Source: Methanospirillum hungatei (GTDB lineage Archaea; Halobacteriota; Methanomicrobia; Methanomicrobiales; Methanospirillaceae). Taken from it: a stretch of DNA of 64,000 nucleotides. The notes beneath the pieces are model-generated. The model was given only the letters and a program-made list of their open reading frames with translations. It was not told where the DNA came from and made no database searches. The position numbers and the translations under genes were made by a program. The stretch spans positions 372,001 to 436,000 of the forward strand of contig NZ_CP077107.1 of the NCBI RefSeq assembly GCF_019263745.1, given 5' to 3'. Shown here piece after piece: positions 1-64,000 of this stretch (positions are counted from its first letter, which is position 1; every line of letters starts with the position of its first letter).

Positions 1-631
1 GATTCGGAATCAGGTAATAACCAATTGGGGTATCCTCTCTGGTAATTGTTGCATCATCTGATGCGTAAAAAGTAATGAAAAAGTCTGTTGATGGGCGGTA
101 TCCCTGGTTTACGACGGTTGCTTTAATCTCAAGCTGAGGGTTTCCTTCCCGAACGGTTGGAACAAATGAGGTTATCATCATATCCGGACCGGTTGGGTCT
201 GGTTGCTTTGAGAGATCTATCGTGGTCTCAACCATCTGCGGTTGAGATTCATCTGTGATAATCCGGGGTGTTGGAACAGGTGTAATGACTAACTCAGAAA
301 GCGGCCCAACCCTCCGGTGATAGGGATCATCAATCATCGGATTCATTGCCTTTGCTTTCGCGATAGATTCTTCAGAGCCTTTGCTATCACCAAGTGCACT
401 CAGAACCACTCCGCGCCAGTACCAGGCATCAGCAAGATCCGGATCCTGAGCAACAGCAGTGTCCAGAAGTGATAATGCCCGGTCATAATGTTGTAACAAA
501 AACTCTGATACTCCTTGCTGGTACCAGTAATCGGGATATATAATCCGGTCGGTCATGTCTTCGCCAGTAACCATACCGGCAGAAATTATCAGGGTAAGTA
601 TTGTAGCAGCTAGCCAGAACGCAATTTTCAC
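1..631 (-). CDS. Partial secreted TPR protein with CARDB-like C-terminal part
   Basis: The gene runs off the left edge, so its C-terminus is missing. Translation from a GTG at 631 gives a signal peptide or anchor (starts MKIAFWLAATILTLIISAG), then a tetratricopeptide repeat segment (WYQQGVSEFLLQHYDRALSL, then AVAQDPDLADAWYWRGVVL). A linker follows, and then a beta-rich stretch resembling CARDB/COG1361 domains (DMMITSFVPTVREGNPQLEI). The TPR part suggests a protein-protein contact surface outside the membrane. No later start would keep the signal peptide. Function is unknown; a cell-surface role is inferred from domains only. Confidence 0.75.
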   Translation of the reverse strand, partial: MKIAFWLAATILTLIISAGMVTGEDMTDRIIYPDYWYQQGVSEFLLQHYDRALSLLDTAVAQDPDLADAWYWRGVVLSALGDSKGSEESIAKAKAMNPMIDDPYHRRVGPLSELVITPVPTPRIITDESQPQMVETTIDLSKQPDPTGPDMMITSFVPTVREGNPQLEIKATVVNQGYRPSTDFFITFYASDDATITREDTPIGYYLIPN

Positions 632-766
632 AGATGATCACCAGATAGTAACTAGTAGGGTATTACTTCATTCACTGATATTTTTGGTGGAAACTATCAT
701 AAATTCGAATAGAAAAAATTCACAAAAATAAAATTTAAAAAGAGAGTTATTTCAGGATGGAAAATA

Positions 767-1165
767 TTATTCTGTCTCTTTTGCTTCCCTGACCATAACT
801 CTGACACGCTCGATAACTTCGATCTTTTTGCGGTAATCTCCTTCTATCTCACCTTTGATCTGATCAAGAATTTCGTCAATTGTCCGCTGAAGACTATACA
901 CTTTTACCGGGCGGCCTTTCTTTTCAGTAATATGGCTTGTAACAAAAACCCAACTTCTCTTAATCAGTTGGTTGATTGCAATACTGACTTCAGGCTGCCG
1001 AAGATCTGATATCCGTTCCAGTTCCCGTGATGTCAGGTCATACCCCTTGAACAAGACAACAAGTATTCTGGCTTCCCCGCTCTTCAAACCAACGTCGGTT
1101 AGGATATCAATTATCTGTATATCGGTATCCGAAAGATGAACTACTGTATCCGGACCCATCCCCAT
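767..1165 (-). CDS. Small winged-helix transcriptional regulator
   Basis: This is a 132-aa protein with a MarR/TrmB-like winged helix. An N-terminal helix precedes a helix-turn-helix core around residues 45-75 (RELERISDL followed by QPEVSIAINQLIKRSW), and a wing follows around residues 77-95 with the basic GRPVKVYSL strand. The C-terminal roughly 35 residues are a charged helix, probably for dimerisation. It is divergent from the chemosensory operon starting at 1383 and shares its roughly 215-bp AT-rich upstream region, so it may control that operon or itself. No ligand domain is present. The family is common in Methanomicrobiales; the target is inference. Confidence 0.8.
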   Translation of the reverse strand: MGMGPDTVVHLSDTDIQIIDILTDVGLKSGEARILVVLFKGYDLTSRELERISDLRQPEVSIAINQLIKRSWVFVTSHITEKKGRPVKVYSLQRTIDEILDQIKGEIEGDYRKKIEVIERVRVMVREAKETE

Positions 1166-1382
1166 CCCTGATTCATTCCATTGTTTTTATTATATTATTA
1201 TTATATCGATCTGAAAATTTCTATCATTTTATAGGTTTAAATCCAATAATCTGCTATAATTAGGTGTAAATAGCCCTTGTTTTATAAATGGGTGAGAAGA
1301 AATTTTTCATCCATTCTCAGATGCTGGGGTATTATAATGAAAAACATCAAAACTTGAATATCTTTCACGGTAGTTCAGAGTT

Positions 1383-2387
1383 ATGGAGCATTACCTGTTT
1401 TTTTCTGTGGAACGAATCCGATGCGGTGTCCCTCTCAGTGATACGATATCAATGATCCGGATGGTCAGCATTTCACCATATTCTGATCCGCAAAAAGGAC
1501 AAACAGGAGTGATAAACCTTCATGGTGAGACATTACCGGTGTATTCGCTCCGTGAACTATTCGGGTTTCAAAAGCGCTCTCCCCTCCCCTCGGATAATCT
1601 GATAATCGTTCAAAAAGGGCTTGAAACAGTTGCTCTCTGGGTGGATGAAACCTTCATTGTTCAGGAAGGCGACCTGAGGGCGGACGACCGGTTTAGATCT
1701 GAACGGCTTCAGACGATGATTCCTGGAATCAGGATCATTCGATCAGACCTGGTCATCTTTTTCGATCTCATTGAATTTCTTGATTATGGCATTCATTCAC
1801 AAACAAAACTGGTGGATGTTATTCAAATTCAGGATAATGAGAGTGATGCTGCATCCGATTCCTTCCTGCGCGATGATCTCACCACCGGCTGTTTGTTACA
1901 GGAACGGGCAGATCAACTGGCATTACCCAAAGAGCAGACAGAGCGTCCTCCGGTCATTGAAGTGATTCGGTTTAATCTGATGTACCAGGAGTATGCGGTT
2001 GAGATGAAATATATCAGAGAGGTTATTCAAACTTCTGAAATAACCCCAGTGCCTGGAACACCTGATTTTATCGCCGGGATCTGTTCTGTCCGGGGGGAGA
2101 TAATATCCCTTGTAAATCTCCGGGTATTACTTTCAATTCCTGAAAAAGGACTGACAGACCTGAACCGGGTTATTGTGCTCACTGATGGAAATCTGACGTT
2201 TGGTCTTCTTGCTGATCAGATCACCGGAATCGGGATGATAAAAATAGATGAGATAGACCGGAAATACCGGATGGAAAATTCCATTTGGAAGAATTATATC
2301 TGTGGAACAATTGAATCACTGCATGTGCTTAATGCTAAATCGCTTCTGACTGATCCGAGGATGATAATAGATGATACTGAAACATAA
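1383..2387 (+). CDS. cheW: Double CheW-domain coupling protein
   Basis: This 334-aa protein has two consecutive CheW folds: residues about 1-135 (SVERIRCGVPLSDTISMIRM, then a GVINLHGETLPVYSLRELFG core) and about 190-325 (YAVEMKYIREVIQTSEITPV, then GICSVRGEIISLVNLRVLL). CheW couples chemoreceptors to the CheA kinase in the cytoplasmic signalling array. It is the first gene of the cheW-mcp-cheA-REC/HK cluster, 87 bp before the receptor gene. A tandem CheW is unusual beside a normal receptor and may allow bridging of two partners. The first domain is more diverged than the second. Domain identity is clear; the consequence of the duplication is inference. Confidence 0.9.
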   Translation: MEHYLFFSVERIRCGVPLSDTISMIRMVSISPYSDPQKGQTGVINLHGETLPVYSLRELFGFQKRSPLPSDNLIIVQKGLETVALWVDETFIVQEGDLRADDRFRSERLQTMIPGIRIIRSDLVIFFDLIEFLDYGIHSQTKLVDVIQIQDNESDAASDSFLRDDLTTGCLLQERADQLALPKEQTERPPVIEVIRFNLMYQEYAVEMKYIREVIQTSEITPVPGTPDFIAGICSVRGEIISLVNLRVLLSIPEKGLTDLNRVIVLTDGNLTFGLLADQITGIGMIKIDEIDRKYRMENSIWKNYICGTIESLHVLNAKSLLTDPRMIIDDTET

Positions 2388-2474
2388 CATGATCTATTGT
2401 ACAGATCTCCGAACTTTTGGAAACAAATGCTCTCGCTCTGAACACCCTGCAATAAACCTGCGTAAGGAGGCTTT

Positions 2475-4862
2475 ATGATTCAGTTTTTTTCTAATATGAA
2501 AGTCGGCACAAAAATATTGGTAATTTCTCTGTTTCTTGCAATTATTCCAACATTACTCCTGGGTGTGGTATCGTACACCAGCTCTACCAATGTGATTAAC
2601 GAGCAGATAGAGACGCTTTTAAAAACACAGGTCCAGGATATGAAGGGATGGACCAATGATGTCTATAAACTCACCAGAAACAAGGTCAATAGTGATCTGA
2701 ATGTGCTCAGGCAGAACTTCTATGCCAAAGGATCACCGGAGATTATCAATAATAACATGACTCTGATAGACAAAAACGGAAAACCATTTGTCGTGAATGG
2801 AAATTTCGAGATAGTCGACGGGGTCCGGGACCTGGTGGGTGGTGCTGCTACTGTCTTCCAGGTCGTAAATACCACTTATGCGGTCAGAATATCGACCAAT
2901 GTCAAGGGAACAGATGGGGAACGTGCCGTTGGGACTCACCTTACTGATAATGTCTATGAAGTAGCGGTGAAAGAAGGTGAGACCTATTATGGAAGAAGGG
3001 ACCTGTTCGGGGTGAATTATGTCACCGCATATGAACCTATCCGGGATCGGAATGGTACGGTCATCGGAGTATTATTTGTCGGAACTGAGGAAGAACAGAC
3101 ATTAGATGTTGTAAAAAAGAGTATCCGTGATACGGTTGTCGGCACAAACGGATACATGTATGTTCTGGACAGTAATGGGATTGTACTTGTTCACCCGACG
3201 CAGGATGGTGCAAACTGGTCCCAGATGGGATATGTCCAGGAGATGCTTGAGAAAAAAGACGGAGCCATCATCCACCAGGTAAACGGAACAACGGTTTTGG
3301 ATGCATATACCTACTTTGAACCACTTGACTGGTACATTGTTTCACGGGCGGAGATGTCTGATTTTGACGGTCCTATTGATACCATTCGAAACACCATCCT
3401 CGCTATCGTTGTCGCGTCAATCGTACTCGGTGCGGTCATAGCATTTTTATTTGGCCGGTCAATTGCAGAGCCTCTCCAGCAGGTGGTTGTCATGATCAAA
3501 GAACTCCGGAATGGTCATTTATCTGCCAGACTGAATATCAGGCGGGAAGATGAGATCGGTATCATGGCAGCAACGATGGATGAATTTGCCGATGATTTGC
3601 AAACAAACGTCGTTGGAAATATAGTCAAAATTGCAAATGGTGAATATATCCAGGAATTTACCGGACCGGTGGATGAGCATGACCAGATACGTCCATCACT
3701 CCGGCTTCTTGTTGAGTCGCTTGATCACCTTCATAAAGAGACAATTAAACTGACAGATGCTGCCCGGGCAGGAGATCTCTCCATCCGAGGTGATGAACGG
3801 GCATTCCGGGGTGGGTACCGGATGATCATCGCCGGATTTAACAAGACCCTTGAGACCATTACCGAACCAGTGAATGAAGCCATGAGACTTGCCGGGTGTT
3901 ATGCATCCGGTGACTTTACCGCCCGGTTTGATGAGAAGATACCTGTTGCCGGAGAATTTGTTGCATACAGAAATGCTCTTAATACGATTGGTATTGAGCT
4001 TTCCCGGCTCATGAAATTAATAACTGAGGAACTTTTTGAAGGTGTGTCTGTATTATCGGTTGCATCAAGTGAGATTCTGACCGTTACCTCTCAATTATCA
4101 TCAGCCAGCAGTCAGACTGCAGAAACGGTCAATGAAACTTCTGACACGGCTGAAACGGTTCGGAAAAAGACCGATTTGGTAAACCTGAAGACAAAGTCAA
4201 TGTCTGAAAAAGCCATGAAGGCGATTGAGGTTTCAGAGACCGGTCAGCAATCTGTTCAGGAAATTCTTGATGGAATGAATCACATTCAAAGACAGATGGA
4301 TATGATCAGTATGAATGTTGTCAAACTCTCTGAACAAAGCCAGGCTATCGGGGAGATTATTGCAACGGTGACCGATATATCCGAACAATCAAATCTGCTT
4401 GCGGTAAATGCGTCAATCGAAGCGGCAAAAGCAGGAGACTTTGGCAAAGGATTTGCTGTGGTCGCTCATGAAATCCATAATCTTGCCCAGCAGTCCAAGC
4501 AGGCAACCGGAACAATCAGGACAATATTGACCGATATTCAGCGTGGAGTTTCATCAACCGTGGTCTCTGCAGAAAGAGGATCAAATACGGTTGCAGATGC
4601 AGTCAGACTTACAACAGATGCACGAAAGGCGATTGAGGTTCTCACCAGATCTATTGCTGATTCATCTCATGAAGCCATTGAAATTACTGCATCCATACAG
4701 GATCAGGTAGCCGGTATGGACCAGATATCAGGTGCAATTGAAAATATCCGGAGTGCTGCCCAGAAGAATCTTGAAATTACACATAAAGCAGAAAAAACAG
4801 CAGAAGATCTGCATGAACTCGGTATCAGGTTGAAGAAGATAACCCTCCAGTATCAGGTATAA
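2475..4862 (+). CDS. Methyl-accepting chemotaxis protein with Cache sensor
   Basis: This 795-aa chemoreceptor starts after a strong AAGGAGG site. It has a TM helix at about residues 13-35, an extracellular Cache-type sensor (about 40-290; the [15 protein letters not shown] and [17 protein letters not shown] strands are typical of the Cache3-Cache2 fusion), and a second TM at about 300-325. Two HAMP-like segments follow, separated by a repeated linker with [13 protein letters not shown], then the methyl-accepting signalling domain with its hairpin tip at about 640-690 ([20 protein letters not shown]). It should sense a small extracellular ligand and regulate the CheA encoded 8 bp downstream. 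The ligand cannot be read from the sequence. The C-terminus has no CheB/CheR tether pentapeptide. Confidence 0.93.
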
Positions 4863-4870
4863 TCCTCCCA

Positions 4871-7273
4871 ATGACTCATTCGGACGATGAATTCTATGCC
4901 GTCCTCCTGGCTACATTCCGGGAGGATGCTGAAGAGCTACTGACCGGAATTACTGAAGGTCTCATCAAACTGGAAGAAGCAAAGGAGAGTCCTGATCCTT
5001 CATATATCGAAGAGGTGTTTCGTAAAACTCATAGTCTGAAAGGAGCAGCACGGGCGGTAAATCTCCGGGAGATAGAATCGGTATGTTTAAACCTTGAAAA
5101 TATCTTCTCCCTGATGAAACGTGAAGAGTTCATCGCATCTGCAGCAGAGTTTGATCTCTTTCATGATTCGGTAAAAAGTATCAGGAATTTCCTAGCTGAA
5201 GGAGAACGAAAAACTCCTCAACCGGTTGAGATTGTACAGCGTCTTCGTGCCTCTCTGGCCGAGCGAAAACCATCTGAACGGATAGAGGATATCGTTCTTC
5301 CTCCAATGGAGGATGTTTTTTCTGAAATTTCTCCGTTCATTAGAAAACCTGGCAGTGAGGACAAGAAGAAAATAATCCCGCTAAATCCTGATCCTGCTGC
5401 TTTTGCTGCTCCAAGTACATTTCTTGAGGTCAAACCCGCTCTCCATTCCTACGGCCAGGGATATGGAAATGATATGTACCATGGTCATATGATGGCTGAA
5501 TCAGGAACCGTTCGGATTGCCGCGAAAAAACTGGATCGGCTTATTATCGGGTCTGATGACCTATTATCAACTCGTCTTTTCCTGACTCACCGGATGCAGG
5601 AACTTGAAGAGATGATGAGTCGGTTTTCTCTGTGGAAATGGAATCACAGCCTGGTCTTTAATGATCTGCATCTTATCAGAGAAACCCTCTTTGGTCAGAA
5701 CCGGACCGCCCTACCTCCTGAACTGGTACTATTCCTTGAACGGGTTGTGGATTTCTTAACCTATGATCGCGAATTTGTGACAAATCTGCAACACGACCTG
5801 GCTGCTCACATTCACGCAACCGACCTTGATAGATCAGCTCTGGAAGCGAGCACTACGGAGATTGTTGATCTTATTCATGACGCAGTTCTAGTACCGGTTT
5901 CTAGCATTCTGACACCGATATCCGGACAGATCAGGCAAAATTCCCGGGCTCTTGGAAAGGAAGTTGAATTAAAATCAGAGGGAGGCGAGATCGAAATGGA
6001 CCGGCGTATCCTTGATATGCTCAAAGTCCCTCTGATGCATCTGATAAATAATAGTGTTGATCATGGGATTGAATATCCTGATGAGCGTCAGGAACATAGG
6101 AAACCGACACGTGGTCAGATTCGGATAAAAATCACCGCCCATTCTGGCAGTAAAGTGGAAATCACCCTCTCTGATGATGGTCGGGGAATTGATCGGGAGA
6201 AAATCCGTCAGACCGCTTTGGGTAAGGGTCTTCTCACACAAGATGAGGCCCTGTCAATGAGCGAAAATGAAGCAATATGGCTGATATTTCGATCCGGACT
6301 TACCACAAGCCCTATGATCACGGATCTCTCTGGACGTGGCCTTGGTCTTGCTATTGTTGAGGATACCATTACCCGTATGGGTGGGGAGGTTCTGGTTTCA
6401 TCTGAACTTGGTAAAGGAACAACATTTTCTCTTATCCTTCCCATCCGGCTAGCAACGCTTCGTGGGCTTGTTATCAGAAATGGAACCTGTCATTATGTTA
6501 TTCCAGTTCAACAGATCCTTCAGGTCGTCAGGGTGATGAAAGATACTGTTGAGTCAAAAGATGTCAGGCAGATGGTGACCTACAAAGGAGAAATGGTCCC
6601 GATAGTCTGGCTTTCTGAGGCATTGGGAAATCAGGGATGTGGATCCGGAAATCCACAGGAAGAAGTTCCAATAGTTATTGTTGCATATGGTGCCGGAAAA
6701 ATTGCCTATGCCGTAGATGAAGTGCATCAGGTTCAGGAGATAGTAGTGCGTCCTCTTGGGACCCAATTACGACGGATTAAACGAATAACCGGAGCTGCAG
6801 TCCTCGGTGATGGAAGACTTGCCCTCGTTCTTGATCCTCCGGAGTTAATTCAGGAAGGATTACGCCTTTCTGGACTGGCACCGGTGTATCAAACCAGAGC
6901 GAAAACATCAGGTCGGGTTTTAATTGTTGAAGATTCAGTAACCTCTCGGGCATTGCTTCGAAATACCCTGGAAAAAGCAGGATTTGATGTCATCACCGCA
7001 GGAGACGGGATGGAAGCATTGAGCAAACTCCTTGAGGAGCCTGTAGATCTTGTAGTATCTGATGTGGACATGCCCAGGATGAATGGATTTACTCTCACCG
7101 AGAAGATCAGAAGTGATGAACGACTCAGCCATCTCCCGGTTGTATTAGTAACTGCTTTAGATTCACGGGAAGATCGCGATCATGGGCTTTCATCCGGAGC
7201 AAATGCATACATACTTAAAGGAAGTTTTGAAAGGAATGATCTGGTACGAACAGTGAAAGGATTATTAAGATAA
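4871..7273 (+). CDS. cheA: CheA-type hybrid histidine kinase (HPt-kinase-CheW-REC)
   Basis: This 800-aa protein has, in order: an HPt domain with phospho-accepting His54 (RKTHSLKGAARA), a long linker, a dimerisation/kinase region, and a GHKL ATPase with N box LINNSVDHGIEYPDE and G1 box DDGRGID. The G2 region DLSGRGLGLAIV, a CheW-like domain (about 530-670) and a C-terminal receiver domain with phospho-acceptor Asp in VVSDVDMPRMNGF complete it. This architecture is that of WspE/ChpA/FrzE-like kinases of alternative-function chemosensory systems. The fused receiver replaces a separate CheY or acts as a phosphate sink. No CheB, CheR, CheC, CheD or CheF is nearby, so control of archaellum rotation is not implied by context. 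Confidence 0.93.
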   Translation: MTHSDDEFYAVLLATFREDAEELLTGITEGLIKLEEAKESPDPSYIEEVFRKTHSLKGAARAVNLREIESVCLNLENIFSLMKREEFIASAAEFDLFHDSVKSIRNFLAEGERKTPQPVEIVQRLRASLAERKPSERIEDIVLPPMEDVFSEISPFIRKPGSEDKKKIIPLNPDPAAFAAPSTFLEVKPALHSYGQGYGNDMYHGHMMAESGTVRIAAKKLDRLIIGSDDLLSTRLFLTHRMQELEEMMSRFSLWKWNHSLVFNDLHLIRETLFGQNRTALPPELVLFLERVVDFLTYDREFVTNLQHDLAAHIHATDLDRSALEASTTEIVDLIHDAVLVPVSSILTPISGQIRQNSRALGKEVELKSEGGEIEMDRRILDMLKVPLMHLINNSVDHGIEYPDERQEHRKPTRGQIRIKITAHSGSKVEITLSDDGRGIDREKIRQTALGKGLLTQDEALSMSENEAIWLIFRSGLTTSPMITDLSGRGLGLAIVEDTITRMGGEVLVSSELGKGTTFSLILPIRLATLRGLVIRNGTCHYVIPVQQILQVVRVMKDTVESKDVRQMVTYKGEMVPIVWLSEALGNQGCGSGNPQEEVPIVIVAYGAGKIAYAVDEVHQVQEIVVRPLGTQLRRIKRITGAAVLGDGRLALVLDPPELIQEGLRLSGLAPVYQTRAKTSGRVLIVEDSVTSRALLRNTLEKAGFDVITAGDGMEALSKLLEEPVDLVVSDVDMPRMNGFTLTEKIRSDERLSHLPVVLVTALDSREDRDHGLSSGANAYILKGSFERNDLVRTVKGLLR

Positions 7274-7327
7274 ATACTAAAAGTTCATACCGGGGAGAAT
7301 CCATTAATATATAATAAACAGGATGAA

Positions 7328-8638
7328 ATGAATAAAAAGAGAAACAACTCATCAGTGTTCATTCTCGTCGTTGAGGATAACAGGACACAGGGTGAGTATC
7401 TGCGGTATATCCTGGAGAAAGAAGGGTACCCGGTAACTATTACATCAAACGGAAAAGAAGCACTGGCGGCTATAGCGCAAAGTCGTCCACATCTTATCCT
7501 GACTGATGTAATGATGCCGGAGATGGATGGGTATGAACTCTGTTCAGCCATTAAAAAGAATCCGGATACATCAAATATTCCTGTAATTCTTGTCACTCAT
7601 TTATTCAATCCGGTTGATGTCATTAAAGGGCTTGAAGCGGGTGCTGACAACTTTATTATCAAACCCTATACTCCTGATGTAATCTATACTCGGATTATGA
7701 GCATTCTACAGGCTGATAATACACAAGAACCGAATAATAACAAAACTCCTCTGCAGGTTGTTTTCTCTGATCGCTCCTATACCATAGCAGCAACACGGCT
7801 GCAAATCATCAATATCCTTTTGTCAACCTATGAAGTGGCCGTAAAAAATAATAGTGATCTTCAGGTTGCACAGGAAAAACTTCACTATCTGAATGACCAG
7901 ATGCAGAAAACCCTGGAAGAACTTCAGAAGAAAAACCAGGAACTCTCATTAGAGAATCATGAGCGGAAAATGGTTGAAACGGCATTGGCAAATGCGAACA
8001 AAAAGCTCTATCTTATGGCGAGTATTACCTGCCATGACCTTTTAAACCAGTTAAATTCTCTGCAGGGGTATCTGGAATTATCTTCTCTGGATAGAGATGA
8101 AGATCCTGCCCTGGCCTGGTCTTATGTTGATAAAGCAACAGATATCCTGGGACAGACGATAACAACTGTAAAATTTACAAAAGAATATACCGAAATCGGT
8201 GTAAAATCTCCAGTTTGGCAGAATTGCCGAGAACTTGTGAATAAATCTTTACAACACACCTCCTTGCATCATGTAGTACTTGAAAACCTCATCCCTGAAA
8301 ATTTAGAGATCTATGCAGATCCACTTATAGAAAAGGTTTTCTCTAATCTTATTGAAAATGCAGTGCGGTATGGAGAGACTATCTCAAAGATTCAAATTAG
8401 GTATGAATATATAAATGGCGTTCATTCCATCATCTGTGAAGACGATGGAACTGGTATACCTGAGAATGAAAAAGGGATGATTTTTAACTATCAATATGGA
8501 AAAAATACCGGACAGGGACTATTTTTATCGAAAGAAATCCTGTCGATAACTGGTATAACCATTCAAGAGATGGGGATATTCACAAAAGGCGCAAAATTTG
8601 AGATCATCTGCCCTGAAGACACCATTAGGTTTGTCTGA
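7328..8638 (+). CDS. Response regulator-histidine kinase hybrid
   Basis: This 436-aa cytoplasmic protein has an N-terminal receiver domain (residues about 10-130; VVEDN acidic pocket, phospho-acceptor Asp in LTDVMMPEMDGYEL, conserved Lys in FIIKPYTP). A coiled coil follows (about 175-225, rich in Q, E, L and K), then a kinase domain with phospho-acceptor His in SITCHDLLNQLNSLQGYL and a HATPase domain (LIENAVRYGE, EDDGTGIP, GQGLFLSKEIL). It lies 54 bp after cheA in the same direction. It could be phosphorylated by the CheA-like kinase and in turn drive its own kinase domain, giving a phosphorelay output instead of a motility output. The pathway link is inferred from adjacency. Confidence 0.88.
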   Translation: MNKKRNNSSVFILVVEDNRTQGEYLRYILEKEGYPVTITSNGKEALAAIAQSRPHLILTDVMMPEMDGYELCSAIKKNPDTSNIPVILVTHLFNPVDVIKGLEAGADNFIIKPYTPDVIYTRIMSILQADNTQEPNNNKTPLQVVFSDRSYTIAATRLQIINILLSTYEVAVKNNSDLQVAQEKLHYLNDQMQKTLEELQKKNQELSLENHERKMVETALANANKKLYLMASITCHDLLNQLNSLQGYLELSSLDRDEDPALAWSYVDKATDILGQTITTVKFTKEYTEIGVKSPVWQNCRELVNKSLQHTSLHHVVLENLIPENLEIYADPLIEKVFSNLIENAVRYGETISKIQIRYEYINGVHSIICEDDGTGIPENEKGMIFNYQYGKNTGQGLFLSKEILSITGITIQEMGIFTKGAKFEIICPEDTIRFV

Positions 8639-8649
8639 CTTTGTCGTAT

Positions 8650-9918
8650 CTATAGATTAAGAAGGAAGGAGAACGGTATCTGAATATATCTTTCTATCAG
8701 GTTTATCCCGATAATGAACGATGCAACTGTTCCGGTTGCCATGATAATATACCACCATACTGATCCACGGTCCTGCACATGAAGACTTCTATCTATCCAT
8801 ATGAGGAGGATTCCAAGAATACTAAACAGAATCATCCTGATGGCAATGAATTCCCGAACCATCGTCTGGGTAAAGAAAAAGTCAGAAAATACTGCAGATA
8901 ACACAAGAACAAACACAATACAGAGATATTTCTTTTTTGACATGAAAAATCCAGGAATTGTCCGGGGAAGTGTTACTTCTAGAACCTGTGCCCGTCCATA
9001 TAATCCACCAAGGAGACTGCAAAATAAGGCAGTGATGCAGACACCGGCAAAAATCATGTTCCCATATATCCCTAGGTTCATAACTGTAAATATTGCTTCA
9101 AGGGTCAGGTCAGGTTCAGGTGCTCCTAGACCGTGTTCGTAAAAAAATACATAACCTATTGAATAAAAAAGTCCACAGAGAAGAAAGAGGATTGCCATTC
9201 CAAGTCCTGCATCGATTCTGGCACGACGTAGAATTTCTGGTTTTTCTTGTTCTGATACCTTTCCTCTCAGGTGGCTTACCATCCAAACCGAATAAAAGAG
9301 GAGAGAAAATCCAGATCCAACGCTGCTGAGTATTATTCCTGTTTCATATACACCAATATAGGTATTTAAATCAGGAATGATTCCAGCAGTAAGTTCGTCT
9401 ATTGGTATGGTTATTGAGAGGATGAGTAGTCCAAATCCGAGCATAATAAAGAGTATGGCACGGATGAGTATCTCTCTGAAAAACCAGTATGAATCAAGGG
9501 CAACAAGTAGAAACAAGAGCCCAAATATACCGATGATGACATGAAACGGATTGAGATTCACCCCGAACAATTCATTGAACAGCCTGACAACTATTTGGGA
9601 TGAATATCCGAGCATGAAAATTTCTATGTATAAAATTCCATTCATCATCCAGATAACCCAGTTTTTCGGACCTGGGATTGTCCCAAGACCTGTGAAAATG
9701 TCTGTTCCTGTTGCGATGGTGAATCGAGCTAGTCCGGTAATGAGCGCATATTTGAAAAGAAGGGTGAGGAATGTTATTCCTACAAATGCATATCCACTAT
9801 CAGCTCCAAATGAGATGAGAGAAAGAAGCCCAACCCATCCACTCGAAGATAATGCAATAAGTAATCCAGGTCCTGGTAAGGGGTATGTACCTCTTTTTTC
9901 CTGAACCGGGTTATCCAT
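8650..9918 (-). CDS. Nramp-family-like membrane transporter, diverged
   Basis: This 422-aa polytopic membrane protein has about 11 hydrophobic helices. The N-terminus (LPGPGLLIALSSSGWVG) resembles the start of Nramp metal transporters, where GPG is followed by the metal-binding DPGN of helix 1. Here DPGN is absent and SSSGWVG takes its place. The helix-6 MPH metal motif is also not visible (FYSVWMVSHLRG instead). It is therefore probably a fold relative transporting something other than Mn/Fe, or a diverged member. It converges on the REC-kinase gene, with 11 bp between stops, and is divergent from the propeller gene at 10032. The substrate is unknown. Confidence 0.6.
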   Translation of the reverse strand: MDNPVQEKRGTYPLPGPGLLIALSSSGWVGLLSLISFGADSGYAFVGITFLTLLFKYALITGLARFTIATGTDIFTGLGTIPGPKNWVIWMMNGILYIEIFMLGYSSQIVVRLFNELFGVNLNPFHVIIGIFGLLFLLVALDSYWFFREILIRAILFIMLGFGLLILSITIPIDELTAGIIPDLNTYIGVYETGIILSSVGSGFSLLFYSVWMVSHLRGKVSEQEKPEILRRARIDAGLGMAILFLLCGLFYSIGYVFFYEHGLGAPEPDLTLEAIFTVMNLGIYGNMIFAGVCITALFCSLLGGLYGRAQVLEVTLPRTIPGFFMSKKKYLCIVFVLVLSAVFSDFFFTQTMVREFIAIRMILFSILGILLIWIDRSLHVQDRGSVWWYIIMATGTVASFIIGINLIERYIQIPFSFLLNL

Positions 9919-10031
9919 ATCGAATATTACACCGAATCAGGTAAGAAGATCGTGGTTAGTGGATGATCATGAGGGATTGTGAGTTTTTGATGCTGGGAAT
10001 ATAAAAGATCAGATGAGAGACCAGAGTTCAG

Positions 10032-11030
10032 ATGATTCATATCATTATAAAAAATAAGAATATTCAATTGTTCTTTCGTTTTCTCATCTTTATTCTGATA
10101 TTAGTTGGGATGCATCTCATTATATCGGGAGAGAAAAATGGCACCATATCCGGATTAAATCCGGTTTTCCCTGCAATAGATAAGGGTATGATTGTGTTTG
10201 AAAACCGAATCGACTGGACTTATGCAAATCTTGTCTCATATAATTATTCATCAGGAAATTTTCACCCATTTGAGGGTGAGCAGGTAACCAGGTACAGACC
10301 AGATATTGATGGAGATGTTGTGGTCTGGCAGGAAAAAAAGGATCTTATCTGGCAGATTTTCATGAGTAATCTTTCTACTGGAAAGATACAGCCAATCTCT
10401 TTGAGTCTGTTCAGGAAGACTACTCCACGGGTATCAGGAAATTATGTGGTTTTTGTTGACGAACGGAATGGAAATGAGGATATTGTTTTGGTAAATTTTT
10501 CATCCGGAGAAGAGAAGATGATTTGCCAGGATCATGATGTTCAATGGCAGCCGGATATTGATGGTGAATGGGTGGTTTGGGAAGACTGGCGGGATGGTGC
10601 CCTTTCACGAGGAGATATCTATGCGTATCATATCCCGACGAGTACTGAGCTTCAGATCACAAATTCTTCCTGGGCAGACTGGTTTCCATCAATATCAGGC
10701 AGTTGGGTAGTCTGGCAGGCACAGAAGTATGGTAATTTTGATATTTATGCTCATAATCTCATAAGCGGGGAAGAGATCTCGGTTACTCATCACCCAGCCA
10801 GGCAATGGCTTCCCCGGATGAGTGGGGATTTGATTGTATGGGTTGATGAAAGAAATAAAAAATGGGATATTTATGGATATAATCTTACTGAACAGAAGGA
10901 ATATCAGATATCTACGAATTTGGATAATGATGCCTGGCCTGAAATTTCAGATAAGATGATTGTCTATGTAACCTATGAAAAAAAGGGAGATCCTCAGCTT
11001 CAAATAAGGTCTTTTCCTGTTTCTTCATAG
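10032..11030 (+). CDS. Membrane-anchored TolB-like beta-propeller surface protein
   Basis: This 332-aa protein has an N-terminal TM segment at about residues 12-30 (FRFLIFILILVGMHLII). At least five repeats of about 45 residues follow, each with a G-x-x-V-V-W/F strand and a following D-I-Y-x-Y/N-N-L strand (GDVVVWQEKKD, GNYVVFVDERNGNEDIVL, GEWVVWEDWRDG, GSWVVWQAQKYGNFDIYAHN, GDLIVWVDERNKKWDIYGYN). This pattern is the TolB-type or archaeal surface beta-propeller. It most likely sits outside the cytoplasmic membrane and mediates binding or adhesion. It appears to be a single gene; a TATA-like GGAATATAAAAG lies 30-40 bp before the ATG. No enzymatic motif is visible. Confidence 0.75.
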   Translation: MIHIIIKNKNIQLFFRFLIFILILVGMHLIISGEKNGTISGLNPVFPAIDKGMIVFENRIDWTYANLVSYNYSSGNFHPFEGEQVTRYRPDIDGDVVVWQEKKDLIWQIFMSNLSTGKIQPISLSLFRKTTPRVSGNYVVFVDERNGNEDIVLVNFSSGEEKMICQDHDVQWQPDIDGEWVVWEDWRDGALSRGDIYAYHIPTSTELQITNSSWADWFPSISGSWVVWQAQKYGNFDIYAHNLISGEEISVTHHPARQWLPRMSGDLIVWVDERNKKWDIYGYNLTEQKEYQISTNLDNDAWPEISDKMIVYVTYEKKGDPQLQIRSFPVSS

Positions 11031-11150
11031 TTTTAATAAAATATCCGATTCGTATTTTGTTATTTCGAATAATCTCAGCATCGGGGTTTTGATACTCATT
11101 ATCCATTCGGAAACAATAGGATAATCGCACTGAAGAATAAACCAGTAGTA

Positions 11151-12458
11151 ATGCTCCAATCACCAGTAAGACATCCTGCATCTGCTTTTGATCTCTTCAA
11201 TGTCTTATACGAATGTCTCTATGAACCCTCAATGCATGTCGTCTTTCAAGGTACTGGTGAAATCTCCGTTGAACGCTTAAAAACAGCAACCCTTCGGCTG
11301 GTAGCTGCAAATCCCTACCTTCATACGAAATTCACCATAATTAATGATATCCCGTTCTGGGAAGAATTACCCAAAGATTTATGGGAACGAGCCTTTGTTA
11401 TTGATTCAGGAATAGAACCGGTACCTCCTGATCACATGCCCCTCCCCCTCGATGTGTATAGCGGTCCACAAATACGGGTTACTCTGTTTCAGCGAGAGGG
11501 AGAGGATTCAAATAGGATTTGCGTAACATGTCATCATGGATTTTGTGATGCACGAGCTATCCTTTATCTATCCAGAGAACTCTTCGATCTTTATCATCGG
11601 TTAGCCAGAGAACCAGATTACATTCCAGAACCTGTGGGACTCTATGATCGAACCTCACGGGCTCTGCTAGCCACTTATACTGAAGAGGAATTGAAACATG
11701 CAGATGCAAATGCCCAGATATTCGAAGATAACTGGAGATTTCCAAATGAAAACACCGGACGGGGGATCCCAAAACTTGCATACCTGACATTACCAGAAAC
11801 CAGAATGAGTGCCATCAAAGCATATGGTAAATCTCACGGGGCAAGTGTTCATGATATTCTTATTGCGGTATTTTACCTGGCAATGATACGGATACGTGAT
11901 AATCCACAGGATTATGATTCTTTCCGGGGGATTTTAACATCTGCTGATATGCGACGGCTGCTCCCGGCTACTGATATTATCTATCCAATGAATTATTCAA
12001 TTGCATTTGAAATACAACTCCGTATTTTTGAAGGTGCTGGTCTGTCAGATATCATCGGGAACGTGACAACAGAACTTAAATATCGAAAAGAAGGAGGTCT
12101 TGGACCTTCCAGTTTTACCCTGTTTGAGGATCTGCACAAAAATGGAATTTCAGCCGTCCGGACATTTTTTGAGGGTATGAATTCGAAATATGAATCAACC
12201 GGTCTAAAAAATCCGGTATTATCAAACATCGGAGTTATTGATTTGGATTGGTTTAATCCTCAAAGGAAGATTGATAGTCATGTTCTCACCCTGACAGATG
12301 CATGGATCATTCCCTGTGTCAGCTGGCCGTATTGTTTCCTAACTGTTGCATCAACATGTAATAACCGGCTCACGCTCATAATAGGCTATGAAGAAGGGCC
12401 ATATTCGAAAGATACGATTGAAAAATTTCTAAAACTCATGGATGTCCTTCTTCCCTGA
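11151..12458 (+). CDS. Condensation-domain / acyltransferase-like protein
   Basis: This 435-aa soluble protein has the two-lobed chloramphenicol acetyltransferase/condensation fold. The active-site HHxxxD motif is seen as TCHHGFCDARAI (about residues 128-139), with the catalytic second His and the structural Asp kept but the usual final Gly replaced by Ala. A later DLDWFNPQ resembles the second conserved DFGWG-type motif. Relatives include NRPS-like condensation proteins, alcohol acetyltransferases and PapA-type acyltransferases. It stands alone, without carrier protein or adenylation gene nearby, so acyl transfer from an acyl-CoA seems more likely than peptide synthesis. The substrate is unknown. 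Confidence 0.65.
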   Translation: MLQSPVRHPASAFDLFNVLYECLYEPSMHVVFQGTGEISVERLKTATLRLVAANPYLHTKFTIINDIPFWEELPKDLWERAFVIDSGIEPVPPDHMPLPLDVYSGPQIRVTLFQREGEDSNRICVTCHHGFCDARAILYLSRELFDLYHRLAREPDYIPEPVGLYDRTSRALLATYTEEELKHADANAQIFEDNWRFPNENTGRGIPKLAYLTLPETRMSAIKAYGKSHGASVHDILIAVFYLAMIRIRDNPQDYDSFRGILTSADMRRLLPATDIIYPMNYSIAFEIQLRIFEGAGLSDIIGNVTTELKYRKEGGLGPSSFTLFEDLHKNGISAVRTFFEGMNSKYESTGLKNPVLSNIGVIDLDWFNPQRKIDSHVLTLTDAWIIPCVSWPYCFLTVASTCNNRLTLIIGYEEGPYSKDTIEKFLKLMDVLLP

Positions 12459-12772
12459 AATCTGTTTTCTTTGGAGTCAGGGATCTTTAATTCATTCATA
12501 AAAACGTAGGAAAACGGGCTTTGAACTCATCATTGAATGAATTCTGTAATTAATAAGGGATTCCAGAATTGTTGATATAATGGATAAATAATCGGGAAAT
12601 ATTTATTATCCGGTTCTTATAACTGATAAGGCTGTACCTGACGGACTGGATTTTTAGTATCCTGTCTCTAAATGATCTGATTAGGATATGGATATATGAG
12701 AATATTGATAATTTTAGATTGATAGAGACATAATACGTTCGTTATCTCGTATTTTATCATTTTTGCTATCTA
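12459..12772. other. AT-rich intergenic region
   Basis: No coding sequence was seen in any frame that resembles a known protein. The DNA is AT-rich. It ends at the pair of inverted repeats that precede the Fic gene. Confidence 0.5.
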
Positions 12773-12863
12773 CTAACATCTACCAATATCTCCTATGTTG
12801 GTAGAATTTATATATTATCGACTCATATTTCCTAACATCTACCAAGATCTCCCATTTTGGTAT
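12773..12863 (+). promoter_or_regulatory. Two tandem palindromic operator candidates upstream of fic
   Basis: Two related inverted repeats occur 59 bp apart. The first is CTACCAA (12780-12786), 11 bp, TTGGTAG (12798-12804). The second is CTACCAA (12839-12845), 11 bp, TTGGTAT (12857-12863). Both are preceded by the same CTAACAT and share most of the spacer (ATCTCC), so each is a copy of a roughly 35-bp unit. An AT-rich TATA-like stretch (TTTATATATTA) lies between them. Symmetric repeated sites just ahead of a gene with a C-terminal winged helix suggest autoregulation by the Fic protein; this is inference. Confidence 0.6.
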
Positions 12864-12911
12864 ATTTTACCTATATAATAATACCAGATTCCATTGAATG
12901 GAGTGATAAAT

Positions 12912-14246
12912 ATGAGAAAATTACCTGAAAAAATACCAAAATCAATCGATCAATCGCTTCTTCCATCCATCGTTACAAAATATTATGAAAATGAAGAATT
13001 TAGAAACCTCGTTAATGAATATAATGAGAAGTACCTCTATTGGGATGAATTAAAATATCGAATCTCTGACCGAAATGAAAGAAATAATGTCTGGGTAATG
13101 ATGAAAACTCTCCGGAGTATGCGTTCAGATCTCCTGCAATATTCGCCAATTCTGATGAGATATACGCAATTGCCTGAAATTATTCAGAATCTTCATCGAT
13201 TTGATACATATTTGTCCGGGCATATCCAAATTCATAACCGGGATTTGAAATTAGATGGCAGGTTTATTGTAAATTCTTTAATTGAAGAGTCTATTTCTTC
13301 TAGTTTATTAGAGGGGGCTGTCACTACTAGAAGAGAAGCAAGAGAAATGCTGGAAAAGAAAAAGATGCCTCGAAATGATGGTGAACAGATGGTGATGAAT
13401 AATTATGAGACTCTGCACCTGATTAAAAAATATCTGAATAAACCACTTACACCAGATTTTATTCTTGAAATTCAAAGAACCGTTACAAAAGAAACCATTC
13501 CTGATGAGGATGTCGGATCTTTTCGAAATAATAATGAAATAAAGATAATGGATACAGTATATGGGACAATTCATCACATTCCCCCGGATTTTAAAAATAT
13601 ACACTCATTGATGGATGATGTGTGTGATTATGTCAACAGAACCAACGACTCATCATTTATTCATCCAATCATAAAAGGGATAGTATTACATTTTTTAATC
13701 GGGTATATTCATCCTTTTAATGATGGGAATGGGAGAACTGCAAGAAGTCTTTTTTACTGGTATACTTTGTCTCATGGGTATTGGTTCATGGAATATCTTT
13801 CAATTTCCCCAGAAATTTTACGAACAAAAAATCAATATGCACTCGCATATTTGTATTCCGAATATGATGATCTCGACCTGACCTACTTTATCCGGTATAA
13901 TCTTGAATGTTTGAACCTGGCATTCCAGGAATTTATCAGGTATGCAGAATCAGTTCAGGAATTGCAATTGAATGCTCAGATGATCTCTCGTTCTATTGAA
14001 GGATTAACACAGAGGCAGGCTGAAATCCTAACTGATATGAACGAAAATCCAAATTATGAATACACTATTTCTCAAATTTCTGAAAAGTTTGTCATTGCCA
14101 GAGAGAGTGCAAGAACTGATTTACTTCATCTGCATGATATGAACCTGATATCTAAAGTCAGAAGAGGAAAAACGTTTTATTTCTATGTTGACCTTGAAAA
14201 TCTGAAATATATTGATAGGATAAATTCTGGTAATCCAGAATATTAA
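12912..14246 (+). CDS. fic: Fic family protein with C-terminal winged helix
   Basis: This protein of about 444 aa has the full Fic catalytic motif HPFNDGNGRTARS (His, then Asp, two Gly, Asn, Arg), used to transfer AMP from ATP to target hydroxyls. An N-terminal inhibitory helix motif is visible in ISSSLLEGA (S-x-x-x-E-G type), so it is a class II Fic with intramolecular inhibition. The C-terminal roughly 80 residues form a winged helix (TISQISEKFVIARESARTDL), as in many Fic/DUF4172-type proteins. I chose the ATG at 12912, preceded by GGAGTGAT; a TTG at 12894 is in frame upstream. It lies at the edge of an accessory region with defence-like genes. The target protein is unknown. Confidence 0.9.
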   Translation: MRKLPEKIPKSIDQSLLPSIVTKYYENEEFRNLVNEYNEKYLYWDELKYRISDRNERNNVWVMMKTLRSMRSDLLQYSPILMRYTQLPEIIQNLHRFDTYLSGHIQIHNRDLKLDGRFIVNSLIEESISSSLLEGAVTTRREAREMLEKKKMPRNDGEQMVMNNYETLHLIKKYLNKPLTPDFILEIQRTVTKETIPDEDVGSFRNNNEIKIMDTVYGTIHHIPPDFKNIHSLMDDVCDYVNRTNDSSFIHPIIKGIVLHFLIGYIHPFNDGNGRTARSLFYWYTLSHGYWFMEYLSISPEILRTKNQYALAYLYSEYDDLDLTYFIRYNLECLNLAFQEFIRYAESVQELQLNAQMISRSIEGLTQRQAEILTDMNENPNYEYTISQISEKFVIARESARTDLLHLHDMNLISKVRRGKTFYFYVDLENLKYIDRINSGNPEY

Positions 14247-14655
14247 TGGTGGTAATCCGTAACAATTTAATAAAACGAGGTGAGTAATTCTATCTGAAAG
14301 ATTTCTTATAACTTGGTTCATCTACTTCATGGATACACAAAAATAGTTTTGATTGAACGAATCCGGATGATAATTATCAGAAAACAGGTATGGTCCATGA
14401 ACAGATAATACAGGAAATTCTATCAATACTCCCAAGGATAAGGCCAATCCTGGATATTCATAACTATTGAATCATTATAATCTGACGTATAATAACCTCC
14501 CTGTTACCCCTTCTGTTTTAAACAAGGAACTTTTGTAATGTGGGAAACCTGAATATCTTATTAATTCGGGCCTCATTTTCTAACTCTTTTCAACCTCTCA
14601 TACCTCCCCTCCCAATAGGTAAGTGTCACACTGGTGACAGGAGAGAAAACGAACA
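14247..14655. other. Intergenic region with a hairpin next to the ribosome site
   Basis: No gene is visible here. The downstream end holds a perfect inverted repeat TGTCAC-ACTG-GTGACA (14624-14639) that abuts the CAGGAGAG ribosome site of the gene at 14656. It could be an operator or an RNA hairpin affecting translation. The rest is AT-rich DNA with no other structure that I can support. Confidence 0.45.
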
Positions 14656-15159
14656 ATGGCAGATTTTGTATCAAAATCAACCGTAAAATCAGCAGAACGA
14701 ATCCTTGCAACTCCGTTTGCAAATAAAGCAGCATTAAACACTCTTATCGGCGATATCCTTGTGGATAATCCGTGGGGCTGCACATCGTATGTATCTGGTG
14801 GAGAAAACCTTCCTGCAGTGTCAAAGAGTTCTGAATATTATTCTGGAACAATCATTTATGAAAATAATGATGGTAAGCAGATAGGTCGTATTTCTGTAAA
14901 GTCCCAGAGTTCTGCCGGATTTGACACAACCGTCACGAATGTTCTTGCGAATGAGGCACTCGAAACAGCAATGGGAGGGACTGGATCCCATGATAGTTCA
15001 GAGGACGGGTTCAGTATTACCCTGAAGTGTCATGCTGCGAACGGAGAACTATATAATGTCACCTTCAAGCGTGATAAGATATCAGTGACCAGTTATGAGT
15101 CTGATGCTATCCTGACAACCATTGAAACCTGGGCAGATACTATTCCGGCACTTGCCTGA
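14656..15159 (+). CDS. Hypothetical protein of the Methanospirillum type
   Basis: This 167-aa protein has no signal peptide and no TM segment. It starts MADFVSKSTVKSAERILATP, has a central conserved-looking stretch with NPWGCTSY, and ends in a strand-rich region (FSITLKCHAANGELYNVTFK). I do not recognise the family. Its ribosome site (GGAGAG, 10 bp before the ATG) is good and codon use looks normal for the window. It is followed 29 bp later by a secreted protein gene, so it may be the first gene of a four-gene cassette to 16645. Its composition (rich in Ser, Thr, Ala; two Cys) gives no catalytic hint. Confidence 0.6.
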   Translation: MADFVSKSTVKSAERILATPFANKAALNTLIGDILVDNPWGCTSYVSGGENLPAVSKSSEYYSGTIIYENNDGKQIGRISVKSQSSAGFDTTVTNVLANEALETAMGGTGSHDSSEDGFSITLKCHAANGELYNVTFKRDKISVTSYESDAILTTIETWADTIPALA

Positions 15160-15188
15160 GTATGTGAAATTCCGAATAAGATGGTACA

Positions 15189-15746
15189 ATGGTGAACAAG
15201 GCTGGAATACTCCTCCTCGTTCTTCTTTTCATACCACTTCTGATCTATGCAGATTCAATTACATCTTCCCTCACCTGCAATGGTGCATCATTTGTCTCAT
15301 CATCGGTTGTACAACCTGATGCTACATGGTCAGAACGAATGTCCACGAGTGATACTGCCACGATTATCAGAGATATTCTCTCTGGCGGGACTGTTCAAAC
15401 GAATACCATGGTCAAATCACAGGGACCGATGGGGATTTTTGAGTACTCCACAGCAATGTCGAATAGTACCGGTGATCAGAATGTTTGTCTCTTTGATACA
15501 TTTGATCAAACGATACGTAGCCGATATGAGACCACTGTGCTGGGGCTCATGCAGCAGGGTTCGTATTCGTCTATGCTCATGCAAGGTAATAATTCACGGT
15601 TCCTGGTTCATGCAAACGGGACTGGTATTCTGTTGTCCAGGGCTGAGAGTGATGACGGAAGGAAAGAGATGAATCATGGTTCGGATGCATTGGGTGATTT
15701 GAATTTGACAGAGGAGATGGAATTTGGAGCGGATTATGATATTTGA
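15189..15746 (+). CDS. Secreted hypothetical protein
   Basis: This 185-aa protein has a clear signal peptide (NKAGILLLVLLFIPLLIYADS). A Ser/Thr-rich mature part has a repeated-looking strand pattern and two Cys. I see no known domain. It lies between a cytoplasmic hypothetical protein and a small membrane protein whose start overlaps its stop codon, so the three are probably co-transcribed. A surface or pseudoperiplasmic location is inferred from the signal peptide only. Confidence 0.6.
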   Translation: MVNKAGILLLVLLFIPLLIYADSITSSLTCNGASFVSSSVVQPDATWSERMSTSDTATIIRDILSGGTVQTNTMVKSQGPMGIFEYSTAMSNSTGDQNVCLFDTFDQTIRSRYETTVLGLMQQGSYSSMLMQGNNSRFLVHANGTGILLSRAESDDGRKEMNHGSDALGDLNLTEEMEFGADYDI

Positions 15747-15915
15747 GGGTGTTTTTTCGGTTGTATCGATAGGTTTGACTCTTATATCCTGTTTGAACAC
15801 AATTATTCTGTGGATATGGTATATTCATAATCGCAGAATGCATGAGATATTTTCGCATAAGCAGGATGATGAAGGAGAGTTCTGGATAGTCGGTCTTGCA
15901 GGCCGAGGCAGATGA
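15736..15915 (+). CDS. Small single-span membrane protein
   Basis: This 59-aa protein starts at an ATG that overlaps the last codons of the upstream gene by 11 nt, typical of translational coupling. A hydrophobic stretch of about 30 residues near the N-terminus (VSIGLTLISCLNTIILWIWY) is followed by a basic, then charged tail (HNRRMHEIFSHKQDDEGEFW). It may anchor or chaperone the secreted neighbour. No family was recognised; the gene is supported by overlap, membrane helix and direction. Confidence 0.5.
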   Translation: MIFEGVFSVVSIGLTLISCLNTIILWIWYIHNRRMHEIFSHKQDDEGEFWIVGLAGRGR

Positions 15916-16042
15916 ACGGTGACAATCTCCCCTCTTCTTTTTTCCAGGCATAAAACCAGAACCTGATGAGGTTATCTTTGTACATCGATACTCTTCTCCC
16001 TTGAACCATCAGTACTTATGCTCCTATGATAATATCAGTTGC

Positions 16043-16645
16043 ATGAATTATGGCATACTAGCGGGGTTTACCTGCTTCTTTCTGCTAATATCTCTGACTG
16101 GGTTCTGTGTTGCCGAAGAGGTTCCGGAGTATTCAATATATCTTCAGGGTGGGGAATCATCCATAACTGAAGATGCGGATGGAGGAATGCAGATTACGAT
16201 TCAGGATATCGTTCCGTATATCTTTTCAGCAAACGGAAATAAGAGTCTGTTACTCCCGGTCAGGCAGATATCTCTTTATTCGTTCCCTATGAATGCTGCA
16301 CTTGTCTTTTCCGGACCTGATGAAGAATCGGTCTCGTTTGTTCAGATCTCAAATCTCTCCTTATCTGATGGTAATAAAGAACTCACCTTGCAGATAGCCT
16401 CCCTGGAATTTTATGATGGAGTGATGCTCAAAGAGTTTGCAAAGAATGCTATACCGATTGACACCGTCGAAAAAGAGAAGATGAAATCTGTTGGTATGTA
16501 TCTGGAAGGTTCGTTTGATGCCCCCGATAATACAGACTGTCCTCCGGGTTGTAGATGGAATGGGTTTTATTGCGGTGATTTCAGGGGATGGATCTGCTGC
16601 CCGACCGGTCCTTGTACGGCTATTGGTAACGATTGTGTGTGTTAA
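16043..16645 (+). CDS. Secreted protein with cysteine-rich C-terminus
   Basis: This protein of about 200 aa has a signal peptide (NYGILAGFTCFFLLISLTGF). A beta-rich middle part follows, and then a compact C-terminal tail with eight cysteines within 36 residues (pattern C-x3-C-x6-C-x8-CC-x4-C-x6-C-x-C). The Cys spacing suggests a disulfide knot or a metal-binding knob. I chose the ATG at 16043; an in-frame TTG at 16001 would put extra residues before the signal peptide. It is the last of a run of small exported proteins. The function is unknown. Disulfide-rich tails are uncommon in cytoplasmic methanogen proteins, which supports an extracellular location. Confidence 0.6.
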   Translation: MNYGILAGFTCFFLLISLTGFCVAEEVPEYSIYLQGGESSITEDADGGMQITIQDIVPYIFSANGNKSLLLPVRQISLYSFPMNAALVFSGPDEESVSFVQISNLSLSDGNKELTLQIASLEFYDGVMLKEFAKNAIPIDTVEKEKMKSVGMYLEGSFDAPDNTDCPPGCRWNGFYCGDFRGWICCPTGPCTAIGNDCVC

Positions 16646-16653
16646 ATTATTTT

Positions 16654-16986
16654 TTACTTATTTTTGGGGGGGATGTTTGTTGTTTGAAGTGAGAATACCC
16701 GAATATTGAAGATATCAACGACGGTGAAAAAATCCACCCGAATGCTGAAGGTGATCCTTGGACTATTTCCCAGGAGGGCCATGAGCGACCCGGAGATGAG
16801 GAGGGCATCAATACATATCGGCCAACACCAGGCGAGAAGAGGATCAAATCCGGCTTCGACTGCCGATGATCGGAGGCTCTCAAAGGAGAAGACGAAGGAA
16901 CAGAGGGCTACGGCCAGGGTGAGGGTTCCGGTTGCAGCTGGGACGAGTGATTCGGTTTTTTTATGGATGGAGTTGTAGGGATGGGA
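16654..16986 (-). pseudogene. DUF2637 (SpdB-like) membrane protein fragment
   Basis: Reading the minus strand from 16986 to a stop at 16654 gives 111 open codons with no ATG, GTG or TTG near the beginning. The translation contains two hydrophobic helices and the signature of DUF2637 proteins of mobile elements: TLTLAVALCSFVFSFESLRS, then AWCWPICIDALLISGSLMAL. The conserved features are the S-x-E-S-L turn after helix 1, and the W-x-W-P-x-x-x-D-A/G motif of helix 2. An in-frame TGA sits directly upstream (16987-16989). The most likely reading is an N-terminally truncated remnant of an integrated plasmid or conjugative element. Confidence 0.55.
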
Positions 16987-17090
16987 TCACCTTGGGGAGT
17001 TCGGATAGTATGTGTGGGGATTAATGATTAAAATATCTACCGACCTTCCAACCGACACGTTTCATTAGTGTAGCGGTTGAAGAAGTATGT

Positions 17091-17234
17091 ATGGGGATAG
17101 ATTCCTGTCCCAAGTGTGGCGGGAAAGTAATAAAGTGTGGGTTTGCGATCCGGTCCGGGGGGAGGAGACAGAAGTATCAATGTAAGGAGTGCGGGTATGT
17201 GTTTGTGGAAGGGCAAAAGGAGGAGAAAGGGTGA
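17091..17234 (+). CDS. Zinc-ribbon microprotein, InsA N-terminal type
   Basis: This 47-aa ORF starts MGIDSCPKCGGKVIKCG and continues with a basic stretch and YQCKECGYVFVEG. Two CPKCG/CKECG knuckles 23 residues apart form a zinc ribbon, as in the N-terminal domain of IS1-type InsA and many solo archaeal zinc-ribbon proteins. The following DNA does not encode a transposase, so it is either a stand-alone DNA-binding microprotein or the remnant of an IS. Start and stop are clear; the ribosome site is weak. Confidence 0.5.
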   Translation: MGIDSCPKCGGKVIKCGFAIRSGGRRQKYQCKECGYVFVEGQKEEKG

Positions 17235-17364
17235 GAGTAATGATAATCCCTACAAAATAATTATTATTAAATCCTACAAACAAAAAGAACCTATTAAAAG
17301 ATTAGAACTCAGAATATTTAAAAATCGAATTTGGAAGGATTGGATCATTAGGATATCATAAATA

Positions 17365-18465
17365 ATGACATTACATAGTCTCGAGTTAAAAGGATATAAA
17401 TCCATTAAAGAAATTTCAATTCAGTTTAATCCCATTAATATTCTCATTGGTGCAAACGGAGCCGGGAAAACCAATTTCATCAGTTTTTTTAAATTATTAA
17501 ATTCAATCATTGATAACCGACTACAACTAGATGTAAGAAAAGAAGGAGGAGCAAATGCGATCCTTCATTATGGAATCAAAAATACAGAGTATATAAGTTC
17601 AAAAGTATCATTTGGTCCAAATTCATATTCATTTGTCCTTGATAGTACGAATAATGATACTTTTTACTTTTTAATTGAACATGCGAATTTTCATAAGGAA
17701 GGTTATGGTCAACCCTACGATGCATTATTAGGTTCATCAGGACATATTGAGAGTTTATTAAAATCGCGTTCCATAAATAATCAATGCCCTGTCTGTTCAC
17801 ATATTATTGATTCTATCAAAGAATGGAGAGTTTACCATTTTCATGATACAAGTTCCACTGCGTCAGTAAAAAAGCCAGGTAACATCAATGATAATGCCTT
17901 TTTTCGTTATAATGCAGAAAATTTAGCTGCCTTCCTTTTTTTATTAAAGCATCAATATAATAAGATTTATGAAAATATCCGGAAAACAATTCGTATTGTA
18001 TTTCCATTTTTTGATGATTTTTATTTAAGGCCGGATCCGTTTAACGAAAATGTAATAAAATTGGAGTGGCATGAAAAGGGTTCAGATTATCCCTTTGGAG
18101 CTTACAATTTATCTGACGGGACGTTACGATTTATTTGTTTAACAACTTTGTTATTGCAACCAAAAAAGTATCTACCATCTGTAATCATTATTGACGAACC
18201 CGAATTAGGATTACACCCATTAGCAATTACAATACTTGCTTCATTAATTAAAAATGCAGCTTTGAACACTCAAATAATCATATCGACACAGTCAGTGAAC
18301 CTTGTAAATCATTTTGATGCCGAAGATATTTTAGTTGTTGATCGGGACAGAGATCAAACCAGAATTAATCGCTTAAGTTCTGATTTATTGGAAGACTGGT
18401 TAAAAGATTATAATTTAGGAGAATTATGGGAGAAGAACATCATTGGCGGGCGGCCCTCCTGGTGA
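17365..18465 (+). CDS. AAA15/OLD-like ABC-class ATPase of a predicted defence pair
   Basis: This 366-aa protein has an SMC/OLD-type ATPase head: Walker A GANGAGKTNF (about residues 29-38), a signature-like LSDGTLRFICL, Walker B IIIDEPELGLHPLA, and a C-terminal D/H-loop region (IIISTQSVNLVNHF). A CPVC pair lies in the middle (about residue 132). It is adjacent to a DUF4276 gene encoding a Toprim-like nuclease, the same two-gene layout as known ATPase plus Toprim/DUF4276 anti-phage and abortive-infection systems. The region is more AT-rich than the flanking housekeeping genes and sits among insertion sequences, consistent with transfer. The specific target is unknown. Confidence 0.8.
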   Translation: MTLHSLELKGYKSIKEISIQFNPINILIGANGAGKTNFISFFKLLNSIIDNRLQLDVRKEGGANAILHYGIKNTEYISSKVSFGPNSYSFVLDSTNNDTFYFLIEHANFHKEGYGQPYDALLGSSGHIESLLKSRSINNQCPVCSHIIDSIKEWRVYHFHDTSSTASVKKPGNINDNAFFRYNAENLAAFLFLLKHQYNKIYENIRKTIRIVFPFFDDFYLRPDPFNENVIKLEWHEKGSDYPFGAYNLSDGTLRFICLTTLLLQPKKYLPSVIIIDEPELGLHPLAITILASLIKNAALNTQIIISTQSVNLVNHFDAEDILVVDRDRDQTRINRLSSDLLEDWLKDYNLGELWEKNIIGGRPSW

Positions 18466-18469
18466 TATT

Positions 18470-19144
18470 GTGATCCAATTGTTACTATTTGTCGAAGGAG
18501 ATAGTGAGGAAATATTCATTAAAAATGTTATCAATCCTTATCTCTATGATAGAAATATCAGAATCACTCCAACGAAAATTACAACGTCTATCAAAGAGCG
18601 AAAATATCAGGGAGGGGTAGGAAATGCTACCTTTGAAATATTGAAAAAAGATATTTTGAGGTTTAATAGTAATCAAAGTTATTGTGGGTGTTTCTTTGAT
18701 CTATATGGATTAACCTCAACATTTCCTGGGTACGACTTAAGTAAAAATGAAAAAAATCCATATAAACGTATTGAATTGATTGAAAAATCGCTATCTGATA
18801 TTATTGATATCCCCACTTTTATTCCATATATTCAACTTCACGAATTTGAAGCACTATTTTTCAGTGATATTGAAAAAATAGATGATAACTTATCTCACTA
18901 TTCCGGAATATCACAAAAGAAAAAGTTAAAAGAAATTCTCTCACACTTTCAGAATCCTGAGTTAATTAACGATTCCCCTGTGACTGCTCCTTCCAGGCGA
19001 TTAAAAACATTATATCCAAATTACCAAAAAATGCTTCATGGTATACATATTTTTGAAGATATTCCTTTATCAAAAATGAGAGAACGATGTAAACATTTCA
19101 ATGAGTGGCTATTAAAAATAGAGAATTTGTCTCCTCTCAATTAA
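18470..19144 (+). CDS. DUF4276 Toprim-like protein partner of the AAA ATPase
   Basis: This protein of about 224 aa begins LLLFVEGDSEEIFI, the Toprim/OLD-like motif in which the conserved Glu of VEG binds metal. A later DLYGL and the LHEFEALFFSD segment are typical of DUF4276. The GTG at 18470 sits just after the ATPase stop (18465) with GGTGAT before it; an in-frame TTG at 18443 would overlap the ATPase. The protein is expected to be a DNA- or RNA-cleaving effector activated by the ATPase, in line with the OLD family. Function is inferred from family and pairing. Confidence 0.75.
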   Translation: MIQLLLFVEGDSEEIFIKNVINPYLYDRNIRITPTKITTSIKERKYQGGVGNATFEILKKDILRFNSNQSYCGCFFDLYGLTSTFPGYDLSKNEKNPYKRIELIEKSLSDIIDIPTFIPYIQLHEFEALFFSDIEKIDDNLSHYSGISQKKKLKEILSHFQNPELINDSPVTAPSRRLKTLYPNYQKMLHGIHIFEDIPLSKMRERCKHFNEWLLKIENLSPLN

Positions 19145-19224
19145 TTCTCAGGTATGCATGATCATTATCAGTAAATAAAAAATATTTATTTCGCAAATAA
19201 TATTTACATGTCATCTGATGATTA

Positions 19225-20670
19225 GAGGTTGTCCAATGAGTCCTTCTACGAATTAATCTTTTTAAATTTTCAACCATTCGCTATTCTTTTTGAAGATCGT
19301 TAAATATCGCTGCACGTACTTTTCGGTACCTTAATACAGTTCAAAAAACTGGCCCACATGCTCTGTGTTTCAGAAGAAGTACAAGATTTATTCGAACCTT
19401 CAATATTGAATAATCTTATTCCAATTACTGAATTGCTCGCAATGATGGATTTTTTCAGAATTGTAACTGAATTGCATGAACATCTTAACTATGCGCATTG
19501 TAGAAAGTGGATATATCCTCCCATTTTATTGTTTAAACTACTTTTAGTCCTTGCATTTCGCAAACAATCTTATCGCCGGTTAGTTAAATCTTTGACTATC
19601 GAAGATTGCATTACTCTTGGCATTCAAGAAATGGAAAATGGAGAATTTCTCATCCCTTCTGCAAGTAATGTTCATGATTTTGCTTATAATCGTCTTGGAT
19701 TAGAATTTTTTACAAAATTATGTACCTTAATGGTACCATTACATCTCAAAACATTCAGAATGGACATGGTATGGTCGATTCAACCCCTATATAAGCTTCA
19801 AGGTATGATCAATTTGCGGATTACAATCCCCATTATTCATGTAAAATGTATAAAATGCATATCTTCCATTTGAATGAGTTTCCTCTTTTTGAGATTTTCT
19901 CTGAAGGAAATGACCATGATGCCCCATATGCAATTCCATTAGCAGAGGCGGTGATTAAAATGAATCCAAGTATGACCACCATTCAACTCGATGGTAGATA
20001 CGATTCATTTGCAATTTATACGGGATATTGGAAAATGTTTAGAATTCTACCATTAATTGCTCCAAATGAGAATGCTGTAATAAACAAAGATGGAACTATG
20101 GAGAGGATTGATCATTGGCTCAATAAAATGTGGAAAAAAGGGGGCAATATTCGTGATTCAATTGAAGATAAACTACTTTTTCTCAGTAATAATGGCAGAG
20201 AAAGGCAAGTTGGAATGTTTCTACGCAATCAGAATATAATAAAATCAGATTTCAAAAATGAATACAAATCAAGAGGCGATTGTGAAAGAACACATTCGCA
20301 TATGAAACGGATGTTCAATTTTCGGGTAAAATGGATTCAAAACCGGTCTAAAGAATTTTATATCGCTTTAAACTTTATTGCTTATCAAACAGTATTACTG
20401 GCAAGAATGTTCAATAACGCAGCAGACATTCAAGATTTATCTAAATATTATTAATTCCATAAAATCACCATTTTTTCTATAATAGCGGATGCTATTTATT
20501 TCTTTTAGATAAATTCTTAATTATAGCAGGATATCTAAACAAAGTACAGTCAATCCAAAAAAAGAACTCACAAATTAGAAAATAGATTCCCATCTTTCTC
20601 AAAATTTCGACAGTTGAGAAATTTTGGAAGCGTTTTCTGTCCAGTCAAAAATCCTTCATTGGACAACCTC
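19225..20670. mobile_element. Decayed DDE insertion sequence (1446 bp)
   Basis: Terminal inverted repeats of 15 bp, GAGGTTGTCCAATGA at the left end (19225-19239) and its reverse complement at the right end (20656-20670), bound a single disrupted transposase gene. Both ends are flanked by TA, compatible with a TA target site or a two-base longer repeat. The element lies between the DUF4276 gene and an HsdR fragment. Confidence 0.85.
19358..20454 (+). pseudogene. IS4/IS5-superfamily DDE transposase, frameshifted
   Basis: The N-terminal half is read from 19358 and the C-terminal half in another frame to 20454. The frame change falls around 19750-19770. The correct downstream frame reads GHGMVDSTPI, then a TAA at 19792, then ASRYDQFADYNPHY, so there is both a frameshift and an in-frame stop. 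The catalytic residues are otherwise present: Asp in VDSTP, Asp in LDGRYDS, and the YREK signature in YKSRGDCERTHSHMK (Tyr-2-Arg-3-Glu-6-Lys, as in IS4-type enzymes). The element is probably immobile unless a sister copy supplies the enzyme. Confidence 0.8.
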
Positions 20671-20741
20671 TAGAATTAACCCGTATCTCTACATTCAAAT
20701 CTGATACTTATATAGTGGTGCACGACTGATATTTGTCAGGA

Positions 20742-21371
20742 ATGTCAGATCGGTCAGAGTATCTCACCAGGAAGGAAAAGATAGATCCCCTTCTTTTTGA
20801 ACAAGGGTGGGATGTCTCTGATCGCTCTTTTGTCCGGGTAGAGATTGATACCAAGCAATCTGATTTTATCTTAAAAGAATATCGAACGGTTTCTGAAACC
20901 CTCAAGAATGATGCCGAGAGTAAGTATGCAGATTATATTCTTCTTGATTCCGCCAGTGCACCTCTTGCTGTCATAGAGGCTAATCGAACCAGCAAGGATC
21001 CGCTTGTCGGTCAGAAACAGGCAGAAGAATATGCTGATGATATCCGTTCTCAAACCGGGCGTGATGTCTTCATCTTTCTTACCAATGGGAAAGAGATAAA
21101 GTTCTGGGACCGGAGCAGGGCTGGTGTCAGGACAGTCTCTGGATTTTATTCACGACGGGATCTGGAGCGGATCAGGTTTCAGAATGAACATTTGATGTTT
21201 GAGGCTCCGGTGATCGTGAATACTGATATTGTTGATCGGGGCAAGAACATTGAGAATGTCAAACATTACGGACATTACCCATGTCCGAATAATTACCTGA
21301 ACATATCTGGCCATCATCAATTCTCTTATGATTTTCAGTTATGGCATTCAAAAACGCAGAATTTGTGTTAG
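20742..21371 (+). pseudogene. N-terminal fragment of a type I restriction subunit (HsdR)
   Basis: Residues 1 to about 165 match the HsdR N-terminal nuclease domain. They show KADY-like SKYADYILLD with the metal-binding Asp, then APLAVIEANRTSKD with the catalytic Glu (the usual Lys of E-x-K is Asn here), QAEEYADDI, and FIFLTNGKEIKFWD. After NTDIVDR the sequence becomes unrelated and stops, where a full HsdR continues for 700 or more residues into helicase motifs. This is a truncated gene beside an IS. I start at ATG 20742; an in-frame TTG lies at 20733. Confidence 0.75.
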
Positions 21372-21517
21372 AAGTATTCGGACATATTCGGACATCCACA
21401 TATGCTGGGAGTTCACATAAGAAGAACTCAATATGATGTTAATCGCTGAAATATCGGCAATTATTCGATTAATTCATTCAGACAACTTACGACCTATTTG
21501 GACATTCACAACGGACA
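21269..21517. repeat. Cluster of CGGACAT repeats
   Basis: CGGACAT occurs at 21269-21275 facing ATGTCCG at 21281-21287 (a 7-5-7 inverted repeat). It recurs as a tandem pair of ATTCGGACAT (21376-21385 and 21386-21395), as TTGGACAT near 21498-21505, and again as CGGACAT near 21512-21518. The cluster lies between the HsdR fragment and the DUF4258/YgiT pair and may be its operator region. Confidence 0.5.
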
Positions 21518-21602
21518 TATCATGAGACTTGCTCCAGAACAAAATCTGACATCGACACTCTTTGGGACCGGTTCTGGTCCGGAAAAACCAGAGGATAATA
21601 GT

Positions 21603-21905
21603 ATGGAACTATCTGATAAAATAGACAGATTGGTTGATACCCGCTCAATAATTTTCTCCTCTCATGCACGAACCAGAATGTTTGAACGGGATATTTCATC
21701 AGAGGATATATTGCCTATCCTGACTAATGGAGAGATCATTGAAACATATGAGGACGATACCCCATGTCCTTCATATCTGATACTTGGATACATTCACGAT
21801 ACTGCAATACATATTGTTATTGCAGTATGTGTAGATCATATTAAAATCGTCACCGTATATCATCCGGATGACCGGTGGACTCACCATAAAATAAGGAGAC
21901 AATAA
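21603..21905 (+). CDS. DUF4258 protein, putative toxin
   Basis: This is a 100-aa protein when started at ATG 21603, which has GAGG 8 bp upstream; longer in-frame starts exist at 21522 and earlier. It carries the DUF4258 pattern: IIFSSHARTRMFERDIS (H-A-x-x-R-M-x-x-R), an EDDTPCPSYLILG strand, and HIVIAVCVDHIKIVTVYHPD. DUF4258 proteins are related to RelE/MqsR-type ribonucleases and occur next to YgiT-type antitoxins. The downstream gene begins immediately after its stop. A toxin role is inferred from family and pairing. Confidence 0.78.
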   Translation: MELSDKIDRLVDTRSIIFSSHARTRMFERDISSEDILPILTNGEIIETYEDDTPCPSYLILGYIHDTAIHIVIAVCVDHIKIVTVYHPDDRWTHHKIRRQ

Positions 21906-22151
21906 ATGAAACCTGGACTCTGTCAGTTTTGCAAAGGCACTATGAAAGAAGGAAAAACCGAATTCATTGCCCATGTTCGGGATCAGGTAATCGTTATTAA
22001 GGATGTACCCGCCTTTGTATGTGAACGGTGTGGGGAAGCATGGTTTTCGTATGAGACCTCAGAAAAAATCGATAAAGTCATGCATGATGTTCATGCCGGA
22101 AGAATCTGCGTCCGCCCTCTAGCTGCAGGAGAGATCGAATTACCTGCCTGA
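21906..22151 (+). CDS. YgiT-type zinc-finger antitoxin (MqsA N-terminal type)
   Basis: This 81-aa protein has two Cys pairs, CQFCKGTM near the N-terminus and CERCGEAWFS in the middle, separated by a VIVIKDVPAFVCE strand. This is the diagnostic YgiT/MqsA zinc-binding fold. The C-terminal helical part of full MqsA is absent, as in short YgiT antitoxins. Start and upstream stop are directly adjacent, so it is co-transcribed with the DUF4258 toxin candidate and probably neutralises it. Confidence 0.82.
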   Translation: MKPGLCQFCKGTMKEGKTEFIAHVRDQVIVIKDVPAFVCERCGEAWFSYETSEKIDKVMHDVHAGRICVRPLAAGEIELPA

Positions 22152-22236
22152 TTTTTTCATATTTTTAAATCCATGACCGAATAATCAGCATTTCGAATCG
22201 AATTTTTTTTATTTGATAGTGAATTCAGTAAAAATA

Positions 22237-23867
22237 TGTAACTATTCAGCCGGTCTCAGCGCCCTTATCCCGTCCATCTGAAAACCTACTCTAATATTAG
22301 TCCTCTTCTTCTAAAAATTCATTTTTACCGAAAGATCTTTTTATAATGACTATTAACGTTAAATTATCAAATGGACTTTCCAGAAGAACTCAAAGCCAAA
22401 ATACTTGAATGTCCTCCTGAAGTAATTGCATATATTGTTCACCTACATGAAAGAATTGATCAATTAGAATCCAGAGTCAAAGAACTCGAATCCAGGCTAA
22501 ACCTCAATAGTCGAAATAGCGGAAAACCACCATCTTCTGATGGGTATGCTAAAAAGAATCGAAATAAATCAGATTCTCGAAAGAAATATCCGGGAGGTCA
22601 ACCCGGCCATAAAGGGACAACCTTAAGGCAGAGTCCTCATCCAGATCATATCGAATATCATAAACCTCATGAATGCTCCAAATGTGGACATAGCCTTGTT
22701 TCTGGAAAAATACTCGGCATTGAAAAAAGACAGGTTTTTGATCTTCCCCCTCCTCCCACAATCGAGATAACAGAACATCAGTCTTTCACTATCTGCTGTC
22801 CTCATTGTGGTTTAAAAACATCAGGGGATTTTCCCGAAGATGTTACACATCCAGTTCAATATGGATCCAGAGTCAAATCTTATCTGACCTATTTTTCTCA
22901 TCATCAATTAATCCCTTATGAACGAGTAACTGAAATCTGCTCAGTTCTTTTCGGTTTTTCTGTTAGTCCTGGAACAATCGTAAATTTAACTCACAATCTA
23001 GCGAAGAAATTACAATCATTTAAGGATGATATTGTAAACGTTCTTCAAAATGAGCCCGTAATCCATAATGATGAAACTGGAGTCAGAGTAGAAGGAAAAC
23101 TTCATTGGCTTCATGTGACCTGTACTCCTAACCTAACTCATTATTCCCTTCAGAGAAAAAGAGGTAAAGAAGGAATGGATAATATTGGAATCCTTCCTGA
23201 ATTTCATGGGATTAGTGTTCATGATTTCTGGGGTCCTTATCTTTCCTATTCCTGCGAACACAGTTTTTGTTGTGCTCATATTATCCGAGAACTCATCCGG
23301 GTTGAAGAAGAAACCTCTCAAAAATGGCCTTATGATCTTATTGAGTTATTATTAGGGGCAAAAGAAAACAAAGAGATATTTCATGGAGTTGGGGTTCCTA
23401 TTCCTCCAATCATTCGTACCAGTCTGATGGAGTCATACGATGAATTGATACAGATAGGACTGGATGAAAATCCTCCACCGGTTGTAGATGAAGTAAAAAG
23501 GGGCAGGAAGAAAAAGGGATTTGTACGAAACTTACTCGAAAGGCTAAAAGAGTGGAGAGAGAGTGTGTTGAGATTTATAAATGATCCTCTCGTTCCATTC
23601 GACAATAATCAGGCCGAGAGAGATATTCGTATGATGAAGGTAAAAATGAAAATATCAGGTGGATTTAGAAGCTTCGATACAGCCAGTGCGATTGCTCTGA
23701 TCAGAAGTTACATCTCAACTATAAGAAAAAATGGAATTAATGTTATTGAAGGAATTGTTTCAGCATTTCATAATTTTCCATGGTCACCAAATAGAACCAA
23801 AGATATTAGTGGAGAGTCGTTACTCTCTCAAAATCTTGCATTAGCCTAAGCCGACTGAATAGTTACA
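22237..23867. mobile_element. IS66-family insertion sequence, single-gene type
   Basis: Left end TGTAACTATTCAG (22237-22249) and the reverse complement at the right end (23855-23867) form terminal inverted repeats. They extend imperfectly inward with CGG/CGGC. The only cargo is an intact TnpC-type transposase; the TnpA/TnpB helper genes of bacterial IS66 are absent, as in several archaeal members. No clear target duplication is visible. Confidence 0.8.
22371..23849 (+). CDS. tnpC: IS66 transposase (TnpC)
   Basis: This 492-aa enzyme appears intact. An N-terminal coiled coil (HERIDQLESRVKELESRLN) is followed by a basic linker, a zinc finger with CSKCGHSL and CCPHCG, and the DDE core. The core has the first Asp in HNDETGVRVEGK, the second Asp in VHDFWGPYLSY, and Glu in DNNQAERDIRMMKVK. 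It catalyses cut-and-paste or replicative movement of the surrounding element. The length matches the family. Confidence 0.92.
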   Translation: MDFPEELKAKILECPPEVIAYIVHLHERIDQLESRVKELESRLNLNSRNSGKPPSSDGYAKKNRNKSDSRKKYPGGQPGHKGTTLRQSPHPDHIEYHKPHECSKCGHSLVSGKILGIEKRQVFDLPPPPTIEITEHQSFTICCPHCGLKTSGDFPEDVTHPVQYGSRVKSYLTYFSHHQLIPYERVTEICSVLFGFSVSPGTIVNLTHNLAKKLQSFKDDIVNVLQNEPVIHNDETGVRVEGKLHWLHVTCTPNLTHYSLQRKRGKEGMDNIGILPEFHGISVHDFWGPYLSYSCEHSFCCAHIIRELIRVEEETSQKWPYDLIELLLGAKENKEIFHGVGVPIPPIIRTSLMESYDELIQIGLDENPPPVVDEVKRGRKKKGFVRNLLERLKEWRESVLRFINDPLVPFDNNQAERDIRMMKVKMKISGGFRSFDTASAIALIRSYISTIRKNGINVIEGIVSAFHNFPWSPNRTKDISGESLLSQNLALA

Positions 23868-24249
23868 TTTTTTTTATATTATCTATTGCATGGCATATTT
23901 TTATATAATTCTGAATGCGAAAAAAATTGGGGGGATTGATGAGATATGTAGAATGGCACTTCTCCTGTCTATTCTGCCTCATCATCTTCATCGACATCAC
24001 CTCCTTTTCAGAATTTTCTAATTCCTGTAAACTATCTTCTTTTCTCATCTTTTCTTTTTTATGGGAAAATTCTTTTAGTGAGCATATTATATTTCTATAG
24101 TAGAGACGTTTTAATTCATCACTAAGTAATATTTGTAGGATTCATCTTTTTAATATAATAGCTTGTATTCGTACCCCATGATCTTGAATATCGATTCCTT
24201 TATTTTGTGACTCGGTGTATTCCCTTATCAGGGAATTATTGTGGGCATA
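23868..24249. other. AT-rich intergenic region
   Basis: Just beyond the IS66 right end is a T8 tract. A 61-codon open frame (23915-24100) exists but has low-complexity composition and no recognisable family, so I do not call it a gene. Nothing else is supported. Confidence 0.4.
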
Positions 24250-25251
24250 ATGAAGGGACCTATTCTGGTTTTTTTTGTCATATTATTTCTTACCGGAAAT
24301 TTTTCAGTACAGGGTGAAGTACAAATGAATAGTCAGAATGGAGGATCATATTCAATTACATCTGTTCCACCTGGTGCCTATGTCAAGATTAATGGTATTC
24401 AAATAGGTATTACTCCGTTATTATATATCCCAAATTCTTCAATATTGGTTCCATTTTCATTAGACATAGGCAAACCAGGTTATTATAATATTACTTTGAA
24501 TGTTTCACAGTTAGTTCATTCTGGTGCTCAAGAATTAATCTCTCTTAATTTAATACCCGTGCCAAAAACCGGAGAAATTCACATAACCTCTCACCCGGAT
24601 GGATGTCTTATCCAATTAGATACAAATAAAACCGTGCCTTCTCCTTATACCTTTACGTCTGTACCAGAAGGTAAACATTCAATTGTTATCAGTAAAACAG
24701 GTTACAAATCATATCATAATTCGCAGATACAAGTAGAACCAGATTCACTCACAGCATTACAAATTTACCTTATACCCAATTATGAAAGAAAAGAACTCGT
24801 AGTTACTACTTCTCCACCAGATGCTAATATTATTGTAGATGGGATTTACCGTGGAACCAGTTTAAAAAACCTCCCCCTCTATATCGGTCCACTTGGTGAT
24901 GGTCAACATACCGTTCTGGCAAGATTGCAGGGATACCGTGAGAATATGGCCACTGTATCAACGAAACAGGATTTATCTACAAATTTACATTTATTTTTAA
25001 ATTCAGTAAATCAGGCTCCCACATCTTCGAGTATCAGAATTAAAACAATTCCAATTGGTTCTGATGTTACATTAAACGGTATCTGGGTTGGTACTGTACC
25101 AGAAACCGGATTTTTAATTCTCAATGATATTCCTCCCAACCGGTATAAAATAACACTCTCTCTTACTGGATATCAGAATTATTCTGAATGGGTATTTCCA
25201 ATTGAAGGAGAAACGATAACTATTGATAAAAAATTAGAGAAAATGATCTGA
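24250..25251 (+). CDS. PEGA-domain surface protein
   Basis: This protein of about 333 aa has a signal peptide (PILVFFVILFLTGNFSVQG). Four PEGA-type repeats of about 70 residues follow, each opening with a strand such as SITSVPPGAYVKINGIQIG, HITSHPDGCLIQLDTN, VTTSPPDANIIVDGIYRG and IKTIPIGSDVTLNGIWVG, and closing with a KxGY or xGYxN turn. PEGA repeats are common in archaeal surface proteins and are thought to bind the cell envelope. ATG 24250 is chosen; GTG 24241 is in frame and close to an AGGGA, so the start is uncertain by three codons. Confidence 0.8.
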   Translation: MKGPILVFFVILFLTGNFSVQGEVQMNSQNGGSYSITSVPPGAYVKINGIQIGITPLLYIPNSSILVPFSLDIGKPGYYNITLNVSQLVHSGAQELISLNLIPVPKTGEIHITSHPDGCLIQLDTNKTVPSPYTFTSVPEGKHSIVISKTGYKSYHNSQIQVEPDSLTALQIYLIPNYERKELVVTTSPPDANIIVDGIYRGTSLKNLPLYIGPLGDGQHTVLARLQGYRENMATVSTKQDLSTNLHLFLNSVNQAPTSSSIRIKTIPIGSDVTLNGIWVGTVPETGFLILNDIPPNRYKITLSLTGYQNYSEWVFPIEGETITIDKKLEKMI

Positions 25252-25263
25252 TAATTCCAAAAA

Positions 25264-26454
25264 TTATGAACGGGCTGTTTCACCATGTTGTGAGATATCA
25301 AGTCCTACATACTCTTCTTCTTCTTTTACCCGGAGTCCCATAATTCTATCAATAGCCAATGCAAGAATCCAGGTCCCGATGAATGAATAAGCCAGGATAA
25401 TAAAAGCTCCACCTGCCTGAGTTATCACTTGTTGAGGATTTCCCGCAATTAAACCATTGACTCCACCAATAGTTGCCGTAGCGAAAATTCCTGCTGCAAT
25501 TGTCCCCCATAATCCTCCGGACCCATGTATTGCCCAAGCATCAAGACTTTCATCCCATTGTCTAGCAAGTCTGAATACTAAGGCGTAATAACAGATGATA
25601 CCTGATATTGTACCTATGATAAATGCTTCCAGAGGACCGACAAATCCTGCAGCTGGTGTAATAGCACCAAGTCCTGCAATTGTCCCGGAAATCATGGAGA
25701 GTGAACTGGGTTTTCCATAATACCAGGAAGTAAGCATGTATGAAAACGTTCCGGCAGCGGCAGAAATATTGGTTACAACAAATGCATTGATTGCAACAGC
25801 ATTTACTGATAGAGCAGAGCCTGCATTAAAACCAAACCATCCAAACCATAACATAGCTCCTCCCAGTAAGGTTATTGGGATATTATACGGAGAGAGAGAA
25901 TATTCTCCAAATCCTCTTCTTTTTCCTATAACAAATGCAAGAGCCAATGCAGAAAAACCTGCGCAGATGTGAACTACAATGCCACCTGCAAAATCCAGGA
26001 CTCCTAATTGCTGTGCCCATCCACCGCCCCAAACCCAATGAGCGACCGGATCATAAATAAAAGTGGACCAAGCTAATCCAAAGATAAGGAATGATGATAA
26101 CTTGATTCGTTCAGCAACGGCTGATGTTACAATGGCAAGAGTAATCGCGGCAAATGCCATCTGAAATACCATAAAAACCATTTCGGGAAGTTTCTCACCA
26201 TCAGTTGCAACATTCATCAGGGCAAGTTTATCTGGAGATCCAATAATGCCCATGATATCCGGACCAAAAGAGAGCGAATACCCAAAAAACATCCATTGTA
26301 GTGAAATCAGAGCAAAGGATATGAAAGATAGGGTAATCATCGAAATAATATTTTTCCGATGAACCAGTCCAGCATAAAAAAAACCCACCCCGAAGGTCAT
26401 TAAAATGACAAGAGTTGTACAAATCAGAACAAATGCAGTATCAACGGCTTGCAT
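25264..26454 (-). CDS. amt: Ammonium transporter Amt
   Basis: This 396-aa, 11-helix Amt/Mep/Rh channel begins in helix 1 with VGFFYAGLVHRKN. The two pore histidines are seen in GIVVHICAGFSAL (helix 5) and WAIHGSGGLWGT (helix 10). It imports ammonium (conducted as NH3 after deprotonation) when it is scarce. No glnK PII gene is adjacent; the only PII genes in the window are nifI1 and nifI2. The promoter carries a nGAA-N6-TTCn element like that of the nif operon (see 26513-26538). The C-terminal tail is short and acidic. Confidence 0.95.
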   Translation of the reverse strand: MQAVDTAFVLICTTLVILMTFGVGFFYAGLVHRKNIISMITLSFISFALISLQWMFFGYSLSFGPDIMGIIGSPDKLALMNVATDGEKLPEMVFMVFQMAFAAITLAIVTSAVAERIKLSSFLIFGLAWSTFIYDPVAHWVWGGGWAQQLGVLDFAGGIVVHICAGFSALALAFVIGKRRGFGEYSLSPYNIPITLLGGAMLWFGWFGFNAGSALSVNAVAINAFVVTNISAAAGTFSYMLTSWYYGKPSSLSMISGTIAGLGAITPAAGFVGPLEAFIIGTISGIICYYALVFRLARQWDESLDAWAIHGSGGLWGTIAAGIFATATIGGVNGLIAGNPQQVITQAGGAFIILAYSFIGTWILALAIDRIMGLRVKEEEEYVGLDISQHGETARS

Positions 26455-26512
26455 AACTTTTCACCATAATCATCAATATCATCTATCCAGGATGATGGAT
26501 CAAATGATAGAA

Positions 26513-26538
26513 AGAAAATAACTTCTACCACATATAAA
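26513..26538 (-). promoter_or_regulatory. amt promoter with NrpR-like operator
   Basis: On the minus strand a TATA box TTTATAT (26538-26532) is followed six bases later by AGAA-N6-TTCT (26526-26513). This matches six of eight positions of GGAA-N6-TTCC, the operator known for the nitrogen repressor NrpR in Methanococcus. The element falls between the TATA box and the expected transcription start about 25 bp downstream. The arrangement is the same at the nif promoter at 49967-49993. Confidence 0.55.
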
Positions 26539-26676
26539 GTTATGTTCAATTATATATCAGTAACATATTCATAATTGGTTTCGTAGAAAAAATAATCAAA
26601 TAAAAATGATAGCGCAGGAACTTTGTAGCAGAGTTAATGTGTAAAAACTCAGTCTATTTATTCATACGGAATATTT

Positions 26677-27999
26677 TCAGAGATTTTTATGAGGGCATAT
26701 ATCATCTATAATGACAACTCCAAAGATATATGTTGGAGCATTCACTCCTGATGATACTGGAGATTTTTCTATTAATACATCTCCGATACTGCCTCCAGGT
26801 TTATAGAAAGGAACAACCATATGAACATGTGACGATTCTTTTTTCGTTACCAGTTCATCATTGCCTTTAATAAATTCTTTTGCAACATTTTCAGGCATAA
26901 CTTCGGTTACATGTTTTCCAACAACATCTTCCTGCTTTGAATGAATCAGATCGCAAAATGCCGGATTTGCTGTAAAGAAAACTCCATTTTCACCGATTAT
27001 GAAGATAGGATGAGAAAAATTCGTAAGGAGGCGCTGAATTAAGGTTGCATGGAGTAGTTGAGCTTCTTCTTGTTTTTTCCATTTGGTCATGTCGGTGATA
27101 AGGATATAACCACGAACAGTATCGCCAAATGGAACAATTTTTGCTCTGATAGAAAGATAAATCGGTACTCCATCTTTTCGGTTTGCCCAAAACCTGATTT
27201 CTTTCATTGAACCCTGATCAATTTCTGCTTCCCGAATTGCCTTCATAAATCTGCCCTTTTCTTCCGGGAGGGCAAGATCTTCGGGGGAGACGTGTGATAT
27301 CTCATCTGCAGAAAAGCCGGTGATTTCACACAATCGCTGATTGTGAAAAATTACTTTCTTTTTCCCATCAACGAATTCTGAGACGATAAGTCCATCAGAA
27401 AGATGGTCCGAAACACTTCTAAAGAATGCTTCACTTTCTCGCAATGACCGGAGTGCTTCTTTCTCTAGAGTTACATCTTCCAGTATGATGGTATCTGCCG
27501 AACTTCCGTCATCAAAGATGGTTGGAATTACTTTTCCATTGTAGTATCTTGGTTCTTGTCCTCGTCTGACAATTTCAAATGTCTCATTTTTTGTAAAAAT
27601 TTTGTCAGATAATTCAGTTAAAAAAGTATGGATATCAGGTTGGGATAATTCTAGCTGATCCAATCGTTTTTGAAGGACTATTTCTCCTTTTATTCCGATG
27701 AGATCAAAAAAAGGATCATTTCCCTGGATTATTCTCATATCACGGTCAAGAACAAAGACAAGGTCATTCGTGTAGGAGAGAAGGGCTGAGAGTGGAACTT
27801 TGGTTGAAAGAGTGAATACTTTCGCCATACCAAAGGTCCGTAAGTCTATGTGTCCGGCCGCATGTAGAATATCCAGGTAACGCCCGGTTGAATGTTTGTT
27901 TCTGCCCAAAGCAGATGCTATCTCAGTAACACTCATCCCGTGTGGATGATTTCTGAGAAGATCTTTGATGTGAGCAAGCTCGTCAGCCAACCGATGCAT
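26677..27999 (-). CDS. HTH-PAS one-component regulator
   Basis: This 440-aa protein has an N-terminal winged helix (SVTEIASALGRNKHSTGRYL, residues about 22-65). It is followed by three PAS domains (about 70-185, 190-310, 320-430; e.g. FFDLIGIKGEIV, RLCEITGFSADEIS, AFCDLIHSKQEDVVGKHVTE). There is no kinase or other output domain, so it senses a ligand or redox state and acts on DNA directly. It is divergent from the COG1361-RND exporter operon, and a perfect 19-bp palindrome lies between them, a natural target. Such HTH-PAS proteins are numerous in Methanospirillum. Confidence 0.85.
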   Translation of the reverse strand: MHRLADELAHIKDLLRNHPHGMSVTEIASALGRNKHSTGRYLDILHAAGHIDLRTFGMAKVFTLSTKVPLSALLSYTNDLVFVLDRDMRIIQGNDPFFDLIGIKGEIVLQKRLDQLELSQPDIHTFLTELSDKIFTKNETFEIVRRGQEPRYYNGKVIPTIFDDGSSADTIILEDVTLEKEALRSLRESEAFFRSVSDHLSDGLIVSEFVDGKKKVIFHNQRLCEITGFSADEISHVSPEDLALPEEKGRFMKAIREAEIDQGSMKEIRFWANRKDGVPIYLSIRAKIVPFGDTVRGYILITDMTKWKKQEEAQLLHATLIQRLLTNFSHPIFIIGENGVFFTANPAFCDLIHSKQEDVVGKHVTEVMPENVAKEFIKGNDELVTKKESSHVHMVVPFYKPGGSIGDVLIEKSPVSSGVNAPTYIFGVVIIDDICPHKNL

Positions 28000-28062
28000 G
28001 ATTATTGATTATAATTGGGTACACAAATAAGTTACTACTGTTTCATACACATGTTGGAAACA

Positions 28063-28081
28063 CTTATGTGTTACACATAAG
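28063..28081. promoter_or_regulatory. Perfect 19-bp palindrome in the divergent promoter
   Basis: CTTATGTGT-T-ACACATAAG is exactly symmetric (9-1-9). It lies 64 bp from the HTH-PAS start and 70 bp before the COG1361 start. A TATA-like ATTATATG lies 10 bp downstream toward the exporter operon. Partial half sites (ACACAAATAAG near 28021, TATGTG near 28093) flank it. It is a strong operator candidate for the neighbouring regulator. Confidence 0.7.
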
Positions 28082-28150
28082 GCAAAGTATTATATGTGCA
28101 ACAATACCACGACATAATACACAAAGAAGTCGAACTTAGGTGTAACAGAT

Positions 28151-29500
28151 ATGTCATATCTTATGAATTCATGTAATATTTCTCGAAAATTACCGGAATA
28201 TACCCGTGTTTTGAGCATTTTTCTCATTGGGGTATGTTTAGCTGTATTTTGTGCATCACCGGTCATGGCCGGAACAAAATATCTCTCAGGTGAACCAAAT
28301 CTTTCAGTTGCGATCTCTGGAATTAATGAATTCACTCCGGGAACTACCGTAGAACTTCCCATTCTGATTGAAAACAGCGGGCTTAATCACATGAAGATGG
28401 TACAGTCCGGGATTGTTGACCGGGATGATGTACCTTCTACAGCAAAAATGGTCCGTGTCACCCTACTTCCAGATGGCGCTCCGATTCTTGTAAAATCAGA
28501 TACCCAAATGGTTGGTGACATTTCAGGATCAGAATCCAAACCAGTTAAGTTCCAGATACGAGTAAAGGATGATGGTCAGGCAGGAACGTATAGTTTACCG
28601 GTTCAGATTGAATATACTTATCTTGCATCTGCAGAACAGGTAGGAACAGACAGTGTTGTAAACCGTTACAATACAAAGAAACTTAATTTGAATGTACCAT
28701 TTATAGTTCGTTCAGCGATCAATCTTGATGTTGTCAACGTAACTCCTGAAGATATTAATGCAGGTGGTGAAGGTTTTGTTACCATCACCCTGAAAAACAG
28801 TGGTGCTGATACCGGTCGAAAGGCAATTGCAAAATTAACTAGATCTGGAGATTCTCCGGTCGTACCAGTAGACAGTACTGTTTATATTGGTGAGTTTAAA
28901 CCAGGAGATGAGTTTGAGGCTAAATTTAAAGTATCAGTTACCCGTGATGCAGAACCCCAGGACTATCCACTTGAAGTAATGGTTACTTACCAGAATGCTG
29001 ATGGGGAAACCCTTGATACAACGGCAGAAAATATTGGTATTCCGGTTGGCGGTAAGATTAAATTTTCAATGGTAAATGATCCACCACAAGTAAAAGCTGG
29101 TGGAAAACAGATTGTTGAAGTAGAATATCGCAATGATGGTGATGCTATTGCATACAGTGCAGAAGCTCGTATCAGTGCAGTGGATCCATTCTCAAGTGAT
29201 GATGATCTTGCGTATCTTGGAGATGTCAAACCTGGTGAAAGTGCTGTTGCAAAGTTTAAGATGACAACGACCTCTGATGCAATTGAAAAGACCTATGGTC
29301 TTGATTCAGAAATCAGATATCGTGATGCATTAGATAATAGTCAGATATCCGACACTATCAAAGTACAAGTCATGGTTACAAAGCCAGACGGACTTTCCGC
29401 AATAATATCAAATCCAATCGTCATTGCAGTAATCCTGCTGATTATCATTGGTGCTGCATACCGGTACCATACTACCCGAAGGAAATCAGGGTCTGCATAA
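28151..29500 (+). CDS. COG1361-type membrane-anchored surface protein
   Basis: This 449-aa protein has an N-terminal signal/TM segment (SIFLIGVCLAVFCASPVMAG). Three to four CARDB/NEW3-like beta domains follow (TVELPILIENSGLNHMKM; EGFVTITLKNSGADTGR; KQIVEVEYRNDGDAIAYSAE), and a C-terminal TM helix with a basic end (PIVIAVILLIIIGAAYRYHT). The topology places the beta domains outside the membrane. Its gene precedes an RND-family exporter by 22 bp, and a similar protein precedes an ABC exporter at 35470. This suggests an accessory or adaptor role in export; that role is inference. Confidence 0.82.
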   Translation: MSYLMNSCNISRKLPEYTRVLSIFLIGVCLAVFCASPVMAGTKYLSGEPNLSVAISGINEFTPGTTVELPILIENSGLNHMKMVQSGIVDRDDVPSTAKMVRVTLLPDGAPILVKSDTQMVGDISGSESKPVKFQIRVKDDGQAGTYSLPVQIEYTYLASAEQVGTDSVVNRYNTKKLNLNVPFIVRSAINLDVVNVTPEDINAGGEGFVTITLKNSGADTGRKAIAKLTRSGDSPVVPVDSTVYIGEFKPGDEFEAKFKVSVTRDAEPQDYPLEVMVTYQNADGETLDTTAENIGIPVGGKIKFSMVNDPPQVKAGGKQIVEVEYRNDGDAIAYSAEARISAVDPFSSDDDLAYLGDVKPGESAVAKFKMTTTSDAIEKTYGLDSEIRYRDALDNSQISDTIKVQVMVTKPDGLSAIISNPIVIAVILLIIIGAAYRYHTTRRKSGSA

Positions 29501-29522
29501 GGAACCTCCTTGGAGATCCACC

Positions 29523-31766
29523 ATGCGTTCCATTTTTGAAAGTATCTCCAGTCTGATTGTAAATAAACCAAAAATTGTTTTTGGCGTTCTTTTTCTGGTT
29601 TTTATTACCTCTGTAATAGGCATGTCAATGCTTACAATGCAGACTGGAAATGATACATATCTTGATAAAAACACCCCGAAAGGGATTGCATTTTCTCATT
29701 ATGAAGATACATTCAGCCAGGATACCCTGGTCATTCTTATTGAAAGTAATGATCCGTTAAGTCCGGATGTTATCAAATATTTAGATCAAATCTCCAGGCC
29801 TCTCCAAAATCTGCAATATATCTCCTCAGTATCAAGTATTGCAGATCTTGTTAAACAAGCAAATGATGGAGAAATACCTCGTTCTTCTGGAGAGATTAAA
29901 AAGTTAAAAGAATCGATTCCTTCTGAAGTATTAGAAAGATACATTCCTTCAAACCTGCTGACCATGATGATGATTAAGCTGGATGTGGGAATGACAGAAC
30001 AAAAACAAAAGAGTGTCATGAATAATGTTCGCTCTTTTCTAGATAGTACCTCACCTCCACCAGGAGTTACTGTTACTTTAACCGGAAATCCAGTATTCCA
30101 GCAGGAAATGGGTGATGAACTGAGTAAATCCATGGGAACCCTGATTATGGGAGCTATGGTTCTCATGGTTATCGTTCTTGGACTTCTCTTTGCATATGTC
30201 AGTCATCGGTTTATTCCTGTTCTTATTGTAGCCATTGGTCTTATTCTTACCTTCGGGATAATGGGGCTATTTGGAGTAAGTATAAATACCGCGGTAATAG
30301 CTGCATTTCCTGTGTTGATTGGACTTGGTATCGATTACGCTATTCAATTTCATGCAAGACTTGAGGAAGAGGCTAGGAAAGGATCACTTGCTGATGCTGT
30401 CAGGATGACAATAACAAGAACCGGACCTGCGGTAATGTTTGCAATGCTCGCAACTACTATGGGTTTTATTGCAATGTTCATATCTCCTGTTCCCATGATA
30501 CGATCTTTTGGTCTGGTTGCGATAATAGGAGTTGTCGTCTGTTATTTCACTTCACTCATAGGAATTCCCCTGATTGCAGTATTAATTAAATATAAACCAA
30601 AAGGAAAAATTGGCGAAGAAAAACCAACCAAAGCAGATATGGTTCTTTCAAAAACTGCTGTTGCAATAGCAAAAAATCCGGTTCCTATTTTGATGATAGC
30701 GGTACTTTTTGCATTTATCGGTCTGCAGGTTGATTCAACAATACCTATTTCAACAAGTGAACGGACTTTTGTTCCTTCTGACATGCCGGCAAAAATATCG
30801 ATGGACAAAGTAAGCAGAACTATTGGATCTACTACTCCTGTTCCTGTCCTAATTGCCGGTGATAATGTTCTCTCTCCTGATGTGCTCAAATGGATAGAAT
30901 CGTATCAACAAAATGAATTAAAATTGTATATGGAAATTACTGGTTCAACCAGTATTGTCGATTATATCAAAATTTATAATAATGGAACAATTCCATCTAC
31001 CCAATTTGAGATAGAAGAAGTCATCACAAAAATACCGGAAGGTATTAGAAATGAGTTTGTAAACGGACGGACAGAAACAGTCATCGAATTTTCTACAAAA
31101 CGTCTTGAAATGCCACAACAGGATGAATTAAAGACACAGATGAATAATGATCTGATTCTGCTTACCCCACCTCCGGGAATAAAGGCTTCAATTACCGGAA
31201 GTTTTGATCTATTTACCACGCTGATTTCAGATATTGCGGAAAGCAAAGAACAGATGACTTTGCTTGGATTTGTTCTTATCGTTGCATTCCTTGCTCTCAT
31301 TTATCGAAAAATTCATGCCGTCACTCCCATCGTTCCTATCGTCTGTATTGTTGGTTGGAATGCTGTTGCAATGCTCATTCTTAATATCGATTATACACCA
31401 ATGACTGCCTGTCTTGGATCAATGACTATCGGAGTAGCTGCTGAATATACAATCCTTATCATGGAGCGATATTTAGAAGAGCGGGAGACTGCTGCAAGTA
31501 CTATTGATGCCATCAGGGAAAGTGTACGAAAAATCGGGTCAGCCATCATGGTATCAGGATTTGCAACGTTCTTTGGATTTTCAGCACTCATGTTGTCAAA
31601 TTTTAATATGATCAGTAATTTTGGTCTGACAACTGTTATTGCGGTATTGTTCTCTTTAATCGGAGCTGTTGCAATCATGCCTGCAGTATTATCTGTTCTT
31701 GATGAATTGATTCACGATGTTCATGATATAGAAGATCGGGTTCTTCATCATCCTCATAAAGAATAA
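29523..31766 (+). CDS. RND/MMPL-family transporter (HAE3 type)
   Basis: This 747-aa membrane protein is read from ATG 29523 (GGAGATCC before it; an in-frame TTG at 29448 would overlap the upstream gene). It has two internally repeated halves, each with one TM, a large external loop and five TMs. The sterol-sensing/RND core is visible in PVLIGLGIDYAIQFHARLEE (helix 4, Asp in the proton path) and its counterpart GSMTIGVAAEYTILIMERYL. Proton-driven export of lipophilic compounds or lipids is the usual activity. It is probably co-transcribed with the COG1361 gene and controlled from the palindrome at 28063. Confidence 0.88.
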   Translation: MRSIFESISSLIVNKPKIVFGVLFLVFITSVIGMSMLTMQTGNDTYLDKNTPKGIAFSHYEDTFSQDTLVILIESNDPLSPDVIKYLDQISRPLQNLQYISSVSSIADLVKQANDGEIPRSSGEIKKLKESIPSEVLERYIPSNLLTMMMIKLDVGMTEQKQKSVMNNVRSFLDSTSPPPGVTVTLTGNPVFQQEMGDELSKSMGTLIMGAMVLMVIVLGLLFAYVSHRFIPVLIVAIGLILTFGIMGLFGVSINTAVIAAFPVLIGLGIDYAIQFHARLEEEARKGSLADAVRMTITRTGPAVMFAMLATTMGFIAMFISPVPMIRSFGLVAIIGVVVCYFTSLIGIPLIAVLIKYKPKGKIGEEKPTKADMVLSKTAVAIAKNPVPILMIAVLFAFIGLQVDSTIPISTSERTFVPSDMPAKISMDKVSRTIGSTTPVPVLIAGDNVLSPDVLKWIESYQQNELKLYMEITGSTSIVDYIKIYNNGTIPSTQFEIEEVITKIPEGIRNEFVNGRTETVIEFSTKRLEMPQQDELKTQMNNDLILLTPPPGIKASITGSFDLFTTLISDIAESKEQMTLLGFVLIVAFLALIYRKIHAVTPIVPIVCIVGWNAVAMLILNIDYTPMTACLGSMTIGVAAEYTILIMERYLEERETAASTIDAIRESVRKIGSAIMVSGFATFFGFSALMLSNFNMISNFGLTTVIAVLFSLIGAVAIMPAVLSVLDELIHDVHDIEDRVLHHPHKE

Positions 31767-31774
31767 TTTTTTTT
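31767..31774 (+). terminator. T-tract terminator candidate
   Basis: A run of eight T follows the last codon of the RND gene, in line with archaeal oligo-T termination. Confidence 0.45.
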
Positions 31775-32256
31775 CTGATATCACAACTACCTGTAATACC
31801 AATCAAATACTCTTGACCAGGAGTGATAAGATGGATGTCAGGATAACATGAATAGGATTCATAATTGCTCTGGTTTAATCCATCTTTGGCTCGTATAAAT
31901 TTCGAGGTTCTAAAAAATTGAAGATAACAAATCAATTTTGGCAATTTTTAATAATTTTAAAAAAAACCAAGATGTATTATGGTTTGTATAGTGATGGAAA
32001 TCAGGGACAATAGTATATTTTCTGGGTAAATTTATTAAATATTTACTCGATTGTTATTTTTCAGATCATCAAAACCAACTACTTAGAGAGATGAACGTTT
32101 TTCAAATTTGCATCATTTAGAGTTATGATAGTTCCGATATAACCCTGGTTTTAAAACGAATATCTCACTTTCTTTCAGAAAAAATTCCATTAAGCGAAAC
32201 TTTCCTGATATGGGCTAAGATCAATTACTTGTCTTCAAAAATTGAGAAATAATAGT
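31775..32256. other. Intergenic region without recognised features
   Basis: About 480 bp of AT-rich DNA lie between convergent transcription units. I found no coding frame resembling a protein and no strong inverted repeat. Confidence 0.5.
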
Positions 32257-32769
32257 TTAATCTCCATAATTTAATTTTCGTTTGATTTCTGTCCATAAAC
32301 TAACCAGAGAAAGGCTAATGAGATTAAGTGTTGTTGCACTGTACCATAGAATAGCTTCAGTCTGGTTAAGATAGATAATCCATCCGGACCATAAAGCAAG
32401 GCAAATTATTGAAAAAGTGATAAGGGTATCAAAGGCCAGAAATATTGTCGATACATCCAGGATCTTTCCGAGTTGGGCAAGAGTGCAAAATTCGATTTTA
32501 TCATCAAGGTTACATATATCATATCCTGCCCTGGTGAGATTCATCAAAAGGTCAGCACCAGCCCATATTATTAAAATCCAACCGAGATAGATAAACAATG
32601 GCTGATTATGAATCCCTGATGCCCGAATAAACTGAATTCCGAATAATATTTTAAATAAACAAAAAGGTACGCCAATTGTTAAAGATAAAAATGCAGGGCG
32701 GGTAAAAAAAGATGGATCTGGTTTTAGACTCTTTTCCTTCCCAGAACTCTCTTCTAAGTCAGACTCCAT
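32257..32769 (-). CDS. Four-helix membrane protein, hypothetical
   Basis: This 170-aa protein has four hydrophobic segments (SLTIGVPFCLFKILFG; FIYLGWILIIWAGADLLMNL; STIFLAFDTLITFSIICLAL; LWYSATTLNLISLSLVSLW) and a charged N-terminal tail. The loop CNLDDKIEFCTLAQLGKIL contains two Cys. I do not recognise the family. It is 47 bp downstream of the DUF4013-like gene on the same strand, so the two may be an operon. Confidence 0.6.
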   Translation of the reverse strand: MESDLEESSGKEKSLKPDPSFFTRPAFLSLTIGVPFCLFKILFGIQFIRASGIHNQPLFIYLGWILIIWAGADLLMNLTRAGYDICNLDDKIEFCTLAQLGKILDVSTIFLAFDTLITFSIICLALWSGWIIYLNQTEAILWYSATTLNLISLSLVSLWTEIKRKLNYGD

Positions 32770-32816
32770 ATCCTTATGGATATATCCTGTTTATGCTATA
32801 AGAAGTAATGAGGGGA

Positions 32817-33494
32817 TTATTCCCCTGATTCTTCATACAACAGGGTAAAGTATCGGGATTCAAAAATGGTGACTAAAGGCCAGAGGAATAATGCAATGAT
32901 AATGCCAATGTACGGAGCTTCTATTATCAGATTGATGAGCATCCCCAGGATAAAGGAGATAACGTAGATGATAATTAGGGCAATGATGTAGGTTCCCCAT
33001 CCGATCTTTCCAATTGTCTTTAAAATCTCACTGAAATTGAAGACCTCTAAAAACCGGTTCGTTCGTGCCATTCTGATGATACCGATAGTAAATAACAGGG
33101 TAACAATAATCCCAAGGATGATTGCTACGATTACTCCTCCGATGACCGGCATCAGGAGTGGGAGAAAAGCATCAAAATTCAATTCAGTAGTTTCAGAAGT
33201 TACCTGATTGATAAATTCCATAAAAACCGGGATAAAGGTAATGACAAGGACAATGATCACCGGAATTGAGTATATGAGTCCTGCAACGAGGTACTTGATT
33301 CCATCTATAAACCGTCTGACCCAGTCGTTACAATCTGGAGGGACAGAATTTCCCCGGAATATGTCCATAACATACCCTCCAAGAAGAGGAAAAATTATTG
33401 TCCAGACAGCAAGAATAAACCAACGCTTCCAATAACCCCATACTGTATCATGGGTAAATTGTGCTGCATCTAACAGTGCATTTTTATAATCCAT
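32817..33494 (-). CDS. DUF4013-family membrane protein
   Basis: This 225-aa protein has an amphipathic N-terminus (MDYKNALLDAAQFTHDTVWG). Five to six TM helices follow, including FILAVWTIIFPLLGGYVMDI and LVAGLIYSIPVIIVLVITFI, and two C-terminal hydrophobic stretches. The pattern fits archaeal DUF4013 proteins of unknown function. It is divergent from the PadR operon, with a 19-bp inverted repeat between them. No enzymatic or transport motif is visible. Confidence 0.65.
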   Translation of the reverse strand: MDYKNALLDAAQFTHDTVWGYWKRWFILAVWTIIFPLLGGYVMDIFRGNSVPPDCNDWVRRFIDGIKYLVAGLIYSIPVIIVLVITFIPVFMEFINQVTSETTELNFDAFLPLLMPVIGGVIVAIILGIIVTLLFTIGIIRMARTNRFLEVFNFSEILKTIGKIGWGTYIIALIIIYVISFILGMLINLIIEAPYIGIIIALFLWPLVTIFESRYFTLLYEESGE

Positions 33495-33623
33495 AATCTG
33501 TCAGGAAAAGGTTAGAATATGTCCCATATAAGTGTATCTTAGAGAATTCTTATGAAATTTCATTCATTATCTCCAGTTTTGTCAGGAAATCATTTAATAG
33601 GACTATGTACAAGTATTATTCAC

Positions 33624-33642
33624 TATCTTGTAATGCAAGATA
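33624..33642. promoter_or_regulatory. Inverted repeat upstream of padR
   Basis: TATCTTG-TAATG-CAAGATA is a perfect 7-5-7 inverted repeat ending 85 bp before the PadR start codon, in the divergent region. PadR proteins usually bind symmetric sites in their own promoters, so this is a candidate operator for autoregulation and for the exporter operon. Confidence 0.6.
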
Positions 33643-33727
33643 CCTCAAAAGAAAAGGAAGCTGAAAATTAACAAATGATAGAGGAGTATTTCTGGTCATT
33701 TTATTACAGATCTGACGTGGGGAAGGT

Positions 33728-34054
33728 ATGAACGCGCAATTCAAGAAAGGTATTTTGGATATGTGTGTCATGGCGTTGCTTGGTCTACGGGACCGGTATG
33801 GATATGAACTGGTTCATGAAATTTCTGAACGGTTTGAGATATCAGAAGGAAGTATCTATCCACTTCTTCGTCGTCTCTTAACAGAAGGATATGTCACCAC
33901 ATATCTCCAGGAATCGGATGAAGGACCTGCAAGAAAGTACTATTCACTTACAAAGCACGGAATTATAGCCCGTGATGAATTAATTCGGGATTGGAATGAA
34001 TTTTCGGCTGCAGTAAGCGATCTCATCGGAGAAATGACCAATGCAGAAAAATGA
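33728..34054 (+). CDS. PadR family transcriptional regulator
   Basis: This 108-aa winged helix is of the short PadR-s2 type. KGILDMCVMALLGLRDRYGY is the family hallmark, ISEGSIYPLLRRLLTEGYV is the recognition helix region, and PARKYYSLT is the wing. It normally represses a neighbouring transporter operon and releases DNA on binding a drug or phenolic compound. Its stop overlaps the next start by 14 nt. The module PadR-HAAS-toastrack is a known envelope-stress arrangement in bacteria. Confidence 0.9.
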   Translation: MNAQFKKGILDMCVMALLGLRDRYGYELVHEISERFEISEGSIYPLLRRLLTEGYVTTYLQESDEGPARKYYSLTKHGIIARDELIRDWNEFSAAVSDLIGEMTNAEK

Positions 34055-34622
34055 ATATTTGAGTAAATTAGATTTATCATTATCAGGAATTTCAGAATCT
34101 GAAAGAAAGGACATACTTGCAGATTATGTAGAACATTTTGAAATGGGTGTTCTGGATGGTAGAACTGAAGAAGAAATATCTGAATCATTAGGAGATCCCC
34201 GGAGTATTGGGAAAGAGTATACCGCGGTATCCCTGGTTAAAAAGGCTGAAAATTCTCCGTCAGCTGGTGGTCTTGGAAGAGCAATACTTGCAACTATTGG
34301 TCTTGGACTTTTTAATTTGATAGTTGTACTCATTCCTTTTATTTGTATAATCACAATTCTTGCTGTATTATTAGTTATCGGGTTTTCTTTTTGCTGTGCA
34401 GGACCGATTCTCACAGGAGGAGCAGTCCTGGAAATGCTTGGAATTGTCACAGGTATACTCTTTTTCTCAGTACATGCAGCTATATTTTTGGGCATTGGAC
34501 TCACCTGTCTGGGATTATTAATCATAATCGGAGAATTCTGGCTGGCACGTCTTTTGTATCGTATAGGTATTATATATCTGAAATGGAATATCGCGGTCAT
34601 TCATGGGAGTGAAAGCATATGA
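34041..34622 (+). CDS. HAAS/DUF1700-family membrane protein
   Basis: This 193-aa protein has an N-terminal alpha-helical HAAS signature (residues 1-60: KNEYLSKLDLSLSGISESER, DYVEHFEMGVLDGRTEEEI, ESLGDPRSIGKEY). Four TM helices follow, with a glycine-rich GRAILATIGLGLFNLIVVLI. HAAS proteins pair with PadR regulators and link them to membrane state. The gene overlaps padR upstream and the toastrack gene downstream (ATGA), so the three are tightly co-expressed. Confidence 0.85.
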   Translation: MQKNEYLSKLDLSLSGISESERKDILADYVEHFEMGVLDGRTEEEISESLGDPRSIGKEYTAVSLVKKAENSPSAGGLGRAILATIGLGLFNLIVVLIPFICIITILAVLLVIGFSFCCAGPILTGGAVLEMLGIVTGILFFSVHAAIFLGIGLTCLGLLIIIGEFWLARLLYRIGIIYLKWNIAVIHGSESI

Positions 34623-35374
34623 TATCATTTCATCCTCCAAATTTGAAACATCTGTTTTGCTGGCTTTTCATTATAATGATACTGAGCTTTGGGATAGGTG
34701 GAGTGCTTTTGGTTCTTGAGACAGATAAAAACTATTCCAACCGTGATGGATATTCAGAATTTGTTATTCCCTCTCAGGGAGTTGAGAAAGCCAGGATTAA
34801 TCTTGCTATAGAAACTGGAACCGTCAATATTTCCGGGCAATCGATGGATGATATACTCTATGGGAAGGTGCATGTCGATACGAAACGTTATCTCCCTCAC
34901 CTTACTCATTCAGAAACTAATGGAACGGTTAACATAGCTATTGATCGTCCATCAGATCTTTTTCATAATATCATCGGTGGAGAAGAAAGCTGGGAATTTC
35001 AGCTTCAAAATCAGACCCCGATAAGTCTTATCCTTTCCATTGCAACAGGGGACATTCGATTACAACCCGGTAATGCACAAATTTCAGAAATGGTTCTTGA
35101 ATGTGGTGCCGGATCTGTTTTTCTTGATTTGCAGGATTATATGGGAGACACTCTTCCGGTACGGATTGATAATGGAGCTGGAGAAATTACAGTTCTGTTT
35201 CCAGAAAAATCTCATGTTTCAGTAGCACTTGAAAGAGCTCTTGGAAATCTAGTAATGTCGGGATTTACAGGAAATGAACATGGATATTATCACGAAACTG
35301 ATGATCCAAATGCACCTGCCATACATGTGACTATTTCACAAGGAATTGGAGATTTAACCTTAAAAACTATCTAA
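34619..35374 (+). CDS. DUF4097/toastrack adhesin-like protein
   Basis: This 251-aa protein has one N-terminal TM helix (LFCWLFIIMILSFGIGGVLL) and a beta-solenoid-like external part. The repeats include INLAIETGTVNISG, LILSIATGDIRLQPGN and VRIDNGAGEITVLFPEKS, typical of DUF4097/LiaF-LiaG toastrack domains. In bacteria this domain is an envelope sensor associated with HAAS and PadR. The external domain could sense surface damage and pass it to the HAAS protein. The family link is fairly clear; the signalling role is inferred. Confidence 0.7.
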   Translation: MISFHPPNLKHLFCWLFIIMILSFGIGGVLLVLETDKNYSNRDGYSEFVIPSQGVEKARINLAIETGTVNISGQSMDDILYGKVHVDTKRYLPHLTHSETNGTVNIAIDRPSDLFHNIIGGEESWEFQLQNQTPISLILSIATGDIRLQPGNAQISEMVLECGAGSVFLDLQDYMGDTLPVRIDNGAGEITVLFPEKSHVSVALERALGNLVMSGFTGNEHGYYHETDDPNAPAIHVTISQGIGDLTLKTI

Positions 35375-35469
35375 AATTCAACATAAAACCGATGACCAGA
35401 GGATTTCAAATACCGAACAGAAAAGATGGAATAAATGAATAAAGAGTACATAAGTTACGAAAGATCATT

Positions 35470-36717
35470 ATGAATAAAAGTAAAGAATTCAAGAAAATAG
35501 GAAGACGATTTTTAATCGGAGCGATTTTCCTATTTATCATCGCATGTATTCTTCCCTTTTCATCAGCCGCACCGCAGGTATCAGTAATCGTGAGTGATTA
35601 CAAGGTCTCTCCTGCTGTGCTTCTTCCAGGAGAAGAAGGAACACTGACTATTACCTTAAAAAGTATTGCTTCAGGGACAACGACAAGCTCTGTATCGTAT
35701 GGACTGGATGTCAGCCAGACGACATCCAGTATTACTCCATATATTGACAGTGTGATTTTAAAATCCAAAGATTTTGATATTCTTGGAGGAGATTCTAAAT
35801 TTGAAGGAAATATTGGACCCGATCAGGCTGTTCCGATTACATTCCTGATTCGTGCACCACAAAAAAGCGGCATGTATTTTCCAGAAGTATGGATACGAGT
35901 CCGTGATGGTCAAAGTCTGAAATATCCGGTTCCAGTCAATGTAAACACACAAATATCTGTATTAAGGACTCCTTCTCTTGGACTTGAGAATACTTTTCCA
36001 GAACCAGTAAAACCTGGAACAAAAATTGAAGGAACAATTACAATTTCAAATGAAGGATCTACTCAGGCTGATAATATTCGGGTTTTTGTAAATGGCACTC
36101 CACCGATGGCGATACCTGCTGGTATTAGTTCTTTTATGATAGATCGTCTTTCTTCAGGTATGTCAAAAGAAAAGAATCTCTCAATACTTATAGATAAAAA
36201 CACTCCAACCGGAATTATAGAAATACCTGTCAGGATGACCTATGCTCTTCTTGATGGCAGCATCATAGAGGATGCCGGATCTATTGGTCTGGATGTCAGA
36301 GGTGAATCAGAGATCAGTATAACATCAGTTGAAACCACACCATCCAGAGTAAAACCTGGAGAACCTTTTGATCTTATTATCCGGGTTCAAAATACCGGAA
36401 CTGGAGAAGCAAAATCTGTCAGTGCCACAGTAGATCTCCCGATACAGGGTGCAAAAGAGGCTTTTATCGGACGCATTAAATCAGGAAATGATGCCCCTGC
36501 AACCTTTGTTCTTGAAGGAACCGAAGCAGGAGAGTACTCCTATCATACGACAATCACGTATGTTGATGACTGGGGTACTCATACTCTGGACAAAGACCTA
36601 GTGTTGACTGTTGCAAATGGAGAGGATTCATCTGGTCTTATGATTTTGATTCTCATTCTTCTCATAGCCGGTGCAGGCGGATTCTATTATATGAGGCGTA
36701 AAAACGAGGATAACTGA
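35470..36717 (+). CDS. COG1361-type surface protein of an ABC exporter operon
   Basis: This 415-aa protein has a signal/TM helix (GAIFLFIIACILPFSSAA), three CARDB/NEW3-like beta domains (GEEGTLTITLKSIAS; GTKIEGTITISNEGST; GEPFDLIIRVQNTGTGEA) and a C-terminal TM helix (GLMILILILLIAGAGGFYYM) with a basic tail. Architecture and orientation equal the protein at 28151. Its stop overlaps the start of the FtsX-type permease by one base, so the two are translationally coupled. It probably works with the permease outside the membrane, in the place that MacA-type adaptors take in bacteria; this is inference. Confidence 0.82.
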   Translation: MNKSKEFKKIGRRFLIGAIFLFIIACILPFSSAAPQVSVIVSDYKVSPAVLLPGEEGTLTITLKSIASGTTTSSVSYGLDVSQTTSSITPYIDSVILKSKDFDILGGDSKFEGNIGPDQAVPITFLIRAPQKSGMYFPEVWIRVRDGQSLKYPVPVNVNTQISVLRTPSLGLENTFPEPVKPGTKIEGTITISNEGSTQADNIRVFVNGTPPMAIPAGISSFMIDRLSSGMSKEKNLSILIDKNTPTGIIEIPVRMTYALLDGSIIEDAGSIGLDVRGESEISITSVETTPSRVKPGEPFDLIIRVQNTGTGEAKSVSATVDLPIQGAKEAFIGRIKSGNDAPATFVLEGTEAGEYSYHTTITYVDDWGTHTLDKDLVLTVANGEDSSGLMILILILLIAGAGGFYYMRRKNEDN

Positions 36718-37922
36718 TGCTTCTTGACCTCAAGGTTTCATTTTTTTTAGCAGTACGAGGAATTCTTCGGGGAAGTAGGGGGAGCCTTTATCTTACGGTT
36801 TTGATCATCGCGATGGTCTTTACCAATATGATCTTCATGCCCTCTATTATCCTCGGATTCATCAAGGTAGCCGAAGATCAGATTATCACCTATCAGACTG
36901 GTAATATCCTGATCACTCCACATGAGGATGAACGATATATTGAAGACGTAAACGGGCTGCTTGAGAAGGTAAATCGCATCCCTGGTGTATTACGGGCCTC
37001 TCCTCATTATGGAACCGGAGTAACACTCCGGTATAAAGGCAATACCCTTGGTTCTACTGTTGTTGCCATCCGACCAGACGATGAGCGATTGGTAACTGAT
37101 GTATATCAGAAGATGTTAGATGGACATTATCTTGCTGATGGAGAGCGTGATGAGATAATTATTGGTATTCAGACATCAGGGCATAAAGATGAAAGCCTTG
37201 ATATGGGAGCGACTCTGGGTTACCTGAAAGCTGGAGATCCTCTTACAGTAGAATATACCAATGGAGTAACTAAGGTCTATCATGTAAAAGGTATCATTGA
37301 GACCGGCTCATATTATGCTGATCAGGGGGCTTATATCACCTGGGATGAACTGGAATCTGTATATGGTAAAAAAGTTGATTATGCTACTGATGTTATCATA
37401 AAAACTGATCCTGATGCATATGAACCAGATGTAAAAACCCAGATTTATCGATTTGGTGTCCGGGAAAAAGTGCAGACCTGGCAGGATATACTGGAAGAAG
37501 CAATGGGCCGGGCGGTTCAGAACTTTGCCATGCTGAATTCAATTACTATTATTGTTTCACTTATTATTGCTATTGTTGTTTTATTCATTGTTATTATGAT
37601 TAAAACTTTAAACAGTAAAAGACAAATTGGTGTTTTAAAAGCCCTTGGTGTAGAAAAAAATATTATTATTCATAATTATGTTTTCCAAGTTCTCATCCTT
37701 ACTACTCTTGGAGTTATTGTCGGAACCACCCTGGTTGAAACTATGGTTGCGATACTCACTTTGTATCCATTCCAATTTCCCGATGGAGAAGTTACACCTG
37801 TCGTTGCAACTTCAGATTTAATCAATAATACTATCATGCTTTATATAGCTTCATTTATTGCCGGCTATATTCCTGCATGGAGGGTGGCGTCAGAAGATAT
37901 CCTGACTGCAATGAGGAGCTAA
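36717..37922 (+). CDS. FtsX/MacB-like ABC transporter permease
   Basis: This 401-aa protein has the four-helix MacB/FtsX topology: helix 1 near residues 18-40, a large extracellular MacB_PCD domain (about 45-270; VNRIPGVLRASPHYGTG, KGIIETGSYYADQGAYITWD), and the C-terminal three-helix FtsX domain (SITIIVSLIIAIVVLFIVI; KRQIGVLKALGVEKNIII; IASFIAGYIPAWRVAS). Such permeases do mechanotransmission or export of lipids and peptides. The ATPase is encoded directly after it. Confidence 0.9.
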   Translation: MLLDLKVSFFLAVRGILRGSRGSLYLTVLIIAMVFTNMIFMPSIILGFIKVAEDQIITYQTGNILITPHEDERYIEDVNGLLEKVNRIPGVLRASPHYGTGVTLRYKGNTLGSTVVAIRPDDERLVTDVYQKMLDGHYLADGERDEIIIGIQTSGHKDESLDMGATLGYLKAGDPLTVEYTNGVTKVYHVKGIIETGSYYADQGAYITWDELESVYGKKVDYATDVIIKTDPDAYEPDVKTQIYRFGVREKVQTWQDILEEAMGRAVQNFAMLNSITIIVSLIIAIVVLFIVIMIKTLNSKRQIGVLKALGVEKNIIIHNYVFQVLILTTLGVIVGTTLVETMVAILTLYPFQFPDGEVTPVVATSDLINNTIMLYIASFIAGYIPAWRVASEDILTAMRS

Positions 37923-37923
37923 T

Positions 37924-38640
37924 ATGATAGTTGCTGAAAACCTGACCCGGACATATGAGATGGGAAAAGTTACCGTTCATGCTTTGCAGGGAGTTTCTCT
38001 TACTATTCTGAAAGGTGAATTTGTCGGTATCATGGGTGCAAGTGGTTCAGGAAAATCTACATTACTCCATCTTCTTGGACTTTTAGATAAACCAACCGAA
38101 GGAAAGATACTCCTTGGTGGTATTGATGTAAAAACATTGAATGACCGGCAACGGACCAGGTTCAGACTGAAACGACTTGGTTATGTTTTCCAGGATTATG
38201 CTCTGGTTCCAGAATTAACTGTGGAAGAAAATGTGTACCTGACCTCGATGATCCGAGGGACATCAAAAGAGGAATATCAGAGACAGACATTACAAATCCT
38301 TGATCGGATAGGTCTTTCTGATCGTCTGACTCATAAGCATAATGAATTATCGGGAGGACAGCAACAGCGGGTTGCTATTGCACGGGCCATGGTAAATAAA
38401 CCGGAAATCCTCTTTGCAGATGAGCCATGTGCAAATCTAGATTCTGAAAGTTCACGAAATGTTTTGGATTTATTTAAACAAATTAACAAAGAGATGTCCC
38501 AGACTATCGTGATGGTTTCTCATGAGGACTGGCACATGGAATATTTTGACCGGGTAATAATACTTCGTGATGGAAAAATTGTCTCTGATGGACCCCCACC
38601 TGATGAAATCCTGGAAAGAGCATGTAAATATGGAGTATAA
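37924..38640 (+). CDS. ABC transporter ATP-binding protein (LolD/MacB type)
   Basis: This 238-aa ATPase is complete: Walker A GASGSGKSTL (residues about 39-48), Q loop VFQDYALVPELTV, signature LSGGQQQRVAIARA, Walker B ILFADEPCANLDSES, and the H-loop His in MVSHEDWHMEYFDR. The usual EPTGNLD of this class is EPCANLD here. It drives the FtsX-type permease, with two bp between the genes. The operon therefore encodes a complete exporter with its own regulator. Confidence 0.93.
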   Translation: MIVAENLTRTYEMGKVTVHALQGVSLTILKGEFVGIMGASGSGKSTLLHLLGLLDKPTEGKILLGGIDVKTLNDRQRTRFRLKRLGYVFQDYALVPELTVEENVYLTSMIRGTSKEEYQRQTLQILDRIGLSDRLTHKHNELSGGQQQRVAIARAMVNKPEILFADEPCANLDSESSRNVLDLFKQINKEMSQTIVMVSHEDWHMEYFDRVIILRDGKIVSDGPPPDEILERACKYGV

Positions 38641-38764
38641 GGCAAATTTCCTCATAATATCAGAAATTATGGTTGATACAGTATGGTGCAAATCGTTATA
38701 ATTTTTAGATATGCGTCATCATACTTCAAATATTCCAAAATCTATCTTTTTCCACGATAATCAG

Positions 38765-38995
38765 TTACAGGAATTTATCTAATAATCTGGTAATCATACT
38801 CATTTCTTCATTACTTAATTCAATGGCTGGAAGTGCAGTTTTTATGAGAGATTCTACGGCTTTTTTTCCTTCCGGGGTTCTGACCATCTTTTGAATGGTT
38901 TTTATTCCTTCAGGAGATGAAATAAAGTCCATAATCATCTTCTGACCTTCTGGTGAAGAAAGAAATTGTTTGGCCATGTCTTCCATTCCGAACAT
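38765..38995 (-). CDS. Small protein with SPEG repeats
   Basis: This 76-aa soluble helical protein has three consecutive helix-turn units: SSPEGQKMIMDFI, SSPEGIKTIQKMV and RTPEGKKAVESLI. The S/T-P-E-G N-cap starts each one, spaced 14 residues apart. The rest is amphipathic helix. I do not know the family. A 9-8-9 inverted repeat (39034-39059) is about 40 bp upstream. The even repeat unit suggests a small solenoid or helical bundle. Confidence 0.65.
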   Translation of the reverse strand: MFGMEDMAKQFLSSPEGQKMIMDFISSPEGIKTIQKMVRTPEGKKAVESLIKTALPAIELSNEEMSMITRLLDKFL

Positions 38996-39033
38996 GGAGG
39001 TTTAATTGATTTAAAAATATTAGTACATTACGA

Positions 39034-39059
39034 TATTATCATTGATGTATATGATAATA
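39034..39059. promoter_or_regulatory. Inverted repeat upstream of the SPEG protein gene
   Basis: TATTATCAT-TGATGTAT-ATGATAATA is a perfect 9-8-9 inverted repeat about 40 bp before the minus-strand gene at 38995. It lies where an operator would overlap the promoter. Confidence 0.5.
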
Positions 39060-39402
39060 CAATGTCTCTTTCCGATATTATTGAAAAAAGAAAATAAATC
39101 CTAGTCTACACGGGGAAGGAGTACAATAAATTTTCCAGATTCCATATTATCATTTCCGGGGGAACACGCTAATATCCATCTCTTCCGAGTAAATTTCTAT
39201 TTACTAACCATTTTTTCTTAGACGAATTACAAATTCGGAATGCTATATGTCTGATTACTAGAACAAATTTAGCTTTGGACTCTGAAATTTTTTTCAAGAG
39301 GCCATCTTTTGATTGATAAACAAAAAATATAAATGATCGGACCATGAGTGATGATAAGATTCGTTCGATGTCATCAGTATTCATTAACCGAGGTCACAGG
39401 AT
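39060..39402 (+). promoter_or_regulatory. Upstream region of the CODH/ACS operon
   Basis: No convincing gene lies here; a 71-codon minus-strand frame (39169-39384) has no recognisable family. A TATA-like AAAAAATATAAA at 39322-39333 would place a transcript start near 39355, giving a leader of about 45 nt before the first cooC gene. Confidence 0.4.
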
Positions 39403-40182
39403 ATGAAAATAGCCATTACAGGGAAAGGAGGAGTGGGAAAGACATTCATTTCCGGAACACTAGCCTGTCAATATGCTTCTACTGGTCACACGACCATTGC
39501 TATCGATGCTGATACATCACCAAACCTTGGTCTGACACTGGGCATGACGGAATCTGATCTTGATAAGATCATACCCATAGCAGAAAATACCTCAATCATT
39601 GAAGAAAAGACCAAAACCGACTATCCTGGAGTCTTTAAACTCGTCTTTACCGTGGATGATATCATCACAAACCAGTCTGTTCAGACACCTTGCGGAGTAT
39701 CCCTTCTGGTCATGGGTACTGTCAAGTCGATGGGTTCAGGGTGTGCCTGCCCGGCAAACAGTGTAATCAGGAATCTTATCGGACATATGATAACTGAAAC
39801 CGATGAGATCATTATTATGGACATGGAAGCCGGGATTGAGCATCTTGGAAGAGGTACGGCTGAACATGTCGATGTGATGCTTATCGTTACCGATGCACAT
39901 CAGGCTTCTCTTTTAACTGCGGAGCGTATAGCCCGTCTTGCAAGAGAAGGAGGGATTCCACGAATTGCTCTCGTCGCAAACCGGGTAAGGGGAGAGGAAT
40001 CATTCACTCACATTTCTAATATGGCAATATCGCTCCATGTACCACTTGCTGCTGTCATTCCCTACGATGAGGAGATCGTTAGTGCCGGAGTCAGGGGTAT
40101 ATCACCGGTCTATTGTAATACTCCGGCAACTCAGGCAATTTCTAACCTTCTCTATTGGATTGAAGGAGCATTAGAATCATGA
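39403..40182 (+). CDS. cooC: CooC-type Ni-insertion ATPase, first copy
   Basis: This 259-aa P-loop ATPase is of the MinD/CooC/NifH class. It has a deviant Walker A GKGGVGKT at residues 7-14, switch DADTSPNLG, and a CxC metal motif in GSGCACPANS. Walker B is the MDMEAGIEHLGRG stretch typical of CooC. CooC binds Ni and uses ATP to mature the Ni-Fe-S C cluster of CO dehydrogenase, and AcsF-type relatives do so for the acetyl-CoA synthase A cluster. It overlaps the second copy by 4 nt, and both precede cdhA. Confidence 0.9.
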   Translation: MKIAITGKGGVGKTFISGTLACQYASTGHTTIAIDADTSPNLGLTLGMTESDLDKIIPIAENTSIIEEKTKTDYPGVFKLVFTVDDIITNQSVQTPCGVSLLVMGTVKSMGSGCACPANSVIRNLIGHMITETDEIIIMDMEAGIEHLGRGTAEHVDVMLIVTDAHQASLLTAERIARLAREGGIPRIALVANRVRGEESFTHISNMAISLHVPLAAVIPYDEEIVSAGVRGISPVYCNTPATQAISNLLYWIEGALES

Positions 40183-40961
40183 AGACAATAGTGATCATGG
40201 GGCGGGGAGGAACCGGCAAAACCTCCTTTGTAAGTCTTATTGCCGATTACTTTATTAGAACACAGCAGACACCCCTCCTCCTTGTAGATCTTGATCCTGA
40301 TCAAAGTCTTGGAGAGATGATTGGAATAGATCTTAGAACGGAAGGGAAAAAGACCATTGCAGAACTTTTGGAAGAAACCTTTATTGAAAAAGGAGGAACC
40401 ACAATAGGAATTCCACCATCCAAACGGATTGAACACAAAATTTGGGAGGAGGGTATGTATGAAGGAGAGAAATTAGATTTTATTGCAATAGGGACAAAAT
40501 GGGTTGAAGGATGCTATTGTATGCCTGATGCAGCCCTCCGAGATGCTTTAAGTCGATTAATAAAACAATATCGTTATGTAATTATCGATGCACCGGGAGG
40601 GTTGGAACATCTAAACAGAAGAGTTGCTGTTAAGGTTGATGATATAATTGATGTTCTTGGACCATCTGCAAAATCTTTTGCACATCTTGAACGGGCAAAA
40701 CGGGTAGCAGAAGAGAGTGGCGTTATATATTCCCGGTTTTTATCAGTTGGAGGATTTTTATTCCCTGAAAATCTCACAGAACGTGCGAAAAACATTCCTG
40801 ATGTGAAATACCTTGGTAAGATTGCATATGATCAGGCCGTAGCTGAAAAAACAATATCTGGAGATCCGGTATTTGGATTAGATCCCACAAATCCTGGGCC
40901 GGTTTCTGTTATGAATATACTTACTGTTGCAGGATATATGATCAACGAACAAAAATCTTAA
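40179..40961 (+). CDS. cooC: CooC/AcsF-type Ni-insertion ATPase, second copy
   Basis: This 260-aa paralogue of the upstream gene has Walker A GRGGTGKT (Thr in place of the usual Val), switch DLDPDQSLG, CxC in EGCYCMPDAA, and the DAPGGLEHLNRR stretch corresponding to DMEAGIEHLGRG. The divergence between the copies suggests separate targets, for example the C cluster in CdhA and the A cluster in CdhC. Start overlaps the previous stop (ATGA). The assignment of each copy is inference. Confidence 0.88.
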   Translation: MKTIVIMGRGGTGKTSFVSLIADYFIRTQQTPLLLVDLDPDQSLGEMIGIDLRTEGKKTIAELLEETFIEKGGTTIGIPPSKRIEHKIWEEGMYEGEKLDFIAIGTKWVEGCYCMPDAALRDALSRLIKQYRYVIIDAPGGLEHLNRRVAVKVDDIIDVLGPSAKSFAHLERAKRVAEESGVIYSRFLSVGGFLFPENLTERAKNIPDVKYLGKIAYDQAVAEKTISGDPVFGLDPTNPGPVSVMNILTVAGYMINEQKS

Positions 40962-41010
40962 ACCATCCAGGCTATCCAATAATAGGAAACAACTCTCCGG
41001 CCGGATTCCT

Positions 41011-43371
41011 GTGAACAGAAAAAATATTCATATACACTTGAGCGAAGCGGAAAGCTCGACTGGATCTTTAAAGGGTCTGGATATACAGATCGGAAAAATT
41101 AAAGGAGAACAGTGGGCTGAAATAGAAGGTCCAACTTCATTTCCAGATCATACTGATCTTCGGTCCTGGGATCGGATTCTTCTATCTCGATATAAACCAC
41201 TTTATCTCCCATTTTGTGATCTCTGCTGTTTATGTACCTATGGAAAGTGTGATCTTTCCGGAGGAAAACGTGGAGCATGTGGGATCAGCATGGAAGCCCA
41301 GCAATCTAGGATAGTATTACTGGCTGCCTGCATTGGAGCTGCAACTCATATCAGTCATGGAAGACATCTTGTCAACCATCTTATCGAAACACATGGAAGA
41401 AATACCCCCATTAATGTCGGGGGGACAAATGTAGATGTTGAAGCTCCTATGATTCGTCTGGTCTGTGGGATTAAACCTAAAACTCTTGCAGATCTTGAAA
41501 CGGTTCTGGATTATCTTGAAACCCAGGTCACTGAGCTATTAGCGGCAGCCCATACCGGACAGGAAAGTGATCCACTTGATTTTGAATCAAAGGTATTCCA
41601 TGCCGGCATGCTTGATCATGTTGGCCTTGAGTTAGCAGATTTAACTCAGATATCAGTCTTTGATTTTCCTAAAGCAGATCCTCAGGCAGAACTGGTCAAC
41701 CTCGGACTTGGAACCATTGATTCAGAAAAACCGGTTATTCTGGTTATCGGGCATAATGTTCCACCGGCTATAGATATTATCCAATATACAAAAGAACACA
41801 ATCTTTCAGGAACAATTGAGGTAACTGGTATCTGTTGTACGGCTATCGATCTAACCCGGTATGATCCTGATGCGAAAATTGTTGGCCCGATATCCTGGCA
41901 ACTTCGTTACATCCGAAGCGGCGTTCCTGACTTTATTGTTGTTGATGAGCAATGTGTCAGGGCTGATCTCTTAATTGAAGCAGGAAATATTCAGGCACCA
42001 CTTGTAGCAACCAGTTCAAAAAACTGTGCAGGACTGGTTGATAGAACGGATGATAATCCTGATCAGATAGTTGCAGACCTTATATCAGGAGCTGTTCCAG
42101 GGGTTCTCATTCTTGATCCGAAGAAAGTGGGAGAAGTAGCCGTCAGGGCTGCAATTCAATCTCATGAAATAAGAAAGACGATAAAAACTTCAAAAATTCC
42201 TACATTAGAAGAACTTATCGAATATGCAAAATTCTGTGGCGGATGTATGGAATGCACACGGGCATGTCCAAATGAGACTCCGATTCCGGATGCGATGAAA
42301 CAGGCAGCCACAGGGGATATCACATTATTGGCTGAGATTTATCAATCCTGTATCGGATGTGGGAGGTGTGAGGATGTATGTATTAAAAACATACCTGTCC
42401 ATAATGCTCTGGTTGCAGCAGCCCGGGATATTGTTACTTCAGAAAAGTATACCGTTCGTGCTGGCAGAGGAGCCATCCAGGATATTGAGATCAGAGAAGT
42501 AGGTGGGCCAATTGTATTAGGAGAGATCCCTGGAGTTGTCGCATTTGTCGGATGTGCAAATTTTCCGAATGGTGTATCAGAAGTTGCTGAAATGGCACGG
42601 GAATTTGCAAAACGCAGATATATTTCCGTAGCATCCGGGTGTTCAGCGATGGCTATCGGAATGTATCGAAATGAGGATGGTCAGACACCATATGAAGAAT
42701 TTCATGGACGATTTGATGCAGGAGGAATTGTCAATGTTGGATCCTGTGTTTCGAATGCACATATATCCGGGGCTGCTATAAAAATTGCTAGTATTTTTGC
42801 TAAACGAAATCTCCGGGGGAACTATGAGGAGATTGCAGATTACGTGTATAATCGGGTTGGTGCGGTAGGTATTGCGTGGGGAGCAATGTCTCAAAAAGCC
42901 GCTGCAATTGCAGCAGGATTCTGGAGGCTTGGAATTCCAGTAATTGTCGGCCCTCATGGTGCAAAATATCGTCGGATGCTTCTTGGAAGAAAAGATAATG
43001 AAGCGAATTGGTTTGTATACGACACACGAACAGGGGAAAAGGTTCAGGTTGGTCCGGTTCCTGAACATCTTTTCATAAGCGCTGAAACCAAGGAAGAGGC
43101 GATGGTTCTTATTGCAAAATTGTGTATGAGGCCAAATGACACATCACGGGGAAGATCCATGAAATTGACCCATTATATAGATCTCCATAAACGATTGTAT
43201 GGAATCATACCCGATGATGTTCATTTGTTTATCCGTTCATCTTCTGATATACCAATTACAATGAAAGAGGAACTCATTTCAATTTTAAAAGAGAAGGGAT
43301 TTAAAGACCAAAAAATTCCAGATCCGACTCTTCTCAAATCACAAATACGATCTCAGAAAGGGGGCAATTGA
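41011..43371 (+). CDS. cdhA: CODH/ACS alpha subunit (CO dehydrogenase)
   Basis: This 786-aa protein is the archaeal CdhA. It has N-terminal cluster ligands (CDLCCLCTYGKCDL), the Ni-Fe-S C-cluster region (ICCTAIDLTRY, VVDEQCVRADL, VGCANFPNG, SGCSAMAIGMYR, VGSCVSNAH), and two ferredoxin-type 4Fe-4S motifs in the middle (CGGCMECTRACP, CIGCGRCEDVCIK). These extra clusters distinguish it from bacterial CooS. It interconverts CO and CO2 with ferredoxin. The start is a GTG without a strong ribosome site, so the exact N-terminus is less certain. It overlaps cdhB by one base. Confidence 0.95.
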   Translation: MNRKNIHIHLSEAESSTGSLKGLDIQIGKIKGEQWAEIEGPTSFPDHTDLRSWDRILLSRYKPLYLPFCDLCCLCTYGKCDLSGGKRGACGISMEAQQSRIVLLAACIGAATHISHGRHLVNHLIETHGRNTPINVGGTNVDVEAPMIRLVCGIKPKTLADLETVLDYLETQVTELLAAAHTGQESDPLDFESKVFHAGMLDHVGLELADLTQISVFDFPKADPQAELVNLGLGTIDSEKPVILVIGHNVPPAIDIIQYTKEHNLSGTIEVTGICCTAIDLTRYDPDAKIVGPISWQLRYIRSGVPDFIVVDEQCVRADLLIEAGNIQAPLVATSSKNCAGLVDRTDDNPDQIVADLISGAVPGVLILDPKKVGEVAVRAAIQSHEIRKTIKTSKIPTLEELIEYAKFCGGCMECTRACPNETPIPDAMKQAATGDITLLAEIYQSCIGCGRCEDVCIKNIPVHNALVAAARDIVTSEKYTVRAGRGAIQDIEIREVGGPIVLGEIPGVVAFVGCANFPNGVSEVAEMAREFAKRRYISVASGCSAMAIGMYRNEDGQTPYEEFHGRFDAGGIVNVGSCVSNAHISGAAIKIASIFAKRNLRGNYEEIADYVYNRVGAVGIAWGAMSQKAAAIAAGFWRLGIPVIVGPHGAKYRRMLLGRKDNEANWFVYDTRTGEKVQVGPVPEHLFISAETKEEAMVLIAKLCMRPNDTSRGRSMKLTHYIDLHKRLYGIIPDDVHLFIRSSSDIPITMKEELISILKEKGFKDQKIPDPTLLKSQIRSQKGGN

Positions 43372-43940
43372 TGGCAGGTCAGGATCCATGGATTCGGGCT
43401 GAGATGGGTGGGACAAAACAGGCATCAATAATTTCTAAACCTGAAGTTTTATCAGCACTAATGAAAAAAGCCAATCACCCCATTTTTTTAATTGGCTCTG
43501 AATCAATTACAGATAATAAACAATCTGACCTTCTTATTACCTTAATAAAAACCCTGAAAGAAAAATGGAACGTTCCAGTTATATCTACTGCTCATATAAC
43601 AGGTACCCTAATTTCACGAGGACTGGTTCCAAATGCATCGATGGGGAGCATGGAAATTATAGATCGATTATGCGACAATAAGTGGCAAGGTCTTGATGGG
43701 AAAGGACAGTATGATCTGGTAATCCTTGCAGGATTTTCTTACACATTAGGATCTCTTTTACTATCCGGACTTAAACAATGTGCCTGGAATACCAAAAAAA
43801 TCTCTCTGGATCCAAAATATCACCCCCATGCAACATGGTCATATGGTAATATGAAGTTCGAAAACTGGCAAAAGGAGATTGAACGGTTTGTCGATATCAT
43901 AAAGACAGATAAGAAAAATATGGAGGAATCTCATGTTTGA
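43371..43940 (+). CDS. cdhB: CODH/ACS epsilon subunit
   Basis: This 189-aa protein is read from ATG 43371, which overlaps the cdhA stop (TGATG). It shows the DHS-like Rossmann pattern of CdhB: HPIFLIGSESITDN, LKEKWNVPVISTAHITGT, YDLVILAGFSYTLGSLLLS and ISLDPKYHPHATWS. CdhB forms the alpha2-epsilon2 CO dehydrogenase core with CdhA and is specific to archaeal complexes. Its length is normal. Its last codons overlap cdhC. Confidence 0.93.
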   Translation: MAGQDPWIRAEMGGTKQASIISKPEVLSALMKKANHPIFLIGSESITDNKQSDLLITLIKTLKEKWNVPVISTAHITGTLISRGLVPNASMGSMEIIDRLCDNKWQGLDGKGQYDLVILAGFSYTLGSLLLSGLKQCAWNTKKISLDPKYHPHATWSYGNMKFENWQKEIERFVDIIKTDKKNMEESHV

Positions 43941-45336
43941 AGATATCCCTGTTGAAGTGGGATTAATCCATGAAGGAGAACGTATCCGAAAGGAGGAGAT
44001 GAGAGTTGAACTTGGGGGACCAAAAGTATCTGAAAAATTTGAACTCGTCCTAGTGAAGGATAATGAACGGGTTGTTGATGGTTCAATATCAGTGATTGGT
44101 ACCGACCTTTCCGCTTTAGAGGAGGGAAAAAGTTATCCCTTTGGTATCCTTGTTGAAGTATCCGGTGAAAAACTTGAAGAAGACCTTGAAGGAGTTTTTG
44201 AGCGAAGAATCCATGAATACCTCAATTATATCCAGGGAGTCATGCATTTAAACCAACGATATGACATCTGGGTACGGGTTGGAAAAAAAGCCTTTACCAA
44301 AGGCCTTACCTCTTTTGATCAAATTGGACGTGTATTGATAAGCCTTTATAAAAGTGAACTTCCAATAATAGAAAAAATTCAAATAACCTTTTTTACCGGA
44401 GGAGAAGAATTTCAACGGTATTATTCTCTTGCACGGGATCGGTATGAAACCAGGGATGCACGAGCGAGAGGACTCCTGGATGAAGAGGTGGATACCTTTT
44501 ATGGTTGTGCATTGTGTCAGTCTTTTGCCCCTTCTCATATCTGTGTCATAACTCCCCAGCGGTACGCTAACTGTGGAGCGATCAGTTGGTTTGATGGCCG
44601 GGCAGCAGCTCGGATGGATCCTGAAGGTCCGATTTTTCCAATTTCTAAAGGAGATTATCTTGATCCTGAACATGGAGAATATTCAGGAATTAATGAACAT
44701 GCATCAAAACGTTCCATGGGTGAAGTAAACCGGGTATGGCTTTATTCTGCTTTTGGATATCCACATACCTCATGTGGGTGTTTTGAAGCAATTGCTTTTT
44801 ACATTCCAGAAGTAGAAGGTTTTGGAATCGTTCATCGACGGTTTGCAGGACCAACAGTAAATGGATTAGCTTTTTCTACTCTTGCGGACTCAACGGCCGG
44901 AGGCAGACAGGTCGAAGGGTTTCATGGCATCTCCCTTGAATATATGAGATCTGTGAAATTCTTACAGGCAGATGGAGGATGGAATACTATAGTCTGGATA
45001 CCTGCAGAGATTAAGGATTTGCTCGCCGGCATTATTCCGGTTGAGATCGCAGATGCAATTGCTACCGAAAAAGATGCTTTGGATATTGATACGCTCAAAT
45101 CATTTCTTACATCACACCGACATCCGGTTGTATCAAAGTGGATAGTTCCTGTAGAAAAAGAAGAAGAATCACCAGATTTTAGTTCACCTGTTCCGGTAAT
45201 GTCAATTGGAGAACTTCCCCTGATGGCTGGTGGAGTAAAAATAATCCTGAAAAATGCCAGGATATATGCTGACCGGATTATTATACAGCCGGCTCAAGAT
45301 TATCAGATAAAACAGAAAGGAGGGCGACATGACTGA
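43933..45336 (+). CDS. cdhC: CODH/ACS beta subunit (acetyl-CoA synthase)
   Basis: This 467-aa protein carries the A-cluster ligands in CALCQSFAPSHICVI and PHTSCGCFEAI (the C-G-C pair binding the distal Ni). The neighbouring PQRYANCGAISWFDGRAA and FAGPTVNGLAFSTLADS are highly conserved. It condenses CO, a methyl group from the corrinoid protein and CoA to acetyl-CoA. The length is the archaeal one (about 470), lacking the N-terminal CODH-docking domain of bacterial AcsB. GGAGGAATC precedes the ATG. Confidence 0.96.
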   Translation: MFEDIPVEVGLIHEGERIRKEEMRVELGGPKVSEKFELVLVKDNERVVDGSISVIGTDLSALEEGKSYPFGILVEVSGEKLEEDLEGVFERRIHEYLNYIQGVMHLNQRYDIWVRVGKKAFTKGLTSFDQIGRVLISLYKSELPIIEKIQITFFTGGEEFQRYYSLARDRYETRDARARGLLDEEVDTFYGCALCQSFAPSHICVITPQRYANCGAISWFDGRAAARMDPEGPIFPISKGDYLDPEHGEYSGINEHASKRSMGEVNRVWLYSAFGYPHTSCGCFEAIAFYIPEVEGFGIVHRRFAGPTVNGLAFSTLADSTAGGRQVEGFHGISLEYMRSVKFLQADGGWNTIVWIPAEIKDLLAGIIPVEIADAIATEKDALDIDTLKSFLTSHRHPVVSKWIVPVEKEEESPDFSSPVPVMSIGELPLMAGGVKIILKNARIYADRIIIQPAQDYQIKQKGGRHD

Positions 45337-46579
45337 CTCTGAAAAGGCTGATATTTCACGCCTGATACAACTATTAGGTCCTGGTATTTTGGATGTTTTA
45401 TCCGGAAAACAGATTGAATTAGAGCATGTCGAACTTGAACTTGGTGAACTGGAGCTGTGGCTTCCTCTTGGTGGAGGGGTACAGGTACATCAAGTACCTA
45501 CAGATTACTCAAATCTCCAAAAAAATCCTGAAGAGAGAAAATATATCCGCCCTGACTCTTTATTAGAAGATTCCTTTCAACTTCAGGATGATTGTTTCCC
45601 TGCAAAAATCAGAGAGATTACTCTGGGAGCTACAAGATCTGAAGGCGGGACTAGAGATAATACAGTAACGGTTGGAGGATCATCCTCACTTCCTTTTCAT
45701 AATCCTCATTCACTTCCACCCCATCCTCCGGTAATTTCTTTGGATGTCTTTGATACCGCAGTTTCGATGCCAAAAGCTCTGAAGAATCATTTGACAGATG
45801 TAATGGATGATCCTGCATCCTGGGCAAAACAAAATGTTGAGCAGTATGGAGCGGATATGATAACCGTTCATCTGCTTTCAACCGATCCCTTAATTCAGGA
45901 TAAATCTCCTAAAGATGCTGCAAAAACAGTAGAAGAGGTATTACAGGCAGTAAAAGTTCCTCTTATAATCGGAGGATGTGGAGATCCAAAGAAAGATGCA
46001 AAAACCTTCACCGAAATAGCTGAGATGGCAGAAGGAGATAGGCTTCTTTTAAATTCAGTGACGACAGATATGGCAGATGCAAAAACCCTGGAACCGGTTT
46101 GTACTGCAGCAGATAAATATGGCCATTGTTTACTGGGATTTACCGGTCTTGATCTGAACAGTGCGAAAGAGCTGAATCGCAGAATATATCAATATTTCCC
46201 GGCTGATCGACTGCTCATGGATCTTACCACCGTAGCTCTTGGATATGGCCTTGAATATTCATTTTCTATTCACGAACGTGCAAGGATGGCAGCACTAATG
46301 GGAGATGCAGAACTCCAACATCCAACGCTCTCTGCCTGTACTAATGCCTGGTCTGCCCGGGAAGCGTGGATGGATTTAGGGCCATTATTTGGAAAGAATG
46401 ATCTCCGTGGTCCACTTTGGGAGACGATTGGTGGATTAACACTCCTACTTGCTGGTGTGGATCTCTTTTTAATGATGCATCCACTGGCAGTTTCAACATT
46501 AAAGGATGTCGCAGGAAAACTCATCAAACATTCTCACACAACTCCAGATCAGGCAGACTGGGTATCTATGAAAATATGA
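45329..46579 (+). CDS. cdhD: CODH/ACS delta subunit (corrinoid protein small subunit)
   Basis: This 416-aa TIM-barrel protein contains VPLIIGGCGDPKKDAKTF, GHCLLGFTGLDLNSAKEL and LLMDLTTVALGYGLEYSFSI. Its partner CdhE is encoded next. The delta-gamma complex carries the cobamide methyl group between tetrahydrosarcinapterin and the A cluster. The first roughly 130 residues, containing a Gly/Ser/Pro-rich linker (TVGGSSSLPFHNPHSLPPHP), are more variable. An AAGGAGG site lies inside the end of cdhC. Confidence 0.94.
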   Translation: MTDSEKADISRLIQLLGPGILDVLSGKQIELEHVELELGELELWLPLGGGVQVHQVPTDYSNLQKNPEERKYIRPDSLLEDSFQLQDDCFPAKIREITLGATRSEGGTRDNTVTVGGSSSLPFHNPHSLPPHPPVISLDVFDTAVSMPKALKNHLTDVMDDPASWAKQNVEQYGADMITVHLLSTDPLIQDKSPKDAAKTVEEVLQAVKVPLIIGGCGDPKKDAKTFTEIAEMAEGDRLLLNSVTTDMADAKTLEPVCTAADKYGHCLLGFTGLDLNSAKELNRRIYQYFPADRLLMDLTTVALGYGLEYSFSIHERARMAALMGDAELQHPTLSACTNAWSAREAWMDLGPLFGKNDLRGPLWETIGGLTLLLAGVDLFLMMHPLAVSTLKDVAGKLIKHSHTTPDQADWVSMKI

Positions 46580-46589
46580 GGTGAGCAGG

Positions 46590-48020
46590 ATGGAAAAAGA
46601 ACATAAAAAAGGCATTCGAGAAATAAGCCCGATTGATGTCTATAAACTCCTGCCACGAACTAATTGTGGTGAGTGTGGAGAAGCCAATTGTATGGCTTTT
46701 GCAACAAAAGTTGTCAACGGTGAAACTAGTATAGTCAATTGTCCTCCACTTTACACTCAAAAATATTCAAAGGAACTTGATAAACTGGAGGAATTGTTGG
46801 CACCGCTGGTTCAGAGTGTATCCTTTGGAACCGGAGGAAATGCCATCACTATCGGTGGAAAACATGTCCTTTTCAGACATGAATTTACTTATCAGAATCC
46901 CACGCCAATTGCCATTGATCTCTCTGATGATATGGCACCTGATGTCATTTCTTCACGAATTAAGAGAGTAATAGATTTTTCTTATCCCTATATTGGAAGA
47001 CCATTAAAACTAGACTCCCTGGCACTTCGGTCGGTAACAAAAGATCCGACACGATTCAGGGAACTTGTTCAGATCGTGTGTAATTCCTGTCAAATTCCTC
47101 TTATTCTCTGTAGTACTGAACCTGATATTATCGCTACCGGGCTTTCAGTATGTGCTGAGAGAAAACCGCTCATTTTCGCAATCACAAAAGAAAATTGGGA
47201 GACTATGGGAGAACTTGTCCTCCGTTATTCTTGTCCGGTAGTAGTCTCTGCTCCAGGTGATCTTTCTCTTTTACGATCGCTAGTAAAAACACTCAAAGAA
47301 TGGGGCATTGATCAGATGGTACTAGATCCAGGAACATATCATAGTGATCAGATTGGAAAGACTATTTTTCAGAATACTGCTATTCGAAAAGCAGCCTGCA
47401 AAGACTTTGATCCACTTTTTGGTTATCCGATTCTTGGAACTCCAATATCTGTCTGGAATGGTCAGGAATTATCAGAAGAACTGAACCGATGGCAGGAAGC
47501 GTACCTTGCATCAATGCTCATCACCAGATATGCTGATCTGCTCATTATGCACAGCCTGGAAGGATGGGTTCTTCTTCCCCAGTTGATCTGGCGGTTTGGT
47601 ATATATACCGATCCAAGAAAACCAGTATCTGTCGATCCTGGTGTTCGGACATTTGGTAATCCTGATAAAAATTCACCCGTACTTATCACATCCAATTATG
47701 CCTTAACATTCTTTACAGTAGAATCTGATATTAAAACGGCGAAAATTGACAGCTTTTTAATTGTTATTGATACCGGAGGACTTTCTGTAGAAGCGGCAGT
47801 TGCCGGTAGATATCTCTCTGCTGTAAAGATTGCTGATTCTATTCGGGATATGAATGTTGGAGATCTTGTAATTCACCGATATCTGATAATTCCCGGCCTT
47901 GCTGCACGTTTATCCGGAGAAACTGAAGAAGAGACTGGATGGAGAGTACTGGTAGGTCCACGTGATTCTTCTGGAATTGGCCAGATGATCAGGGAACGAT
48001 GGCCTCCTACGGAAGAATAA
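46590..48020 (+). CDS. cdhE: CODH/ACS gamma subunit (corrinoid iron-sulfur protein)
   Basis: This protein of about 476 aa has an N-terminal 4Fe-4S motif (RTNCGECGEANCMAFATKVV, with a fourth Cys in NCPPLY). A TIM barrel and the C-terminal cobalamin-binding domain (IVIDTGGLSVEAAVAGRYLS) follow. It receives and donates the methyl group with CdhD. The Co(I) state is prone to oxidation, which fits the reductive activator encoded directly downstream. ATG 46590 is chosen; an in-frame GTG lies at 46581 just after the cdhD stop. Confidence 0.95.
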   Translation: MEKEHKKGIREISPIDVYKLLPRTNCGECGEANCMAFATKVVNGETSIVNCPPLYTQKYSKELDKLEELLAPLVQSVSFGTGGNAITIGGKHVLFRHEFTYQNPTPIAIDLSDDMAPDVISSRIKRVIDFSYPYIGRPLKLDSLALRSVTKDPTRFRELVQIVCNSCQIPLILCSTEPDIIATGLSVCAERKPLIFAITKENWETMGELVLRYSCPVVVSAPGDLSLLRSLVKTLKEWGIDQMVLDPGTYHSDQIGKTIFQNTAIRKAACKDFDPLFGYPILGTPISVWNGQELSEELNRWQEAYLASMLITRYADLLIMHSLEGWVLLPQLIWRFGIYTDPRKPVSVDPGVRTFGNPDKNSPVLITSNYALTFFTVESDIKTAKIDSFLIVIDTGGLSVEAAVAGRYLSAVKIADSIRDMNVGDLVIHRYLIIPGLAARLSGETEEETGWRVLVGPRDSSGIGQMIRERWPPTEE

Positions 48021-48024
48021 TGAG

Positions 48025-49854
48025 ATGAATTCTTCAATTTCCATTCTTTTCCAACCGATGAACCGGATGGTAACAGTACCTGCAGGAACCACAGTATTAT
48101 CTGCAATCCGGGAAGCGGGTATTCAGTTTGAAGCAATTTGTGGAGGAAAAGGGACTTGTGGAAAATGTCGGGTAATAAAAATATCAGGAAAGACTTCTGA
48201 AGAGGGAAGTTGCTGTGCCAAATTTCTAACTCTTGATGAACAAAGAAAAGGCTACTGTTTAGCCTGTCTTGAACAGGTATGGTCCGATGCTGTTTTTACC
48301 ATACCAATCGAGAGTAGAATTGATACACCTCAGATTTTACTTGACATTGCACAAACAATTCAAACAATTTCTCCATCCGTTCATAAATATCTGGTAGAAA
48401 AAAACCTAAATTACTCTCTTGTAACTTTGGGTCCATCCATTCGTTTTGCCGGATATGATGGAAAAAGACCGGTGATGAATGAAAATCAGCGAGACCTTAT
48501 CATCAACTCTGCTCATCCCCTGACAGCAACCTTGTATAAAAAAACTGAAGAATCATTGCTGATCGCTCTTGAAGAACATGATACAACCGAGCGATTGTTT
48601 GGTATTGCACTAGATTTAGGGACTACTACCGTTGTAGGTCTTCTTGTTGATTTATTAACAGGGGAAATTATTAAAAAAGCTTCAACCTTAAACAGGCAGA
48701 TAACTCTTGGCGAGGAATTAGTTACCAGAATTGCCATTGGTCGAAAAGAAGAAGGAAGAAAAGAATTACAAATAGCAGCTCTTGGTAGTGTCAATGAAAT
48801 TATCCATAAACTGACTCATGGTTCCGGTATTAAATGGAATGAAATTTATGATATCTGCCTTGGTGGAAATACAATAATGACCTGGCTTTTAGCCGGAAAA
48901 GATCCCACTCCCCTTGAATATGTGGACGCACAGGTTGAGTCAAATCCAGTTCTACTGAATGCAGAAACCATTGGAATTGATGCATTACCACTAACACCGA
49001 TATTCTGTCTTCCGGCTGTAAGCAGATTTGTCGGAGGGGATGCAATTGGCGATATTTTAACCTCCAGTATGTATAAAAAGACCGAAATTTCACTTCTCAT
49101 TGACCTCGGAACAAATGGGGAAATAATTCTCGGGAACAAAGACTGGATGGTTTCAACTTCTTGTGCTTCAGGTCCTGCATTTGAAGGAGCAGGAATGCGT
49201 TCTGGAATGCGGGCGATGAAAGGGGCGATAGATACTGTAAAAATTGATAAATCTGGTCAGGTAATTTGGCATGTTATTGGAGATACAGATCCCAAAGGGG
49301 TCTGTGGATCCGGGATAATAGATGCTGCTGCAGCGATGGCTCATGCAGGAATTCTGGATATTAGTGGAAAATTGATAGAATCCGCACCAGGAGTCAGAGA
49401 AGGAGAACATGGTTTGGAGTTTTTGCTGGTTCCATCTCATCTTACAGCAACCGGGAAAGACATTGTCATAACAAGTGAAGATATGGCATATCTCATGGAT
49501 TCAAAAGCGGCTGTTCTTGCTGCGATTATAGTTCTGATTAAAAAATACCGGTTGACTCCTTTGGATATTCATCATGTTTATCTGGCAGGAGCCTTTAGTT
49601 CTTTTGGAAACATAGAAAATCTCATCTCCTTTGGGATTCTTCCAGAGTTTCCATCAGCAGAGTTCCATCGGATAGGGAATGGTTCACTTGCCGGAGCTTA
49701 TGCTTGCCTCATATCATCTTCATTACGAAAAGAAGCTACCGATATTGCTAAACGAATGGGATATTTAGATCTTCTAGTGGATAATGATTTTATTGAGGAA
49801 TATTGGGGAGCACTGAGGATACCTGAGAAAGATGAGTTATTTCTCATACCTTAA
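48025..49854 (+). CDS. RACo-type reductive activator of the corrinoid protein
   Basis: This 609-aa protein has an N-terminal plant-type 2Fe-2S ferredoxin domain (CGGKGTCGKC, then CLACLEQV), a linker and a C-terminal ASKHA ATPase/DUF4445 region (ALDLGTTTVVGLLVDLLTGE; LIDLGTNGEIILG; CGSGIIDAAAAMA). RACo/AcsV proteins in acetogens use ATP to drive re-reduction of Co(II) to Co(I) in the corrinoid iron-sulfur protein. Location 4 bp after cdhE strongly suggests this role for CdhDE. Known biochemistry is from bacteria; activity in a methanogen is inference. A T-rich tract follows the stop. Confidence 0.85.
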   Translation: MNSSISILFQPMNRMVTVPAGTTVLSAIREAGIQFEAICGGKGTCGKCRVIKISGKTSEEGSCCAKFLTLDEQRKGYCLACLEQVWSDAVFTIPIESRIDTPQILLDIAQTIQTISPSVHKYLVEKNLNYSLVTLGPSIRFAGYDGKRPVMNENQRDLIINSAHPLTATLYKKTEESLLIALEEHDTTERLFGIALDLGTTTVVGLLVDLLTGEIIKKASTLNRQITLGEELVTRIAIGRKEEGRKELQIAALGSVNEIIHKLTHGSGIKWNEIYDICLGGNTIMTWLLAGKDPTPLEYVDAQVESNPVLLNAETIGIDALPLTPIFCLPAVSRFVGGDAIGDILTSSMYKKTEISLLIDLGTNGEIILGNKDWMVSTSCASGPAFEGAGMRSGMRAMKGAIDTVKIDKSGQVIWHVIGDTDPKGVCGSGIIDAAAAMAHAGILDISGKLIESAPGVREGEHGLEFLLVPSHLTATGKDIVITSEDMAYLMDSKAAVLAAIIVLIKKYRLTPLDIHHVYLAGAFSSFGNIENLISFGILPEFPSAEFHRIGNGSLAGAYACLISSSLRKEATDIAKRMGYLDLLVDNDFIEEYWGALRIPEKDELFLIP

Positions 49855-49966
49855 CAGAATTCTTTTTAAAAGTAGGGACACTACGGTTTCATTTATTTAA
49901 TATTTATATTATTTTATATTATTTATGGCATTTATATATTATTTTAGTATTTTATATTGAGTAAGA

Positions 49967-49993
49967 TTTATATAGTAATTGAAAGTAATTTCC
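49967..49993 (+). promoter_or_regulatory. Distal nif promoter with NrpR-like operator
   Basis: TATA box TTTATATAG at 49967-49975 is followed by TGAA-N6-TTCC (49980-49993), matching seven of eight positions of GGAA-N6-TTCC, the NrpR operator of Methanococcus. With a start about 25 bp after the TATA box, transcription would begin near 49996, so the operator would block polymerase. The adjoining bases (TTCCAT) also resemble the amt site. Confidence 0.6.
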
Positions 49994-50052
49994 TTCCATA
50001 ATTATTATATATTATTAATATGAATAGAATAGTATACAAGAGGAGGAGGAGG

Positions 50053-50094
50053 ATGGGCAACAGAGTTGCAGTTCATATATCTTTTATCGTCTAA
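50053..50094 (+). CDS. Leader mini-ORF of the nif transcript
   Basis: ATG 50053 follows GAGGAGGAGGAGG, the strongest ribosome site in the window. It opens a 13-codon frame MGNRVAVHISFIV ending at TAA 50092-50094. It lies about 60 nt after the predicted distal transcript start and 270 nt before nifH. It could be a leader peptide or a ribosome-loading site controlling downstream expression. There is no homology evidence. Confidence 0.4.
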   Translation: MGNRVAVHISFIV

Positions 50095-51189
<1,095 letters not shown>

Positions 51190-51212
51190 ACCGGAGACAG
51201 GAGGAAATTGAC

Positions 51213-51539
51213 ATGTTACTGATGCGGGCAATCGTCAGACCTGAAAAGAAGGATGAAGTACTCAAAGAACTCTCTGTTGCCGGATTTCCTGCAGCAACGG
51301 TTGTAGATGTCGTTGGTCGGGGAAAACAGAAGGGTATCAAAGTAGGAAACACCCTCTACGATGAAATTCCCAAATCTCTCGTTATGGTCGTAATCCATGA
51401 CGAAGAACGGGAACGGTTTGTAGATACGGTTCTAAAGACCGCAAAAACCGGAGAAGATGGAAACTTTGGAGATGGGAAGATCTTCATCACCCCCGTTGAG
51501 GAAGTATACACCATCTCAAGAGGCGGTCGTGGTCTCTGA
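51213..51539 (+). CDS. nifI1: PII-type regulator NifI1
   Basis: This 108-aa PII-family protein sits between nifH and nifD. MRAIVRPEKKDEVLKEL begins the fold, the T-loop region is KGIKVGNTLYDEIPKS, and the C-terminal DGKIFITPVEEVYTI carries the ATP-binding pattern. With NifI2 it binds and inhibits the MoFe protein when ammonium is present and 2-oxoglutarate is low, as shown for Methanococcus. The T-loop lacks the GlnB uridylylation Tyr context. GAGGAAATTGAC precedes the ATG. Confidence 0.95.
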   Translation: MLLMRAIVRPEKKDEVLKELSVAGFPAATVVDVVGRGKQKGIKVGNTLYDEIPKSLVMVVIHDEERERFVDTVLKTAKTGEDGNFGDGKIFITPVEEVYTISRGGRGL

Positions 51540-51553
51540 TACCGGAGGATACC

Positions 51554-51973
51554 ATGAAGGAAATAATGGCAGTCATCCGGATGAATAAGACTAATGTAAC
51601 AAAGAAGGCACTCGTTGATGCAGGAGTTGCTGGATTTACTGCCGTAAAGGTTATGGGCAGAGGAAAGCGGGTGGAAGACAGCAGTATCATCCAGGGAAGA
51701 AAGGAAGAACTGCTGGCACTTGCAGCAGATGACATCCTGGACCGGGAAGAGACTGAAAAACAGGTAACAAGTTTCCTGGACGGATCACGGCTCTTCCCAC
51801 GCCGGCTCTTTACCATCCTCGCCCATGATGAAGATGTCCCCCGGATCGTTGAAGCAATAATCAAAGCAAATAAAACTGAAAACCAGGTCGGAGACGGCAC
51901 CATATTCGTAATGCCAATCGGAGATGCAGTCCGTGTCCGGACAGCAGAGACCGGGGAAGCCGCAATCTGGTAA
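51554..51973 (+). CDS. nifI2: PII-type regulator NifI2
   Basis: This 139-aa longer PII paralogue has the same opening (MAVIRMNKTNVTKKALVDAG) and an extended T-loop insert containing DSSIIQGRKEELLALAADDI and a charged helix. The C-terminal GDGTIFVMPIGDAVRVRT is the nucleotide-binding end. It forms the hetero-oligomer with NifI1 for ammonia switch-off. The start has GGAGG, and nifD begins 10 bp after its stop. Confidence 0.95.
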   Translation: MKEIMAVIRMNKTNVTKKALVDAGVAGFTAVKVMGRGKRVEDSSIIQGRKEELLALAADDILDREETEKQVTSFLDGSRLFPRRLFTILAHDEDVPRIVEAIIKANKTENQVGDGTIFVMPIGDAVRVRTAETGEAAIW

Positions 51974-51983
51974 GGAGGAATAC

Positions 51984-53609
51984 ATGGCGATAAATCAGGA
52001 AGTACTGGATGAGATGCTTCTCCCGTACCCCGATAAAGTACAAAAGAATCGTACAAAACATATCGTCCGGAAAAATCCGGAAGAAGGGTGTCAGCAGATA
52101 GAGGCAAATACCAGAACTGTTCCGGGAATAATCTCCCAGAGAGGATGCTGTTATGCCGGATGTAAGGGTGTTGTTGTCGGTCCGATTAAGGATATGATAA
52201 CCATCACCCACGGTCCGGTAGGGTGTGCATACTACAGCTGGGGAACCAGGCGGAATAAGGCACGGGCCGATGATATTACTCCTCCTGAACAGATTTACGG
52301 GGCGATGTGTTTTGTCACCGACATGCAGGAACCGGATATTGTCTTTGGTGGAGAGAAAAAACTCGCCAAGATGATCGATGAAGTTGTCGAAATGTTCCAT
52401 CCCCGGGCAGTTAACGTCTGTGCAACCTGTCCGATTGGTCTTATCGGCGATGATCTGGGTGCGGTGACAAAAAAAGCAACTGAAAAGCATGGAATTCCCG
52501 TGCTGGCTTACAACTGTGAAGGATACAAGGGTGTCAGCCAGTCTGCAGGCCACCATATTGCAAATAACATCCTTATGGAGAATGTTATCGGTTCAGGGGA
52601 TGCAGAGAAGAACCCCTCCGAATTCGTGGTGAATCTCTTAGGAGAATACAATATCGGTGGAGATTCTTGGGAGATTGAAAGAATTCTCCATGATATCGGA
52701 TATCGTGTTCAGGGAGTCATTACCGGCGATTCAAGCGTGGAAGAGATGAAGAACATGCATATAGCCAACCTGAACCTGGTTATGTGTCATCGATCCATCA
52801 ACTACATCGCTGAGATGATGGAGGAAAAATACGGTATTCCATGGCTGAAGATCAATTTCATCGGTGTCGAGGCAATAAAGAAGTCTCTTCGTGACATTGC
52901 ACAGGTTACCGGCGATGAGACTTTCATCAGAAAGACTGAGGAAGTCATCGCAAGGGAAGAAGCACGGGTATTGCCGGTTATAGAACATTACCGGAAGATC
53001 TGCACAGGTAAGACAGCATTTGCCTTTGTCGGAGGTTCCCGGAGCCATCACTACCAGTACCTGCTCAAAGACCTTGGAATGGAGGTTGTTGTTGCCGGGT
53101 ACGAATTTGCCCACCGTGACGATTACGAAGGAAGATCGGTCATTCCGACGATAAAAACCGATGCGGATTCAAAGAATATTCCTGAACTTGATATCAAACC
53201 AGACCCTGAACTCTACAAAGAGGCTCATGAACATCTGAATCTCACAAAAGAGAAATTTGACGAGATATGTAGCAGGGTACCCCTTGGTAATTATGAAGGA
53301 ATGTATCCGGACATGAACGGAGGAACACTCATGATAGACGATTGTAACCACTACGAAGCCGAGCAACTGGTGAAGGAGTTAAAACCCGACCTGTTCTTTG
53401 CCGGGGTTCGTGACAAATACATCGCCCAGAAGATGGGAGTTCCGGCAAAACAACTGCACTCATATGACTACAGCGGCCCATACGCAGGATTTAACGGTGC
53501 AATGAATTTTGCCCGTGATGTGGCAAATGCCATGACAACTCCTGCATGGAAGTTTATAATCCCGCCATGGGAGAAAGAATCAGAAAATAAGGGTGATATC
53601 AATGCTTGA
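51984..53609 (+). CDS. nifD: Nitrogenase MoFe protein alpha chain NifD
   Basis: This 541-aa protein starts at ATG 51984 after AAGGAGG. P-cluster ligands are Cys55 (SQRGCCYAGCKG), Cys81 (HGPVGCAYYSW) and the Cys of CPIGLIGDD. FeMo-cofactor ligands are the Cys in VMCHRSINYI and the His in QLHSYDYSGPYAG. GVSQSAGHHIAN carries the catalytic Gln and His. Relative to Azotobacter it has an extra segment of about 50 residues around 390-440 (LYKEAHEHLNLTKEKFDEIC), the insertion known in Clostridium pasteurianum-type enzymes. It reads as a molybdenum enzyme. The end overlaps nifK. Confidence 0.97.
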   Translation: MAINQEVLDEMLLPYPDKVQKNRTKHIVRKNPEEGCQQIEANTRTVPGIISQRGCCYAGCKGVVVGPIKDMITITHGPVGCAYYSWGTRRNKARADDITPPEQIYGAMCFVTDMQEPDIVFGGEKKLAKMIDEVVEMFHPRAVNVCATCPIGLIGDDLGAVTKKATEKHGIPVLAYNCEGYKGVSQSAGHHIANNILMENVIGSGDAEKNPSEFVVNLLGEYNIGGDSWEIERILHDIGYRVQGVITGDSSVEEMKNMHIANLNLVMCHRSINYIAEMMEEKYGIPWLKINFIGVEAIKKSLRDIAQVTGDETFIRKTEEVIAREEARVLPVIEHYRKICTGKTAFAFVGGSRSHHYQYLLKDLGMEVVVAGYEFAHRDDYEGRSVIPTIKTDADSKNIPELDIKPDPELYKEAHEHLNLTKEKFDEICSRVPLGNYEGMYPDMNGGTLMIDDCNHYEAEQLVKELKPDLFFAGVRDKYIAQKMGVPAKQLHSYDYSGPYAGFNGAMNFARDVANAMTTPAWKFIIPPWEKESENKGDINA

Positions 53610-54969
53610 ATGTGTACCGGAAGGACCGGTAGAGCACACCATTGGAAAGATTAATCCTGCAAAAACATGCCAGCCAATCGGTGCGATGTATGCAGCTCTT
53701 GGAATTCACGGCTGTCTTCCGCACAGTCATGGATCACAAGGATGTTGTGCATATCACCGGATGCATCTGACCCGTCACTTCCGTGACCAGGTACTTGCTT
53801 CGTCAAGTTCCTTTACCGAAGGTGCTTCGGTTTTTGGCGGTGCAGTAAACCTGAAGACCTCGATAAAAAATATCTTTGCTATTTACAACCCGGAAATTAT
53901 CGCAGTCCATACAACCTGCCTGTCAGAGACTATCGGAGATGACCTGCCGACAATAATAAAACAGTCGGAAATTCCTGAGGGTAAGCGGGTTATTCATACC
54001 AATACTCCCAGTTATTCCGGATCCCATATCACCGGATTCTCGAATATGGTAAAATCCATGGTCTCATACCTGGCTCAGGCAACCGAACCGGTGAAAAAGG
54101 ACCAGGTGAACATCCTTCCCGGCTTTGTAAATCCGGGGGATATGAGAGAGATAAGGAGAATCGTTGATGAAATGGGTATACAGATGATCATGCTCCCGGA
54201 TACTACGGGTGTTTTAGATGCTCCCCAGACAAACAAGTATGCCCTGTTTCCTGAAGGAGGAACCACGGTAGATGAGATAGTCGATACCGGAAATTCGAGG
54301 CTTACACTCGCTCTTGGATCCTGGGCCTCTGACGCAGCCGGAGCAATGCTTGTTGAAAAGTGCAATGTTCCATGTATTCCTCTCAGAACTCCCATTGGCC
54401 TAAAGGCTACTGATGATTTCATCATGACCCTGAAGGAAAAATGCGAAGTGGATGTGCCAAAATCTCTGACCGTTGAACGGGGACAGGTTGTAGATACCCT
54501 CATTGACACCCATTTCCATTACCAGGGAAAGAAAGTGGCAATATTTGGGGATCCGGATATTGTCATTCCTCTGACGGAATTTGTCCTGACCATGGGCATG
54601 ATCCCGAAATATGTGCTGACCGGGACTCCGGGTTCACGGTTTGAGACCGAGGTCGGGAAAATGTTTGAAGAATACCAGGTAGAAGGCAGCATTGCCAAAG
54701 CTGACGGTGACCTCTTCGAACTCCACCAGTGGATAAAAGAGGAGCCGGTGGATCTCCTCATGGGAACCACCTATGGGAAATACATCGCACGTGCCGAGGA
54801 TACTCCACTCGTCCGGGTAGGTTTTCCTATCCTTGACCGGGCTGTCCATCCTCTCATGCCAATAACCGGATATCGTGGATGTCTGCGTCTCATTGAGATG
54901 GTAAGTAATACCCTTCTCGACCGGCGTGACCGTGATGCTGGCGATGAAGATTATGAAATGGTCCTGTAA
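53602..54969 (+). CDS. nifK: Nitrogenase MoFe protein beta chain NifK
   Basis: This 455-aa protein starts at ATG 53602, overlapping the nifD end by 8 nt. P-cluster ligands are visible in NPAKTCQPIGAMYAALG, HGSQGCCAYHRMH and HTTCLSETIGDDL. The serine-rich LASSSSFTEGASVFGG is conserved. It lacks the N-terminal roughly 50-70 residues of proteobacterial NifK, as usual for clostridial and archaeal forms. It forms the alpha2beta2 MoFe protein with NifD and holds half of each P-cluster. Confidence 0.97.
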   Translation: MLECVPEGPVEHTIGKINPAKTCQPIGAMYAALGIHGCLPHSHGSQGCCAYHRMHLTRHFRDQVLASSSSFTEGASVFGGAVNLKTSIKNIFAIYNPEIIAVHTTCLSETIGDDLPTIIKQSEIPEGKRVIHTNTPSYSGSHITGFSNMVKSMVSYLAQATEPVKKDQVNILPGFVNPGDMREIRRIVDEMGIQMIMLPDTTGVLDAPQTNKYALFPEGGTTVDEIVDTGNSRLTLALGSWASDAAGAMLVEKCNVPCIPLRTPIGLKATDDFIMTLKEKCEVDVPKSLTVERGQVVDTLIDTHFHYQGKKVAIFGDPDIVIPLTEFVLTMGMIPKYVLTGTPGSRFETEVGKMFEEYQVEGSIAKADGDLFELHQWIKEEPVDLLMGTTYGKYIARAEDTPLVRVGFPILDRAVHPLMPITGYRGCLRLIEMVSNTLLDRRDRDAGDEDYEMVL

Positions 54970-54996
54970 AAAAATAAAAAAAATCAGGAGATTATC

Positions 54997-56397
54997 ATGG
55001 AAATTACTTGTTCGCAGGTTATCGGGGGAACTAACACCCCCTGTCTTGTTGAACGTCAGAATTCTATTATCACAACCGGAAAAACCAAAAACCGGATTCA
55101 TTGTGCGGATGATAGTATTGCCGGGGCCGTGAGTCAGCGTGCCTGTGTATTCTGTGGAGCCAGAGTAGTACTGAATCCAATAACAGATGCTGCTCATCTC
55201 GTCCACGGGCCGGTAGGATGTGCATCATATACCTGGGATATAAGGGGCAGCCTTTCAAGCGGCTCGGAAATGTTCAGGAATAGTTTCTCAACCGACCTGA
55301 AGGAACGTGATGTTATCTTTGGCGGGGAGAAAAAACTTGCCCTTTGCATAGACGAAATTGTCCAAAAATATAGCCCCCCTGCGATATTCGTGTATGCAAC
55401 GTGTGTTGTCGGTATCATCGGTGATGATATCATTGCCGTATGTAAAGCAGCATCACAAAGACATGTAATTGATGTCATACCGGTTGAATCAAGCGGATTT
55501 ATATCTGGTAACAAAATTATCGGATACCGGGCTGCTGGAAATGCACTCATCCGCCTAATCACTCCAAAAGAAGGAGAAATAATCCCAAAAACGAAGAAAA
55601 TCAACTTCCTTGGCGAATATAATCTCGGTGGCGAGAAATGGCTGGTAGAACGGTATCTTCGTGAAATGGGTATTGAAATTAATGTTGCCTGTACCGGTGA
55701 TTCGACCGTTGCATCATTAAAACAGGTTCCGGGAGGTTTCCTAAACCTTGTCCAGTGTACCGGATCGATGCATTACGTAGCCCGTCTTCTGGAAGAGGAG
55801 TTCGGAACGCCGTATATTGATGTGAATTTCTTTGGTGCCTACAATACTGCAGACAGTCTCCGGAGGATTGCTCAGTTTTACGGCGAACCTCACATGATTG
55901 AAGCGGTAGAACGTCTCATCAAGCGAGAAACTGAACGAATCCAGCCTGATATCGAGTATTACCGTACCAAACTTACCGGAAAACGTGCTGCAATCTATGT
56001 GGGGGGAGCATTCAAGGCTCTTGCAATCATCAGGCAACTCCGGGAACTTGGGGTGGAGATTGTTTTCTGTGGAACACAGACCGGAAAACCGGAAGATTAC
56101 GAACAGATACATGAGATGTTAAATCCAGGAACTGTCATGGTGGACGATGCGAATCCGGCAGAAATCGAGAGGTTCCTTATCGAAAAGAAGGTAGATATCA
56201 TGGCCGGAGGAGTAAAAGAGCGAACTCTTGCCCATAAACTGGGAGTCGGGTTTGTTGATCATAACCACGACCGCAAGGTCTGCCTTGCCGGATTTGACGG
56301 TGCAATAAACTTTGCCCATGAAGTTTATGTGACCTGCTGTTCACCGGTTTGGAAACAGATCCGGACACATCCTGACTGGGAGGTATATCATGGATGA
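54997..56397 (+). CDS. nifE: FeMo-cofactor scaffold subunit NifE
   Basis: This 466-aa NifD paralogue has SQRACVFCGARVVLNPI, HGPVGCASYTWDIRG and YATCVVGIIGDD, the cluster-binding Cys positions of NifE. FLGEYNLGGEKW and LAGFDGAINFAHEVY are further conserved stretches. With NifN it forms the scaffold on which the NifB product is completed with Mo and homocitrate. The start follows AGGAG. The stop overlaps nifN. Confidence 0.95.
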   Translation: MEITCSQVIGGTNTPCLVERQNSIITTGKTKNRIHCADDSIAGAVSQRACVFCGARVVLNPITDAAHLVHGPVGCASYTWDIRGSLSSGSEMFRNSFSTDLKERDVIFGGEKKLALCIDEIVQKYSPPAIFVYATCVVGIIGDDIIAVCKAASQRHVIDVIPVESSGFISGNKIIGYRAAGNALIRLITPKEGEIIPKTKKINFLGEYNLGGEKWLVERYLREMGIEINVACTGDSTVASLKQVPGGFLNLVQCTGSMHYVARLLEEEFGTPYIDVNFFGAYNTADSLRRIAQFYGEPHMIEAVERLIKRETERIQPDIEYYRTKLTGKRAAIYVGGAFKALAIIRQLRELGVEIVFCGTQTGKPEDYEQIHEMLNPGTVMVDDANPAEIERFLIEKKVDIMAGGVKERTLAHKLGVGFVDHNHDRKVCLAGFDGAINFAHEVYVTCCSPVWKQIRTHPDWEVYHG

Positions 56398-57775
56398 AAA
56401 AACACCATCTGTCCGGGAAGTGAATGAAAACCAGTGTCAGATATGTATGCCTCTTGGCTCGGTAATTGCCTTTAAGGGTATCGAACAATCGATGGTTATA
56501 GTGCATGGATCACAGGGGTGTAGTACCTATATGCGGCTTGCCATGGTTGAACATTACAACGAACCGGTTGACATTGCATCATCCTCACTCAATGAAAAAC
56601 AGACCATTTACGGCGGTGAAGAAAATCTTCGGAAAGGTCTTGATAATGTCATCCGTGTTTACCATCCTAAAGTAATCGGGGTGGTTACAACCTGTATGAC
56701 TGAGACCATGGGAGAGGATGTCGGCCGGATGATTGACACGTACCTGACCGACCGAAACCTGCATGATGTGGATATCATTCCGATATCAACCCCGAGTTAC
56801 AGTGGTACTTCAACCGAAGGATACTGGACTGCAGTCAGGGATGTTATCATGTACTATGCTGGTCCTGTTTCACCTAACGAAGGAATCAACATTATCCTCC
56901 CCCATGTCAGTCCGGCAGATATCCGTGAGATAAAACGTATCCTTGACCTGATGCGGATTCAGTATACACTCATTCCGGATATCTCCATGACTCTTGACCG
57001 GCCGTATGGGATTTCATATGAAAAAATACCTCCGGGAGGGACCAGCAGGGAAGATATTGCCCGGATGAGCGGAGGCAGGGCCACCATCCAGTTTGGATAC
57101 TGCTGTCCGGATAATCTCTCGCCCGGAGCATTGCTGGAAGAAAAATACGGGGTTCCTCTCCATAATCTTCCCCTCCCGGTCGGTCTTAAAAATATGGACA
57201 TGTTTATCAATACGCTGATCTCGATTGCTATAAAACCGGTTCCGGAGAGTATCCTCCTTGAACGGGGATGGCTGTGTGACGCAATGGCTGATGCACACAA
57301 ACACATGGCTGAGATAAAGCCGGTCATCTTTGGAGAGCCCGAACTGGTATATGCTGTATCATCCCTTTGTATCGAGAATGGATCAATTCCCCCCATAATA
57401 GCAACCGGAACAGGATCCCCGCAACTTCGCAGACACCTTGAGACAATAACGAGGGAACTGGATTTTGCTCCTCTGGTAGCAGACCATGTTGACTTTGCCC
57501 TTATTGCAAAGGAGAGTGACCATTTGGGGGTAAATCTTGCAATCGGCCATGCTGGAGGGAAAGTTCTCACCGAGCGGCTGAATATTCCTGTTGTCAGAAC
57601 CGGATTTCCCATTCATGACCGGATAGGAGCACAACGAATCAGGAACCTGGGATATACCGGAACTGTTACCCTTCTGGAACAGATGGTAAACACTCACCTG
57701 GAACACAAGTACCAGCACTACAGACAACAGATAAAATCAGAATATTTCGATAATGGAGGAATAATTAATGCATAA
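56390..57775 (+). CDS. nifN: FeMo-cofactor scaffold subunit NifN
   Basis: This 461-aa NifK paralogue opens with NENQCQICMPLGSVIAFKG and HGSQGCSTYMRLAMVEHY, then TTCMTETMGEDVG. The rest follows NifK (PSYSGTSTEGYW, TGFPIHDRIGAQRI). It partners NifE in cofactor assembly. Neither nifB, nifX nor nifV is seen downstream, so these functions must be encoded elsewhere. The ATG overlaps nifE by 8 nt and has GGGAGG. Confidence 0.94.
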   Translation: MDEKTPSVREVNENQCQICMPLGSVIAFKGIEQSMVIVHGSQGCSTYMRLAMVEHYNEPVDIASSSLNEKQTIYGGEENLRKGLDNVIRVYHPKVIGVVTTCMTETMGEDVGRMIDTYLTDRNLHDVDIIPISTPSYSGTSTEGYWTAVRDVIMYYAGPVSPNEGINIILPHVSPADIREIKRILDLMRIQYTLIPDISMTLDRPYGISYEKIPPGGTSREDIARMSGGRATIQFGYCCPDNLSPGALLEEKYGVPLHNLPLPVGLKNMDMFINTLISIAIKPVPESILLERGWLCDAMADAHKHMAEIKPVIFGEPELVYAVSSLCIENGSIPPIIATGTGSPQLRRHLETITRELDFAPLVADHVDFALIAKESDHLGVNLAIGHAGGKVLTERLNIPVVRTGFPIHDRIGAQRIRNLGYTGTVTLLEQMVNTHLEHKYQHYRQQIKSEYFDNGGIINA

Positions 57776-58076
57776 ACCAAAACACCACATTTTCGTCTGC
57801 ACAAGTTCACGTGCAAACGGCCAGACGAAGGGATATTGCCAGTCAAATGAGGGATTTGAAATCATGCAGCGGTTTATTGAAGAGATTGATGACAGGGAAA
57901 TTGGTGGTGATGTATTTCTCAGTAACACCGGATGCTTTGGGATATGTGAAAAAGGTCCGATTGTGGTGGTTTATCCGGATAATATCTGGTATGGATCGGT
58001 AAGTCCTGACGATGTGGAGGAGATAATGGACTCACATATCGAAGGGGGAGAGATAGTAGAACGTCTCGTCATTTAA
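57768..58076 (+). CDS. Thioredoxin-fold 2Fe-2S ferredoxin
   Basis: This 102-aa protein is of the Shethna-protein/Clostridium pasteurianum 2Fe-2S ferredoxin family. It has FVCTSSRANGQTKGYC, then SNTGCFGICEKGPIVVVYPD and a C-terminal YGSVSPDDVEEIMDSHI helix; four Cys bind the cluster. In Azotobacter and Clostridium such ferredoxins interact with nitrogenase, for protection or electron supply. It overlaps nifN by 8 nt and has GGAGG, so it belongs to the nif operon. Confidence 0.88.
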   Translation: MHKPKHHIFVCTSSRANGQTKGYCQSNEGFEIMQRFIEEIDDREIGGDVFLSNTGCFGICEKGPIVVVYPDNIWYGSVSPDDVEEIMDSHIEGGEIVERLVI

Positions 58077-58091
58077 CAGACAGGATAGCAT

Positions 58092-58724
58092 ATGTATTGT
58101 GAAATAGCCACCATTCTCGGAGCCGACGGAATGAGTTCAAGCCTTACAGGGTCCGGAACCATAGTGGTATTCCGGCGAACCCAGGGGGTATGGAACCTTG
58201 ATCGGGAAATGCCATTTAATACAACCGAAAGTGATTCGCTTGCTATTCTTCGGAAAAAAATGGCGGATCTTATCAGTTTTTTAGGTGAATGCAAAATATT
58301 TGTTGCAAATCAGGCTATCGGGGCATTATACTATGAACTTATGAAAGCAGGCTGCAGTGTGTTTGAAGTTTCCGGAAGACCTGTTGGTTTTCTCGAAGAG
58401 GTTCTCCAGGAAGAAGAACAAGAACAGGCAAAAATCGCAGCAATAAGAAATGAACCGCTTCCCGGCCCGTATGAAAAATCTCCCGGTAATTTTTTTGTAT
58501 CAATAAAGGAGATACAGGGAAAGACTCCGGGGATTACCAGCAAACAGATCCTTCTTGATTTCATGAGAGAAGGAAAATTCAAAACCCTGGAGATCATCTG
58601 TGATCATATCCCACCATGGGTTGAGATGGAATCAGAACAACGGGGATATAAGATTGAATCAGAAAAAGTCCCGGTCAATGAAGTTAAAATGAAGGTAATC
58701 AATCCATCATTTACTGGGAAATGA
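58092..58724 (+). CDS. AnfO-family nitrogenase accessory protein
   Basis: This 210-aa protein begins MYCEIATILGADGMSSSLTG. It has IVVFRRTQGVWNLDREMPF, a DLISFLGECKIFVANQAIGA stretch and SVFEVSGRPVGFLEEVL, which is the pattern of AnfO proteins from iron-only nitrogenase clusters. Here it ends a molybdenum-type nif operon, 15 bp after the ferredoxin gene. Its biochemical role is unknown even in the Fe-only system. The C-terminal third (about 130-210) is variable and lacks motifs. No anfD, anfG or anfK is present in the window. Confidence 0.78.
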   Translation: MYCEIATILGADGMSSSLTGSGTIVVFRRTQGVWNLDREMPFNTTESDSLAILRKKMADLISFLGECKIFVANQAIGALYYELMKAGCSVFEVSGRPVGFLEEVLQEEEQEQAKIAAIRNEPLPGPYEKSPGNFFVSIKEIQGKTPGITSKQILLDFMREGKFKTLEIICDHIPPWVEMESEQRGYKIESEKVPVNEVKMKVINPSFTGK

Positions 58725-58741
58725 TTCCTTTTTCAATATCT

Positions 58742-59238
58742 TTATATTTTCATTATTTCTATCGGAAAGAGTAATTCAGTCAATAACTCTTCTTCAGGCA
58801 CGTCATCGGAATCACTCAGGAAATTATCCCGACAGGGAGATTTCGGTTCATATCCCATTTTCACTGTTCATTCATAGAGTTTTCCCCATGATTCATGAAC
58901 ATCCTGGTATGGACCTTTGTGTATTACTGATGTAAACATTCCTCCTGGTAGGGCCCTAATGGTAATACCCAGAATCTGTTCAGGTAATCTCCCGGTAACT
59001 GGAACGGCAATTTCTACATCTACACCAGATTACCGGTATTCTCCATCATGATAAATTGATATAAATGGTCAGGTTATGGAAACCTTTTCTCACCTCTCTG
59101 AGGTGAAGAGAAATATGTACATAATATACCAATTAACTGTGGGATAACCTCTTCAAAGGTCCCTTTTTCGCGGATGGATAGAATACTGAGCGGTTCGATT
59201 TCTTTTATCGTTGGTTCTGCTACAGTCATGGAAAACAT
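58742..59238 (-). pseudogene. Decayed GyrI-like (AraC effector-binding type) protein
   Basis: The first part, read from 59238 (or ATG 59229), gives VAEPTIKEIEPLSILSIREK and GTFEEVIPQLIGIL, then a stop. The remainder appears in another frame: FISIYHDGEYR-stop-SGVDVEIAVPVTGRL, then ALPGGMFTSVIHKGPYQDVH, SWGKLYE-stop-TVKMGYEP and DVPEEELLTELLFPIE, ending at 58742. These are the conserved blocks of the GyrI-like small-molecule binding domain. At least one frameshift and two in-frame stops disrupt it; the TGA replaces the usual Trp after LYE. It is a clear dead gene between the nif operon and the permease. Confidence 0.75.
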
Positions 59239-59383
59239 CTCCATCTGCTGTCAATGAAACATTCATGATTGGGATGATGTTATGCATACAGATTCTGATG
59301 ATGGTATATCTTTAGAACAGGCAAAAAACAGAGTTGTGATAAGAGATAATATGAGCCTCATGTCAGAGAAATGATTTTGGTAA

Positions 59384-60661
59384 TCACATAGTTCTCTTTG
59401 GATCTCCCATTCTCTTTCGGTTTCTAATCAGGAAAATACCCCAGATGAGGATAATTCCAATGGGAAAAAATATCGCCCATGATACAAAAAGCAGGATACA
59501 TGATGTTAGTATGAGTGATAGTGCACTTAGAAATACTGCATACCGGTTATCTTTCAGCAACACCATCCCTGCTGCACATCCACCTATATATGTAAGGATA
59601 AACGTAGAGTTCGGAAGTTGAATAAGAAATGCAAGAGAGAGAAGACCGGTGCTGTAAATGATGAAAATGAATGAGAAACATCCGGCTAGAAAGATGAGCC
59701 CCCCGATGTGAGTGTAATATCGTTCGGATAACCGTGCAAGAAATGACGGAGCATATCCAGTGACGGCAAGAGAATATCCAAGACGAGAGGCAGCACCAAT
59801 ATATGATATCGACGGTGCCAGACATACAAATAATCCCGTTAATCCGGTCAGGATCATTCCATACTGTCCAAATGATCCTTCGATGAGATGCACCAGTGAT
59901 ACATCTGATATCCCAGGTCCATACATATGAGTGCCAACGACAACATATGCTGTGAGAAGGTACAGACTTCCGATTATAATTGATGCGATAATGGTTCCCC
60001 TGACAACGTCCCGTTTCGGATCTTCAATTTCTTCGGCAATATGAGTCACAGCTTCCCACCCGATATAACTCCAGAAGAGTAAGGTTGCAGCATACCCGAT
60101 ACTCATCCAGCCATTTGGGATGAACGGAGTAAAATGTGACAGTTCCACGGTCCGGTAACTCCCAATAAATGCACCTACCAGAATACAGATGGTGCCAAGT
60201 ACGACAGCTATCTGTACCTGACTGCTGATACGCATTCCGATATAATTGAGGAATAACCCAGCCAGAATTATTGATACTGCAATGACAATTCTCCAGAATT
60301 CTGAAAGGCCATATGCAGCAGCAATATATCCTGCCCCGGTTAATGCAAGGATTGGGACACCGATGATTCCTGATACCAGGAAAAACCATCCAACCAGTGC
60401 TCCTACCTGCTCATTAAATGCAAGGGTGACGAAATATGAAACCCCGCCGTCATTTGGAAACCGGGCAGAAAGTAGACCCATGGTGAGAGCCATAGGAAAT
60501 GCAAGAACGATGATGAAAATCCACGAGAGAAGAGATCCTGGGCCCGCTATCTCTGCTGAAAGACCTGGAAGAATGAGTACACCACATCCCAAAACTGAAC
60601 CGATATATAACGCAACGATATGATGGAGACGAAGAGATGATCGCTCTGTCGGGTGGATCAT
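59384..60661 (-). CDS. APC-family amino acid permease
   Basis: This 425-aa protein has about 12 TM helices. It starts with the conserved first helix (LYIGSVLGCGVLILPGLSAE) holding the G-x-G substrate-binding bend, followed by GPGSLLSWIFIIVLAFPMAL and ARFPNDGGVSYFV. Helix 6 with FWSYIGWEAVTHIAEEIEDP is the usual APC-type E-x-I-x-x-P junction. It imports or exchanges amino acids or amines; specificity cannot be told. It is divergent from the chemoreceptor gene at 60916. Confidence 0.88.
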   Translation of the reverse strand: MIHPTERSSLRLHHIVALYIGSVLGCGVLILPGLSAEIAGPGSLLSWIFIIVLAFPMALTMGLLSARFPNDGGVSYFVTLAFNEQVGALVGWFFLVSGIIGVPILALTGAGYIAAAYGLSEFWRIVIAVSIILAGLFLNYIGMRISSQVQIAVVLGTICILVGAFIGSYRTVELSHFTPFIPNGWMSIGYAATLLFWSYIGWEAVTHIAEEIEDPKRDVVRGTIIASIIIGSLYLLTAYVVVGTHMYGPGISDVSLVHLIEGSFGQYGMILTGLTGLFVCLAPSISYIGAASRLGYSLAVTGYAPSFLARLSERYYTHIGGLIFLAGCFSFIFIIYSTGLLSLAFLIQLPNSTFILTYIGGCAAGMVLLKDNRYAVFLSALSLILTSCILLFVSWAIFFPIGIILIWGIFLIRNRKRMGDPKRTM

Positions 60662-60915
60662 AAATTGGCCTTTTATTTTGGCTTTTAAAACAATAAAGGG
60701 TTCCTATCATATTATTATTTTATTACCTTTGAAACATGGGTATAATAATACTCTCATTTGGTATTTTTGAAAAAGGTCATCTGTAAAAAATTTCTCATGG
60801 ATTCATATACTATTCAAAAATTAATTCTAGAAAAGTTAGCCTAATAGGCAGCCGCTATCTATTTTAATTTTAAAGCAATTCATTAAACAGATCAATTCTT
60901 GCTGGGGTGGAAAAG

Positions 60916-63021
60916 ATGTTTTTAGATAACATCCAGATGAAGAAAAAATTAATTGGTGGGTTTTTGTGTATAGTCATTCTTGCCCTTATTATAGCCATAA
61001 TAGGTTATATTTCAATGGGGGATATGGCTGGAAAAGCTCAAATTATGTATGATGATAACTTAGTTTCTTTAGATCAATTATTAACCGCAGATAATAGTTT
61101 TCTCAATATCCGGATTAATATTTACAAAACTGTTTTTGCAAAAGACGAACGTGTTGATAAATTTGCAGAGATAGATCAGGAAATTGCGAATATTAAAGAT
61201 AAAGTAAACCTGTATCGAGTACGTGCTACTTCACAAGAAGAACAGGCCAATTTAGAAAAATTTGATACAAATTGGCCTATTTTTGAGCAAACACTTCGAA
61301 CGATTATTTCCGATATGACTGCCGGACGAGAAGAAGCAGCTCTAGCGGGGATTTATAGTGATGATTTTGCTATTCCACGAGATGATGCTCAAACTGCTCT
61401 GGATAATCTTGAAGCGTATAATCAAGAACAGGCACGAATTCTTAAAAATGAAATTACCCAGCAATTTGAAAATTCATCATTGCTCTTCTTCATTATCGGA
61501 TTTTTAACACTTGTATTCGGAATTGGGCTTGCAGTAATTCTTACGAAGAGTATTACTCAACCATTATCTCAAACAGTCCATATGATCCGTGAAATGGGAA
61601 TGGGTCACCTCGGAAACAGACTAAATATGTCAAGAAGGGATGAAATTGGTGAGATGGCTGAATCCATGGATGCATTTGCTGAAAATTTACAGACAAATGT
61701 AATTGGAACAATCCATAAGATTGCGAAGGGAGAAAAGATAAAAAATGTAATGATAATGGATGAACATGACGAAATAGGTCCGGCCCTTCGCGATACGGTA
61801 AATACAATATCACATCTCATTGATGAAACAAATAACCTAGTCTTTGCTGCACAAGAAGGAAACCTTTCCATTAGAGGAGATGAATCTTTATTCCAGGGAG
61901 GATATCAGGATATAATTGCCGGATTTAACAAAACCTTAGAGAATATTCTTATTCCTCTTCATGAAGCAATGAAATTAGCGAAAAAGTATGCTACTGGAGA
62001 TTTTTCTTCCCGGTTTTCTTCTTCTATTGTAGTCAAGGGAGATTTTATCCCATTCAAAGATGCGATGGACACTATCGGTATTGAGACAGGTAAGGCAATT
62101 TCAGCAGTTAATAAGGAGATTGAAGCACTGCAGACAAATATGGAGGAAACAAATGCAAGTTCTGAAGAAATATCATCAGGAACTCATGTTCTGGCACAAA
62201 ATGCCACGCAGGTCAGTGATTTATCTGATAAATCATCCCAAGGAATTATGCAGATTCTTCAGGCTATGAATGATCTTGCATCCGCTGTTTCATCTGTTGC
62301 ATCCGAGACAACCGATGTTGCAGGTCTTACTCAGAAAACCAATGAGTTATCTGTTGAAGGGACTAGACTGGTAGAACGAACTGATGAGGGAATGACCAGT
62401 ATTAAGAATTCATTTGAAGAAACGAACCAAGTTGTCAAAGAAATTGATGCTCAAATGGGTGAAATCGGTTCCATTGTAGAAGTAATTGGTGGTATTGCTG
62501 ACCAAACAAATTTACTCGCATTAAATGCAGCAATTGAAGCAGCACGGGCGGGAGATGCAGGATTAGGATTTGCAGTAGTTGCAAATGAAGTAAAAACACT
62601 CGCAGAAGAGTCACGCGTATCTGCAGAAAAAATTGGCGGTTTAATTGATATACTTCAAAGAAAGTCTAAAAATGTAACAAGTTCAATGAACAAATCTCTC
62701 GGGGATGTAGAATCCGGTGATTACGCAGTCAAAGAAATGATGAAAATATTCACTCAGATTGCAGAATCAATAGAGAATGCTTCAAGAAGAGTAAGTGATG
62801 TTGCAGCAAATACTCAGGAACAAGCAGCTTCAGTTGAGGAAATAACTGCAAGTGTTCATGAACTGGAAAAAATAGCAACAGAAAGTTCTCAAGAAGCCTT
62901 ATCTGCATCAAGTGCCACCGAACAGATCAGTTCATCAATTGATCTAGTAACTAAAGCGATTACTGAAGCAAATATTTCAATACAAAAAATTTCTACCGAA
63001 ATGGGAAAATTCTCTTTATAA
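60916..63021 (+). CDS. Methyl-accepting chemotaxis protein with 4HB-type sensor
   Basis: This protein of about 701 aa is read from ATG 60916, preceded by GGGGTGG; GTG 60907 is in frame. TM1 (LIGGFLCIVILALIIAIIGY) is followed by a four-helix-bundle sensor (about 40-185), TM2 (LLFFIIGFLTLVFGIGLAVI), HAMP, a second HAMP-like repeat with FAAQEGNLSIRGDE, and the signalling domain. Its tip is DQTNLLALNAAIEAARAGDA. The HAMP-linker architecture equals that of the receptor at 2475, so they derive from a common cytoplasmic design with different sensors. It is an orphan gene and likely feeds a CheA encoded elsewhere. Confidence 0.93.
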   Translation: MFLDNIQMKKKLIGGFLCIVILALIIAIIGYISMGDMAGKAQIMYDDNLVSLDQLLTADNSFLNIRINIYKTVFAKDERVDKFAEIDQEIANIKDKVNLYRVRATSQEEQANLEKFDTNWPIFEQTLRTIISDMTAGREEAALAGIYSDDFAIPRDDAQTALDNLEAYNQEQARILKNEITQQFENSSLLFFIIGFLTLVFGIGLAVILTKSITQPLSQTVHMIREMGMGHLGNRLNMSRRDEIGEMAESMDAFAENLQTNVIGTIHKIAKGEKIKNVMIMDEHDEIGPALRDTVNTISHLIDETNNLVFAAQEGNLSIRGDESLFQGGYQDIIAGFNKTLENILIPLHEAMKLAKKYATGDFSSRFSSSIVVKGDFIPFKDAMDTIGIETGKAISAVNKEIEALQTNMEETNASSEEISSGTHVLAQNATQVSDLSDKSSQGIMQILQAMNDLASAVSSVASETTDVAGLTQKTNELSVEGTRLVERTDEGMTSIKNSFEETNQVVKEIDAQMGEIGSIVEVIGGIADQTNLLALNAAIEAARAGDAGLGFAVVANEVKTLAEESRVSAEKIGGLIDILQRKSKNVTSSMNKSLGDVESGDYAVKEMMKIFTQIAESIENASRRVSDVAANTQEQAASVEEITASVHELEKIATESSQEALSASSATEQISSSIDLVTKAITEANISIQKISTEMGKFSL

Positions 63022-63029
63022 TTTTTTTT
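63022..63029 (+). terminator. T8 terminator candidate
   Basis: Eight T residues follow immediately on the stop codon of the chemoreceptor gene. There is no strong hairpin. Confidence 0.45.
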
Positions 63030-63385
63030 AAAGATATCTCAAGACTTATTCTCCATCTAACAATTGAAATTTTTAGATTAAAAATTAATAATTTATAGCT
63101 ATAAAATCATCATTTATTTATATCGATTGAATTTTTTTCCAACTTAAATATATATGTAATTTTATGTGTGGTAAAATGATGCGAAAAAAATAAAATCAAT
63201 ATTGATCAATTACTCAAAAAAATATGATCTTCTAGATCAAAACCTCTCAGTCACAAACATTTATGTGATAGGGAGTGAGAATACCCCAAATGAAATGAGT
63301 ATACTACACAAGGACTCATAACACATTACTATGATATATTCGTGATATTATTACCGGTTCCATTTGTAATAGATTGATTTCCATC
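63030..63385. other. AT-rich promoter region of the OpuAC-type gene
   Basis: No gene is seen. It contains the palindromes ATTGATCAAT (63201-63210) and TGATCT-TCT-AGATCA (63225-63239), which may be regulatory. TATA-like AAATATATATG occurs near 63147. Confidence 0.4.
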
Positions 63386-64000
63386 ATGAAAAAGATATTA
63401 TTCCTCTGTTTATTGATTTTATACACCATTGCATTGACATTGCCGGTTGAAGGAGCTACAGCAACCCCTATACCTCCAATAAAAATTCATACAGGTGACT
63501 GGGATTCAATCAAATTAACAAACGCTATTGCAAAATATATTCTGGAGTTCGGATATGGATATGAGATTAGAATACATCCAACTCCGGAGAAAACTCTGTC
63601 TGATGATCTCTCATCCGGCGAGGTTGATGTAAGTTTTGAAGTATGGAAAGAAAACCATCCTGCTACTCTTGAAAGAAAAATCAACACTGGAGAAATCATT
63701 GATTTAGGATCGATATATTCTCACGCATCTCAATATTTTATTATCCCAAAATGGGTTGCTGAGTCCCATAATATCTCAAGACTGGAACAGATGAAAGATT
63801 ATTGGTACTTTTTTAAAGATCCAGAAAACCATCATATGGGTCTTTTTTATCCTGGGCTTATTTCATGGTTTGTCCATGATACGAATATTGAGAAACTTAA
63901 AGCCTATGGATTAACTCCATTTTTTAATTCCATAACTATGCCTTCTGGAAGGTCATATGAAGCATCTTTTATGAAGGCAGCAATGAATAATCAAACAATA
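63386..64000 (+). CDS. OpuAC-type substrate-binding protein, partial
   Basis: The gene starts at ATG 63386 and runs off the right edge after 205 codons. It has a signal peptide (KKILFLCLLILYTIALTLP). An OpuAC/ProX-like periplasmic-binding fold follows (KIHTGDWDSIKLTNAIAKYI; DDLSSGEVDVSFEVW; DLGSIYSHASQYFIIPKW). Such proteins deliver glycine betaine, choline or similar quaternary amines to an ABC transporter; the first acidic/aromatic residues (GDWDS, EVW) fit the aromatic cage region. Substrate and partner genes lie outside the window. Confidence 0.85.
   Translation, partial: MKKILFLCLLILYTIALTLPVEGATATPIPPIKIHTGDWDSIKLTNAIAKYILEFGYGYEIRIHPTPEKTLSDDLSSGEVDVSFEVWKENHPATLERKINTGEIIDLGSIYSHASQYFIIPKWVAESHNISRLEQMKDYWYFFKDPENHHMGLFYPGLISWFVHDTNIEKLKAYGLTPFFNSITMPSGRSYEASFMKAAMNNQTI

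Follow-up and report, generated by a model that had tools for sequence, protein, structure and literature searches.

A candidate NrpR operator shared by nif, amt and glnA promoters in a Methanospirillum-like genome

Two promoters in the 64-kb stretch of Methanospirillum hungatei DNA analysed here (the window), one ahead of the nif genes and one ahead of an ammonium transporter gene (amt), carry similar palindromic elements close to a TATA box, raising the question of whether NrpR, the nitrogen repressor of Euryarchaeota, acts through both. In Methanococcus maripaludis NrpR binds GGAA-N6-TTCC ahead of nif, glnK-amtB, glnA and molybdate transporter genes (PMC2723118), and for Methanosarcina mazei, with NrpRI and NrpRII, the operator GGTA-N6-TACC has been proposed (PMC3177094). 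A sequence-only reading of the window had interpreted the two elements as a local nitrogen regulon with a degenerate NrpR operator; we examined this interpretation in the window, in the complete genome and in related genomes.

The elements at nif and amt

At nif, on the plus strand, a TATA-like box (TTTATATA, 49967-49974, an 8/8 match to TTTAWATA; TTTATATAG, 49967-49975, as read directly) starts 13 nt before the predicted NrpR site TGAA-AGTAAT-TTCC (49980-49993, with TGAA at 49980-49983 and TTCC at 49990-49993). Direct reading places an extra right half-site TTC immediately after this site (49994-49996, giving TTCC-TTC), and a second TATA-like box, ATTATATA, follows at +24 (50004-50011). The first gene downstream, nifH (50365-51189, plus strand), heads the series nifH-I1-I2-D-K-E-N, in which nifK, nifE and nifN were identified from position and length. 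On the minus strand, the TATA box of amt, read directly as TTTATAT (26538-26532), precedes the predicted NrpR site AGAA-GTTATT-TTCT (26526-26513, with AGAA at 26526-26523 and TTCT at 26516-26513), which has GGT before it and, again by direct reading, an extra right half-site TTC after it (26512-26510, giving TTCT-TTC); the gene itself (25264-26454, minus strand) encodes an ammonium transporter (TIGR00836, 444 bits).

The 19-mers GAAAGTAATTTCCTTCCAT (nif) and GAAGTTATTTTCTTTCTAT (amt) are identical at 14 of 19 positions, and the gap that separates GAA from TTTATAT measures 7 nt at nif, as against 6 nt at amt. Motifs, coordinates and identity were thus as the sequence-only reading had given them. 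Its additional claim, that the two elements have equivalent positions between TATA box and start, is uncertain for nif, whose operator has TATA-like boxes on both sides (49967-49974 and 50004-50011). Within the window the pattern TTTATAT-N3..16-GAA-N6-TTC occurs exactly twice, at nif and amt, where 0.16 matches are expected, and two or more were obtained in 0 of 100 shuffles; the core GAA-N6-TTC taken without the TATA box shows no enrichment there (23 vs 34 expected).

Two further observations concern the nif genes themselves. NifD (51924-53609) comprises 561 aa against a family profile of 466 positions, and therefore contains an insertion or has a start that was called too early. At the end of this Mo-type cluster, 58092-58724 matches AnfO, an accessory protein of Fe-only nitrogenase, below the curated cut-off.

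Recurrence across the genome and its relatives

Judged by NifI1, the genome has its closest named relatives in Methanospirillum. Pattern searches of the complete genome (3.39 Mb, single contig) returned 24 sites for TTTAWAT-N3..14-GAA-N6-TTC, compared with 11 when the half-sites were swapped and 3 when the pattern was run backwards. The 24 include sites at nifH, amt1, amt2-glnK (G000:C1:2053842) and glnA (G000:C1:295896), each correctly oriented ahead of its gene, and operator-like sites at nif, glnA and glnK-amt are accordingly found together within one genome. Since glnA lies some 100 kb and amt2-glnK some 1.65 Mb from the sites in the window, the regulon is not local, as it had been taken to be. 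The suggestion that a genome scan should find the motif at nitrogen genes held for nif, glnA and amt2-glnK and failed at the nrpR genes, no operator motif being present at either the NrpRI or the NrpRII gene of this genome. In the complete genomes of two congeners (G002 and G007) the same pattern matches amt and glnA, and in G007 also nif; the nifH search in G002 gave only distant paralogues. Comparison of flanking sequence with one or both congeners left as common sites only those at glnA, amt1, amt2 and nif and one beside uvrA.

Once the TATA context is dropped, GGTRGAA-N6-TTC has 13 matches and GAA-N6-TTC-Y-TWC has 67 matches in the genome, and control counts are similar, so that sequence by itself does not define the regulon. 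Three sites at other genes were considered individually. The first (G000:C1:16782-16797, L262; TTTTATAATAATT-GGTAGAA-TGCTTT-TTCC) stands 48 nt ahead of a predicted 340-aa protein that is not supported as a nitrogen gene product; as a side observation, this site is a possible further regulon member. That beside uvrA (G000:C1:3389069-3389093, L144, also L321; TGAA-TGAATA-TTCC-TTAC) lies 16 nt ahead of the gene for a small membrane protein adjoining uvrA and is kept in two species; it too is not supported as belonging to a nitrogen gene. At G000:C1:937022 a further site scored highly but was excluded as likely to be coding, a judgement made from sequence context only.

A TATA-linked GAA-N6-TTC is present in 45 of 70 regions upstream of nifH, amt and glnA, taken from relatives and from the genome itself; the sequences compared are related, so that such counts do not represent independent events. 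The spacer is strict, lengths of 3, 4, 5, 7, 8 or 9 giving only 0-3 matches, and the motif is found in none of 46 control promoters (those of nrpR and of nifH-like, cfbC-type genes). Under the strict rule it is absent from about one third of the relatives' amt and nearly half of their glnA upstream regions. Examples, in oriented upstream regions, are TTTATATATGGT-GGAA-GATAAC-TTCT at amt2 and TTTAAAT...AGGT-AGAA-GTATGT-TTCA-ATG at glnA, and the nif element recurs in named Methanospirillum, Methanoregula, Methanoculleus, Methanofollis and Methanocalculus. Matrices trained on one gene recognise the others to differing degrees: with a matrix from the nif sites of other genomes, the score of the window's amt site is reached about twice per genome by chance, and with one from amt sites that of the window's nif site is reached about 18 times. 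The glnA form is more distant in sequence than the nif and amt forms; a glnA-trained matrix misses the genome's own nif site, and the genome's own glnA site has some 500-700 chance matches with nif or amt matrices. The outermost base is variable throughout Methanomicrobiales (A, G or T before GAA; C, T or A after TTC), the window's nif and amt sites having T..C and A..T, respectively. Because of this variability the operator may be called degenerate with respect to the Methanococcus consensus, but not within its own order.

The resemblance between nif and amt extends beyond the palindrome, as both carry an additional half-site that is lacking at glnA: TTC or TAC occurs one base past the right arm in 22/30 nif and 21/23 amt sites, compared with 0/13 glnA sites. 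A second GAA is located inside the left arm in 18/30 nif sites (e.g. GGAAGGAAGTTTCCTTCC in Methanoculleus). The relation to the TATA box differs between promoters. In nearly all amt promoters the box starts 12 nt ahead of the element, and at both amt and glnA the operator is downstream of the box, between it and the expected start. The nif promoters of Methanospirillum have TATA-like boxes on both sides of the operator; in those of Methanoregula type the upstream box is weak or absent and the downstream box, ATATAAATA at +24, is nearly constant, placing the operator upstream of the only clear TATA box (e.g. L037, L179, L185 and L226, with ATATAAATATTTG at +24). As only this downstream box is clear in Methanoregula-type promoters, the nif operator may be located upstream of the TATA box that is actually used.

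Probable identity of the regulator

NrpR domains were detected in 39 of the 41 genomes searched. NrpRI of M. mazei comprises a winged helix and an NRD, and its NrpRII an NRD only; our genome likewise encodes an NrpRI-type protein of 315 aa (HTH_12 and NRD1_2) and an NrpRII-type protein of 248 aa (NRD1_2 only), so that the absence of nrpR, which would have counted against the NrpR interpretation, does not arise. NrpRI matches the M. jannaschii NrpR domain structure 3NEK (E 7e-16), and the part containing its winged helix hardly varies within the order.

Compared with characterised systems, the element shares with that of M. maripaludis the GAA-N6-TTC core, the 6-bp spacer and the targets nif, glnK-amtB and glnA (PMC2723118), and differs from it in the relaxed outer bases, in the extra TTC or TAC at nif and amt and in the division of NrpR into two one-domain proteins; the general pattern searches brought up no site at molybdate transporter genes. 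With M. mazei the genome has the NrpRI/NrpRII pair in common; unlike the operator proposed there, the sites have GAA-N6-TTC and do not conform to GGTA-N6-TACC, although in amt and glnA sites GAA frequently has GGT before it. The comparison suggests that a Methanosarcina-type protein pair is here joined with a Methanococcus-type half-site, GAA.

Three alternatives to operators of NrpR were weighed. GAA...TTC is common near the TATA boxes of A+T-rich promoters, and were its occurrence a matter of chance two matches per window would be meaningless, as might be argued from the lack of enrichment of the core alone in window or genome; nevertheless, the dependence of the recurrence on a 6-nt spacer, its absence from every control promoter, the excess over expectation in the window and its near restriction to orthologous nitrogen genes render coincidence highly improbable. 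The similarity might instead reflect an initiator or BRE context common to strong promoters, hence a core-promoter element and no regulator site, which could account for the fixed 12-nt distance from the TATA box at amt. Such an element would not be expected to be missing from control promoters, to recur across the genome almost only at nitrogen genes and not at many unrelated strong promoters, or to keep its sequence where, as in Methanoregula-type nif promoters, it lies on the opposite side of the TATA box; to this explanation we attach very little weight.

It is also conceivable that the element is a genuine conserved nitrogen operator read by another protein, such as an activator resembling NrpA or some other winged-helix regulator. 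In Methanoregula-type nif promoters the site precedes the sole clear TATA box, a position where activators can sit; this would accord with such a protein, as would the different operator proposed for NrpRI of M. mazei. However, the core is that of the characterised M. maripaludis NrpR operator and serves the same gene set, the amt and glnA sites lie where a bound protein would block transcription, and NrpRI is kept across the order together with its winged helix; we consider another protein unlikely.

We conclude that both elements are very probably operators of NrpR, and place the probability at roughly 0.87: the occurrence of a common element at nif, both amt genes and glnA makes use by NrpR very probable. 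The motif with its conservation, strict spacer and target genes, and the occurrence of the two NrpR proteins, are computed results, from which we infer NrpR as the binder, repression and control by 2-oxoglutarate. Points that weigh against NrpR are the lack of genome-wide enrichment without the TATA box, the weak scores of the genome's own nif and glnA sites in some tests between genes, the differing operator proposed for M. mazei, the most thoroughly studied relative with such a protein pair, the nrpR genes without the motif and the amt and glnA upstream regions of relatives that lack it under the strict rule. By analogy with characterised NrpR systems, under nitrogen sufficiency, when 2-oxoglutarate is low, an NrpRI dimer would bind GAA-N6-TTC beside the TATA box and, with NrpRII, would block general transcription factors or RNA polymerase; a shortage of ammonium would raise 2-oxoglutarate and release NrpR, permitting joint transcription of nif, glnA and the two amt genes, one of which is coupled with glnK. 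The extra half-site of the nif and amt operators (TTC to TTC, 4 bp), together with the inner GAA that many nif promoters have in the left arm, would constitute a nested site that could accommodate a second dimer or increase affinity. A regulon of four operons (nif, amt, amt2-glnK and glnA) with a relaxed consensus and extra half-sites is thus a well-supported prediction.

A candidate leader RNA at nif

The distance from promoter to nifH is about 350 nt, and the 5' leader contains a conserved, predicted structured RNA element (50093-50243, plus strand), preceded by a predicted short upstream ORF of 13 aa (MGNRVAVHISFIV, 50053-50094, plus strand) behind a strong GGAGG ribosome-binding site. Most related leaders likewise have a short ORF ahead of the element and behind a GGAGG; variable in length and sequence, it lies some 70-75 nt past the operator start. 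An alignment of 17 leaders yielded one consistent helix set, with invariant blocks GGCGGA-N2-GA and TCC-Y-GAACC-R-G on either side of a variable arm; the element is also present at L035, L037, L167, L179, L185, L226 and L242-L260. A covariance model found one copy per genome, with strong scores in 24 of 232 genomes of the class, all within the same family, and the element was absent from the nif promoters searched outside this family. Of 19 copies examined, 18 (all those with a locatable nifH) are 210-317 nt ahead of nifH, with an operator-like site further upstream. Changes affecting both members of a pair were counted in 23 cells (24 distinct rows); shuffles gave 9.3 and sliding no more than 11. 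The alignment was, however, fitted to the structure, and the majority of core pairs do not vary; folded as a single sequence, the window copy shows no unusual stability (z -0.8). The element has no match in Rfam, and the main text of a paper on 104 candidate structured RNAs makes no mention of nif or of these genera.

Cis-control of the nif mRNA is the likely role of this element. More tentatively, and at slightly short of even odds, the nif operon of this family may be controlled at two levels: by an NrpR operator of nested half-sites, on a genus-dependent side of the TATA box, and by an undescribed, nifH-only leader RNA (with the short ORF before it) acting as cis-regulator.

Diverse NrpR homologues are reportedly the subject of Lie et al. 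2007. Our literature search, with many subscription papers outside its coverage, found no paper on a Methanospirillum NrpR regulon. The type of operator is already known, and the pattern described here is a solid prediction for a group in which it had not been worked out: for Methanomicrobiales it supplies an operator consensus and a core nitrogen regulon of four operons, of which no description was found in the literature searched. Members of this order are hydrogenotrophic methanogens and are common in wetlands and digesters. In some genera the nif operator is predicted to precede the sole clear TATA box, which has a bearing on the mode of repression by NrpR, and the leader RNA, if functional, would add a second, post-transcriptional layer to the control of nif.
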